Positions 1-41,333 of a stretch of DNA of 41,333 bases are shown here, in pieces (within the stretch, counting starts at the first letter, position 1; each line of letters opens with the position of its first letter). The notes beneath the pieces were generated by a model. That model had not been told where the DNA came from. It saw only the letters and a list, made by a program, of their open reading frames with translations, and did not search any database. The position numbers were made by a program, and so were the translations under genes. This DNA comes from Desulfatiglans anilini DSM 4660 (GTDB lineage: Bacteria > Desulfobacterota > DSM-4660 > Desulfatiglandales > Desulfatiglandaceae): assembly GCF_000422285.1 (NCBI RefSeq), contig NZ_AULM01000034.1, positions 1 to 41,333 of the forward strand, written 5' to 3'.

Positions 1-6
1 GCGTCA

Positions 7-38
7 AGAGCCTTTTCGATTCGGCCTGAAAAGGCTCT
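7..38. repeat. Perfect 11-bp inverted repeat (hairpin)
   Basis: AGAGCCTTTTC at 7-17 and GAAAAGGCTCT at 28-38 are exact inverted copies around a 10-nt loop. It could be a terminator for a gene left of the window or for the minus-strand mod operon, but no T-run follows on either strand, so function is unproven. Confidence 0.4.
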
Positions 39-76
39 GCCCCAGACCGTCGCATCCATGCGGTTGCGGACCCACA

Positions 77-174
77 AAGGCATGCCGGGCCCGGCTCCTT
101 TTTCACCAATCTAACCCTCCTCAGACGCCCATCGAAACTCGCCCAGCAAGGCATGCGGGCCCGGCCGGTTTTTC
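77..174. repeat. Two imperfect direct repeats with GC-rich palindromes and T-runs
   Basis: The stretch 77-104 (AAGGCATGCCGGGCCCGGC followed by a T-run) recurs imperfectly at 148-174. The first copy contains the 12-bp palindrome GCCGGGCCCGGC. The pairing of a GC-rich palindrome with TTTTT resembles a plus-strand terminator, though the palindrome leaves no proper loop. No gene is supported in 1-192. Confidence 0.3.
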
Positions 175-192
175 GGAGAAGCCGACCATCGC

Positions 193-708
193 CTAGCGCA
201 CCTCTCCCGCGCTCTCCTGCGGTCGGGAAAGCACCAGCGGGATTCCCACCCATCTCCATGCACAGAAATGGTCCCAATCGAGGAAGGCCAGTCCGAGAGC
301 GGCAGGGGAGGTGTGGGATGAGAGGGCGCTGGTCAGCTCCGGGCGGCGTCTTTCCGGGGCGAGGATCGCTGCGGCGAGGCAGCTCAGGCAGAAAAGCCTT
401 CGAAAGGGTGCGTCCGCGCCGATCTTCTGGCGGATGTCTCCGAGAAGGGCGGACAGGCGGCTGCCGTCATCCGGCCAGATCCCCGGGTGAGGATGGAGGA
501 GGTTGTCCCGCCGCTCGTGGATGTCCCAGCCCGCGGAATAGTCGTGGAGTCCCTGCAGGTCCCAGTTGTTCAAGTTATACCGCATCGCCCACCAGAAGAA
601 GGACCAGGGTGCCGTTTCGGACCTCGGTTTCCCGGAGGCCTTTGAAAACGATCCGAAAAAGGCTTTTGCCCCGGTCGAGTACGTGCTCGGCGGCTGGCAG
701 AGAGCCAT
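193..708 (-). CDS. Hypothetical protein downstream of modC
   Basis: A 171-residue reading frame begins 41 bp after the modC stop and ends at TAG (193-195). I do not recognise the family. In favour of a real gene: third codon positions are strongly G/C rich, as in the neighbouring genes; the frame is free of stops; and the protein is plausible, with a Trp-rich N-terminal third (WSFFWWAMRYN near residue 40) and an Ala/Leu/Cys-rich segment (LFCLSCLAAAIL near residue 105). I chose the ATG at 708, preceded by a weak GGAG. An upstream in-frame ATG at 786 would overlap modC and adds an unconvincing Arg-rich leader. If real it is probably co-transcribed with modABC and might concern molybdate or molybdoenzymes, but that rests on position only. 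High-GC DNA produces chance ORFs, hence the moderate confidence. Confidence 0.45.
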   Translation of the reverse strand: MALCQPPSTYSTGAKAFFGSFSKASGKPRSETAPWSFFWWAMRYNLNNWDLQGLHDYSAGWDIHERRDNLLHPHPGIWPDDGSRLSALLGDIRQKIGADAPFRRLFCLSCLAAAILAPERRRPELTSALSSHTSPAALGLAFLDWDHFCAWRWVGIPLVLSRPQESAGEVR

Positions 709-748
709 TTTCTCCGGGCTTTCCGAGCGCCCCATCGGTGGCGGCCTG

Positions 749-1861
749 TCAGACGGGTGGCACCTTGCTCTCTTCCGGCATCGCATGGACGGCGCCGAGT
801 GATACGGCCACGCTCTTGACGAGGGCGAACACCGGTTGGCCTGGTTTCAGATTCAGGTCGAAGAAGGATTGCCGGCTGATGCGCGCCAGCAGGGGGCAGC
901 CGACATCCAATCGAACGTCGACGAAGGGCTCTTTGTGGTCGAATATCTGGTCGACCTTGCCGGGGAAGATGTTCTGAAAGCTGCTCCGCTCGGGTGCTTG
1001 GAGGGCCACGGCGACATGGCGGGCGGAGATGCGCACACGAACCTGGTCGCCCCGGTCTGCCGGCATCGGCGGCACTTTGAGCCTGTGGCCGCCGAAGCGC
1101 AGCCGCGTAAGGCCTGAAGCGTCCAGGGGCTCATCCACCACCGCTGAGATCACCGATCCATAATCTTCCGTTCCAAGGTGCGTCTGCAATTCCGGCCTGG
1201 ACAGGAGGTCGTCGAGGTCCCCGAATGCGGCTACGCGCCCCATGTCCATGATGACCAGGCGATCGGCCAGATTCAGAATTTCATCCATGATGTGGCTGAC
1301 GTAAAGAATGGGAATGGCGTACTCGCGGGAAAGCCGCATGATGAAGGGCAGCACCTCGGACTTGCGTGAAGCGTCCAGCGAGGCAAGCGGCTCGTCCATC
1401 AGCAGCATGGCCGGGCTGGTCAAGAGCGCCCGGCCGATGGCCACGCGCTGTTTTTCGCCCCCGGAGAGCCTGGCCGGCCGGCGGTTGAGCAGGTGCCCGA
1501 TGCCAAGCAACTCCACCACGGCGTCAAAGGCGACAAAACGGCGATTTGCAGGGGTCAGGCGCATGCCGTAGGTCAGGTTGCCGCGGACCGAAAGGTGCGG
1601 CAGCAGGCGGCCGTCTTGAAAGACATAGCCGATCCGCCGTTTCTCGGGCGGCAGGTTTATATGCCGCTCCGAATCGAACAGGCAAAGCCCGTTGACCTGT
1701 ATGCGGCCGGCATCGGGGCGCATCAAGCCGGCCACCATGCTGATGAGCGATGTCTTGCCGGCGCCGGAGGGTCCGAACAGAGCCGTCACCCCCGATTCCG
1801 GCCCCTCGAAGGCCGCATCGACCAGGAAGCCGCCTTGCCTGCGGGTGAGTTTGATCTCCAC
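749..1861 (-). CDS. modC: Molybdate ABC transporter ATP-binding protein ModC
   Basis: This is the cytoplasmic ATPase subunit that powers molybdate import through ModB. The 370 residues match the usual ModC size. The N-terminal ATPase domain has the Walker A loop GPSGAGKTS near residues 31-39, the Q-loop region YVFQDGRLLPHL, the ABC signature LSGGEKQRVAIGRAL and the Walker B MLLMDEPLASLD. The C-terminal part (about residues 290-355) looks like a TOBE/MOP-type molybdate-binding regulatory domain (VRISARHVAVAL, then a section with the ISRQSF motif). The gene starts 6 bp after the modB stop, in the order modA-modB-modC, which fixes the substrate class better than the ATPase sequence alone. Tungstate as an alternative substrate cannot be excluded from sequence. 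Confidence 0.93.
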   Translation of the reverse strand: MEIKLTRRQGGFLVDAAFEGPESGVTALFGPSGAGKTSLISMVAGLMRPDAGRIQVNGLCLFDSERHINLPPEKRRIGYVFQDGRLLPHLSVRGNLTYGMRLTPANRRFVAFDAVVELLGIGHLLNRRPARLSGGEKQRVAIGRALLTSPAMLLMDEPLASLDASRKSEVLPFIMRLSREYAIPILYVSHIMDEILNLADRLVIMDMGRVAAFGDLDDLLSRPELQTHLGTEDYGSVISAVVDEPLDASGLTRLRFGGHRLKVPPMPADRGDQVRVRISARHVAVALQAPERSSFQNIFPGKVDQIFDHKEPFVDVRLDVGCPLLARISRQSFFDLNLKPGQPVFALVKSVAVSLGAVHAMPEESKVPPV

Positions 1862-1867
1862 GACGAC

Positions 1868-2566
1868 TCAAGCTCTCATGCGGGCGGTAAAACGCCGGGC
1901 CAGTATTTCCGAACAAACCAGGGCCGCCATGGCGATCAGCACTGAAAGGATGCAAAGGCGCATGGCTCCGACCTCTCCCTCGGGAACCTGTGTCAAGGTG
2001 TACAGGGCCAACGGCAGCGTCTGGGTCTGCCCCCGGATGTTGGATACGAAGGTGATGGTGGCGCCGAATTCCCCCAAGCTTCGCGCAAAGGCGAGAATCA
2101 GCCCGGTGATGATGCCGGGGGCCATCAAAGGAAGGGTGACCGTGAAAAAGACCCGCAGAGGTCCGGCGCCCAGGGTGCGCGCAGCCGCCTCCAGCCCCTG
2201 GTCCACACCTTCCAGGGAGAGCCGCACGGCCCGCACCAGCAGGGGAAACGACATCGCCGCCGCTGCCAGAACGGCGCCTTTCCAGTTGAACGCCAATACC
2301 AGGCCCAGGTATTTGTAGAGCGCCGCCCCGATCAGACCGTTGCGTCCCAGCAGCACCAGCAGCAGGTATCCGGTGACCACCGGCGGCAGCACCAGGGGCA
2401 GATGCACCAGGCCGTCCAGGAGGTTTTTGCCCGGAAAGCGCAGCCGCGCCAGAACCCATGCGACCAGGATGCCGATCGGCAGACTGACCGCTACGGCCCA
2501 CCCCGACACCCACAGGCTCAGCCGAAGGGCCTCGATTTCAACGTCGGTCAGATGCCAGAGCTGCAT
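1868..2566 (-). CDS. modB: Molybdate ABC transporter permease ModB
   Basis: This is the inner-membrane permease that forms the translocation path for molybdate delivered by ModA. The 232 residues are typical for ModB. Several hydrophobic helices are visible, beginning with LSLWVSGWAVAVSLPIGILVAWVL, and the EAA loop contacting ModC is near residues 125-150 (EAARTLGAGPLRVFFTVTLP). The region ILAFARSLGEFGATITFVSN is characteristic of ModB/CysT permeases. The start ATG at 2566 lies inside the 3-prime end of modA (19-bp overlap), so translation of the two is probably coupled. Confidence 0.94.
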   Translation of the reverse strand: MQLWHLTDVEIEALRLSLWVSGWAVAVSLPIGILVAWVLARLRFPGKNLLDGLVHLPLVLPPVVTGYLLLVLLGRNGLIGAALYKYLGLVLAFNWKGAVLAAAAMSFPLLVRAVRLSLEGVDQGLEAAARTLGAGPLRVFFTVTLPLMAPGIITGLILAFARSLGEFGATITFVSNIRGQTQTLPLALYTLTQVPEGEVGAMRLCILSVLIAMAALVCSEILARRFTARMRA

Positions 2567-3360
2567 GACCTGACTTCGAATCCGTATTTTTCAAACACCG
2601 TCCGGGCTTCGGGGGTCTCCAGGAAGTCCAGGAACCTGGCAGCTGCGTCGGTCTTTTGGCCGGCCACCGCCGCCACCGGGTAGACGATGGGCGGATGGCT
2701 CTCCAACGGAAACGCCCCGACAATCCGCACCTTCTTGGAGATGGCCGCATCGGTGGCATACACCACCCCTAAAGGCGCCTCGGCGCGCTCCACCAGAACC
2801 AGGGCCGCGCGCACGTCTTTCATGGGCGCCAGGCGGTCTTTGACCTGATCCCACAGCCCCAGGCTCTCCATGGCCTGCTTGGCGTAGATCCCGACCGGAA
2901 CATGCTCCGGATCGCCTGTGGAAAGACGGCCGTCCCTGCCCAGAAGGGTCGCTAGATCCAATCCCTTTTTCACATCGACGGTCCGAATCGGACTTTGCAC
3001 AGGCGCGATCAGAACCAGCCGGTTGCCCAGAAGGTCGAACCGGGAGGCCTCTTCAATAGCGCCTTTCTCCTCGAGAAAATCCATCCATTTTTCGTTGGCC
3101 GAAAGATAGACATTGGCAGGCGCGCCGCTGGCGATCTGCTTGGCCAGGGTTGAGGAAGAAGCGAAGGACGTCGTGATACGCCCCAGCCCCCTGGCCGCGA
3201 AGAGATAGGCGATCTCCGTGACGGCATTGGTGGTGGACGCGGCGGCAAAAACGACCACCTCGCCTTGCGCGGTCCCGTTTTCGAGGGCCAACCCCGGCCC
3301 CGATCCGGTCAGCACCAGCAACGTGGCAAACATCAGGAACAGGCGCTCTGAAAATCTCAT
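2548..3360 (-). CDS. modA: Periplasmic molybdate-binding protein ModA
   Basis: This is the periplasmic receptor that captures molybdate and hands it to ModB. The start at 3360 is chosen because it gives a classic signal peptide (MRFSERLFLMFATLLVLTGS, cleavage probably near GLA/LEN) and has GGAG 7 nt upstream. A longer in-frame extension to 3558 has no ribosome-binding site and an un-exported N-terminus. The mature protein (about 245 residues) has ModA features: VVFAAASTTNAVTEI, the serine-rich oxyanion segment SFASSSTLAKQI, GAPANVYLSAN, and a C-terminal ARFLDFLETPEA segment. It is the first gene of a minus-strand operon modA-modB-modC. The leader (3361-3783) holds a small palindrome, but no recognisable ModE site or molybdenum-cofactor riboswitch. 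Confidence 0.94.
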   Translation of the reverse strand: MRFSERLFLMFATLLVLTGSGPGLALENGTAQGEVVVFAAASTTNAVTEIAYLFAARGLGRITTSFASSSTLAKQIASGAPANVYLSANEKWMDFLEEKGAIEEASRFDLLGNRLVLIAPVQSPIRTVDVKKGLDLATLLGRDGRLSTGDPEHVPVGIYAKQAMESLGLWDQVKDRLAPMKDVRAALVLVERAEAPLGVVYATDAAISKKVRIVGAFPLESHPPIVYPVAAVAGQKTDAAARFLDFLETPEARTVFEKYGFEVRSCSSGI

Positions 3361-3486
3361 TTTTCGTCTCCAGTTTCTTTTCGGCTGCTGCTGCCGCAAA
3401 CAGGCTTGGTTCCAGCGATCGAGCGACCCCATAAATCGCAGCTCCGCAAAAAAAAAGATGGGTTTGTTCACCCCAAGGCCCGGCAA

Positions 3487-3499
3487 CGTTCTATGAACG
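3487..3499. promoter_or_regulatory. Small palindrome in the modA leader
   Basis: CGTTC-TAT-GAACG is a 13-bp palindrome about 130 bp upstream of the modA start. It has the CG ends of a ModE-type operator but lacks the TATA-rich half-sites, so assignment to ModE would be a guess. Confidence 0.2.
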
Positions 3500-3730
3500 A
3501 GCGCCGTTTCTGCAGCCTGGAGGAGATCGGCCCGGGCCAAAGCCGCCCGCAAAGCCATTCGCCCGTCGGGTGATGCCCGCGAAGACTGCCGGGGCCTTAA
3601 TCGGCCGGTTCGCTAAAAGAGTCCCTAAGAGGGGGTGTAATCCTTTCGAGGGGGTTCAAGCGCTAGACGCCATGCGCGGACATTCCATGGACTCTTGTAG
3701 TTGCCATACGGTTTTCCCTCAGTGTATAGG

Positions 3731-3748
3731 TTGATAGAACATTATCAA
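3731..3748. promoter_or_regulatory. TTGATA-N6-TATCAA inverted repeat
   Basis: This is a perfect 6-bp inverted repeat with a 6-nt spacer (GAACAT), in a locally AT-rich stretch between divergent genes. It has operator-like geometry, but no regulator can be assigned from sequence. Confidence 0.25.
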
Positions 3749-3783
3749 GTTCTTTTTCGGGCTTCCCTTGAAGGAGGCGGGTG

Positions 3784-4006
3784 CCGGTTCCCTCACATCC
3801 CTTGGGTGCTCAGTCCTACCCCGGCAGGGCGGGTCCCGGTTTCTTCACATCCTTCGGGTGCTCAGTCCCACCGCTTTGTGCCGGGTTCCGCTTTGGACCA
3901 TAGCGAGGAAATCAACCGTCCGCGCGGAGGCTGCCTGCAGGCCGCCGCAAAAGACGCGCAGATGGACGCCGAGGTTGATCCCGAAGACCGTTTCCGGATA
4001 AAAACA
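3784..4006 (+). repeat. Dispersed foldback element, copy A (degenerate, two hairpin modules)
   Basis: Copy A is related to the elements at 23540, 30172 and 40882. It contains two tandem copies of the roughly 52-bp double-hairpin module (about 3788-3840 and 3841-3893), recognised by the shared GGGTGCTCAGTCC string. These are followed by the conserved large hairpin around GCCTGCAGGC (about 3933) and a right end reading CGTTTCCGGAT. The left terminal inverted repeat is not recognisable, so this is a decayed copy. It ends about 60 bp before the ATPase start. Confidence 0.75.
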
Positions 4007-4067
4007 AAAGACCGTTTCTGGACCGAAATCCTTTGTTCCCCAACGCTTTATTGCCGGATGGACAGCC

Positions 4068-6821
4068 ATGAACCGGAGACTGCCGAGAGAGGCGATGAAA
4101 AACCATACAGACTACGGCCAGGCGCCTTATCACGCTCGGAGCATCGAACAGGTCCAAAAGGATTTGAAGGTCGACCTTGACCAGGGGTTGTCTCCCCGTC
4201 AGGTGCGGGAACGCCTGGGGCGGCACGGGCCGAACATTCTGCGGGAGACGCAAAGGCGGAGCGTTTGGGAAATCCTGGCACTACAGTTCAAAAGCATGGT
4301 CATCATCGTGCTGCTGATCGCGGATGCCGTGGCTTTTGCCTTTCAGCACTGGGCCGAGGGCATCGCCATTGCCGCCGTGCTGCTGGTGAATGCGGGCATT
4401 GGATTTTTAACCGAGTGGAAGGCCGTGCGCTCCATGGAAGCCCTGCAGAAAATGAGCGGAGACAGGATCCGGGTTCGCCGCGGGGGGCAGGAAACGGAAA
4501 TCGATACGGCCGAACTGGTGCCCGGTGATGTGGTGGTGCTCGAGAGCGGGGACCTGGCTCCTGCCGATGTCCGGCTGTTCGAATCCAACAACCTGCGCGT
4601 GAACGAATCCTCCCTCACCGGGGAAAGCGTGCCGGTCTACAAGCTCACGGGGCCGGTGGAACCCGATGCTGTTCTGGCCGAGCGAACCTGCATGCTTTAC
4701 CGGGGGACCACGGTCACGGAAGGGTCGGGACAAGGCGTAGTGGTCGGCACCGGGATGCGGACCGAACTCGGGCGTATCTCCGAGATGGCTGAAAGTGCAG
4801 AAAAGGCAGCCACGCCCTTGCAGAAAAGGCTCGATCAACTGGGACGTCGTCTGGCCTGGATAACGATCAGCATCGCCGTGCTAATCGCCGCCGTCGGATT
4901 ACTGGTGGGCCGTGATCCACAAAAAATGATCGAGACCGCGATTGCTTTGGGGGTGGCTGCCATTCCGGAAGGGCTGCCCATCGTGGCCACCATTGCCCTG
5001 GCGCGCGGCATGCACCTGATGGCCCGTCGCAACGCGCTGATCAACAAGCTGCCGGCCGTGGAAACGTTGGGGGCCACGCGGGTGATTTTCACGGACAAAA
5101 CCGGAACCTTGACCGAGAACCGGATGGCGCTGCGCCAGGTCAGCACGCCGGCCGGCGACTTTATCTTGGATGAGGAGAGCAAGCAGATTCATGCGCTCGA
5201 GAGCAGGGATGGGGCCAGTGCAGCGGATCATCCTCTGTTGCAGCGCCTTATCGAGATCGGGGTGTTGTGCAGCAATGCCTCAATGCGCGATGAGGACCAA
5301 GACCTGGAGCCGGAAGAGGAACAGGGCGATCCGACTGAAACGGCGCTGCTGAGGGCCGGCCTGTTCCTGCGCATGGAACGAGGCGCACTGTTGGCCCGAA
5401 AACCCGAAGTGCGCGAAGTGCCGTTCGATTCGGAGCAGATGATGATGGCGACCTTTCACGAAGTCGAAAACGGGTTCGAGGTGGCGGTGAAAGGCGCGCC
5501 GGGGAGGGTGCTGGAGGTTTGCACGCATGTGGCGCGGGCGGAGGGCGGGCCGGATGTGGAATTGGATCAGGAAACACGGGATCGATGGCTGGCGAAGTCC
5601 GAGAAGATGGCGTCAAAAGGATTCCGATTGCTTGCCGCCGCGGATAAAATCGTAGAGAGCGCCGAGGCCCGGCCCTACGAGAATTTGCGATTTATCGGCC
5701 TGTTCGGGCTTTTGGACCCCGCCCGCGGCGATGTGCGCGGCGCCATCGAGGAATGTCAGGCAGCCGGTATCAGGGTGGTCATGGTCACGGGCGATCAGCC
5801 GGCCACGGCAGCCGCCATTGCCAGACAAACCGGAGTGGTGGACAGCGAAGAGCCTTCGGTCATTCACGGGCGAGATCTGAAAGATCCGGACGAGATGACG
5901 GAAGAGGACCGGCGCAGGATTTTGGATACCCGCATTTTCGCCCGGGTCAGCCCGGAACAGAAACTCCATCTCATCAAGTTGATGCAGGAGGAGGGGTTGA
6001 CCGTAGCGATGACCGGAGACGGGGTCAACGATGCTCCGGCTTTGAAAAAGGCGGATATCGGGGTGGCCATGGGGCGGCGCGGAACGGATGCCGCGCGCCA
6101 GGCAGCCGATATGGTGTTGCTGGACGACGCGTTCGGCTCTATTGTATCGGCCGTGCGATACGGTCGCATTATTTTTGCAAATATCCGCAAGTCTGTAATG
6201 TTTATGATCTGCACAAATGTGGCCGAGGTGCTTGCTGTGGTGGCGGCGGCTGTCATCGGCGGGTTTTACGATTTTCCGATTCCCCTGCTGCCATTGCAAA
6301 TTCTGTATCTGAACGTTGTCACCGATGTCTTCCCGGCCCTGGCGCTGGGCATGGGGCAGGGGGAACCGGATATCATGCAGAACAAGCCCCGGCCGCGCAG
6401 CGAGCCGGTGCTGACGGGCGACTATTGGGGCGCCATAGGCGGGTGGGCGGTGCTGATATCGGCCTGCGTGCTTGGGGGCCTTGCCGCGGCTTTGTACCTT
6501 CTGGGGCTCGACCCGCACCAGGCCGTGACCGTTTCGTTCCTGACCCTGGCGTTCGGGAAGTTGTGGTTCGTTTACAACCTTCGCAACCCGGGGTCGCGGA
6601 TGTTCAGCAATGATGTGGTGCGCAATCCCTATGTGGCGGGATCGATCCTGCTGTGTATCGGGCTTCTGCTGGCTGCGGTATACGTTCCGGTGCTTTCCGG
6701 CCTGCTGCAGACCCGGGACCCGGGGGTGCAAGGCTGGCTGCTGTTGTTGGGCGTGAGCTTGATCCCGTTTGTGTGGGGTCAAACCATGCGCGTCGTGCAG
6801 GCGAAGCGCAGCAAGCGGTAG
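4068..6821 (+). CDS. P-type cation-transporting ATPase, SERCA-like (probable Ca2+ pump)
   Basis: This is a 917-residue integral membrane pump that uses ATP, via an aspartyl-phosphate, to move a cation across the inner membrane. Features in order: cation-ATPase N-terminal domain (about 24-95), actuator motif TGES (184-187), M4 motif PEGLP (300-304), phosphorylation motif DKTGTLT with Asp343, nucleotide-binding KGAPGRVLEVC, MVTGDQPATA, and hinge motif TGDGVNDAP. Ca2+-coordinating positions known from SERCA are matched: Glu301 in M4, Asn and Glu in NVAEV of M5, and Asn, Thr and Asp in NVVTD of M6. P2-type calcium transport is therefore the best call; Mn2+ or another divalent ion is possible. The start is ambiguous: ATG 4068, or ATG 4095 (10th codon), which has GAGAGG just upstream. 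The gene stands alone. Confidence 0.9.
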   Translation: MNRRLPREAMKNHTDYGQAPYHARSIEQVQKDLKVDLDQGLSPRQVRERLGRHGPNILRETQRRSVWEILALQFKSMVIIVLLIADAVAFAFQHWAEGIAIAAVLLVNAGIGFLTEWKAVRSMEALQKMSGDRIRVRRGGQETEIDTAELVPGDVVVLESGDLAPADVRLFESNNLRVNESSLTGESVPVYKLTGPVEPDAVLAERTCMLYRGTTVTEGSGQGVVVGTGMRTELGRISEMAESAEKAATPLQKRLDQLGRRLAWITISIAVLIAAVGLLVGRDPQKMIETAIALGVAAIPEGLPIVATIALARGMHLMARRNALINKLPAVETLGATRVIFTDKTGTLTENRMALRQVSTPAGDFILDEESKQIHALESRDGASAADHPLLQRLIEIGVLCSNASMRDEDQDLEPEEEQGDPTETALLRAGLFLRMERGALLARKPEVREVPFDSEQMMMATFHEVENGFEVAVKGAPGRVLEVCTHVARAEGGPDVELDQETRDRWLAKSEKMASKGFRLLAAADKIVESAEARPYENLRFIGLFGLLDPARGDVRGAIEECQAAGIRVVMVTGDQPATAAAIARQTGVVDSEEPSVIHGRDLKDPDEMTEEDRRRILDTRIFARVSPEQKLHLIKLMQEEGLTVAMTGDGVNDAPALKKADIGVAMGRRGTDAARQAADMVLLDDAFGSIVSAVRYGRIIFANIRKSVMFMICTNVAEVLAVVAAAVIGGFYDFPIPLLPLQILYLNVVTDVFPALALGMGQGEPDIMQNKPRPRSEPVLTGDYWGAIGGWAVLISACVLGGLAAALYLLGLDPHQAVTVSFLTLAFGKLWFVYNLRNPGSRMFSNDVVRNPYVAGSILLCIGLLLAAVYVPVLSGLLQTRDPGVQGWLLLLGVSLIPFVWGQTMRVVQAKRSKR

Positions 6822-6861
6822 CGGCAAAAAAATGCAAGGTCAATGCAACGCCGATGTTCCG

Positions 6862-6880
6862 GATGCCGGGTCCTGGCATC
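6862..6880. repeat. GATGCC/GGCATC hairpin after the ATPase gene
   Basis: A 6-bp perfect stem with a 7-nt loop, flanked by CCGG on both sides, lies 40 bp after the ATPase stop. It could be a terminator, but no T-run follows. The rest of 6822-7105 holds no gene I can support. Confidence 0.3.
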
Positions 6881-7105
6881 GGCCGGAGGGCTTCCTCCTG
6901 GGGCGGATAAGACCTGCGAAAACCCTGACAAACCGCTGTAGGAAGAAAATATCGTCTGCTGGATGCTGGAATCAACGATGGGCAACCACCTGCAGAACGT
7001 CATAGAAATTTTGGAGACAATGCCTTCGAACCCGTAAACTTGAACGCGTCCTCGATCGTCTGGAGGCCTTTTTTAATCATCATCTTTGCGTTGGGGTGAG
7101 CCTGT

Positions 7106-8416
7106 ATGAACGTAGCCTTTCTGTTGATCGTGTTGGTCTCCTTCGTGTTCGCCGGGTGGCGGGAGTTCGGGTTTTCGCCGATCGAGGGGGCGCCGTCTCC
7201 TGTCGAGGCGTTGTCTAAGGCGATGGTCGAGTCTGCGGGCGCCGCGGTCGAACTCGCCATCGGTCTGGTGGGGGTCATGGCGCTGTTCCTGGGCCTGATG
7301 AAGATCGCCGAGGAAGGGGGGCTGCTGAAGGTGGTCGCCCGGCTGCTGCGCCCCCTCATGATCCGGCTTTTCCCGCAGGTGCCGGCCGATCACCCCGCCA
7401 TGGGCGCCATGATCCTGAATCTGTCCGCCAACGTGCTGGGGCTGGGAAACGCGGCAACGCCGTTCGGGATCCGGGCCATGCAGGAACTGGACACCCTGAA
7501 CGGGCAGAAAGGGACGGCCACCGACGCGATGGTCCTGTTTCTGGCGATCAACACTTCGAGCGTGACCCTGCTGCCGACCGGGGTCATCGCGCTCCGGGCG
7601 GCGGCGGGCTCTGCGGATCCTGCCGCCATCCTGCCCACGACGCTGTTCGCGACCATCGGGTCCACGGCCGTGGCGATCGCCGCCGCGAAGCTGTATGGGC
7701 GGATCCGGTGGTTTCGGGCGGCGGCGGTCAATGGGTCTCCGGGGCCGGTGGAAGGGGAACGGGAGACGAACGACGTGCCCGAGGAGGCGGAGGCCGTGCG
7801 GTTCGAAGATGCGGTGGGCTACCCGCTCTGGATCAGTGCGGCGGCCCTCTGCGCGCTGGTGGCCCTGGTGCCCTTGACGGTGCTTTACGGACGGATGATC
7901 TCGCCCTGGATCATTCCGGGGCTGATGGTGGGCTTTCTCCTGTTTGGCGTGGTGCGCCGTGTGCGGGTCTACGAGGCGTTCGTGGAAGGCGCCAAGGAGG
8001 GCTTTCAGGTCGCGATCAAGATCATCCCTTATCTGGTGGCGATCCTCGTGGCGGTCGGGATGTTCAGGGCGAGCGGCGCGCTGGAGGTCATGGTCCGGAC
8101 CCTGGGCGTCTGGACCGGCAAGGTGGGTCTGCCCGCCGAGGCCCTCCCCATGGCCCTGTTGAGGCCCCTGTCGGGCTCCGGGGCCTATGGCATCCTGGCT
8201 TCGATCATCAACGACCCGTCCGTCGGGCCGGACAGCTACGTGGGATATCTGGTCAGCACCCTGCAGGGGTCGACCGAGACTACGTTCTATGTGCTGGCGG
8301 TGTATTTCGGGGCGGTGCAGGTCAGGCGGGTGCGGCACGCGCTCGCAGCCGCTCTGACGGCCGATGCAGCCGGAGTGGCATTCGCCGTAATGGGGTGCTG
8401 GTATCTCTTCGGTTAA
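7106..8416 (+). CDS. Fused spore-maturation-type protein SpmA-SpmB (nucleoside-recognition domain)
   Basis: A 436-residue polytopic membrane protein carrying two nucleoside-recognition (Gate, PF07670-type) halves. The first (about residues 1-200) resembles SpmA, with the strings LSANVLGLGNAATPFGIRAM and FLAINTSSVTLLPTGVIAL. The second (about 245-436) resembles SpmB, with IIPYLVAILVAVGMFRASGA and SGSGAYGILASIINDPS. In Bacillus these are two genes affecting spore-core maturation. Fused or paired homologues are common in non-sporulating bacteria, where the role is unknown, probably transport or gating of a small molecule. The start ATG has GGGGTGAG 6 nt upstream. It lies alone between the ATPase and the efflux operon. 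Confidence 0.87.
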   Translation: MNVAFLLIVLVSFVFAGWREFGFSPIEGAPSPVEALSKAMVESAGAAVELAIGLVGVMALFLGLMKIAEEGGLLKVVARLLRPLMIRLFPQVPADHPAMGAMILNLSANVLGLGNAATPFGIRAMQELDTLNGQKGTATDAMVLFLAINTSSVTLLPTGVIALRAAAGSADPAAILPTTLFATIGSTAVAIAAAKLYGRIRWFRAAAVNGSPGPVEGERETNDVPEEAEAVRFEDAVGYPLWISAAALCALVALVPLTVLYGRMISPWIIPGLMVGFLLFGVVRRVRVYEAFVEGAKEGFQVAIKIIPYLVAILVAVGMFRASGALEVMVRTLGVWTGKVGLPAEALPMALLRPLSGSGAYGILASIINDPSVGPDSYVGYLVSTLQGSTETTFYVLAVYFGAVQVRRVRHALAAALTADAAGVAFAVMGCWYLFG

Positions 8417-8490
8417 TGGTCCGCGCGGTCGGGATGCCGCCAGCTGCCGGCCGCGGTGGTTTAATGGCAGCCCTTGGTCCGACCACCTGA

Positions 8491-8536
8491 GCATCCCCGA
8501 AAGAGAAAAACCGGCATCCCCAAAAAAGAAAAACCG
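8491..8536. repeat. 23-bp tandem repeat upstream of the tetR promoter
   Basis: Two adjacent 23-bp units (8491-8513 and 8514-8536), each starting GCATCCCC and ending GAAAAACCG, differ at two positions. They sit directly upstream of the -35 element of the efflux regulator. Confidence 0.6.
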
Positions 8537-8537
8537 C

Positions 8538-8574
8538 TTGACAGATGCAAACGCCTGTTTCAAACTGGCGTTTG
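8538..8574 (+). promoter_or_regulatory. Promoter and overlapping TetR-type operator
   Basis: TTGACA at 8538-8543 is a perfect -35 box, and 17 bp later is a weak -10 (CAAACT, 8561-8566). A 27-bp palindrome at 8548-8574, with arms CAAACGCC and GGCGTTTG and a symmetric core, covers the spacer and -10. It has only one mismatched pair. It starts 48 bp and ends 22 bp before the tetR ATG, as expected for an autoregulated repressor. The right arm is followed by a T-run, so the same palindrome might also terminate transcription from the upstream spmAB-like gene. Confidence 0.65.
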
Positions 8575-8595
8575 TTTTTTGGCGGGGAGGTTTGG

Positions 8596-9264
8596 ATGAC
8601 GGATTGCCAGGGCAGGAGCGAGGATACGAAGCAGCGCCTCATCGAAGCGGCTGGGGAGGTGTTTGCACAGCAGGGGTTCCGTGTGGCGACCATCCGGGAG
8701 ATCTGCAGCCGGGCCGGGACGCATGTCGGCGCGGTGAACTACCACTTCGGAGACAAGGAAGGGCTTTATGCGGCGGTGCTTGCGTACGCGCACACCTCAG
8801 CCATGCGCCGGTATCCGCCGGACCTGGGACTCGAAGCCGGGGAGCGCGATCCGGAGGCGAGGCTCCGGGCCTTTGTCCGCTCATTGCTGATGAGGATGCT
8901 GGCAGAAGGGTTTCCGGCCTGGCACGGGAAGCTCATGGCCTTCGAGATTGCCGAACCCACCAAAGCGTTTGACCAGCTTATCGAAAACGCTATCCAGCCT
9001 CTTTTTACCTATCTCCGCGACATCGTCAGGGAACTGCTCCGGAGTCCCCGCCCGGCACAAGAGCGGGAGGACGAACTGACGTTTCTCTGCGCAACGAGCA
9101 TTGTGGGGCAGTGCCTGCACTACTTCACCGCCAGGCGCGTCATCGAACTGCTGTCCCCTGAAGGATTCGACTCGGCCGACATCCAGCGGCTGACCGAACA
9201 TATCACCCGTTTTTCGCTCGGTGCCATTAAGGCGATGAGAGCAGAAGGGGCGGGACACGGCTGA
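8596..9264 (+). CDS. TetR/AcrR-family repressor, CecR-like
   Basis: A 222-residue transcriptional repressor, first gene of the efflux cluster. The N-terminal TetR DNA-binding domain spans about residues 8-55, with the recognition region TIREICSRAGTHVGAVNYHFGDKEGLY. The longer C-terminal ligand-binding domain resembles the CecR/DUF1956 group. The ATG at 8596 is chosen because GGGGAGG lies 5 nt upstream. An in-frame ATG at 8545 would start inside the operator palindrome. It very likely binds the palindrome at 8548-8574 and represses itself and the downstream RND operon; the inducing compound is not deducible. Confidence 0.88.
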   Translation: MTDCQGRSEDTKQRLIEAAGEVFAQQGFRVATIREICSRAGTHVGAVNYHFGDKEGLYAAVLAYAHTSAMRRYPPDLGLEAGERDPEARLRAFVRSLLMRMLAEGFPAWHGKLMAFEIAEPTKAFDQLIENAIQPLFTYLRDIVRELLRSPRPAQEREDELTFLCATSIVGQCLHYFTARRVIELLSPEGFDSADIQRLTEHITRFSLGAIKAMRAEGAGHG

Positions 9265-9385
9265 TTCAACGGGAAAGACGGCCGAACCTGCCTTCTGCGG
9301 CGGGCCTTTTCAGCCGGGGGTTTTGCTGGAATTTCGAACATCGATTCGATAGAAGCGATGCAATAGAAAGATCTGAGGATTTTCG

Positions 9386-10603
9386 ATGCAGCGGTATAGT
9401 TCCGGTTACTGGTTTTTCTTGGCGAAGGCATGTTTCATCGGGCTTGCGATCCTCGTCTTTTCCGGAGGCTGTGAAAAGGAAGAAGGACGGATGGGCGCCG
9501 GGCCACCTCCGGAGCCGGAGGTGGCCTTCGTGACGGTTCAGCCACAGAGTGTCGAGTTGACCACCGAGCTGCCCGGCCGCACCTCCGCCTTCCTCGTGGC
9601 GGAGATCCGTCCGCAGGTCAACGGGATCATCCAGAAGCGCGCCTTCACGGAAGGTTCGATGGTCAATGAAGGGGATCTGCTTTATCAGATCGACCCGGCC
9701 CCCTTCCAGGCGGTCCTCGATTCGGCGAAGGCTTCCCTGCTCAAGGCCGAGACGGTTGTGCCCTCCATCCGGCTGCGGGTGGAGCGGTACCAGGAACTGG
9801 TGGCGGATGATGCCGTCAGCCAGCAGGACCTCGACGACGCCCTGGCTACACTCCAGCAGGCCAGGGCCGAGATCGAATTCTGGAAGGCCGAGGTGGAAAA
9901 GGCCCGCATCAACCTGGAATATACCCAGGTCGTTGCTCCGATCACGGGGCGCATCGGGATATCGAACGTCACCGTGGGCGCTTTGGTCACCGCCTATCAG
10001 GCGATGTCTCTGGCGACCATTCAGCAGCTGGATCCCATCTACGTGGACGTGACCCAGTCCTCGGCCGATCTCCTGCGGATGAAGCGCAACCTCCAGGCCG
10101 GTCTTCTCAGTGCGGACGGGCGGAATGGACGGGAGGTCGAGATCCGGCTCGAGGAAGGGACCCTGTATCCTCACAAGGGGATGCTCCAGTTCCGCGACGT
10201 CACCGTGGAGCCCACAACGGGGTCGGTCACGCTGCGGATCGTCGTCCCGAATCCGGATCACCTGCTGCTGCCCGGGATGTTCGTGCGGGCGATCGTCCAG
10301 GAAGGGATCGCCGGGGATGCGATCCTGGTCCCGCAGCAGGGTGTGAGCCGCAATCCGAAGGGCGAGGCGGTGGCCCAGGTCATAGGCGGGGAGGGCAAGG
10401 TGGAGCAGCGTATCCTGACGCTCGACCGGGCCATCGGGGACCAGTGGCTGGTCGCCTCGGGCCTTTCGCCCGGCGATCGGGTGATCGTCGAAGGGCTGCT
10501 CAACGTGCGGCCCGGTGTCACTGTTCGGGCGGTGTGTCTGGACAGTCCGGCGGCAGGTGCGGAAGAAGCCGGTCCGGGCGCCGCAGGCCCGGAAGCGAAA
10601 TAG
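9386..10603 (+). CDS. RND efflux periplasmic adaptor lipoprotein (AcrA/MexA type)
   Basis: A 405-residue membrane-fusion protein that bridges the inner-membrane pump to the outer-membrane channel. The N-terminus is a lipoprotein signal with lipobox FSGGC (Cys29). Biotinyl-lipoyl-like halves surround a coiled-coil hairpin rich in Ala, Glu and Gln (about residues 112-175, with KAETVVPSIRLRVERYQELV and LQQARAEIEFWKAEVEKAR). The AcrA-type motif GRIGISNVTVGALV and a beta-barrel domain (GMLQFRDVTVEPTTGSVTLR) follow. The acrB-type gene begins 12 bp downstream. The 121-bp gap to the repressor gene has the palindrome ATCGATTCGAT (9340-9350) but no clear promoter. Confidence 0.93.
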   Translation: MQRYSSGYWFFLAKACFIGLAILVFSGGCEKEEGRMGAGPPPEPEVAFVTVQPQSVELTTELPGRTSAFLVAEIRPQVNGIIQKRAFTEGSMVNEGDLLYQIDPAPFQAVLDSAKASLLKAETVVPSIRLRVERYQELVADDAVSQQDLDDALATLQQARAEIEFWKAEVEKARINLEYTQVVAPITGRIGISNVTVGALVTAYQAMSLATIQQLDPIYVDVTQSSADLLRMKRNLQAGLLSADGRNGREVEIRLEEGTLYPHKGMLQFRDVTVEPTTGSVTLRIVVPNPDHLLLPGMFVRAIVQEGIAGDAILVPQQGVSRNPKGEAVAQVIGGEGKVEQRILTLDRAIGDQWLVASGLSPGDRVIVEGLLNVRPGVTVRAVCLDSPAAGAEEAGPGAAGPEAK

Positions 10604-10615
10604 CGGAGGACGGTC

Positions 10616-13600
10616 ATGCTCTCGAATTTTTTCCTGGACCGTCCCGTCTTCGCATGGGTGATCGCCATCATCATGATGCTCGCCGGGGCGCTTGCGATCT
10701 ACAATCTGCCCATCTCGCAGTACCCGCCCATTGCGCCCCCCTCGATTGCGATCGACGCCTTCTATCCGGGTGCCTCCGCCGAGACAGTCGAAAACAGCGT
10801 CATTCAGATCATCGAGCAGAAAATGACGGGGTTCGACCGGCTGCTGTACATGTCCGCGACGAGCGACGGCTCGGGCGCGGGGAGGCTGGAGCTGACCTTC
10901 GCACCGGGCACCGACCCGGATTTTGCGTGGTCCCAGGTGCAGAACAAGCTCCAGCTCGCGATGGCGAGCCTCCCGGATGTCGTCCAGCGCCAGGGGGTCA
11001 AGGTCAGCAAATCCACCCGCAACTACCTGATTCTCGTCGGCCTGATCTCCGAAGACGGCAGCATGGGCGAAAACGATCTGAGGGATTACGCGCAGTCCAA
11101 CGTCGAGAAGGTGCTGGCGCGGGTGCCGGGCGTCGGAGAGGTCGAAAGCTTCGGCTCGCAGTACGCGATGCGGATCTGGCTCAAGCCGGACAAGCTCACG
11201 GACTACAAACTGACCGTCGACGATGTCATCGCCGGCCTGCGCGCCTACAACGTGGAGATCTCCGCCGGCCAGTTCGGGGCGGTCCCGGCGGTGGAGGGCC
11301 AGCGCCTGAACGCCTCCATCATCGTCCAGAACCTGCTCCGGACCCCGGAGGAATTTGCCGCGATCCCTCTGCGCATCAATCCCGATGGGTCCACGGTGCG
11401 CGTACGGGATATCGGGTGGACGGAACTCGGTACGGAGCGCTACGAGACGAGCGCGCTCTTCAACGGGATGCCCGCCGCTGCGCTGGCGGTCCGCCAGGCC
11501 CCGGGGGCGAACGCCCTGGACACCGCGGATGCCATCAAGGCGAAGATGGAGGAACTCGCGTACTATTTTCCGCCCGGCATGAAGGTCATCTACCCTTACG
11601 AGACGACCCCCTTCGTCGAGGTGGCCATCGACGAGGTGGTCAAGACCCTGCTGGAGGCGATCGTACTCGTGTTTCTGGTGATGTACCTTTTCATGGGGAA
11701 CATCCGGGCCACTCTGATCCCGACGATGGCGGTGCCGGTGGTGATCCTGGGGACCTTCGCCGTGCTCGGGCTGTTCGGGTTCTCCATCAACATGCTGACC
11801 ATGTTCGCCATGGTGCTGGCGATCGGCCTCCTCGTCGACGATGCCATCGTGGTCGTGGAGAACGTCGAGCGGGTGATGCGCGACGAGAATCTGCCGCCGC
11901 GGGAGGCGACCCGCAAGTCCATGGGCGAGATCACGAGCGCCCTGGTCGGGATCGGGCTGGTGCTCTCGGCGGTGTTCGGCCCCATGGCGTTTTTCGGCGG
12001 CTCTACGGGCGTCATCTACCGGCAGTTCTCCGTGACCGTTATCGCCGCGATGCTGCTCTCGGTCCTGGTCGCCCTGATCCTGACGCCGGTCCTCTGCGCC
12101 TCGCTCCTGAGGCCCATGCCCAAAGGGCACACGCCCGCGGACAGCGCCTTTTTCCTTTTCCGGCCTTTTTTCCGCTGGTTCGACCGGACGTTCTTCTGGG
12201 TCCGAGACAAGTACCAGCTGGTGGTCGGAGGGATCCTGCGACGAAAGCTCCGTTACCTGTTCATCTATGTCCTTCTGGTCGCAGCCCTTGGCTTCCTTTT
12301 TCTGCGGATGCCAACGGCCTACCTTCCTGACGAGGACCAGGGCATCATGTTCGTCCAGGCGACTCTGCCGCCGGGTTCGACCATGGAGCAGTCCGCGGAG
12401 GTCATGAAGGAGGTTCGGACCTACCTGCTGGAAGAAGAGAAGGAGACGGTTCGATCCATTATGACCTTGACCGGCCGGAGCTTCTCGGGCGCCGGGCAGA
12501 ACTCCGGCATGGCATTCGTTCAGCTGCGGGATTGGGACCTCAGGGACCGGCCGGATCTCAAGGTCGAGGCCCTGTTGGGGCGGGCCATGGCGCGGTTTTC
12601 ACAGATTCGGAACGCGCGCGTCTTCGCTTTTCCACCACCCGCCGTGATCGAACTCGGCCGGGCGGGGGGCTTCGATTTTCAATTGCAGGACCGGGGGGGG
12701 ATCGGCCACGAAGCCTTGATGGCGGCTGGCGATCAGCTGCTCAGGATGGCGAATGAAGATCGGCGCCTGATCCGCGTCCGGCTGAACGGCCTCGAGGATG
12801 TGCCCCAATACCGGATCGATGTGGATTGGGAAAAGGCCGGTACCCTCGGTGTGCCCATCGACTCGATTCACAACACCGTTACGGCCCTGTTCGGCAGCGC
12901 CTACGTCAACGACTTCATCCAGAACGGCCGGGTCAAGCGGGTCTACGTCCAGGCGGATGGGCCCTACCGGATGCTGCCGAGCGATCTCGACCGTCTCTAC
13001 GTGCGTAATCAAGCGGGAACGATGACGCCTCTCACCGCCCTCGCAAGCGGACGCTGGACCTATGGATCGCCTCGTTTAGAACGGTTCAACGCCTTCCCCT
13101 CCCTGAACTTCTGGGGGGAGCCCTCTCCAGGGACCAGCTCCGGCGAGGCGATGCAGGCTATGGAGGAGATCGCACGCAAGCTTCCGCAGGGAACCGGCTT
13201 CGACTGGGCCGGCATCTCTTATCAGGAGCGGATGGCGACATCCCAGGCGCCGGTCCTGTACGCCTTTTCGATGATCGTGATCTTTCTCTGTCTGGCCGCC
13301 CTTTACGAGAGCTGGACCGTCCCTATCTCGGTCATGCTGGCGCTGCCGCTCGGCGTGATCGGCGGCGTGCTCGCCACGTCCTTCCGCGGGCTGCCGAACG
13401 ATGTCTATTTTCAGATCGGGATGCTGACCGTCCTCGGGCTGACGACCAAAAACGCCATCCTGATCGTCCAGTTCGCCATGGCCAAGGTGAGGGAGGGCAG
13501 AGGCCTCATCGACGCCACGCTGGAAGGGGCCAAACTGAGGCTGCGTCCGATCGTCATGACATCGCTCGCCTTCGGCTTCGGGGTGCTTCCGCTCGCCATC

Positions 13601-13798
13601 GCCACGGGCGCGGGAGCGGGCGCACAGAATGCAATCGGCACCGGCGTTCTGGGTGGGATGGCGACCGCGACTTTTTTGGCGATTTTTTTCATCCCTCTGT
13701 TCTATGTCTTGGTGGTGAGGCTTTTTGGGAGAAAGCAAGGGCCCATGGATCAGACCCCTGCTTCTGAGGTCGAAGCCCGTCTGGAGATGAAAGAATGA
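10616..13798 (+). CDS. RND multidrug efflux pump, HAE1 family (AcrB/MexB type)
   Basis: A 1060-residue inner-membrane proton/drug antiporter, full length for the HAE1 family. It begins with the standard MLSNFFLDRPVFAWVIAIIM segment, shows the two repeated halves each with six membrane helices, and has two large periplasmic porter loops. The proton-relay pair is visible in GLLVDDAIVVVENVERVM (two adjacent Asp), and the essential Lys is in LTTKNAILIVQFA. Substrates cannot be predicted; hydrophobic antibiotics, solvents or aromatics are family-typical. Its last codons overlap the start of the outer-membrane gene (ATGA), implying one mRNA. Confidence 0.95.
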   Translation: MLSNFFLDRPVFAWVIAIIMMLAGALAIYNLPISQYPPIAPPSIAIDAFYPGASAETVENSVIQIIEQKMTGFDRLLYMSATSDGSGAGRLELTFAPGTDPDFAWSQVQNKLQLAMASLPDVVQRQGVKVSKSTRNYLILVGLISEDGSMGENDLRDYAQSNVEKVLARVPGVGEVESFGSQYAMRIWLKPDKLTDYKLTVDDVIAGLRAYNVEISAGQFGAVPAVEGQRLNASIIVQNLLRTPEEFAAIPLRINPDGSTVRVRDIGWTELGTERYETSALFNGMPAAALAVRQAPGANALDTADAIKAKMEELAYYFPPGMKVIYPYETTPFVEVAIDEVVKTLLEAIVLVFLVMYLFMGNIRATLIPTMAVPVVILGTFAVLGLFGFSINMLTMFAMVLAIGLLVDDAIVVVENVERVMRDENLPPREATRKSMGEITSALVGIGLVLSAVFGPMAFFGGSTGVIYRQFSVTVIAAMLLSVLVALILTPVLCASLLRPMPKGHTPADSAFFLFRPFFRWFDRTFFWVRDKYQLVVGGILRRKLRYLFIYVLLVAALGFLFLRMPTAYLPDEDQGIMFVQATLPPGSTMEQSAEVMKEVRTYLLEEEKETVRSIMTLTGRSFSGAGQNSGMAFVQLRDWDLRDRPDLKVEALLGRAMARFSQIRNARVFAFPPPAVIELGRAGGFDFQLQDRGGIGHEALMAAGDQLLRMANEDRRLIRVRLNGLEDVPQYRIDVDWEKAGTLGVPIDSIHNTVTALFGSAYVNDFIQNGRVKRVYVQADGPYRMLPSDLDRLYVRNQAGTMTPLTALASGRWTYGSPRLERFNAFPSLNFWGEPSPGTSSGEAMQAMEEIARKLPQGTGFDWAGISYQERMATSQAPVLYAFSMIVIFLCLAALYESWTVPISVMLALPLGVIGGVLATSFRGLPNDVYFQIGMLTVLGLTTKNAILIVQFAMAKVREGRGLIDATLEGAKLRLRPIVMTSLAFGFGVLPLAIATGAGAGAQNAIGTGVLGGMATATFLAIFFIPLFYVLVVRLFGRKQGPMDQTPASEVEARLEMKE

Positions 13799-15285
13799 TG
13801 ATACGGAAAATGCTTGCGTGTCTGCCGCTGGGGGCGCTTGTGTTCAACGGGTGCAGCCTGATGCCGGATTACAAACGGCCCGATGCCCCGATCCCGGGCG
13901 GGTGGAAGAGCGGACCCGCCTACCGGGAAGGCCTGCGGACGTCGGATGCGCCTTTGGCGGCGGATCTCGAGTGGCGCGCCTTTTTCACCGATGAGCGGAT
14001 GCGCCAGGTCATCGAACTCGGGCTTCAGAACAACCGGGATTTGCGGGCGGCCGCCCTCAACGTCGAACGGGCGCGGGCGCTTTACGGGATCCAGCGCGCC
14101 GAACTGCTGCCATGGGTCGGTGCGACGGGAAGCGGATACAAAGGAAGGGTCCCTGCGGATCTCTCGAGCAGCGGTACGCCCAGGACAACTGAGGAATACC
14201 GCGTGGATCTGGGCATCGCTTCCTGGGAAATCGATTTCTTCGGGCGCATCCGCAGCCTCGAGCAGCAAGCCCTCGAGACGTACTTCGCCACCGAGGAGGC
14301 GCGGCGGAGCGCCCGGATCCTTCTGATCTCGGAGATCTCAATCGCCTACCTGAGCCTCGCCACCGAACTGGAAAACCTTCGATTGGCCCAGTCCACGCTC
14401 GAGGCGCAGCAGGACAGCTACAACCTGATCAAACGGCGCTACGAGGTCGGCCTGGCGCCGAAGATCGACCTGCGCCAGGTGCAGACCCGCGTGGATTCCG
14501 CGCGGGTGGACATCGCCCTTTTCACGGAGCGGACGGCCCAGGTCGAAAACGCCCTCGACCTGCTGGTGGGAGACCTCGTTCCCGATGAACTGAAGCCGGA
14601 GGGGCTCAGCACGGTGGCCGCCCTGGGTGCGGTTTCCCCCGGGCTTTCTTCGGAGGTGCTGCTGGGCCGTCCGGACGTTCTTCAGGCGGAGAGGCTCCTC
14701 AGGGCTGCGAACGCCAATATCGGCGCGGCGCGCGCCGCCCTCTTCCCGCGGATCTCGCTCACCACGGCGGCCGGGACCGCGAGCGCAGAGCTCTCCGGAT
14801 TGTTCCGCTCCGGCTCCGGTGTGTGGAATGTCGCTCCGAGGGTGGATCTGCCGATCTTCTACCCCGGCCTCTGGTCCGCGCTCAAGGTGAGTCAAGTCGA
14901 TCGGGAGCTTGCCGTCACGCGCTACGAAAAGGCCATTCAGAATGCATTTCTGGAGGTGAACAATGCCCTGGCGGGCGAAGGGACCCTCGGGGACCGCATG
15001 AAGGCGCAGGAATCCCTGGTCGAGGCTACATCGGAGACCTATCAGCTGTCGAAGTCACGGTATGAAAAGGGGATCGACACTTACCTGAACGTGCTGGATG
15101 CCCAGCGTTCCCTTTACGCCGCACAGCAGGGCCTGATCACCATCCGTTTCGCACGGCTCGCGAATCAGGTGCGGCTTTATGCAGTGCTGGGTGGGGGAGG
15201 GGAGAACGCTGCCACCCCGCGCGATGCGGATGGACAGGTCCCCCAGCCCAGCACGTACGTATCAGGCAAGGCGGGGGAAAAATAG
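13795..15285 (+). CDS. Outer-membrane efflux lipoprotein, NodT/OprM family
   Basis: A 496-residue TolC-like outer-membrane factor completing the tripartite pump. It has a lipoprotein signal (MMIRKMLACLPLGALVFNGC, lipid-bearing Cys20) followed by SLMPDYKRPDAPIP, typical of the NodT group. Two OEP repeats follow: one around LGLQNNRDLRAAALNVERARALYGIQ and the second around LLGRPDVLQAERLLRAANANIGAARAALFP. The start overlaps the end of the pump gene by 4 bp. Only 6 bp separate its stop from the stop of the convergent aryl-CoA ligase gene, leaving no room for an independent terminator. Confidence 0.94.
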   Translation: MMIRKMLACLPLGALVFNGCSLMPDYKRPDAPIPGGWKSGPAYREGLRTSDAPLAADLEWRAFFTDERMRQVIELGLQNNRDLRAAALNVERARALYGIQRAELLPWVGATGSGYKGRVPADLSSSGTPRTTEEYRVDLGIASWEIDFFGRIRSLEQQALETYFATEEARRSARILLISEISIAYLSLATELENLRLAQSTLEAQQDSYNLIKRRYEVGLAPKIDLRQVQTRVDSARVDIALFTERTAQVENALDLLVGDLVPDELKPEGLSTVAALGAVSPGLSSEVLLGRPDVLQAERLLRAANANIGAARAALFPRISLTTAAGTASAELSGLFRSGSGVWNVAPRVDLPIFYPGLWSALKVSQVDRELAVTRYEKAIQNAFLEVNNALAGEGTLGDRMKAQESLVEATSETYQLSKSRYEKGIDTYLNVLDAQRSLYAAQQGLITIRFARLANQVRLYAVLGGGGENAATPRDADGQVPQPSTYVSGKAGEK

Positions 15286-15291
15286 CAGGGT

Positions 15292-16824
15292 TTAAGCAGC
15301 CTGCCGCTCGGGCATCCGCAGCTTGAAGCGCTGGATCTTTCCGGTGGCGGTCTTCGGGAGTTCGTCCGGCAGCATGATGTCCCAGGGGCACTTGAACCTC
15401 GGGAGTCTGCCGGCTGCGTAGTCGAGCAGTTCACGGCTGAGCCTGGGCTTGTCCGTGTCGGCGCCCGTGTACTGTGGTTCGAGAATGACATAGGCGAACG
15501 GCTTGATCAGCCCCTCGATCTCCTGTCCGACCACGGCGCACTCGTGAACAGCCTTGTGCTCCATGAGGACGTTTTCGATTTCGACGGGCGAGACCCAGAT
15601 TCCGCCGACCTTCAACATGTCGTCCCCACGCCCCTGGTAGGTGAAATAGCCTCCGACCTGGCTGTAGATGTCACCGGTCCTGAACCAGCCCCCTTCGAGC
15701 ATCTTCTCGGCGTTTTCTTCCGGCCTTTTCCAGTAGCCCGGTGTGATGCTGCGGCCCCTGATGAGCAGGTGCCCCGGCACGCCCTGCGGAACCTCTTTTC
15801 CCGAGAGGTCCACGATCTTTGCCTGGAATCCGGGGACGAGGCGTCCCGAGGTCCCTTCGAGGACATCATCCTGGAGGTTGGAGATGAAGATGTGCATCGC
15901 CTCGGTCGACCCGATCCCGTCGAGGATGGTGAGTCCTGTTTTTTCGCGCCATTTCCTCAAGACCTCGGGCGGAAGCGCCTCCCCGGCCGATGCGCAGAGC
16001 CTGATGGATTCGAACCGGATCTGGTCGATCTTTTTCAGGAGGGAGTTGTACTGGGTCGGTACGCCGAAAAAGATTGTCGGCTGCTGTTCCTGGATGATCT
16101 GCAACACGTTGTCAGGCGATGGCCGATCGGAGAGGAGGACGACGGGTGCGCCGTAGCGGAACGGGATCGCGAGGCTGTTTCCGAGCCCGTAGGCGAAAAA
16201 GAGCTTGCTCACCGAAAAGAGCTTGTCCTCTTCCGTGATGTGCAGGACGTTCCGGCCGTAGGCATTGGCGATGAACAGCAGATCGATGTGTTTGTGGGGC
16301 GTACCCTTGGGGCGTCCGGTGCTGCCCGAGCTGTAAAGCCAAAAGGCGATGTCGTCTTCATGGGCGGGATGGGCCTCGGCCTCGTCCGAGGCCTCCGAAA
16401 GCCATTCATCCAGCCCGTCGTCGGCGAAGAGGCGGTAGCAGAGATGGCGCGTTCCGGCGCAGGCCGCCTTGCTGGTCTTTTCCGTGACCAGAACGCGGGC
16501 CTCGCTGTTCTCGAGGAGGTACTCGTAGTCCGCCATGCCCAGCATGGTGTTGACCGCGACCGGCCAGGCGCCGTGCTTGATGCTGCCCAGGAAGGCATAG
16601 ATGAACATGGGCGAGTCGGGCAGATGGATCATGACGCGTTCGGTCGGTTTTACATTCAGCTTTTTGAGGACGTTCGCAAATCGGTTGACATTCTTCAGTA
16701 CGTCCCGGTAGGTGACGGTTTCTTCTCCGCAGTAAATCGCGACCTTATCCCCTCGTTCGGCGGCGTTCTCGTCCAGGAGCCGTGAGGCGATATTGAACGT
16801 GTCCTGTCTGATCTGCTCATTCAT
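15292..16824 (-). CDS. Benzoate-CoA-ligase-family acyl/aryl-CoA synthetase
   Basis: A 510-residue adenylate-forming enzyme activating a carboxylic acid, probably aromatic, to its CoA thioester using ATP. Motifs: the AMP-binding P-loop YSSGSTGRPKG, FGVPTQYNSLL, the adenine-site DGIGSTEAMHIF, the hinge region GWFRTGDIYSQVGGYFTYQGRGDDMLKVGG, and the catalytic Lys496 in TATGKIQRFKLR. Length and overall pattern fit benzoate-CoA ligases (BadA/BclA type), but hydroxy- or aminobenzoate or another acid is possible. The ATG at 16824 has GGGGG upstream; the in-frame extension to 16884 is rejected because it runs through a sigma-54 promoter. The gene faces away from the kinase/activator pair only in function: all three lie on the same strand, and the activator may control it. 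Confidence 0.88.
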   Translation of the reverse strand: MNEQIRQDTFNIASRLLDENAAERGDKVAIYCGEETVTYRDVLKNVNRFANVLKKLNVKPTERVMIHLPDSPMFIYAFLGSIKHGAWPVAVNTMLGMADYEYLLENSEARVLVTEKTSKAACAGTRHLCYRLFADDGLDEWLSEASDEAEAHPAHEDDIAFWLYSSGSTGRPKGTPHKHIDLLFIANAYGRNVLHITEEDKLFSVSKLFFAYGLGNSLAIPFRYGAPVVLLSDRPSPDNVLQIIQEQQPTIFFGVPTQYNSLLKKIDQIRFESIRLCASAGEALPPEVLRKWREKTGLTILDGIGSTEAMHIFISNLQDDVLEGTSGRLVPGFQAKIVDLSGKEVPQGVPGHLLIRGRSITPGYWKRPEENAEKMLEGGWFRTGDIYSQVGGYFTYQGRGDDMLKVGGIWVSPVEIENVLMEHKAVHECAVVGQEIEGLIKPFAYVILEPQYTGADTDKPRLSRELLDYAAGRLPRFKCPWDIMLPDELPKTATGKIQRFKLRMPERQAA

Positions 16825-16867
16825 GGCGTTACCCCCTTTTGATTTGAATGGTTTGGTAAGAAGGTAA

Positions 16868-16884
16868 CGCAAGGGGCATGCCAA
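16868..16884 (-). promoter_or_regulatory. Sigma-54 (RpoN) promoter of the aryl-CoA ligase gene
   Basis: On the minus strand the sequence reads TTGGCATGCCCCTTGCG. This matches the RpoN consensus YTGGCAYG-N4-TTGC with correct -24 GG and -12 GC spacing. Transcription would start near 16858, giving a leader of about 34 nt that includes the GGGGG ribosome-binding site. Confidence 0.75.
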
Positions 16885-16954
16885 AATGGAGGCTATGCGA
16901 AAAGATTATTAATATAAGTGCCTTACATTGTCGATACTGAACGGATAGAAAACA

Positions 16955-16991
16955 AAGCGCTTCGAAAAATCGAAAAGAATCGAAAGCGCTT
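16955..16991. promoter_or_regulatory. Candidate enhancer for a sigma-54 activator
   Basis: Two AAGCGCTT palindromes (16955-16962 and 16984-16991) have centres 29 bp apart. Between and overlapping them, TCGAAA occurs three times at about 8-10 bp spacing (near 16962, 16970 and 16980). The block lies roughly 70-125 bp upstream of the sigma-54 promoter, the usual position for upstream activating sequences. Confidence 0.45.
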
Positions 16992-17064
16992 TTAAAAATT
17001 GAAAACCGGTTGGCCCGCCTCCGGAACCCTCCTCGATATTTTCCGGATGACTTCTTCACCCGAT

Positions 17065-17080
17065 TGAAGCCGCCGCTTCA
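17065..17080 (-). terminator. Hairpin at the response-regulator stop codon
   Basis: TGAAGC-GGCG-GCTTCA is a perfect 6-bp stem with a 4-nt loop that includes the TGA stop. No T-run follows on the minus strand, so it is at best a weak terminator. Confidence 0.3.
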
Positions 17081-18463
17081 GCTCGAACGTCCGCGCCGGG
17101 ATTTCGACTCGATGCCGTAGAGCTTCATCCGCCTGCTCAGGGTGGGGCGGGAGATCCCGAGCTGTTCGCAGGCCTTGCCGTAATGCCAGTGGACCTCGTT
17201 CAGGACCCGCAGGATCCGCTCGCGCTCGGATTCGGCCGGCTGGTTTTCCGGAGCTTTTGGGGGCTCATCAGTTCCTTTTCCCGGATGGGTCTTATTCAGG
17301 AGGGGGGCGGTCACTGCGTCCGTGATGAGGTTCCCCTTGGTGAGAATTGCCGCTCTGGTGAGGATGTTTTCCAACTCCCGCACATTCCCCGGCCAGGAAT
17401 AGCGAATCATCCGCTGCATCGCGGCTTCTTCGACGCCCTCGATCCGGTGCTGCAGCTCGGTGCCGATACGTTTCAGAAGGTAGTCGACGATCATGGGGAT
17501 ATCGGCCTGACGATCCCTGAGGGGAGGGATCCGGACGGTGGCTACGCTCAACCGGTAGAAGAGGTCCTCCCTGAAGGCACCCTTGCGGACCATGCTGCGG
17601 AGGTTCCGGTTCGTTGCCGCGATGATCCGGGCCTTGAGCTGCAGGGGTTTTTCGCCGCCCACGCGCAGAAATTCCTTTTCCTGGAGGACTCGAAGGAGCT
17701 TTGCCTGCAGTTCGACCGGGATCTCGCCCACTTCGTCCAGGAAGAGGGTGCCGGCTTCGGCGATCTCGAACATCCCCTTCTTGGAGGAGACCGCGCCGGT
17801 GAAGGCGCCTTTTTCGTGGCCGAAAAGCTCGCTTTCGAGGAGGTTTTCGACGATGGCCGAGCAGTTGATCGCGACGAAGGGCTGGTCCTTCCAGGCGCTG
17901 TGAGAGTGGATGGCACGGGCGACCAACTCCTTGCCGGTCCCGGTTTCACCCTCGATCAGGACATTGACCCGGTTGGCGGACAAGACGCCGATCGTCTTGA
18001 AGATCTCGTTCATCTCCCTGGTCTTGCCGATGATCTCGCCCTTTTTGAATTCCTGGTCCCGGGGCCTTCCGGCGGGAGCCTGGCGCCTGCGCATCCTCGA
18101 CAGCTCGAGTGCTCTCTGGATGGCGTCTTCCAGTTCGTCGACATCGATGGGTTTGGGGATGTACTCGAAGGCGCCGGAGCGGATCGCCTGGATGGTGGTG
18201 CCCATGTCGTGAAAGGCGGTGATGATGATCACATAGGGGGGATTCTCTCCCTTCCGGAGTTCCTTCAGGATCTCCAGTCCGCTTCTGTCCGGCAGCCGCA
18301 CGTCCAGGATGACGACGTCGGGCTGCAGCGAGCGGGCCTTATCGATGCATTCGGTGCCGGTCACGGCGCAGGCGACATGGAATCCTTTGTCACGGAGATA
18401 GCCCTCCAGGAGTTCGAGCGAAGAGGGTTCATCGTCGACGATCAGCAGGGTTGGTTTGGCCAT
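17078..18463 (-). CDS. Sigma-54-dependent response regulator (NtrC/AtoC family)
   Basis: A 461-residue transcriptional activator of RpoN promoters. Receiver domain: residues 1-120, phosphorylatable Asp54 in DVVILDVRLPDRSG, with Thr82 and Lys104 at the usual switch positions. AAA+ domain: about 145-375, Walker A GETGTGKE (172-179), the sigma-54-contacting GAFTGA loop (219-224), Walker B TLFLDEV (239-245) and an arginine-finger region SWPGNVRELENIL. The C-terminal Fis-type HTH spans about residues 418-455 (HYGKACEQLGISRPTLSRRMKLYGI). The gene follows the histidine kinase by 13 bp, so they form a two-component pair. The nearest sigma-54 promoter is that of the adjacent aryl-CoA ligase, making it the likely target. 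Confidence 0.94.
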   Translation of the reverse strand: MAKPTLLIVDDEPSSLELLEGYLRDKGFHVACAVTGTECIDKARSLQPDVVILDVRLPDRSGLEILKELRKGENPPYVIIITAFHDMGTTIQAIRSGAFEYIPKPIDVDELEDAIQRALELSRMRRRQAPAGRPRDQEFKKGEIIGKTREMNEIFKTIGVLSANRVNVLIEGETGTGKELVARAIHSHSAWKDQPFVAINCSAIVENLLESELFGHEKGAFTGAVSSKKGMFEIAEAGTLFLDEVGEIPVELQAKLLRVLQEKEFLRVGGEKPLQLKARIIAATNRNLRSMVRKGAFREDLFYRLSVATVRIPPLRDRQADIPMIVDYLLKRIGTELQHRIEGVEEAAMQRMIRYSWPGNVRELENILTRAAILTKGNLITDAVTAPLLNKTHPGKGTDEPPKAPENQPAESERERILRVLNEVHWHYGKACEQLGISRPTLSRRMKLYGIESKSRRGRSS

Positions 18464-18476
18464 GGAAACATCATCC

Positions 18477-20015
18477 TCATGTTTCGATGTCGGAGCCCGC
18501 GGACGGTCCCGGCGAAATGGGGAACACCATGAAGAAACAGAGACCGCCTCCCTGCGCGGGGGAGGCGTGGATCGACGCCCCGTGGGCCTCGACGATGCGT
18601 TTGGTGTTGGCGAGCCCGAGGCCGGTGCCTTTCGTTTTCTTGCTGAAGAACGGGTCGAAGAGATAGGGCAGGTCTTCAGGGCTCACCCCGGGGCCATTGT
18701 CGCATATCGCCACCTCGACGGCGTTTTCTTTTCGCAGAAGCCGGACCGCGAGCTGAATGCGCCCCTCCGCCTCCACCGCTTCGACCGCGTTCAGGAGAAG
18801 GTTGATGATCGCCTGCTCCATCTTTTCCCGGTCGACGGCAAGGAGAGGGAGCGCCTTGCCGAATCGTTTGCGCACGTGAATCCGCTTTTCGTTGAGCTTG
18901 GCCTCGAGGACCTCGAGCGACATCTCGATCGCGTCGATGATGGAGGCGGGCGCAGAAGCCAAACGGAGGGGTTTGGCGAGGTCGAGCATGTCGCCCACGA
19001 TGGCTTCGAGGCGGGAGATCTGCTGGGCGAGGATCTCGAGCCTCCGCTGGTCCGTCGCGCCGAAGCCGGTGTTCTTCAGGATCATCTGGACGCTCATCTT
19101 GACGGATGACAAGGGGTTGCGGATCTCGTGGGCGAGGGATGTCGTCAGGTGGCCGATGCGTGCAAGGGCTTCCGCTTCCCGCACCCGCCGTTCGATTTCC
19201 ACCCGCTCCGCGATGTCCCGGGAGATGCCGATGGTCGCCGCCTCTCCCTCGTACAGTGCGAGCGTCACCGTGTTCTCGGTGGGCAGCTCCGTTCCGTTGC
19301 GGTGAAGCCGGTTGTAGACATACTGCTTGCCGTGCGATCTCCCCGGCGGTTGCCCTTCGTCGATCCACCGGATCTTCCCGAGCGATCCGGCTGCGACGAA
19401 GTCGGTGAACGGCCGCCCGAGCACATCCTTTTTAGGGTAGCCGTGCATGCTGCAAAACGCCTTGTTGGCGAAGAGGATCCTTCCCGCCCGGCTTACGAAA
19501 TACCCGTCCCGGATCTTTTCGACCAGCGTGCGGTACTTCGATTCGGATTCGGCCAACTGCCGGGTACGCTCGGCGACCTTGACCTCGAGCGTCTGGGCGT
19601 ACCTTTTGATCTCGGCGTTGTGGAGGGCCTGGAAATGATCACTGAATCGATGCAGGGTGTAGCTGAGGCAGTCGTTCAGACGGTGGATGGCCGGCAGCAG
19701 GTCCGGGGTTTCCAGTTCGGCGGCGAAAATGGGCAGGAGGATGGTCCGGTAGAGCTCGAAGGCCTTCTGGACCTCGGATACCGAAAACCCGGCTCTCGAG
19801 CGGATGTTGCCGATCCACTCAATGAAGGCGTCGATTTTCGAGTGATCGCCCGTGGTCAGGACGGCGTAGTTGGCATCCGTCACCGCCGGGATGGTCCTTA
19901 GGAGGTTCTCCTCGGGCAAGGCCGAATACGTGGGGCTCACGTCCCCATGGAGCCTTTCGACCCACTCGTGGATGATCCGATCCCGATGCCGGAGCAGGAT
20001 CTCGGAAAGATTCAT
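18477..20015 (-). CDS. PAS-domain sensor histidine kinase with RsbRD-like N-terminus
   Basis: A 512-residue kinase, probably phosphorylating the regulator encoded next to it. The N-terminal 130 residues (LSEILLRHRDRIIHEWVERL through LHRFSDHFQALHN) resemble the RsbRD N-terminal helical sensor domain. A short coiled coil (about 135-160) leads to a PAS domain (about 160-280, GYFVSRAGRILFANKAFCSMHGY). HisKA follows with phospho-acceptor His296 in SLAHEIRNPLSSVKMS, and then an HATPase_c domain with N-box LLNAVEAVE, G1 DNGPGVSPEDL and G2 GTGLGLANTKRIVE. No membrane helix is evident, so it is probably cytoplasmic and senses an internal signal. GGAGGG precedes the start. Its C-terminal end lies 13 bp from the regulator start. 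Confidence 0.93.
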   Translation of the reverse strand: MNLSEILLRHRDRIIHEWVERLHGDVSPTYSALPEENLLRTIPAVTDANYAVLTTGDHSKIDAFIEWIGNIRSRAGFSVSEVQKAFELYRTILLPIFAAELETPDLLPAIHRLNDCLSYTLHRFSDHFQALHNAEIKRYAQTLEVKVAERTRQLAESESKYRTLVEKIRDGYFVSRAGRILFANKAFCSMHGYPKKDVLGRPFTDFVAAGSLGKIRWIDEGQPPGRSHGKQYVYNRLHRNGTELPTENTVTLALYEGEAATIGISRDIAERVEIERRVREAEALARIGHLTTSLAHEIRNPLSSVKMSVQMILKNTGFGATDQRRLEILAQQISRLEAIVGDMLDLAKPLRLASAPASIIDAIEMSLEVLEAKLNEKRIHVRKRFGKALPLLAVDREKMEQAIINLLLNAVEAVEAEGRIQLAVRLLRKENAVEVAICDNGPGVSPEDLPYLFDPFFSKKTKGTGLGLANTKRIVEAHGASIHASPAQGGGLCFFMVFPISPGPSAGSDIET

Positions 20016-20067
20016 CAGGTTTGCCCTCCTGCAGACGATCGAAGGATGCGGTGGACGACCGCGATGT

Positions 20068-21549
20068 TCATCCCCTGCCGACCATCTCGGTGATCCGCCT
20101 CAGCCTCTCTTGCGTTTCCAGGGTTGTCATGCCCGGCGAAAGGCGCCATCCCCAGTTCCCGCCGTTCAGGCCCGGGTTGTTCATGCGGGCCTCCTGCCCG
20201 AGCCCCAGCAGATCCTGCACGGGGACGATGACCATGCCGGCCGCGGAGCGCATCAGGAGCCGGATCAGTTCCCAGTGAAGCTCCTCGACGGGCACCTGCC
20301 GCCCGATGTAGGCAAAGATCCGCTCCTTGTCCTCCTGCGAGGTCTCGTTCTCGAACCAGCCCCGGATGGTGTTGTTGTCGTGCGTCCCCGTGTAGGCGAC
20401 GCAGTTTACGGGCAGGTTGTGCGGAATATACGGGTTGGCCGGCATGTCCGGACCGAAGGCGAAGAGGAGGACCTTCATGCCGGGGAAACCGAACCGCGCC
20501 ACGACCTCGCGGACATCCGCGGTGATGAGGCCCAGATCCTCTGCAAGCACCGGAAGGGCCGGGAAGCGTCGGAACAGCGTAGTGAAGAAGTCGAGGGCGG
20601 GGGCCTCGACCCACCGGCCGTTGATTGCGTTCGGCTCCGAGGCGGGCACCTCCCAATAGGCGACCAACCCCCTGAAGTGGTCGATCCGCACGAAGTCGAA
20701 GAGCTCGCGGTTGCGGGCGAACCGTTCGATCCACCAGTCGTAGCTCCTTTCCTGAAGGACCGCCCAGTTGTACACCGGGTTGCCCCACAGCTGCCCGGTC
20801 CGGCTGAAGTAGTCCGGCGGAACCCCGGCCACGACCTCCGGCCGCCTCTCGTGGTCGAGCTTGAACAGGTCCGGGTGGGTCCAGACATCGGCGCTGTCGT
20901 AAGTGACGTAGATGGGGATGTCGCCGAAGATCAGGATCCCCTTCCGGTTGCAATAACGCTTCAGGGCGGACCACTGCGTGTAGAAGAGATACTGAAGGAA
21001 TTTCTCCTTGCGGACGCGCCGGCGATGGTCGTGCCTCGCCTGGTCGATGGCAGCGGGTTCGCGGTCCCGCAGATCGGATGGCCAATCCCTCCAGACCGCG
21101 CCGTTGTATCGTGATTTGAGGGCTTTGAACAGCGCGTAGTCATCCAGCCAGCCGGCCTGGGCATCGCAGAACTGCCGAAAGGCGGGGTCCCGCTCCGGGT
21201 CGAACCGCTCGAAGGCCCGTTCGAACAGCCCTTCTTTGAAGGCGATCACCGCGGCGAAGTCCACCTGATCCTGTCGAAGGGGCGGCAGCGGACGGAGGTC
21301 GGCCTCGTCCAGCAGCTCGGCGCGCACCAGCAGCTCGGGGCTGATCAGGAGGGGATTGGCGGCAAAGGCCGAATCGCTGTGGTAAGGGGATTCTCCGGTG
21401 GGGTTCAGGGGCAGGATCTGCCAGACGGATTGTCTGGCGCCGGCCAGAAAGTCCGCGAAACGGTAGGCCTCGGGGCCGAGGTCCCCAATGCCGAAGGGCG
21501 ACGGCAGGGAAGTGATATGCAGAAGAATGCCGCTGCTTCGAATGTTCAT
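20068..21549 (-). CDS. malQ: 4-alpha-glucanotransferase (MalQ, GH77)
   Basis: A 493-residue cytoplasmic enzyme that transfers alpha-1,4-glucan segments between maltodextrins, in glycogen or maltose metabolism. It begins SSGILLHITSLPSPFGIGDLGPEAYRFADFL, typical of bacterial and plant amylomaltases, and carries WQILPLNPTG, GDIPIYVTYDSADVW and FVRIDHFRGLVAYWEVP (nucleophile Asp). The acid/base Glu is in LAEDLGLITADV and the third carboxylate in GTHDNNTIRGW. I selected ATG 21549; an upstream extension to 21741 lacks homology. It precedes the kinase gene by 52 bp on the same strand, so it may share a transcript with it, though no functional link is apparent. Confidence 0.94.
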   Translation of the reverse strand: MNIRSSGILLHITSLPSPFGIGDLGPEAYRFADFLAGARQSVWQILPLNPTGESPYHSDSAFAANPLLISPELLVRAELLDEADLRPLPPLRQDQVDFAAVIAFKEGLFERAFERFDPERDPAFRQFCDAQAGWLDDYALFKALKSRYNGAVWRDWPSDLRDREPAAIDQARHDHRRRVRKEKFLQYLFYTQWSALKRYCNRKGILIFGDIPIYVTYDSADVWTHPDLFKLDHERRPEVVAGVPPDYFSRTGQLWGNPVYNWAVLQERSYDWWIERFARNRELFDFVRIDHFRGLVAYWEVPASEPNAINGRWVEAPALDFFTTLFRRFPALPVLAEDLGLITADVREVVARFGFPGMKVLLFAFGPDMPANPYIPHNLPVNCVAYTGTHDNNTIRGWFENETSQEDKERIFAYIGRQVPVEELHWELIRLLMRSAAGMVIVPVQDLLGLGQEARMNNPGLNGGNWGWRLSPGMTTLETQERLRRITEMVGRG

Positions 21550-22099
21550 CGATGATGCCCCGTTCGTGTTGTTGGTTGTCGTGGTTTCAGGGCGGTGGAA
21601 GGCAGACGCTCTGCCCCGTACCGCCCAGGGCGGCGTTTTCCGCTCGCGCGCGGCCCCCGGGCTTCGGCGTTGCCTGTCCCCATGCTGCCGACCGCACGCG
21701 ACCTGCGAGCCATGGGCTTTGCATGGGAGTCTGCGCGTCAAGGATCATATCCGGAGCGAACGTCGTCGCGACGGATGCGCGCTAAGGGATCGGAAACCGG
21801 GTCCTACCGGGAAATCATTTCCGGATGGATATTAACTAGCGGACATAAACGGCTGATGCAACCTAATTTCTCGCTTCAAGGGAAGAACCTTCGATGTGCA
21901 GGGGGCGCCGGAAGGATTCCATGCAGGCACGCCGCAGATCTTCGATGCCCGGGAGCATGCACCGCGCCGGGATTCTCAGACTCCCCTTGCAGGATGAGCG
22001 CCGGCGTTGTACCTTGGTCGGCGGACAGGACCCTTTGCAGAGGGGCTTTTTTCCATCGATGCCGCCTTTGCGTCGTCCGAGAAAGGAAACAATCGACTG
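21550..22099. other. Intergenic region between divergent malQ and the DUF89 gene
   Basis: I see no reliable gene. It contains a 10-bp palindrome CGTCGCGACG (about 21764-21773) and the foldback-element fragment at 21786-21832. An AT-richer patch follows (21826-21880), a reasonable place for promoters. Candidate ORFs crossing it are GC-driven artefacts. Confidence 0.45.
21786..21832 (-). repeat. Fragment of the dispersed foldback element (copy E)
   Basis: Read on the minus strand, it matches the roughly 35-bp 5-prime extension of copies C and D (CCATCCGGAAATGATTTCCC, then CGGTAGGACCC). It continues into the first bases of the core (GTTTCCGATCC) before similarity stops. It is either a truncated copy or a solitary module. 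Confidence 0.65.
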
Positions 22100-22987
22100 A
22101 TGAAAACCTATCTTGAATGCATCCCGTGCTTCCTGAAGCAGGCGCTGTTCGCAGCGGGCGCGGCCACCACCGACGACAGGCGGATCAAGGAGGTCCTCGA
22201 CGGGGTGGCGCGCCTGATCCCCGATATATCCATGGAGAGCTCGCCGCCCGAGATGGCGACCCGGGTCTACGCGCTGGTCAAAAAGATCACCGGCGTCCAG
22301 GATCCCTTTGCACAGCTCAAGAAGGAGAGCATCGAGAACGCGCTTTCGCGGTACACGAATCTGAAGCGTGCCGTCGAAGAGGCCGAGGATCCGCTGGAGG
22401 CGGCGGTGAGGATCGCGATCGTGGGGAATCTGATCGACTTTGGCGCGTCCACCGAATTCGACCTCGATGCGGCGATGGAGGAGGTCTTCGACAAACGGCT
22501 CGCCATCGATCACTTCGCCTCCTTCCGGGAGACGCTCGCAAAGGCGCGGAGCGTCGTTTACCTGGGCGACAATGCCGGGGAGACGGTCTTTGACCGGGTC
22601 CTGATCGAAACGATGGAGAAGGAGACGACCTACGTCGTGCGGGACATCCCCGTCATCAACGACGCCACGGATGAGGATGCGCGAAGAAGCGGGCTCGATG
22701 CGGTAGCGCGGATTCTCCCTTCGGGATGCTACGCGCCCGGGACGATCCTGTCCGGGTGCTCGGAGGATTTTCTGCGCGCATACGAGGAGGCGGATCTCAT
22801 CATCAGCAAGGGGCAGGGCAATTTCGAGACGCTCTCAGAGGAGACGGGCCCCTTGTTTTTCCTTCTCAAGGTGAAATGCCCCGTCATCGCGAAGCATCTC
22901 GGCGCCGAACTGGGGGCGATGGTTCTCAAGAATGCACGGCTGCATGGGGGGACGCCGAATTCGGGCAGGAAAGGGGACGGGGTTTGA
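22100..22987 (+). CDS. DUF89 / ARMT1-like damage-control phosphatase
   Basis: A 295-residue protein of the DUF89 (PF01937) family, metal-dependent phosphatases proposed to remove harmful or damaged phosphometabolites. Visible family features are GNLIDFG (Asn110, Asp113) and YLGDNAGETVFDRVL (Asp157, Asn158), which supply metal ligands, then VRDIPVINDAT and LIISKGQGNFETL with the C-terminal catalytic-site Lys. The N-terminus has a CxxC pair (Cys7, Cys10 in ECIPCF), the mark of the stand-alone prokaryotic subfamily. ATG 22100 is used because the family motif starts immediately and AAAGGA lies about 10 nt upstream. The natural substrate cannot be stated. Confidence 0.88.
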   Translation: MKTYLECIPCFLKQALFAAGAATTDDRRIKEVLDGVARLIPDISMESSPPEMATRVYALVKKITGVQDPFAQLKKESIENALSRYTNLKRAVEEAEDPLEAAVRIAIVGNLIDFGASTEFDLDAAMEEVFDKRLAIDHFASFRETLAKARSVVYLGDNAGETVFDRVLIETMEKETTYVVRDIPVINDATDEDARRSGLDAVARILPSGCYAPGTILSGCSEDFLRAYEEADLIISKGQGNFETLSEETGPLFFLLKVKCPVIAKHLGAELGAMVLKNARLHGGTPNSGRKGDGV

Positions 22988-23006
22988 AGGAAAGGCCAGC
23001 GGTTCG

Positions 23007-23270
23007 GTGAAGCCTTTCCTTTTGCCTCTGATGATCACGTTCTTCGGTTGGCTCTATGTCGCCGTATTTACGGGCCTAACCGTTGTCGGATCCCTTGGTG
23101 TAGGCGTGATCGTGGGGCTTGTGCTCGATCCCCTCGCTGTTTCTTCGCCAAATTATAGAGAAGGGAATTCGTCAAAAGACGGTCCGTCCGCCGGGACGGA
23201 GCTTGCACGTGGCGACGACGGGAAAACGGCGACCCATCATCCGCGGGCAGCTCGTCGTCCAGGCGGATGA
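23007..23270 (+). CDS. Possible small membrane protein
   Basis: An 87-residue frame beginning at GTG 23007 (AAGGAAAGG upstream, rather distant). The first 45 residues are strongly hydrophobic (PLMITFFGWLYVAVFTGLTVVGSLGVGVIVGLVLD in parts), followed by a polar tail. I do not recognise a family. The hydrophobic stretch is more coherent than expected from chance GC-rich DNA, but start and codon support are weak. It follows the DUF89 gene by 19 bp. Confidence 0.3.
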   Translation: MKPFLLPLMITFFGWLYVAVFTGLTVVGSLGVGVIVGLVLDPLAVSSPNYREGNSSKDGPSAGTELARGDDGKTATHHPRAARRPGG

Positions 23271-23300
23271 ACGATATACCGTCTAGGTCAAGACGTCGAA

Positions 23301-23516
23301 TCAGCGCGGACTCGGGTCCTTTGCGGCGCCTTCGATGCTGCAGCGGGTGAAGTCGATCGGATTGCCGCAACCCTTGCACTTGTGCGGACGATCGAATTCG
23401 TCGGAGAAGACCTCGACTTCTTTGCCGCACTCCGGGCACTTGCAGGTAAAAGATGTAAGGTTGCGGAAGCTCTGGAATCCTGGGCAATGAGCAGGAGTCG
23501 TCTTGTTTTCTGCCAT
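23301..23516 (-). CDS. Small zinc-ribbon protein
   Basis: A 71-residue protein with two CxxC-type knuckles (CPECGKE and CKGCGNP) plus an additional pair of Cys (HCPGF near the N-terminus, FTRC near the C-terminus), so one or two structural zinc sites are likely. ATG 23516 is chosen because AAAGGAGA lies 7 nt upstream; upstream in-frame codons run toward the repeat element. The specific role is unknown; such ribbons often act as small adaptors or nucleic-acid binders. Repeat copy B starts 24 bp upstream of its start codon. Confidence 0.72.
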   Translation of the reverse strand: MAENKTTPAHCPGFQSFRNLTSFTCKCPECGKEVEVFSDEFDRPHKCKGCGNPIDFTRCSIEGAAKDPSPR

Positions 23517-23539
23517 ATCGCAATCTCCTTTCCTGGTTG

Positions 23540-23715
23540 GTTTCCATCGGGAAATGGTCCTTTTTGCCAATCTCGCGGTTCATCTGCGTGTTTGCTTGTG
23601 GGGCGACCGTCAGGGCGCCTCCGCGCAAACGTTGGATTTCCTGGATATTGGCGAAAAATCCTCATTTCCGCATTGGAAACGGGGTTGTAACGAGAAAACG
23701 TTTCCGGATGACTAC
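23540..23715 (-). repeat. Dispersed foldback element, copy B (short form, no hairpin module)
   Basis: The core at 23540-23680 (141 bp) has inverted ends GTTTCCATCGGGAAATG and CATTTCCGCATTGGAAAC. It folds back through GCCAAT/ATTGGC and GTTTGC/GCAAAC arms to a central stem GGCGACC/GGGCGCC. Relative to copies C and D it lacks the roughly 47-bp double-hairpin module between the T-run and the CCAAT arm. The 35-bp extension is present at 23681-23715. The orientation is opposite to A, C and D. Confidence 0.8.
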
Positions 23716-23857
23716 TCGTTGAGGTTTCAGGCCTTGCGTATCCCAAGGCCGTCGCAAAAATGCGGGTGCACCGCCCGACGGTCCTTCATGAAGAAACTCC
23801 TTGGGAATATTCCCTTCCAGAGCGATGCATACCGTCGCTTCCAACGAGGGCGGAGCC

Positions 23858-24568
23858 TTAAGCGAGGCCGGGGCTATCAGGTTCTCCACGGCGGTCGAGA
23901 AGCTCGAGGACGTCCTCGTGACTCAGATCATACCAGAATTTATAGGCCGCGGCCACGGCAAATGAGTGCTCCTCTCGAATATTGGGGCAATACACGGCGT
24001 CCGTCAACTCCTGAATACGCCCGATGGTTCTGAGCGGTGCGGTCGGCACGGCGACCACGACGCTTTTGGCTTTACGGCGTTTGGCCGAATGGATCGAGGC
24101 CATCATGGTGAAGCCGGAGGCCAGGCCGTCATCGGCCAGAAGGACGGTCTTGTTTTCCAGAACGGGCGGCGGGGCGCCGCCCCTGAAGCGCTGGTTGCGT
24201 TTTTGAAGCTCGGCTTCGACCGTGCGGCGCTCTTGCTCTATGTCATGTTCGGACAGCCGGATGTATGCGAGAAGTTCCTGGTTCAGGAAGAGGCTGCCGT
24301 CGAGTGTCAGGGCGCCGAAACCCGCCTCCGTGTTTCCGGGGATCTGCAGTTTCCTCACCAGCATCAGATCGAAAGGAAGCTGCAATTCGCGGCTGATGGT
24401 GAGCCCGACGGGTACACCGCCAGAGGGGATGGCCAGGACGATGGCGTCTTCACGGTCTTTGAATTCCGTCAGGAGCATCCGGGCGAGCACCTTACCTGCC
24501 TCGAAGCGATCCTCGAAGACGTGATGCCGGTTCCTGAACGAGGCCATTTCATGGACGCGCGCCGACAT
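23858..24568 (-). CDS. Phosphoribosyltransferase-fold protein
   Basis: A 236-residue cytoplasmic protein with a type I PRTase fold. It has the N-terminal FEDRFEAGKVLARMLL segment, AIPSGGVPVGLTISRELQLPFDL, and the PRPP-binding loop VLLADDGLASGFTMMAS (about residues 140-157). This subfamily (often annotated simply as phosphoribosyltransferase) usually contains RKLQIPGNTEAGFGAL as here, which differs from the purine and orotate enzymes. The substrate is unknown. AAGGAGG lies 8 nt before ATG 24568, fixing the start. It appears monocistronic. Confidence 0.85.
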   Translation of the reverse strand: MSARVHEMASFRNRHHVFEDRFEAGKVLARMLLTEFKDREDAIVLAIPSGGVPVGLTISRELQLPFDLMLVRKLQIPGNTEAGFGALTLDGSLFLNQELLAYIRLSEHDIEQERRTVEAELQKRNQRFRGGAPPPVLENKTVLLADDGLASGFTMMASIHSAKRRKAKSVVVAVPTAPLRTIGRIQELTDAVYCPNIREEHSFAVAAAYKFWYDLSHEDVLELLDRRGEPDSPGLA

Positions 24569-25061
24569 GTGTCGCCTCCTTTTCCTTGTCTCGTCTCTGC
24601 TTTTCCATCCTGCGCCTCAGCCGGGGCCGCCATGGCAAGGCTGCCGGGAGCTTGTTGCAGACATGGCTGCCATGCCGCTGAGCGCTGCCTGGTTCTAGAC
24701 GCATCACGGCGATGCGATGCTGAAGGGCGCTGTCCGCTCGCCACCTCCAACCCTCATGCAGAAGGATGCGGATAAGAGCGTGCGTTGGCAGATATATCAG
24801 GTATAATCACTCAGATGAAAATCGCACGCATACTGGAGAATTATTTGCACCGGAGCCCGTTTTTACGGCCGTGGGAGGAAGCCTTCGATCCAATGCTCCT
24901 GTTGAAATCGAATGCCCACGGCTTTTGACGAAGCAGGGTTTAGCGGTGGGCGGATGCACGGCTCCAGGCCGACGCCGATTTGGTGGTGAGGGGCCGTGGT
25001 GTCCGTCAGGCCGTGTACCGGAACGAAGAGACCTCTGGAACACCTTCTGGAGAATTAGGTA
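24569..25061. other. Intergenic region upstream of polX
   Basis: There is no strong gene. A perfect TATAAT (24802-24807) stands in an AT-rich patch without a good -35 at the normal distance. It is followed by a short ORF (24815-24928), reported separately. This is the probable promoter region for polX. Confidence 0.4.
24815..24928 (+). CDS. Possible 37-residue small ORF
   Basis: The frame begins MKIARILENYLHRSPFLRPW and stops at TGA 24926-24928. The ATG is 8 bp after a TATAAT box, so there would be almost no leader and no ribosome-binding site. Its base composition is lower in GC than the flanks. It could be the N-terminal remnant of a lost gene, a leaderless peptide, or chance. Confidence 0.15.
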   Translation: MKIARILENYLHRSPFLRPWEEAFDPMLLLKSNAHGF

Positions 25062-26783
25062 ATGGCTATTCAAAACAGTGATATAGCTCGCATCTTTCAG
25101 GAGATGGGTGATCTTCTCGACATCGAGGGTGCCAATCCGTTCCGGGTGCGTGCCTATCGAAATGCCGCCCGATCGCTCTCCGGTTTCTCACGTGAGATCT
25201 CCGAGATGGTCGCCGCCGGGGAGGACTTGACGGAACTCCCCGGGATCGGCAAGGACCTGGCCGGGAAGATCGAGGAGATCGTACGGACCGGACGCTCGCC
25301 GCAGCTGGAGGCCCTCGAGGAGCGCCTCAGCCCGGACCTGGTCGAGATGATGAAGCTCCCCGGGCTCGGACCGAAACGTGTACAGGTGATCTACCGGCGG
25401 TTGGGGGTCTCGAGCCTCGGGGAGCTGCAGGAGGCGGCGGAAAAAGGCCGGATCAGGGAACTCGAGGGGTTCGGGGCGAAGATCGAGGCGGAGATCCTGG
25501 AAGGGCTCAAAGAGCACCGGGGCGGTGAACGGCGCCTGAAGCTCGCCGAGGCGGAGAAACGGGCGGAGCCGCTCCTTCGGTATCTGAAGGCTGGGGAGGG
25601 GATGAAGAATGTCATCATCGCCGGCAGCTTTCGGCGGCGTCAGGAGACGATCGGCGACCTGGACATCCTCGTGACGTGCCGGAAGGACGCCCGGGTGATG
25701 GAGCGTTTCGTGTCCTACGAGGATGTCCGGAAGGTCCTATCGAAGGGCGGGACACGCTCCACCGTCCTCCTCCGGTCGGGCCTCCAGGTGGATCTGCGCG
25801 TCGTGCCCCAGGTGAGCTACGGGGCGGCGCTGCACTACTTCACCGGGTCGAAGGCCCACAATATCGCGGTGCGCAAGCGCGCCATCCAGAGGGGCTTCAA
25901 GGTCAACGAATACGGCGTCTACAAAGAGTCGAAACGCATTGCGGGCAGGACGGAACAGTCGGTCTACGAGTCGGTCGGTCTTCCCTACATCGAACCGGAA
26001 CTGCGGGAGAACCGCGGTGAACTGGAGGCGGCCGAGGCGGGTGCTCTTCCGCGGCTGGTGAGGCTGAGCGACATCCAGGGGGATCTCCACATCCATACCC
26101 GGGATACCGACGGCCAGGCCTCGCTCGAGGAGATGGCGGAGGCCGCGCGCAGGAACGGGTACGCGTACCTTGCCGTGACGGACCACTCCAGGCGGGTCAG
26201 CATGGCGAAGGGCCTCGACGAGCGCCGGCTGGCCGACCAGATGGCGCGCATCGATGCACTGAACGCGCGCTTCAAAGGCTTCCGCCTGTTGAAAGGGATC
26301 GAGGTCGACATCCTGCGTGACGGATCACTCGATCTTCCCGACGAGATCCTGAGGGAACTCGACCTGGTGGTGGCTTCCGTCCACTATGATCGGGCCCTTT
26401 CACGCGAGCGGCAGACGGCCCGGATCATCCGAGCGATGGATAACCCCTGTGTGCACATCCTGGCGCATCCGACCGGGCGCCTGATCGGCGAACGCCCGTC
26501 CTACGAGATGGATCTCGAGAAGGTCATGCAGGCCGCCCTCGAGAGAGGCTGCTTCCTCGAGTTGAATGCCTGCCCCGACCGCCTCGACCTCGACGATCAG
26601 GCCTGCCGGGAGGCGAAGGGGATGGGGCTGCGTGTGGCCGTCTCCACCGACGCCCACCGCGCTTCGGACCTGGATTTCATGCGCTTCGGCATCGATCAGG
26701 CGAGGCGCGGCTGGCTCGAGCCGGAGAACGTCCTGAACACCCTGCCGTGGCAAAGCCTCCGGAAGGCACTCGATCGACGCTGA
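25062..26783 (+). CDS. polX: DNA polymerase/3-prime-5-prime exonuclease PolX
   Basis: A 573-residue family X polymerase with a C-terminal PHP nuclease domain, acting in base-excision or gap repair. The N-terminal 8-kDa-like region has two helix-hairpin-helix motifs (LPGIGKDLAGKI at 59-70 and LPGLGPKRVQVI at 99-110). The palm has GSFRRRQETIGDLDILVT (Gly188 to about 205) with metal ligands Asp199 and Asp201. A third carboxylate is in LQVDLRVVP. The PHP domain begins about residue 340 with DLHIHTRDTDG (His343, His345), then VTDHSRRVSMAKG and LAHPTGRLIGERP, and ends AVSTDAHRASDLD. Length and order match bacterial PolX exactly. Confidence 0.95.
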   Translation: MAIQNSDIARIFQEMGDLLDIEGANPFRVRAYRNAARSLSGFSREISEMVAAGEDLTELPGIGKDLAGKIEEIVRTGRSPQLEALEERLSPDLVEMMKLPGLGPKRVQVIYRRLGVSSLGELQEAAEKGRIRELEGFGAKIEAEILEGLKEHRGGERRLKLAEAEKRAEPLLRYLKAGEGMKNVIIAGSFRRRQETIGDLDILVTCRKDARVMERFVSYEDVRKVLSKGGTRSTVLLRSGLQVDLRVVPQVSYGAALHYFTGSKAHNIAVRKRAIQRGFKVNEYGVYKESKRIAGRTEQSVYESVGLPYIEPELRENRGELEAAEAGALPRLVRLSDIQGDLHIHTRDTDGQASLEEMAEAARRNGYAYLAVTDHSRRVSMAKGLDERRLADQMARIDALNARFKGFRLLKGIEVDILRDGSLDLPDEILRELDLVVASVHYDRALSRERQTARIIRAMDNPCVHILAHPTGRLIGERPSYEMDLEKVMQAALERGCFLELNACPDRLDLDDQACREAKGMGLRVAVSTDAHRASDLDFMRFGIDQARRGWLEPENVLNTLPWQSLRKALDRR

Positions 26784-26823
26784 GCGGTGCGTCCCGGGCG
26801 GAGGCGTGAACCCGGCCGACGGC

Positions 26824-26988
26824 TCAGTCGGCCGCCCAATAGCGCAGGTAATCCTTCCCCTCTTTGGCGGCCTTCTTCTGCAGTTCTTCCACCTTGGCAG
26901 CGGCTTGCCTGGTTCCCTTCTCGTCGTCGGGGTACTCGGCCAGGGCCACTTCCTCTCCGCTTCTCTGATCCAGTTCGATCACTTTCAT
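26824..26988 (-). CDS. Small charged protein of unknown function
   Basis: A 54-residue protein rich in Lys, Glu and Ala, beginning MKVIELDQRSGEEVALAEYP and probably mostly helical in its second half (AAAKVEELQKKAAKEG). AGGAG stands 7 nt before ATG 26988, and the frame has no rare features. I do not recognise a family. It lies between convergent polX and the transglycosylase gene, reading opposite to polX. Confidence 0.6.
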   Translation of the reverse strand: MKVIELDQRSGEEVALAEYPDDEKGTRQAAAKVEELQKKAAKEGKDYLRYWAAD

Positions 26989-27106
26989 CGCTTTGCTCCT
27001 CGGGGGTAGGTTCTCCATCTTTCAGGAGGGTGAACAGATGCCCTCTGAGCCGCGCAGCACGGACCGGCGCGTGCATGGCCGCGCCCGCATGCATCCGCGA
27101 CCGCGC

Positions 27107-27748
27107 TCAAAAAGGCCACAGGCAGCAGGATCGCCGCTTCTCGAGGGCGGGTTCACAGACCGCCAGCTGGTCTGCATACGCCCGGGCCTGTCTTGCGACC
27201 TTCGCCGCCACGTTCTGCAGCCAGGTCTTCCCTGCGTAGGTCCTGCGGTTGTATCCACCGTGCCCCTCATGATACGCCAAATACAGGCGATATGCATCGG
27301 ATTTGGCGATGCCGCAGCGGATATGGCTCATGTGGCAATACCAGCCGACAAAATCGACGGCGTCCTCAAAATCGTCCCGGTCTGCCCCTCCCCGGCCGGT
27401 CCACTTCTTGTAATCCTCCCAGGCCGCGTCCCCTGCCTGGGCATACCCATACGCCGACGAGGGCCGCGGGCCGGGGAAGACCCAGAGGCAGCGGGTGCGC
27501 GGCGGCTTGGCCTCGGCCGCGAAGCGCGATTCCTGGCGGATGATGGACATCATGATCGGGATGGAGATCCCCCAGCGATGGCGGGCGGCCGCGGCTGCGG
27601 GATACCATCCCCCCTGGCGGCGGAACAGTTCGCAGAGGTCGTCGGTGTTTTCCGTTTGCAGCGATCTCCCGCCGCATCCTGGAAGCATCAGGGTCGCCAG
27701 GATGAATAGGGCGATCAAGGGGCCGAATAGCTTACCTCTTTGCATCAT
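27107..27748 (-). CDS. Lipoprotein lytic transglycosylase (SLT domain)
   Basis: A 213-residue, probably outer-membrane-anchored enzyme cleaving peptidoglycan glycan strands. The signal peptide ends in lipobox LMLPGC. The SLT-type fold follows with catalytic Glu in SIIRQESRF, then a YGYAQ segment and AYHEGHGGYNRR near the C-terminus. The insertion rich in Pro and Arg after the catalytic motif (AKPPRTRCLWVFPGPRPSS) is as in a subgroup of small SLT proteins. The start ATG (27748) overlaps the 3-prime end of the CLC gene by 17 bp, so translation is likely coupled to it. Four Cys in the mature domain may form disulfides. Confidence 0.85.
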   Translation of the reverse strand: MMQRGKLFGPLIALFILATLMLPGCGGRSLQTENTDDLCELFRRQGGWYPAAAAARHRWGISIPIMMSIIRQESRFAAEAKPPRTRCLWVFPGPRPSSAYGYAQAGDAAWEDYKKWTGRGGADRDDFEDAVDFVGWYCHMSHIRCGIAKSDAYRLYLAYHEGHGGYNRRTYAGKTWLQNVAAKVARQARAYADQLAVCEPALEKRRSCCLWPF

Positions 27749-30023
27749 GGGCGACTGTCTTTTTGAAAAACAGGTCGTCAAAGGCCTTCAGGATGTCTCG
27801 ACGGCTGATTATGCCGACCACGCGACTGGGGTTTTCCCGGTCGACAACGGGAAGAATGGCGAAATCACCCTTCGACAGCCTGTTCAAGGCCGTGTAAAGC
27901 GTGTCCTCCTCCGTGACGGTGACGGGGCCAGGGGTGGCGATATCTCCGGCCGTCAGGGGGTGCCGCGGGTTTTTGGAGGCCTTGAAAATGTCCGAAAGCG
28001 ACAGGATCCCCTGCAGCCGGCCTTCCTGGTCGACTATGGGATAGGCGCTGAATCGGCGCGTGCGAAGAAAGTCGGAGAGGGATTCGAATGTCTTGGCCGC
28101 CGGGATGGTTTCGACCTGGCGGTTCATGGCCATGCCGACGGAAACTGCCTTCAGGCGCGACGCCTCACGTTCGGCGGGCTGTTTTTCCGGCTCTCCCTCA
28201 CGCTGTTTGATGGCCTGTACCCGAAGGTTGTAATATTCGATCACCTCTCGCCGATCCAGCATCCCCAGCAAAAACCCGGGGTCATCGTCCTTGACGACCG
28301 GGAGTCTTTGAAGGTTGCGGACCGTGAATTTCTTGAGCACGGAGTTGATGTCTTCCGAAGGGGTCGCCGTGATGAGCTCGGTCGTCGCGATATCCTTCAT
28401 CCGGACCAGTTCCCCGATTTCGTCGTCGAAGAGGACGCTGCGGACGTCGTTGATGGAAAAGATCCCGGTGAGTTCCTTCCGTTCGTTGACGACGGGGAAA
28501 TAGTGCTGCTGGCTGGATCGGAAGATCTCGCGGAACTCGCTGAAGGTCATGTTTTCCGGGATGAGGCGCACCTTCCGGAGAGAGGGAAGGAGTTCGCGCA
28601 CCCGGATGGACTCGAGGACGTCGACGAAGAAGTCCCCGCGGTGGGCGTTCGATGAAACGCGGTTCAGCGGCTGTTTGACATAGATGGTCCATCGTTTGGA
28701 CAGCAGAAAGGCGAGCGAGCAGACGAGCAGACTCGGGAGGAGGAGGTGATAGGAATTCGTCATCTCGCTCACGAAGATGATGGTGGAGATAGGGGCCTTG
28801 GAGACCGCCGCGAAAAAGCCCGCCATGCCGACGATGACGAAGGCCCCCGGCGCGGTGACGATGCCGGGCAGCAGCGCGTGAAAGGCTTTTCCGACCGCGC
28901 CCCCCAGGGCGCCGCCGATCACGACCGACGGGCCGAAGACCCCGCCGCTGCCCCCCGAGCCGATGGAAAAGGAGGTGGTCAGGATTTTTCCGAAGGCCAG
29001 GCCGAGAAGGAAGAGAATGGAAAGCTCGTTTTCCAGCGCCATCTGCGCATAGCCGTATCCGAAAGAGAGGGTCGCCGGCAGGAAGAAGCCTATGATGCCG
29101 GTGCACAGCCCCCCAAGGGCGGGCTTGAAGTGATTGGGTATCTCGAGGCGTTTAAAAACCTTCTGGACGCCATAAAAGGACTTGATGTAGAGGACGCCGC
29201 CGGCCACGAGGACGAAGGCCAGAACGATGTAAGGACCGAGTTCTAGCGGGTTGCGGAAGACGAAGTCATCGGAGTGGAAGAGGGAGCCCCAGCCGAAAAA
29301 GAGGCAGAAGACGCAGTAAGCGACGACGGATGAAATGCCGGCCGGTATGATGACCTCCGATTCGAACTCCGGTTCGCGGTAGAGCACTTCTGCGGCGAAG
29401 AGCGCTCCGGCCATAGGCGCACGGAAGATGCTGCCCACGCCGGCGCCGATGCCGGCTGCGAGCATGATGCGGCGTTCCCGATCCGAGAGTTTCAGCCTGG
29501 TGGCCAGGAAGGAGCCGAAGCCGGCGCCGATCTGGGCGATAGGGCCCTCACGGCCCCCCGAACCGCCGGAGGTGATGGTGACCGCCGAGGCGAGGGTCTT
29601 GATGATGGGGATGCGTCCGCGGATGAATCCGCCCTTGTTGTGGTAGGCATCGATGGCGGCATCCGTGCCGTGGCCTTCCGCTTCGGGTGCGAAGGTATAT
29701 ACCAGCCATCCGCTGATCAGACCGCCGATGACCGGCACGACCAGGAGCATCCAGCGGGTGAAGGGCGTCCCTGAAGGCGGGAAAAGATGGGATTCTCCAA
29801 CGGGGGCGGGCGGGCGATAACCAGCCAGCATGTCGAGGAAAAAATAGGAACCGACCTGGCAGAGATACTGGAACGCAATGGATCCGAACCCCGCGATCAG
29901 GCCGATCAACACATAGGTGAAGATCCACTTGCCGGCGTGCGTCAAGCCATTCGTCCGCCAAAGAAGAAACCGGCCGGGCCGATGGGCTGTTGTCGTCATC
30001 TTGCGCTCGTCGGAACGGGTCAT
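27732..30023 (-). CDS. CLC-family chloride channel/transporter with four CBS domains
   Basis: A 763-residue inner-membrane anion transport protein. The membrane domain (about 30-450) contains GSGGREGP (gating Glu159), GSGGSGGVFGPS and GMAGFFAAVSKAP. Two residues differ from the E. coli antiporter: the proton-glutamate position aligns with Val213 in LFAAEVLY, and the central serine motif GSGIP is replaced by GHGTD (His118). The cytoplasmic tail (about 475-755) has four CBS repeats, that is two Bateman modules, where CLCs commonly have one pair. Adenine nucleotides are the usual CBS ligands. GGGAG lies close before ATG 30023. The transglycosylase gene overlaps its 3-prime end. Confidence 0.9.
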   Translation of the reverse strand: MTRSDERKMTTTAHRPGRFLLWRTNGLTHAGKWIFTYVLIGLIAGFGSIAFQYLCQVGSYFFLDMLAGYRPPAPVGESHLFPPSGTPFTRWMLLVVPVIGGLISGWLVYTFAPEAEGHGTDAAIDAYHNKGGFIRGRIPIIKTLASAVTITSGGSGGREGPIAQIGAGFGSFLATRLKLSDRERRIMLAAGIGAGVGSIFRAPMAGALFAAEVLYREPEFESEVIIPAGISSVVAYCVFCLFFGWGSLFHSDDFVFRNPLELGPYIVLAFVLVAGGVLYIKSFYGVQKVFKRLEIPNHFKPALGGLCTGIIGFFLPATLSFGYGYAQMALENELSILFLLGLAFGKILTTSFSIGSGGSGGVFGPSVVIGGALGGAVGKAFHALLPGIVTAPGAFVIVGMAGFFAAVSKAPISTIIFVSEMTNSYHLLLPSLLVCSLAFLLSKRWTIYVKQPLNRVSSNAHRGDFFVDVLESIRVRELLPSLRKVRLIPENMTFSEFREIFRSSQQHYFPVVNERKELTGIFSINDVRSVLFDDEIGELVRMKDIATTELITATPSEDINSVLKKFTVRNLQRLPVVKDDDPGFLLGMLDRREVIEYYNLRVQAIKQREGEPEKQPAEREASRLKAVSVGMAMNRQVETIPAAKTFESLSDFLRTRRFSAYPIVDQEGRLQGILSLSDIFKASKNPRHPLTAGDIATPGPVTVTEEDTLYTALNRLSKGDFAILPVVDRENPSRVVGIISRRDILKAFDDLFFKKTVAHDAKR

Positions 30024-30171
30024 TCAAGCTCCCGGAGAGGGTGAGGCCCCGTTCGGCAGGTGCGGCCGGCGGGCGATGAAGGCAATGCCGGTTTTGGAAT
30101 CTGAATCGGAACCATCTCCGCAGGCGGCCTGCGGCTGCGCCACGGCCTTTCGTTGTGGATTTGAAAAAATA

Positions 30172-30399
30172 GATCCCATCCGGGAATGATTTTCCGGTAG
30201 AGCCCGGTTTCCAATCCGGAAATGAGGATTTTTCTTTACACGCTGCGCGTGCTCAGTCCCACCGCTTCGCGGCGGGTCCCGGTTTAGCCAATATCAGGGA
30301 AATCAAGCGTTTGCGCGGAGGCGACCTGCAGGTCGCCGCACAAGCAAACGTGCAGATCGACGCCGAGATTGGCCAAAAAGACCATTTCCGGATGGAAAC
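30172..30399 (+). repeat. Dispersed foldback element, copy C
   Basis: The core spans 30207-30399, with ends GTTTCCAATCCGGAAATG and CATTTCCGGATGGAAAC (one base shorter than perfect). The 35-bp extension is at 30172-30206. There is one internal double-hairpin module, whose first stem is CACGC-TGC-GCGTG where copy D has CACCC-TTC-GGGTG, so both sides of a pair have changed. The central palindrome is GGCGACCTGCAGGTCGCC (30319-30336). Confidence 0.85.
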
Positions 30400-30605
30400 A
30401 AAATAACCAGGCCGAATGTTTCCCGCTCCCCTTATAAAAGGCGGGTGGCCATGCGTCAAGCATAAATCCCGGCGCCGTAGGACGGCCTGTTTTGTGAAGC
30501 GACGGGGGATTCTTTCGAATATTGTGAATTATAGCATTATAAAATACATTATAGATTAGAAATTCGATTTTAGGGTCTCTCTCTTTGCGGATGCAGGATT
30601 TTCTA

Positions 30606-30634
30606 TTGACTTTGATGTTTATACGGGCTAATAT
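30606..30634 (+). promoter_or_regulatory. Sigma-70-type promoter for the small HTH gene
   Basis: TTGACT (30606-30611), a 17-bp spacer and TAATAT (30629-30634) lie about 80 bp upstream of the HTH start. The surrounding sequence is AT-rich. Confidence 0.5.
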
Positions 30635-30714
30635 TAAAAAGGTAGAACTTCCAGATATTTAATACAATGACTATGAATTGCAGCCGTAAATCCAGCAATA
30701 TTCAGGAGACCATC

Positions 30715-30888
30715 ATGCCTCAGATTATGACAACAAAGGAACTGGCAAAATATCTCAAGCTTCACGAAATTACCATCTGCAAATACGCCGCCGAAGGCAA
30801 GATTCCTGCCATTCGCATCGGCCGGGTGTGGCGGTTCGACAAAGAGGCCATAGACCGCTGGATCAGCGGCGGGCAGCAATCGAAGTGA
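30715..30888 (+). CDS. Small excisionase-type (MerR-like) HTH DNA-binding protein
   Basis: A 57-residue protein almost entirely made of a winged-helix motif: TTKELAKYLKLHEITICKYAAEGKIPAIRIGRVWRFDKEAIDRWI. This matches the helix_turn_helix_17/excisionase group (AlpA- or Xis-like). ATG 30715 is favoured by AGGAG close upstream; an in-frame ATG at 30667 gives an unrelated leader. Such proteins act as phage directionality factors, or as subunits guiding restriction or plasmid functions, but no integrase or phage gene is nearby. It appears as a solitary gene in an AT-rich pocket. Confidence 0.8.
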   Translation: MPQIMTTKELAKYLKLHEITICKYAAEGKIPAIRIGRVWRFDKEAIDRWISGGQQSK

Positions 30889-30945
30889 CGTCGGGGAAAG
30901 GCATCCCCCTGATCGATGGGGAGGACGGCAGGAGCGGCAGGGGAG

Positions 30946-30968
30946 GGCCCGGGCCGGCGGCCCGGGCC
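30946..30968. terminator. Perfect GGCCCGGGCC hairpin between convergent genes
   Basis: GGCCCGGGCC, a GGC loop and GGCCCGGGCC form a perfect 10-bp all-GC stem, exactly between the HTH gene (plus) and the NamZ-type gene (minus, stop at 30970). It is probably a bidirectional transcription barrier, although neither side has a T-run. Confidence 0.5.
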
Positions 30969-30969
30969 T

Positions 30970-32163
30970 TCAGGCATAGAGCAGAAAAGGCCGGCGCCAT
31001 TCCCCGTAATCGGAGAGATCCGGATGCCAGCGCTCCTTCAACCGGTTGACGGGGATGCCATTCTCCAGGTCTTTTCGGAATTCATCATCGCCCATGATCA
31101 AATCAATGGGCTTTTTTTTGTACTCGTATTCATAGGGAGGCTCTTTCCAGGCAAAATCGCCGGGGTGAATCTTCGCAATGCACTGGATGAGGGCGAGGGA
31201 GGTGAGGTAGGGTTCGTAGAGGCCGGGGTCGAGTACGTGGATCATGAACCCTTTGCACAGTCGATGGTGCCATTTGTTGAAGGTGGGGCGGAAGGTGAAG
31301 GGCTGAAGGCGGATGCCCTGGCGGCATGCCGGGCTGAGGGCCTCCAGGACCGCCTTCCGGTCGATGTAAGGGGCGCCGAAGATCTCGAACGGGCGGCACG
31401 TTCCGCGTCCTTCGGACAGGTTGGTTCCCTCGAGGACGACCTGCCCGGGGTAGACAAGCGCCGTTTCGAAGAGCGGCATGTTGGGTGAAGGCATGAGCCA
31501 GCGAAGACCCGTGTCGGGCCACAGCATTCGCCGCTCCCAGCCCCCCATGGGGATGATCTCGAGGTCACAATCGATGGAGAAGGCCTCTTTGAAGAGAAGG
31601 GCCATCTCGCCCATGGTCAAGCCGTGGCGCATGGGAAGTCGGGCCGGGCCGACAAACGAGAAGAAGGCCTCCTGCAGGAGATTGCCTTCGATCACCCGCC
31701 CTCCGAGGGGGTTCGGCCGGTCGAGGACGGCCAGGCCGACGCCGGCGTCGGCGGCCGCCCGCATGCAGTTGAGCAGGGTAGAGGCGAAGGTGTAGACCCT
31801 TGTCCCGGCGTCCTGCAAATCGACCATCAGGCAGTCGACCCCCTCGAGCATAAAGGGAAGCGGGGCCCGGGTCTCGGCGTAAAGGCTGTAGACCGGGAGG
31901 CCGGTCTCCTCGTCCCGGGCATGGGGGGTTTCGACCATGTTGTCCTGATCTTCTCCTCCGAAGCCATGCTGCGGTCCAAGGAGTCCCTTGAGGCGCCCCG
32001 GGAGCGTCTGTGCGATGACGCTCCAGGACGGTTCGAGGCGGCGATCCACAGAGGCCTGGTTGGCCAGTAGAAGCAGGTTCCGGCTCTTGAACTTCTTCCA
32101 TTCGCCTTCGCGGAGGCGATCGATACCCATAGCGGTCGCTGGCATGAGTTTTACCCGGTTCAT
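30970..32163 (-). CDS. DUF1343 protein, NamZ-type exo-beta-N-acetylmuramidase
   Basis: A 397-residue protein of the DUF1343 (PF07075) family, whose characterised member NamZ removes terminal MurNAc from muropeptides. Family motifs are LLANQASVDRRL, LGPQHGFGGEDQDNM, ETGLPVYSLYAETRAP, MVDLQDAGTRVYTFASTLL, VLDRPNPLGG and LPMRHGLTMGEMA. A C-terminal region carries EGTNLSEGRGTCRPFEIFGAPY. There is no signal peptide, so a cytoplasmic cell-wall-recycling role is suggested. The start is uncertain: ATG 32163 is used, but neither it nor ATG 32145 has a good ribosome-binding site. Confidence 0.87.
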   Translation of the reverse strand: MNRVKLMPATAMGIDRLREGEWKKFKSRNLLLLANQASVDRRLEPSWSVIAQTLPGRLKGLLGPQHGFGGEDQDNMVETPHARDEETGLPVYSLYAETRAPLPFMLEGVDCLMVDLQDAGTRVYTFASTLLNCMRAAADAGVGLAVLDRPNPLGGRVIEGNLLQEAFFSFVGPARLPMRHGLTMGEMALLFKEAFSIDCDLEIIPMGGWERRMLWPDTGLRWLMPSPNMPLFETALVYPGQVVLEGTNLSEGRGTCRPFEIFGAPYIDRKAVLEALSPACRQGIRLQPFTFRPTFNKWHHRLCKGFMIHVLDPGLYEPYLTSLALIQCIAKIHPGDFAWKEPPYEYEYKKKPIDLIMGDDEFRKDLENGIPVNRLKERWHPDLSDYGEWRRPFLLYA

Positions 32164-32319
32164 GGGAGGTTGAGGCCGTTCGGGACGGCGAAGAACGGCT
32201 CCTCGACGGCCCAAGGCATCCTACGGAATGGTCCGGGGCTTTTCAAGCCCATTTCCTGGTCGCCCGCCGAAAAGGCTCCAGACCCCGAGCCGGTGCGTGA
32301 TGCCGGATGCCGACGAGAG

Positions 32320-32401
32320 GGCGACCGGGGTCTCGCATCGGCCGCCTGATAAGCGGCGAAGGCGACCGGGGTCTTGCATGGGCAGCCGGAGAAGCGGCGG
32401 A
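32320..32401 (+). repeat. 41-bp imperfect tandem repeat, two units
   Basis: Units 32320-32360 and 32361-32401 share GGCGACCGGGGTCT at the left and AAGCGGCG at the right, with several differences between. They lie in the spacer between divergent genes, ending 34 bp before the peptidase start. Because 41 is not a multiple of three, the repeat is unlikely to be coding. Confidence 0.6.
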
Positions 32402-32435
32402 CGATGGTCAACGCGGAAGAAAGGCGGAAGGCGGC

Positions 32436-33371
32436 ATGGCGCGCCCCTCGAATTCTATCTACCTGATTCTCTGTATGCTCATCAGCCTCTGCATGATGGG
32501 GAGTGCGTGGGGGCGAAGCGGTCCGCTCGAGGCCATCGAATCCCCTTTCTTGCGGGTCCACTACGAACCGGGCCTCGAAGAACGCGCCAGGGAGGTCCTT
32601 TCGGCATACCCGGCGGCGAACGCGGAATTGGAGGCGGTGTTCGGCTGGAGGGTGACGACTCCTCCCGACGTCTTGTTGACGGCCGACAGGGCGGCCTTCG
32701 AGCGCTCGACGCAGAGCCGGGTGATCGTGGCCTTCGCGGTCCCGGCGAGGAACCTGATCGTGATGGAGTGCTCCCGTGGCTTCGAGAAGCCCTTCAGCCT
32801 CGAGACCATCCTCAAGCACGAGATGTGTCATCTGCTGCTGCACAGCCGGATCACGGAGGTCCCGCTGCCGAGGTGGTTCGACGAGGGTGTCTGCCAGTGG
32901 GCGACCGACGGCGTCAGCGAGATTGTGATGGATCAAAGAGCGGGTCTGCTGGATCAGGCCGTGCTCTCCGGGCGCCTCATCCCGCTGCGCCATCTCGAAG
33001 GCGGATTCCCGCTGGAGGAATATCCGCTCCGTTTGGCTTATGAGCAGAGCAAATCGGTTGTTCTCTATATCGTGGAGCGCTACGGGCGGGAGGCCCTGAT
33101 GGGGATCCTCGCCTCGATGGCCTCCGGAGCGGAGCTCGAGGAGGTGATCGAACGGGATTTTCTCCTGACCCCGGGGAGGTTCGAGAAGGAGTGGCGGGAT
33201 GACCTGCGGGCCGGCGTGTCGTGGCTGAGCTACCTGAGCGGCCACCTCTACGAGATCCTCTTCCTCCTGGCTGCCCTCGCCTCTGTCTATGCGTTTGTGA
33301 GGGCATGGATAAGGAAAAGACGTTATCTCCGCGAAATGCCGGATGATCCCGACGACCTCACGCTTCACTAG
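32436..33371 (+). CDS. Membrane-anchored gluzincin metallopeptidase (peptidase MA-like)
   Basis: A 311-residue exported protein. The N-terminal signal or anchor is NSIYLILCMLISLCMMGSAW. The zinc site HEMCH (His128, Glu129, His132) is followed by the downstream Glu150 in PRWFDEGVCQW, the gluzincin arrangement of the peptidase MA family (PF13485). A second hydrophobic helix at about 268-290 (YEILFLLAALASVYAFVRAW) precedes a short, basic then acidic, tail, so the catalytic domain probably faces the periplasm between two membrane anchors. GCGGAAGG precedes ATG 32436; the in-frame ATG at 32307 runs through a tandem repeat and is rejected. The substrate is unknown. Confidence 0.83.
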   Translation: MARPSNSIYLILCMLISLCMMGSAWGRSGPLEAIESPFLRVHYEPGLEERAREVLSAYPAANAELEAVFGWRVTTPPDVLLTADRAAFERSTQSRVIVAFAVPARNLIVMECSRGFEKPFSLETILKHEMCHLLLHSRITEVPLPRWFDEGVCQWATDGVSEIVMDQRAGLLDQAVLSGRLIPLRHLEGGFPLEEYPLRLAYEQSKSVVLYIVERYGREALMGILASMASGAELEEVIERDFLLTPGRFEKEWRDDLRAGVSWLSYLSGHLYEILFLLAALASVYAFVRAWIRKRRYLREMPDDPDDLTLH

Positions 33372-33779
33372 GTCACCGCCTGGAAGCGGCCGCGGCACAG
33401 TCCGAGTGGAAGCAAATCCCTTGCCGATGCCGGCTCTTGCGCCTATAATCCGATATCAGCCGTCGACGGGTGATCCGGGGTGAACGGGCCCTCCCAATCG
33501 GATGCTCTCGGGCAGGCCTCGCCACCCGCATTTCCATCGCCATGCCCTGAGGCGGCCTCCGCCGGGAACGGCCGTCGGGCGTGAGGGCACATTCGGCCGC
33601 CCTTGGAAGGCGGCTCGAGCCGTTCATCGAGGGGTGGATGCAGGCCGCTCGACCACCCGGATTCGGGCGCTTCGGCCCGAATGGCGCTTTTGGGCTGCCG
33701 GATCGCCTCCAAGGCCATCCGCGTCCCTGTTTATAACCCCCGTTTTTGAATGCCGCCAGACCATCGAGGAGGAGAACGC
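33372..33779. other. Intergenic region upstream of the FadH-like gene
   Basis: No gene is supported. TTGCCG (33421-33426), a 17-bp spacer and TATAAT (33444-33449) form a good promoter on the plus strand. It is about 330 bp before the next start codon, so either there is a long leader or a small RNA. The rest is GC-rich without obvious structure. Confidence 0.45.
33421..33449 (+). promoter_or_regulatory. Sigma-70-type promoter
   Basis: TTGCCG and a perfect TATAAT are separated by 17 bp. The downstream gene on this strand starts at 33780. Confidence 0.45.
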
Positions 33780-35783
33780 ATGCAATTCCCCCATCTTTTT
33801 TCCCCTGTAAGCATCAACGGCTTGAATCTTCAGAACCGGATCGTCATGACGGCCATGCACCTCGGATACACCCCCGAGGGCACCGTGACGGACCGCCTGA
33901 TCGATTTCTATGTCCCGAGGGCCCGGAGCGGTGTGGGCCTGATCATCGTAGGAGGGTGCCCGATCGACGAAAACGCCGGCATGGCGAACATGATCTGCCT
34001 TCACGAAGACCGCTTTCTGCCTGGGCTCGAGCGGCTAACGTCGGCGGTGCACGATGCGGGCGGCAGGATTGCGGCTCAGCTCTACCAGGCGGGGCGGTAC
34101 ACCCATTCGGCTATGATCGGCGGGAGACAGCCGTTTTCCGCCTCGGCCGTGCGCTCCCGGCTGACCGGAGAGACCCCTCGCGCGCTCGATCTGGCGGAGA
34201 TCCCGGAGGTGCAGGAGCATTTCGCCGAAGCGGCGGTCCGGGCGCGGAAGGCGGGGTTCGACGCCGTGGAGATCCTCGGGAGCGCCGGTTATCTGATCAG
34301 CCAGTTCTTTTCCCCGCTCACCAACCTGCGCGAAGACCGCTACGGGGGGTCGCTCGAAAACCGGATGCGCTTCGGGGTGGAGGTGGTCGAGAAGGTGCGG
34401 CGCGCGGTGGGTCCGGACTACCCGATCATCATGCGGCTGGCGGGGAATGATTTCATGGAGGGCGGGAACGGGAACGCAGAGGCGCGCGCTTTTGCGGCGG
34501 CTTTGGAGAAGGCGGGCGTGGACCTTTTCAATGTGACGGGCGGATGGCACGAGACGCGCATCCCCCAGCTCACCATGCACGTCCCGCGGGCGGGCTACGT
34601 GTATCTCGCCCAGGGCGTGAAATCGGCGGTCGGCGTGCCGGTCCTGGCGAGCAACCGCATCAACGACCCGGAGACGGCCGAAGAGATCCTGCGCAGCGGC
34701 GGGGTCGATCTCGTCACCATGGCGCGGGGCCTGCTGGCCGATCCCGAACTGCCGCGGAAGGCGCGCGAAGGAAAGGCCCATCTGATCGATCACTGCATCG
34801 GCTGCAACCAGGGATGCTTCGACAGCATCTTCAGCTTCCGCCCGGCGACGTGCCTGGTGAACCCGCAGGCCGGGATGGAGGGGCAATGGCGCGTCGAGCC
34901 CGCCGCGCAGCCGAAGCGGGTGGTGGTGATCGGCGGCGGCCCCGCCGGCATGAAGTGCGCCCGCACAGCGGCCGAGCGCGGGCACGAGGTCATCCTCTTC
35001 GAAAAGGCCGACCGGCTGGGCGGTCAGCTTCTGTTGAACCGATTCATCCCGGGGCGGGGCGAGATGGTGACCGCGGCCAGGGACCTGGCGGCGCATCTGG
35101 CCGAGCTGCCGGTCGACGTCCGGTTGGGGCAGGCCGCCGATGTCGCGGCGGTCAAGGAGATCCGCCCGGATGCGGTCGTCATCGCCACGGGCGCCAGGCC
35201 CATGAAGCCGCCGATCCCCGGCATCGAGCGGCCCGATGTGGTGCAGTCCTGGGATCTGCTGGACGGCAGGGCGGGCGTCGGCCGCCGGGTGGTGGTCATC
35301 GGAGGCAACGCTGTCGGCCTCGAGACCGCCCTGTACCTCGCGAGCATAGGGACCCTGCCGCCCGAGGTGCTCCACTTCCTGATGGCGAACCGGGCCGAGA
35401 GCGTCGAAACGCTCCTGAACGGCATCGACCGGGGGATCAAGGAAGTCGTAGTGGTGGAGATGCTCAAAAAGGCCGGCAAGGACATCGGCCAGTCCACCCG
35501 CTGGACCGTGATGGCGGAGTTGAAGCGCCTCGGGGTCACGGTCCTGACCGGAGCGAAGGCGGTGGCGATCGGCGACGGGTTCGTGGAGATCGAAAAGGAC
35601 GGGGAAGCCGAGCGGCTGAAGGCCGATTCGGTCGTTCTCGCGGCGGGTTCCAGAGCGGAGCGCGGGCTTGCGGCGGCCCTGGAGGGCCTCGTGCCGGAGA
35701 TCTATGTGATCGGAGACGCCTCCGAACCGCGGAAGGCCCTCGATGCGATCCGCGAGGGGTTCCGGACCGGATTGAAACTGTAG
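33780..35783 (+). CDS. FadH-like 2,4-dienoyl-CoA reductase / NADH:flavin oxidoreductase
   Basis: A 667-residue FMN, 4Fe-4S and FAD enzyme reducing an activated C=C bond with NAD(P)H. The N-terminal TIM barrel (1-330) has the FadH-type active-site motifs GYLISQF (Tyr171) and GWHETRIP (His257). The iron-sulfur ligands are Cys339, Cys342, Cys346 and Cys358 (CIGCNQGC, then ATC). The C-terminal flavin/NAD part has VVVIGGGPAG (from about 381) and a second dinucleotide fold at VVVIGGNAVGLETALYLA. Length equals that of E. coli FadH (672). The active-site match favours dienoyl-CoA reduction, though 2-enoate reductases share the architecture. GAGGAGGAG precedes ATG 33780. Confidence 0.88.
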   Translation: MQFPHLFSPVSINGLNLQNRIVMTAMHLGYTPEGTVTDRLIDFYVPRARSGVGLIIVGGCPIDENAGMANMICLHEDRFLPGLERLTSAVHDAGGRIAAQLYQAGRYTHSAMIGGRQPFSASAVRSRLTGETPRALDLAEIPEVQEHFAEAAVRARKAGFDAVEILGSAGYLISQFFSPLTNLREDRYGGSLENRMRFGVEVVEKVRRAVGPDYPIIMRLAGNDFMEGGNGNAEARAFAAALEKAGVDLFNVTGGWHETRIPQLTMHVPRAGYVYLAQGVKSAVGVPVLASNRINDPETAEEILRSGGVDLVTMARGLLADPELPRKAREGKAHLIDHCIGCNQGCFDSIFSFRPATCLVNPQAGMEGQWRVEPAAQPKRVVVIGGGPAGMKCARTAAERGHEVILFEKADRLGGQLLLNRFIPGRGEMVTAARDLAAHLAELPVDVRLGQAADVAAVKEIRPDAVVIATGARPMKPPIPGIERPDVVQSWDLLDGRAGVGRRVVVIGGNAVGLETALYLASIGTLPPEVLHFLMANRAESVETLLNGIDRGIKEVVVVEMLKKAGKDIGQSTRWTVMAELKRLGVTVLTGAKAVAIGDGFVEIEKDGEAERLKADSVVLAAGSRAERGLAAALEGLVPEIYVIGDASEPRKALDAIREGFRTGLKL

Positions 35784-35817
35784 CGCGGCGCAGAGGCTTC
35801 TGGTTGCGAGAGGAACC

Positions 35818-36306
35818 GTGAAGATCGGGGTTATTGCCGACACTCACCTGAAGCGGCCCGACGCCTTCCTGCGGCGCGCGGTCGAAGAGCATTTCGACGG
35901 GGCCGACCTGATCCTGCACGCTGGAGACATCTGCACCCTGGAGGTCCTGGAGGCCTTCGGGCGGAGGCCCTTCAAGGCGGTCGCGGGGAATCGCGACGAC
36001 CGCACGGTCAAGGCGCGGCTGCCCCAAAGGCTGCTAATCGAGGCCGAGGGGCTGCGGATCGGCCTCATCCATGGGTGGGGCGCGCCCTGGGGGATCGTGG
36101 GGCGCCTTCAAGGCGCCTTCGAGGGGGCGGATGCCGTGGTCTTCGGGCACACCCACCGGGTCCTCAACGAGATGGAGAATGGGGTGCTCTACTTCAACCC
36201 GGGGAGTTTCAAGGGCGGATGGATCGCCGGGGGTGTGCGCAGCCTGGGGATCCTGGAGGCCGGGGACGGGATCCGCGGCCGGATCATCCGCCTCGAAAGC
36301 CGATGA
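35818..36306 (+). CDS. YfcE/MJ0936-type metallophosphoesterase
   Basis: A 162-residue cytoplasmic metallophosphoesterase. Calcineurin-like motifs appear in order: GVIADTHL (Asp8, His10), LILHAGDIC, VAGNRDD, LIHGWGAPWG, and the C-terminal GHTHRV with both His. This small single-domain type hydrolyses phosphodiesters in vitro; the physiological substrate is unknown. It starts with GTG (GAGAGG just upstream), 34 bp after the FadH-like gene, so the two may be co-transcribed. Two residues of the usual GNCD motif are changed to GNRD, as in several relatives. Confidence 0.88.
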   Translation: MKIGVIADTHLKRPDAFLRRAVEEHFDGADLILHAGDICTLEVLEAFGRRPFKAVAGNRDDRTVKARLPQRLLIEAEGLRIGLIHGWGAPWGIVGRLQGAFEGADAVVFGHTHRVLNEMENGVLYFNPGSFKGGWIAGGVRSLGILEAGDGIRGRIIRLESR

Positions 36307-36480
36307 AGGGGGCGCGGCATCCCTCCGCACGGCAGAGGCTCAACTCAACAGCGGACGTCGACGGCGAGGGTCGGACGTTGATTCGGGACGCCCGGCATGA
36401 AAGGGATCCCTTGGCGGGTGAAGCCGATCGTCTGAATCGTTTAGACGTCTGGCGGGCGCCCGAAGGGTTGTGGGGTGGTT

Positions 36481-37656
36481 ATGGAAAAATATTACCGAGA
36501 ACGTTTCGAGGCGCAGCGCAGGGTCGCCCGGACCATCGCAGGGATGATGGAAGTGAACCAGGTGCTCGAAAAATTGCGGACCGAGATCCGGCACGTGATC
36601 CCGAGCGCCATGGAGGTCTGCATCCTGCTGCTCGATGCCGATGCACCCAAGTACACGCGGCCTCTGCAATGCGCCCTGTACGACCGGCCGGTCAACTGCC
36701 TCCAATGTAAACGGCATCGGCCCGCCATCGAAAAGGCGATCCGCGAGGGAAAGGGGGTCCTCGTGTCCGAAAGCGAGCCCGTGGTGCGGCATGACGGGTC
36801 AAAGGTCGCGGTCGGGCCCGAAGCGGCCATCCCGGCCTTCGTGGGGGACCGGATCCTAGCCGTCCTGAGCGCCGTGGCCCTGCCGGGCGTCCACTTCGGC
36901 CGCAAGGATTTCTACTTTCTCAAGGATTTTTCCGAGTTCGTCGGGAATGCCCTTCTCAGTGCAAAGCGGCATTGGGAGATTACGCAGGAAAAGATCCACA
37001 TCAGCCAGATGCTAGCCCATCTGTCCCCCTTCGTTCCGCACTCGGTCCGGCGCCTGGTCGAGCAGAACCCGGAGATGCTCAGCCGGGAGAAGCAGTCGCG
37101 CAATGTCAGCGTCCTCTTCCTGGACCTCGAGGACTACACCCGCCTGAGTTCCTCGCGACCGGAGGCGGAGGTGAACGAGATCGTCGAGAAGATGTTCTCG
37201 AGCTTCGTCGATCCGATCCACCGGTCAAGCGGCGATATTAACGAGACCGCCGGGGACGGTCTGATGATCATCTTCAAGGACGACGATGCGCAGACCAACG
37301 CGGTGCACGCGGTGAAGGCGGCCTTCGACATCCAGGAGCGGAACCGGGTGATCAATGCGGAACTGGGGTTCGACCTTGCGCCCATCCATGTGAACATGGG
37401 GATCAACACGGGGACGGCGCTCGTCGGCATGACCCGGTTCACGGGCTCCTTGGAGACCCGCATGACCTACACCGCGAGCGGACCGGTCACGAACCTCGCC
37501 GCGCGCCTGGCCGGGCAGGCATCAGGGGGCGATATCCTGATCGGCGAAGAAACCCGGAAAATGATCGACGGCCTGTGGCCCGTTTACGATCGGGGTGTGG
37601 TCAACCTCAAAGGGATCGATCACCCGGTCCACGTGTATTCGCTTGTAAGGAAATGA
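36481..37656 (+). CDS. GAF-domain class III adenylate/guanylate cyclase
   Basis: A 391-residue soluble signalling protein that probably makes cAMP or cGMP. The N-terminal GAF-like sensor (about 20-165) contains a cysteine group at Cys47, Cys64, Cys73 and Cys76. A linker helix leads to the class III catalytic domain (about 205-390). Its metal-binding aspartates are Asp215 (VLFLDLEDYT) and Asp259 (TAGDGLMIIF); transition-state Asn338 and Arg342 are in VTNLAARLAG. All catalytic carboxylates and the Asn/Arg pair are present, so it should be active. The start is ATG 36481 (a GTG two codons earlier is possible). Confidence 0.88.
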   Translation: MEKYYRERFEAQRRVARTIAGMMEVNQVLEKLRTEIRHVIPSAMEVCILLLDADAPKYTRPLQCALYDRPVNCLQCKRHRPAIEKAIREGKGVLVSESEPVVRHDGSKVAVGPEAAIPAFVGDRILAVLSAVALPGVHFGRKDFYFLKDFSEFVGNALLSAKRHWEITQEKIHISQMLAHLSPFVPHSVRRLVEQNPEMLSREKQSRNVSVLFLDLEDYTRLSSSRPEAEVNEIVEKMFSSFVDPIHRSSGDINETAGDGLMIIFKDDDAQTNAVHAVKAAFDIQERNRVINAELGFDLAPIHVNMGINTGTALVGMTRFTGSLETRMTYTASGPVTNLAARLAGQASGGDILIGEETRKMIDGLWPVYDRGVVNLKGIDHPVHVYSLVRK

Positions 37657-37861
37657 TCCGTTCATCTGCGGCCCGGTGCGGCAGAGACCTGGTGAGCCGT
37701 CCCAAATCCAGCGGGCGGCGTGTGGACACGGGGGGTATTTCCCTCCTGAAGCCCGGCACGCTATGGGGTGATGCTGTGCAGCCGTCGTCCGGAAGACCTG
37801 ACTGCAGATTTGGATCCGATGGCGTCCTTCTGCGGGCGTCTCGTCATGCAGGTATCTTCGT

Positions 37862-37873
37862 GCAACGCGTTGC
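37862..37873. repeat. 12-bp palindrome GCAACGCGTTGC
   Basis: A perfect palindrome 8 bp from the stop of the minus-strand CBS-pair gene and 206 bp past the cyclase stop. It is a possible termination or protein-binding signal; nothing else is recognised in 37657-37880. Confidence 0.25.
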
Positions 37874-37880
37874 TTTCCTT

Positions 37881-38435
37881 CTAGATCCTGCAGACCTTGA
37901 TGACCTTGCAGACCTCCGAGAAGACGTCCACCAGCCTCAGGACACCGACGATCCGGCCGTCCTTCGTCACCAGCAGCGACTGTTTGCGCCCCATCACCAA
38001 CTGATGGATCCCCTTGTCGAGGGTGTCCTCCTGATCGACGTATTCCCCTTCCTCCGGGGTGTGCATGATGTCGCGGACCTTGATGTGGACGGCCTTCCCG
38101 CAGATCTGGTCGAGGGGGTCCTGCCAGAGGCTGTACTGTTTGATGAGGGAGCGGATGAAATCGGGGTTGAGGCCACTCCGGGTGACCCCGCTCAGGTCGC
38201 CGATCCTGGAGTAGCCGGTTTCGAGCCCCTTCAAGAGATCCAACTGGCTCACCTTTCCAATCACCCGACCCGTCTTGTCTTCCACCAGTACGGCCCGATG
38301 GGTGTACCGGTTCTGGTCGAACCTCCGTTGGGCCTCTTCCAGGGCGAGCACGACGTCATAGAGGGTTGCATCGTCTTTGACCACCGCATACTCAGTGAGC
38401 GGCACCATGAGGTCTTTGATCTGTATGTTTCGCAT
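37881..38435 (-). CDS. Stand-alone CBS-domain pair protein
   Basis: A 184-residue cytoplasmic protein made of two CBS domains: residues 1-70 (IQIKDLMVPLTEYAVVKDDATLYDVVLALEEAQ and RAVLVEDKTGRVIGKVSQLDLL) and 115-180 (VRDIMHTPEEGEYVDQEDTLDKGIHQLV and SLLVTKDGRIVGVLRLVDVF). Between them is a helical insert. Such Bateman modules bind adenosyl ligands and usually regulate a partner, which is not apparent here. ATG 38435 has AGGAGG at 6 nt; a longer in-frame reading to 38720 has none. It is convergent with the cyclase gene. Confidence 0.88.
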   Translation of the reverse strand: MRNIQIKDLMVPLTEYAVVKDDATLYDVVLALEEAQRRFDQNRYTHRAVLVEDKTGRVIGKVSQLDLLKGLETGYSRIGDLSGVTRSGLNPDFIRSLIKQYSLWQDPLDQICGKAVHIKVRDIMHTPEEGEYVDQEDTLDKGIHQLVMGRKQSLLVTKDGRIVGVLRLVDVFSEVCKVIKVCRI

Positions 38436-38913
38436 CAGGGGCCTCCTGCCTCCAGTGGGTTGATGGAATCGCTCCGCCTCGATAGGTTTCCAGGGCATTT
38501 GGCGGATCGATCTGTCCAGCATGTCCAGAGCAGCCCGTGGGGTGGCCTTCGGATCGACCCCTGCTGCAAACGCGAGGGACCCTCGATCCCGCGGGTGGAA
38601 CGGGGTCCGCTCTGAAGGTCGCGAACCGAAAGCCTTTCTCACGGCCTCGAACCGCCGGGCGCGCCCTCGGTGGTTTCGCGGCGGGCGCTGAACGGGGTGG
38701 CGCAGACCTGTGGCCGGCAAACGGTCCGAGCGTCATCCATGCAAAGCAAACAGCGGGCCAAACGATGGAACGAAAGGATTTAGGCTTTAACCTTTTGAAA
38801 GCAATAGTTAATTCGCCGTTCGATCAAGGATGCCTGCGGTGTGGGGGCGATGGACGGTGTAAAAATTCCTGACAGGTTGATCGAGGACTGACAGCGGGGG
38901 ACAGGTCGAAAGG
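38436..38913. other. Intergenic region between the CBS-pair and YgiQ genes
   Basis: Apart from an 11-bp palindrome GAGGGACCCTC (38574-38584) and a low-confidence small ORF at 38765-38872, I see nothing defined. The section 38760-38820 is lower in GC than its surroundings and may hold the promoter of the YgiQ-type gene. Confidence 0.4.
38765..38872 (+). CDS. Possible 35-residue Cys-containing small ORF
   Basis: The frame starts MERKDLGFNLLKAIVNSPFD and ends with a three-Cys cluster (CLRCGGDGRC) before TGA. There is no clear ribosome-binding site. The composition is less GC-rich than the neighbouring genes. It could be a small metal-binding peptide, a leader peptide for the downstream radical SAM gene 41 bp away, or chance. 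Confidence 0.22.
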   Translation: MERKDLGFNLLKAIVNSPFDQGCLRCGGDGRCKNS

Positions 38914-40650
38914 ATGAAGAACGAGCTTAGAGATACGCCCGTTTTGCCGATGACGGCCGAGGAGATGGACCGGTTGGGCTGGGAGGCGCTCGATGTCATC
39001 CTGGTCAGCGGAGATGCCTATGTCGATTCACCGCACATCGGGGTCGCCGTGATCGGCAGGGTGCTTCTCGCGGCCGGTTACAGGGTCGGAATCATCGCGC
39101 AGCCCGACCCGGAGAGCGCAGGGGACATCTGCAGGCTCGGAGAGCCGGCGCTCTTCTGGGGGGTCACCGGCGGATGCGTGGATTCGATGGTGGCGAACTA
39201 TACGGCCTCGGGGAAGCGCCGGCGGAGGGACGATATGACGCACGGCGGGGTGAACGACCGCCGCCCGGACCGGGCCGCGATCGTTTACACCAATCTGATC
39301 CGGCGCCATTTCAAGGGGACCAGGCCCATCGTGCTCGGCGGGATAGAAGCGAGCCTCAGACGGGTCTCCCACTACGATGCTTGGACCGGGAGGGTGCGGC
39401 GGTCGATCCTCTTCGACGCCAAAGCGGACCTGCTCGTTTACGGCATGGGGGAAAAGAGCGTTCTGGAGATCGCCGCATGCCTCGCCGAGGGGCGGCCCGT
39501 GACCAATGTCCGCGGCATCTGCACCATCGGCCGCGAGGTTCCGTCCGGGGACCAGGACCCGATGGGTCCCTGCATCGAGCTGCCCTCGCACGAAGAGGTC
39601 AGCCGGGACAGGGACGCCTTTGCGCGGATGTTCACGACCTTCTATGAGCATTCGGACCCGTTCACGGCCAGGCGGCTGTGCCAGAGGCAGGATACGCGGT
39701 TCCTCATTCAGAATCCGCCTCAGCCGCCCTTGTCGCCGGAGGAACTCGATCGCATCTGTGAACTGCCCTACACCCGGTCCTGCCATCCGTCTTGCCGGAA
39801 GGCGGGCCGGGTTGCGGCGCTCGACACCATCCGGTTTTCGATCGGGACCCACCGGGGCTGCTACGGGGAGTGCCGTTTTTGCGCCATCACGGTCCATCAG
39901 GGGAGGCATGTGGTCTCGCGCAGCCCGGATTCGATCCTGCGCGAGGCGTGCTCCTTCGAGCGCCATCCGGATTTCAAGGGTATCATCCCCGATGTCGGCG
40001 GCCCCACGGCCAATATGTACGGATTCGAATGCGGCCTCAAGGCGGTGCGCGGCGCGTGCGCCGACAAGGCCTGTCTCTTTCCGCGGGTCTGCAAACATCT
40101 CGAGGTCGACCACGGCCCCCAGATCCGCCTGCTGCGGGCGCTGCGGGCGCTCCCCCACGTCCGCAAGGTCTTTATCGGCTCAGGCCTCCGCTACGACCTG
40201 ATCCTTCACGACCGGAAGCACGGGCGGGAGTATTTGGAGGAAGTCCTCCGCTTCCACACGTCCGGCCAGCTGAAGATTGCCCCCGAGCATGTGGCGGAGC
40301 ACGTGCTTGCACTGATGGGGAAACCGGGAGTGGAGCGTTTGGAGGCCTTTCTCCGACTGTTTGACGAGCTGAATCGGACCAACCCGCAGAAGGCCTTTCT
40401 GACCTATTACCTTATGGCCGCGCATCCGGGCTCTTCGCTCGATGACATGCGGCGGTTGAGCGATTTCGCCGGCACCAGGATGAAGGTTTTGCCCGAGCAG
40501 GTCCAAATTTTCACACCCACCCCATCGACCTTTTCGACCCTCATGTACCACACCGGCACGGATCCCTTTTCAGGGGAAGAGCTCTTTGTCGAAAGAAGCG
40601 TGCGGGGGAAGGTGCTTCAAAAAACCACCGTCACGGGCGGCACGAACTGA
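38914..40650 (+). CDS. YgiQ-family radical SAM protein
   Basis: A 578-residue radical SAM enzyme. The N-terminal cobalamin-binding-like region (about 25-120, DVILVSGDAYVDSPHIGVAVIGRVLLAAGY) precedes the radical SAM core. Its cluster ligands are Cys316, Cys320 and Cys323 in GCYGECRFCAIT, with an additional Cys-rich stretch (ACADKACLFPRVC) downstream. GGIEASLRRVSHYDAW is a signature of the YgiQ family. The reaction is unknown. The E. coli relative is longer (about 740 residues); this one stops soon after the FTPTPSTFSTLMYHTG region, as do many shorter homologues. It is preceded by GGGGGACAGG and stands alone. Confidence 0.9.
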   Translation: MKNELRDTPVLPMTAEEMDRLGWEALDVILVSGDAYVDSPHIGVAVIGRVLLAAGYRVGIIAQPDPESAGDICRLGEPALFWGVTGGCVDSMVANYTASGKRRRRDDMTHGGVNDRRPDRAAIVYTNLIRRHFKGTRPIVLGGIEASLRRVSHYDAWTGRVRRSILFDAKADLLVYGMGEKSVLEIAACLAEGRPVTNVRGICTIGREVPSGDQDPMGPCIELPSHEEVSRDRDAFARMFTTFYEHSDPFTARRLCQRQDTRFLIQNPPQPPLSPEELDRICELPYTRSCHPSCRKAGRVAALDTIRFSIGTHRGCYGECRFCAITVHQGRHVVSRSPDSILREACSFERHPDFKGIIPDVGGPTANMYGFECGLKAVRGACADKACLFPRVCKHLEVDHGPQIRLLRALRALPHVRKVFIGSGLRYDLILHDRKHGREYLEEVLRFHTSGQLKIAPEHVAEHVLALMGKPGVERLEAFLRLFDELNRTNPQKAFLTYYLMAAHPGSSLDDMRRLSDFAGTRMKVLPEQVQIFTPTPSTFSTLMYHTGTDPFSGEELFVERSVRGKVLQKTTVTGGTN

Positions 40651-40881
40651 CTGCGGACCTTCGGCGCAGCCCGCTTCCGCATCGAAGATAGCGTGCAGAA
40701 CAAGGGTCGGAGGGCACAGCCTCATTCAAAGGAAGGCGCCTGCCGTTCTCCGTACCCCATCCAGTAGCAGAGAAGCGGCGCAGGGACCCTCATGATACGC
40801 CCGGGGATTCCGGGGTCTTCTTGCAGGCGCGGAAATCGCTCACGGATTTGGCGAGGGCATTTCCACGGGGGAGTCTACTTG

Positions 40882-41110
40882 GTTTCCATCCGGAAATGAT
40901 TTCCCGGTAGAACCCAGTTTCCAATCCGGAAATGAGAATTTTTCTTCACACCCTTCGGGTGCTCAGTCCCACCGCTTCGCGGCGGGTCCCGGTTTGGTCA
41001 ATATCAAGGAAATCAAGCGTTTGCGCGGAGGCGACCTGCAGGTCGCCGCACAAGCAAACGTGCAGATTGACGCCGAGATTGGCCAAAAAGACCATTTCCG
41101 GATTGGAAAC
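40882..41110 (+). repeat. Dispersed foldback element, copy D (best preserved)
   Basis: The core at 40917-41110 (194 bp) is bounded by perfect 18-bp inverted repeats GTTTCCAATCCGGAAATG and CATTTCCGGATTGGAAAC. The 35-bp extension is at 40882-40916. Inside are the hairpins CACCC-TTC-GGGTG and CCGC-TTC-GCGG, the arm TTTGGTCAAT with ATTGGCCAAA, the arm CGTTTGC with GCAAACG, and the 18-bp palindrome GGCGACCTGCAGGTCGCC (41029-41046). It lies between convergent genes and its last base is shared with the downstream stop codon. Confidence 0.88.
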
Positions 41111-41333
41111 TACTTGAGTTCGGTGATCCGGTACAGGTCCAGGCGGCGGGTCTGAAGGTTGCGGACGCTGCCCTGGTAGCGCACCTCTTTGAGGAGATCG
41201 AGGTCCAGGTCGGCCAGAAGGGTCATCTCCGTATTGGGCGTCGCCTCGGCGGCGATGGCGTCGTGGGGGAAGGCGAAATCCGACGGCGTGAAGATGGCGG
41301 TCTGGGCGTATTGGATGTCCATGTTTTCCACCT
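41110..41333 (-). CDS. Carbon-nitrogen hydrolase (nitrilase family), C-terminal fragment
   Basis: Only the last 73 residues lie in the window; the gene continues past position 41333. The segment NMDIQYAQTAIFTPSDFAFPHDAIAAEATPNTEM followed by DLDLDLLKEVRYQGSVRNLQTRRLDLYRI is typical of the C-terminus of nitrilase-superfamily amidohydrolases, in particular the group often fused to an N-terminal GNAT acetyltransferase. The catalytic Glu-Lys-Cys residues are outside the window, so activity cannot be assessed. The stop codon TAG occupies 41110-41112 and its last base belongs to the terminal repeat of element D. Confidence 0.8.
   Translation of the reverse strand, partial: VENMDIQYAQTAIFTPSDFAFPHDAIAAEATPNTEMTLLADLDLDLLKEVRYQGSVRNLQTRRLDLYRITELK

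Follow-up and report, generated by a model that had tools for sequence, protein, structure and literature searches.

The modular repeat described here most likely combines two nested mobile layers (probability roughly 0.6). The outer layer would be a palindromic MITE that shares its ends with an ISNCY-family insertion sequence (IS) and is moved in trans by the DDE transposase of that IS, with 6-bp duplications. The inner layer would be a 52-60 bp double-hairpin module, a non-autonomous mobile element of its own that inserts directly 3' of TTC without any other target duplication. Once resident, a module would offer its TTTC end as a fresh target, behind which further modules could stack head to tail. 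Such stacking would produce 0, 1, 2 or 3 modules at one fixed point, and the MITE would then spread them. Module insertion might proceed by a single-strand reaction (HUH-like, IS200/IS605- or IS91-like). Together, the layers would form a parasite of two storeys, with the module riding on the MITE and the MITE on the insertion sequence, found across many Desulfobacterota genera.

Repeat copies in the window

The window, i.e. the whole stretch of DNA analysed (41,333 nucleotides), is contig C32 of the genome G000, a 4.67-Mb draft. The repeat has three parts, a left arm (L), the module (M) and a right arm (R), and occurs at high copy number. Four copies (A to D), all between long open frames, and a solo arm remnant were located and compared with the complete genome G001 of the same genus.

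about 3770..3791, + strand: copy A, remnant (3' end) of a third, upstream module; GGAGGCGGGTGCCGGTTCCC matches the module tail GGCGGGTCCCGGTTTC, and the orthologous copy in G001 reads GGCGGGTCCCGGTTCCC
3792..3843, + strand: copy A, module 1 (52 bp, double hairpin); family register and nhmmer M match
3844..3895, + strand: copy A, module 2 (52 bp); family register and nhmmer M match
3896..4003, + strand: copy A, right arm R; nhmmer R match to 3999, orthologous MMR in G001
21787..21832, - strand: solo left-arm remnant; nhmmer L match, also present at the orthologous G001 site (synteny)
23540..23715, - strand: copy B, MITE with zero modules (LR); nhmmer, orthologous LR in G001
30172..30399, + strand: copy C, MITE with one module (LMR); nhmmer, orthologous G001 copy has none
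30235..30286, + strand: copy C module, hairpin-1 allele CACGC..GCGTG; nhmmer, clean 52-bp difference to G001
40876..40881, + strand: copy D, left target-site duplication TACTTG; read directly, genome-wide duplication signal at the same offset
40882..41110, + strand: copy D, MITE with one module (LMR), ends GTTTCC...GGAAAC; nhmmer, orthologous LMR in G001
40945..40996, + strand: copy D module TTCACACCCTTCGGGTGCTCAGTCCCACCGCTTCGCGGCGGGTCCCGGTTTG; family register, nhmmer and fold
41111..41116, + strand: copy D, right target-site duplication TACTTG; read directly

The original prediction had copy B without the inner unit, copies C and D with one and copy A with two in tandem, and the annotation agrees for all four. 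The unit length of about 47 bp given there has to be replaced by a period of 52 bp. The proposed placement of modules at one fixed point behind a T-run holds genome-wide in the form of constant junctions, but does not extend to copy A, which has the architecture (partial M)MMR without any left arm, so that its modules lack the canonical T-run. In G001, synteny places the same architecture at copies A (MMR), B (LR) and D (LMR), whereas copy C has a module here (LMR) and lacks it in G001 (LR). A 917-codon open frame (4068-6821) follows immediately after copy A on its downstream side and by eye looks like a P-type cation ATPase.

Module number across the genome

The module core GGTGCTCAGTCC, allowing at most one mismatch, occurs 141 times genome-wide compared with 9 times for a reversed control pattern. 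The left-arm pattern was found 217 times (reversed control, 1) and the right-arm pattern 173 times (reversed control, 3). Iterated HMMs for L, M and R, applied to about 296 kb of sampled genome pieces, matched at least 178 L, at least 152 M and at least 185 R. Among the sampled copies, there were 0 modules between L and R in 62, 1 in 51, 2 in 20 and 3 in 3, proportions that are indicative only, the copies having been seeded by each part from among the matches listed. The offsets at the junctions are nearly constant, with 8 for L-R (55/62), 4 for L-M (73/91), 1 for M-M (39/41, equal to a period of 52) and 5 for M-R (72/89). One module hence adds exactly 52 bp (4+51+5 = 8+52). Collected and tabulated in this way, copies vary in module number with clean boundaries throughout the genome, and random deletions at many positions, named beforehand as the outcome speaking against a module, were not seen.

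Many G000 contigs start or stop in or near an element copy (C1, C6, C7, C10, C11, C12, C21, C22, C24, C31, C36, C45 and C48). The element therefore probably broke the draft assembly, and its counts are probably underestimates. In C48 (L173:1-246), the left 36-bp MITE end repeat is present three times in tandem; the left part is therefore also a multiplying unit.

The outer element and its probable partner insertion sequence

The MITE is palindromic with a core of about 140 bp, and most copies carry an extra 36-bp end repeat, although short 140-bp forms without the extra left repeat exist. It has perfect ends (GTTTCCATCCGGAAATG / CATTTCCGGATGGAAAC) and a 6-bp target duplication with the consensus TANNTA across 105 elements. 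When all offsets between the left and right flanks of these 105 elements were scanned, the duplication signal fell on one diagonal (sum Z 22.7, versus 10.0 for the next, the neighbouring offset). For the copy at C1:246074, the empty site in G001 reads TAAATC/TGAATC, confirming the duplication with one mismatch allowed.

A first search for a partner IS at 20 loci with orphan ends returned short MITE forms only. Searching G000 and G001 with PF01609 then recovered three IS copies of 1693-1698 bp in G001 that have the ends of the MITE (L363:408-2100, L360:411-2108 and L364:1277-2974; 1.69 kb, 465-codon open frame). They are 92-95% alike, and one has a shortened frame. Their ends, GTTTCCATCCGGAAAA and GTTTCCATCCGGAAATAGGGTTTTT, equal the terminal inverted repeats of the MITE, GTTTCCATCCGGAAATGAGGATTTTT. 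The copy at L363 is flanked by the duplication TAAATA, 6 bp as in the MITE, and a matching 6-bp duplication was absent at the other two of the three copies in G001. The transposase belongs to the ISNCY family (NF033593, 438.9 bits against a cut-off of 325, in G001) and was not seen in the G000 pieces examined, which cover a fraction of that genome. The MITE ends, the target duplication, the empty site and the IS with the same ends are all direct observations. Because the IS has the same ends, one TAAATA duplication and an ISNCY transposase, the MITE is most simply read as a non-autonomous relative of this ISNCY-family IS, and we infer that the DDE transposase of the IS moves it.

The module as a separate, nested unit

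The module is a double hairpin of 52-60 bp with the order TTC, hairpin 1, CTCAGTCCC, hairpin 2 and GGTTTC, and the CTCAGTCCC linker is invariant across 19 diverse modules. It starts with TTC and normally ends with TTTC. A search for relatives with copy D returned module-only matches as well as modules on the opposite strand adjoining R. The exact core CTCAGTCCCACYNCTNNGNRGCGGG was found in 30 stretches among 84,980 species genomes, and the titles of all 30 name Desulfobacterota, Deltaproteobacteria or named orders of that group; the exact core had 0 matches in viral contigs. The own-genus core had no match in a first scan of genome contigs. A covariance model placed modules in 28 of the 85 genomes of the order and 22 of its 47 genera, counts that include weaker matches not individually checked.

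The contexts of the module are diverse. Within MITEs of its own type, the module occurs in the usual orientation, in the opposite orientation and inside the inner end repeat. Opposite-orientation modules adjoin R in G005, G026 and G057. Elsewhere, it sits in a different palindromic repeat starting with GACGGCTTCGTAAAAAGTCC and in a further repeat in G079, and at six loci (L278, L281, L291, L298, L214 and L206) it has no palindromic host. Modules show no strand bias between the two halves of the G001 chromosome.

At five sites, empty and filled versions of the host were compared, and in each the module lies exactly 3' of TTC with no other duplication (the caret marks the point of insertion).

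(i) own MITE: GGATTTTTC^GCCAATATC
(ii) same MITE, other strand: CCCTTGATTTC^CTTGATC; in this lineage the module 3' end is GGAAGC, not GGTTTC
(iii) own-family MITE: TTTCCAATTC^AGAAATGAG; filled and empty copies are both in G006 (L297, L188)
(iv) unrelated GACGGCTTCGTAAAAAGTCC host: empty CCTAAAGATTC^GCGCGCC; filled CCTAAAGATTC[TTCGCGC...CAGTTTC]GCGCGCC
(v) G079 repeat: ATTTC^A(A/G)(A/G)CAGTT; the module-free copy reads CATCATTTC^AGGCAGTT

The own-family MITE thus has three different insertion sites (i-iii), in different lineages. For the GACGGCTTCGTAAAAAGTCC host, the flanks of the filled copy were joined and searched in the same genomes, which yielded module-free copies 95-97% identical across the junction. 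In the G079 repeat, the TTC rule was predicted before the module-free copy was found, and the prediction held. The different hosts, positions and orientations and the exact TTC junctions are again seen directly.

A separate nested element, one of the two options offered by the original prediction, is strongly supported by the other hosts, the opposite orientation, the other positions in the MITE, the solitary occurrence in relatives and the exact TTC junctions. The question of whether the module ever occurs alone has a divided answer: it does in relatives, but in the own genome none fully free of arm remnants was found, which speaks against the reading. Because the module appears, single or in tandem stacks, in several unrelated families of small mobile repeats of sulfate-reducer-like bacteria, always directly behind TTC, the sequences suggest a tiny hitch-hiking mobile element riding on other mobile elements.

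How module arrays may arise

Adjacent modules within an element have a mean likeness of 0.795 compared with 0.810 for permuted pairs (27 pairs, 5000 permutations; P of permuted at least as high as observed, 0.98), and only one of the 27 pairs, in array C10:96079, consists of identical modules. Because neighbours resemble each other no more than randomly paired modules do, slippage is disfavoured as the main source of arrays, and recent slippage in place is not supported in that role. The suggestion that a functional RNA hairpin was amplified mainly by slippage is not supported by these same figures. Stacking behind the terminal TTTC of a module, or recombination between copies, fits the arrays better. 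Because the module ends in TTTC, stacking behind a resident module would give head-to-tail arrays of unlike modules.

Copy C provides the sole clean orthologous module difference to G001 (52 bp), and it does not indicate the direction of change. Speaking against module insertion, this difference could also stem from recombination or deletion between TTTC repeats. A second candidate at C7:34501 (LMMR versus LMR between G000 and G001) was dropped, its alignment not being clean. Other parts change between G000 and G001 as well (R versus RLRLR, RR versus R). The triple RLRLR array lies at L245:3139-3527 in G001, and the orthologous site G000:C7:32186 holds one R unit.

Recombination between copies may also change module number within the own genus. 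A wider role, in which gene conversion or unequal exchange among dispersed MITE copies shuffles modules without any present-day module mobility, seems unlikely to us as the whole account. It would explain the heterogeneous arrays and the number changes, and well over 100 similar copies per genome are on hand for it. In its favour, the alleles of hairpin 1 and hairpin 2 are found in every one of the four possible combinations. Module number is also nearly independent of arm ancestry (37 changes versus 40.1 +- 2.6 when shuffled), which fits stacking as well, although the arm tree rests on about 160 short columns and is poorly resolved, which weakens this point. Recombination could not, however, account for modules in hosts unrelated to the MITE or for those that are inverted.

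We likewise give little credence to the module being a mere internal part of the MITE, with replication slippage or unequal crossing-over at the 52-bp units and their TTTC borders changing its number in place. The exact 52-bp period, the TTTC at the borders, the identical neighbours in C10:96079 and the tandem gain of other parts (the R-containing arrays and the triple left unit in C48) all agree with such a process. Yet neighbouring modules are not especially alike, and slippage is unable to yield the same module in unrelated hosts or in other positions and orientations of the same host.

Folding and strand

The hairpin pairs covary, with mutual information of 0.83 and 0.58, the two highest values of all column pairs, and 17 double-changed cells compared with 5.6 when shuffled. 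The middle pair of both hairpins alternates between C-G and G-C. Such matched pairs could alternatively reflect template-switch correction of palindromes. Compared with shuffled sequences, the whole element is far more stably folded (z -7.3), and the lower strand has the stronger DNA fold (-12.7 versus -10.2 kcal/mol). A conserved A/C position in hairpin 2 can pair as a G-T wobble on the lower strand but is mismatched on the upper. In 105/115 and 96/109 hairpins the loop reads TNC on the upper strand, which corresponds to GNA on the lower, and its middle base varies. Very stable DNA mini-hairpins, GCGAAGC among them, have loops of this GNA class. The loops hence point to folding as single-stranded DNA, and a single-strand DNA reaction appears favoured because of the GNA loops, the TTC rule and the absence of a duplication.

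Copy number tuning the expression of neighbouring genes has been proposed for pneumococcal BOX elements, but a corresponding role of the module as a functional RNA (or terminator/attenuator-like) domain under selection is improbable here. Two stable hairpins with covarying pairs, the invariant CTCAGTCCC linker in 19 diverse modules and the fold of the whole element would suit it. Against it, no Rfam 15 family reached the gathering score in the window (CRISPR-DR13 alone appeared, at E 7.3), and the loops conform to the GNA rule known from DNA mini-hairpins, doing so on the lower strand, the one that folds better as DNA. G-T and A-C mismatches are about equal (22 versus 14, 29 versus 28) and favour neither RNA strand, and a copy number in the hundreds, spread over many lineages and several hosts, has the look of a mobile element.

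Candidate mobilising enzymes

The search for an enzyme that mobilises the module found none, which speaks against its being a mobile element of its own. REP/RAYT and IS200/IS605 enzymes were considered as movers of the module and rejected, Y1_Tnp being neither associated with modules nor near them. Counts of Y1_Tnp (PF01797) per genome did not differ with modules (3.9 versus 3.7, p=0.63), no module lay close to any of 30 Y1 loci, and G018, with 47 modules at 98% completeness, has no Y1_Tnp. By eye, no Watson-Crick complement to TTTC of the IS608 guide type was seen at the hairpin feet. An identity as an IS91-like Y2 derivative was likewise rejected, Y2_Tnp (PF04986) being absent from G000, G018, G049, G019 and G027 and not associated with the module.

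Relation to known systems

BOX and other small modular repeats were recognised decades ago; to our knowledge, there is no account of how inner modules are gained or multiply. By analogy of architecture, the elements described here work like BOX elements, their nearest known counterpart. In Streptococcus pneumoniae and S. suis, a BOX element has boxA and boxC on the outside and boxB, in varying copy number, between them; it carries terminal inverted repeats and target-site duplications, and in S. suis one boxB type occurs in two different outer frames (PMC3049150). Both are MITEs that have terminal inverted repeats and make target duplications, and both have fixed outer parts, an inner module present from zero to several times in tandem that folds largely on its own, and a high copy number (about 125 BOX elements per genome). 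The likeness is one of architecture. Streptococcus belongs to a phylum other than the Desulfobacterota hosts here. The partner IS also differs, being ISNCY here while ISSpn2 was proposed for BOX. In addition, the present module is found alone, in opposite orientation and in unrelated repeats, with an exact TTC junction and module-free counterparts. What appears to be new is this direct evidence, at the level of sequence, that an inner module inserts as a unit at a fixed junction, into more than one host and in either orientation. Because filled and empty hosts coexist in the same genomes with base-exact junctions, module insertion 3' of TTC into MITEs, and with it the gain of inner modules, becomes testable.

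REP and REPIN sequences with RAYT also form short imperfect hairpins at high copy number, assemble into tandem higher-order arrays and insert into one another (PMC3116915, PMC2817692). The module differs from them in its head-to-tail double hairpins with CTCAGTCCC, the lack of association with Y1_Tnp/RAYT and the precise TTC-dependent insertion into MITEs. With IS200/IS605 the module shares hairpins near both ends and an insertion point immediately 3' of a short fixed sequence, with no target duplication. Insertion of the IS200/IS605 type is a single-strand process involving hairpin ends. The module differs in that no transposase was found with it, no Y1_Tnp association was detected, no guide pairing was recognisable by eye, and it is far smaller than known members. 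The small dispersed repeats of cyanobacteria (named in PMC3116915) are very small mobile repeats nested in other repeats. These are alike in size class and nesting, but are set apart by description, the module being longer and doubly hairpinned. We tentatively raise the possibility, though we rather doubt it, that the module represents a new class of minimal (52-60 bp) non-autonomous DNA that would move as folded single-stranded DNA, insert 3' of TTC preferentially into palindromic MITEs and stack into BOX-like elements.

Module variants in other lineages

A related module type with GGCTCAGTCCCCACCCTTCGGGCGGGTCCCCGGTTTC forms head-to-tail arrays in G019 (L295, contig C72), and a single similar unit is present in G070 (L293). 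Weaker model matches number 60 in G070 and 42 in G078. At L216 and L235, modules in the same host and at the same junction exceed the usual length of the hairpin-1 region by about 30 bp.

Follow-up and report, generated by a model that had tools for sequence, protein, structure and literature searches.

A near-consensus sigma-54 promoter precedes a single aryl-CoA ligase gene of Desulfatiglans anilini DSM 4660, and the ligase is very probably switched on from this promoter by the histidine kinase and NtrC-type response regulator encoded next to it. Since similar kinase-regulator pairs with the same type of promoter recur across the phylum, we regard this switch as a well-supported case of control of an already known type, and not of a new one; of more interest among our results are the pair as it occurs across the phylum and the enhancer motif that goes with it. 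The region discussed is part of a stretch of 41,333 nucleotides, analysed as a whole and referred to here as the window, and its relevant features, all on the minus strand, are the following:

15292 to 16824, minus: benzoate-CoA-ligase-family aryl-CoA ligase, 510 amino acids (family profile and domains)
16832 to 16839, minus: ribosome-binding site AAAGGGGG (by eye)
16857, minus: predicted transcription start (promoter geometry, 12 bases after the C of the -12 GC)
16868 to 16884, minus: sigma-54 promoter TTGGCATGCCCCTTGCG, -24 TTGGCAT and -12 TTGC (pattern match, genome-wide enrichment and conservation in the congener)
16905 to 16934, minus: weak sigma-70-like match TCGACA-18-AATAAT, a possible alternative promoter (10 of 12 bases)
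16954 to 16964, minus: proximal candidate upstream activator site (UAS) GAAGCGCTTTG, starting 81 bases upstream of the -24 TGG (counted by eye)
16982 to 16993, minus: distal candidate UAS AAAAGCGCTTTC, starting 110 bases upstream of the -24 TGG
17078 to 18463, minus: NtrC-type response regulator with receiver, AAA+ domain with GAFTGA and Fis-type HTH (domain search)
18477 to 20015, minus: cytoplasmic RsbRD_N-PAS histidine kinase (domain search and hydropathy)
20068 to 21741, minus: 4-alpha-glucanotransferase (malQ), the upstream neighbour on the same strand, in the same position in the congener

The first-pass annotation had proposed a near-consensus sigma-54 promoter at 16868-16884, about 44 bp before the ligase, and both the element and its distance hold up. 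The GG at -25/-24 (16882/16881) and the GC at -13/-12 (16870/16869) are correctly spaced, 10 bases apart, and the 3' end of TTGGCATGCCCCTTGCG lies 44 bases from the ATG of the ligase at 16824. TTGGCATGCCCCTTGCG matches TGGCAYN5TTGC exactly, its sole deviation from TGGCAYN5TTGCW being the final base, which is G instead of W. The shorter pattern has one occurrence in the window, where shuffled sequence predicts 0.16, and 43 in the 4.67-Mb host genome, where a reversed control pattern occurs 5 times; its matches in this genome are therefore well above chance. From these rates, the probability of a chance match on the sense strand of the 250-base intergenic stretch between regulator and ligase is approximately 1e-4 to 5e-4. 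A looser pattern with two mismatches showed no clear enrichment in the window (18 vs. 14.3); consequently, the promoter claim depends on the near-exact match, and the stricter pattern with its genome-wide control was used. A rough sorting of the genome-wide matches into coding and upstream positions, which covered one orientation only and 15 of 30 loci (4 upstream, 5 inside, 6 unclear), was set aside because antisense open frames blur the assignment. The host genome contains rpoN (a single match to PF04552, 211 bits). The predicted start at 16857 would leave a leader of 33 nucleotides. The two arms of a 13-base inverted repeat, 85% complementary, lie at 16826-16838, in the region of the ribosome-binding site, and at 16858-16870, in the -12 region.

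Upstream of the promoter we found two palindromes, GAAGCGCTTTG and AAAAGCGCTTTC, that are absent from the first-pass annotation and that we place as candidate activator (enhancer) sites. Counted from the predicted start, their centres fall at about -101 and -130, and two AAGCGCTT copies at a distance of 10-40 bases occur only at this locus in the host genome. Their sequence, position and conservation would be compatible with activator sites approximately 80-200 bases upstream. Related sites at two other loci of the phylum (L120 and L187) share the -81 start position of GAAGCGCTTTG. In the congener (G001), the order malQ, kinase, regulator, ligase and efflux genes is identical; a different gene context that had been considered for G001 was wrong, as only the stretch from the regulator stop up to the enhancers differs. 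This stretch is replaced in G001, whereas the 188-base block that runs from just before the distal UAS to the ATG differs from the window by one substitution, in the promoter spacer. Of the ligase third codon positions, 54 out of 511 (10.6%) differ between the two species, and at this rate the probability of at most one change in 188 bases is about 2e-8 (0.002 at the rate of the whole ligase gene). This bears on the possibility that the sigma-54-like sequence has no role, the ligase being transcribed instead either from a promoter of the sigma-70 type or by read-through of the operon that encodes kinase and regulator. Such an arrangement could make use of the one sigma-70-like match at 16934-16905, which is positioned between the enhancers and the sigma-54 promoter, or of the location of all genes from malQ through the ligase on the same strand with no terminator-like site found in the gap between regulator and ligase. 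However, the sigma-70-like match does not exceed what chance would produce (1 vs. 0.4 in shuffled sequences), the sigma-54 site and enhancer block are conserved next to sequence that has been replaced, and the same layout recurs across the phylum. We consider transcription independent of the sigma-54 site, therefore, to be improbable.

The proteins encoded by the two genes upstream correspond to what the first-pass annotation had described. The regulator is of the NtrC type, its GAFTGA is intact and Walker A is present (both by eye), and the kinase consists of RsbRD_N, PAS, HisKA and HATPase_c domains without a transmembrane-like stretch (highest hydropathy over 19 residues, 1.3). In the mechanism that we propose, the kinase would respond to a signal in the cytoplasm, most probably an aromatic acid, a related organic acid or the CoA ester of such an acid, and would phosphorylate the regulator. 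The phosphorylated regulator is predicted to bind the two AAGCGCTT palindromes, which lie approximately 100 and 130 bases ahead of the start, and to loop to the RpoN-RNA polymerase at 16868-16884, where its GAFTGA ATPase would open the promoter and turn on the single ligase gene when substrate is present. The end of the ligase gene at 15292 faces that of a convergent efflux gene at 15285 and the ligase is, therefore, a single-gene unit; malQ is probably not part of the switch. The core of this mechanism is likely right. Points that weigh against it, detailed below, are the altered -12 element at two orthologous ligase loci, the position of the regulator in G402, the deviation of the window palindromes from the motif of the wider family, the 13 loci without a sense site after the regulator and the finding that most of the ligases of 43-52% identity in our set do not adjoin the pair; the weak sigma-70-like match is another. 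The mechanism would represent a specific control circuit for the activation of aromatic acids in an anaerobe, in whose group few such regulators have been characterised.

Matches to the kinase at an E value of 1e-90 or better are present in 49 of the 395 sampled genomes of the phylum. We compiled 52 loci, comprising the window, the congener, 10 loci from an order-level search (the paralogues of both species among them) and 40 loci from the 58 rows of the kinase search; the other 18 rows were either already in the set (8) or left out of the count (10). A complete regulator and sufficient downstream DNA were available for 46 of them (dropped: L082, L085, L124, L133, L135 and L147). Among these 46 loci, which were chosen mostly by kinase score and thus non-randomly, with related genomes counted separately, 33 have a sense sigma-54 site (at most one mismatch) within 450 bases after the regulator (shuffles: mean 0.32, maximum 4), and 22 have an exact match, compared to 0.045 in shuffles. 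Antisense sites were found in none of the 46 over the same distance. The remaining 13 loci have no sense site within one mismatch after the regulator, and four of these possess an exact sigma-54 site divergently upstream of the kinase instead. Upstream of the sigma-54 site, the motif GAAAN5TTTC occurs in 21 of the 33 loci (27 sites; shuffles: mean 0.61, maximum 3), a count that includes the loci L078-L083 in which the motif was first spotted by eye before it was tested. Where it occurs singly it starts at -97 to -111 in 9 out of 15 cases, a range that takes in the -110 start of AAAAGCGCTTTC, and paired sites lie 20-21 bases apart. It is missing in 12 of the 33 loci, including the window and G001, whose palindromes do not match this motif. 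The usual genes downstream of the pair encode a LIV-type ABC transporter and an acyl-CoA ligase, although in some loci a gene resembling 2,3-dihydroxybenzoate (DHB)-AMP ligase takes the place of these targets. In a limited search of the open literature, including papers on sigma-54 regulons, we found this kinase family nowhere described in connection with LIV transporters.

The ligase of the window scores 494.9 bits against the benzoate-CoA ligase family TIGR02262, which passes the cut-off of 375.25, and its best matches among solved structures are benzoate- and anthranilate-CoA ligases. It carries the motif TEAMHIF, compared to TEMLHIF in solved benzoate-CoA ligases and TENFHIF in anthranilate-CoA ligase, in a stretch that we take to line the substrate pocket. 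To judge from these similarities, it is probably an activator of aromatic acids. The first-pass annotation had predicted a dedicated RpoN-controlled two-component switch for aromatic acid activation; the switch is strongly supported by the comparison, and an aromatic nature of substrate and inducer is suggested by the family of the ligase. The switch may be real while its signal and substrate are not aromatic but, for instance, an aliphatic acid with branches or a ring, or a form of stress perceived through RsbRD_N. The usual targets of the family, i.e., LIV-type transporters and ligases, of which the one ligase scored against NCBIfam resembles long-chain fatty-acid CoA ligases, are in line with this option, as is the name RsbRD_N, which derives from stressosome proteins. 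The score of the window ligase above the TIGR02262 cut-off and its closest solved structures point the other way, and we regard a non-aromatic signal as possible but doubtful. It concerns the signal only and is compatible with the mechanism outlined above. Elsewhere in the host genome (contig 57, L065, 6331-9698), two tandem ligases occur that are approximately 42% identical to that of the window; the first, which was scored, lies above the TIGR02262 cut-off, and the two resemble two benzoate-CoA ligase genes mentioned in PMC7500099.

A gene of the benzoate-CoA ligase family directly follows the pair in seven genomes (the window, G001, G341, G321, G240, G369 and G199); in an eighth, G402 (L147), the ligase follows the kinase alone and the regulator is not located between the two. 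Six of these eight ligase-linked genomes possess a sigma-54 site with at most one mismatch. In G341 (L120) and G321 (L187), which belong to one genus, the -24 element of the ligase promoter is intact and the -12 GC is replaced by GA. Ligases at least 60% identical to that of the window were encountered in 6 of the 395 sampled genomes of the phylum, and in these the kinase is adjacent in all five that can be judged and the regulator in four of the five, the contig of G160 starting inside the ligase. Among 17 loci with ligases of 43-52% identity (L190-L206), the pair adjoins only one (G199, L202); G240 and G369, retrieved by the kinase search, add two more pair-linked ligases. No promoter count was drawn for the 17 ligases because the scan, which began 300 bases upstream of the start of the open frame and ended 100 bases downstream of it, missed the exact site of L202. 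In a phylogenetic tree, the pairs of the window, G001 and G341 group in a single clade, with a support of 1.0, to which the pairs of G240 and G369 do not belong; the association of the pair with genes of the benzoate-CoA ligase family has, therefore, probably arisen more than once.

The recognition helix of the regulator contains PTLR in nearly all relatives for which its sequence is available, in forms such as SLPTLRSK and SRPTLRQK, and PSLR in two. The arginine of PTLR would be expected to contact DNA, as in Fis-type helices. The regulators of the window and G001 have PTLS and those of G341 and G321 PTLN, and the enhancers at these loci also deviate from GAAAN5TTTC. This fits a joint change of regulator helix and enhancer, as far as can be read from the sequences, but the correlation is incomplete since some relatives with PTLR also lack GAAAN5TTTC. 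It is of importance for a further explanation, in which the sigma-54 promoter is driven by another enhancer-binding protein and the neighbouring pair controls something else. Cross-regulation of this kind would suit the presence of a paralogous pair (38% kinase identity) beside another ligase in the host genome and the dissimilarity of the window palindromes to the motif of the family. However, pair and ligase also adjoin each other in the congener, G341 and G321, and the change to PTLS or PTLN in the branch of the window is what is expected if the regulator itself reads the altered sites. Control by a different activator thus seems unlikely to us, and we favour the adjacent regulator. In a wider reading, on which our own judgement is evenly balanced, the window would represent one branch of a phylum-wide, undescribed family of cytoplasmic RsbRD_N-PAS kinases and NtrC-type regulators, in which the regulator reads a shared GAAAN5TTTC enhancer (single at about -110 or in tandem 20-21 bases apart) and fires an adjacent sigma-54 promoter of genes that take up organic acids and activate them with CoA; in the branch with the aryl-CoA ligase, the target would have been exchanged and helix (PTLR to PTLS/PTLN) and enhancer changed together. 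Such a recurring module of kinase, regulator, enhancer and promoter could be used to assign targets, and perhaps inducers, in many uncultured genomes of the phylum.

The first-pass annotation contrasted this switch with BzdR- or BadR-type control of benzoate-CoA ligase genes, a comparison that is incomplete as it overlooked BamVW of Geobacter. A passage in PMC4424350 names BzdR/BoxR, BadR/BadM and BgeR, which control anaerobic benzoate genes and, unlike the pair described here, are not presented there as two-component systems; it also names BamVW, a two-component system for anaerobic benzoate degradation in Geobacter described in 2010. For Geotalea daltonii, the title of a 2025 paper connects sigma 54 and bamVW with benzoate-CoA ligase. 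Control of such a ligase by RpoN through a two-component system thus appears to have been reported already. To judge from its description, BamVW/bamY of Geobacter metallireducens and Geotalea daltonii, a two-component system of obligate anaerobes for which control of anaerobic benzoate breakdown has been reported, would be among the closest known systems; our pair adjoins a single ligase gene. The architecture of the regulator is that of the AtoSC/ZraSR type, and the best NCBIfam matches are AtoC (451 bits, regulator) and AtoS (241 bits, kinase), although these scores are under the equivalog cut-offs of 714 and 646 and the kinase differs in having RsbRD_N and no transmembrane-like stretch. The paralogous pair of the host genome (contig 4, L087), with a kinase 38% identical to that of the window, has the same kinase-regulator order; an exact sigma-54 site, TGGCACAGCTTTTGCT (8216, minus), precedes a gene for an adenylate-forming enzyme that is divergent from the pair and resembles 2,3-dihydroxybenzoate-AMP ligase (570 bits, below the cut-off of 723.55).

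At six loci of the wider family (L079, L080, L081, L083, L136 and L143), a stand-alone open reading frame of approximately 49-63 residues that resembles a Fis-type HTH directly follows the sigma-54-like site and precedes the transporter genes, and L078 contains an apparent decayed copy of it. Two successive sigma-54-like sites follow the regulator at L125, L127, L128, L130, L136 and L141, the first 5-90 bases past the regulator stop and the second near the start of the frame for the transporter binding protein.
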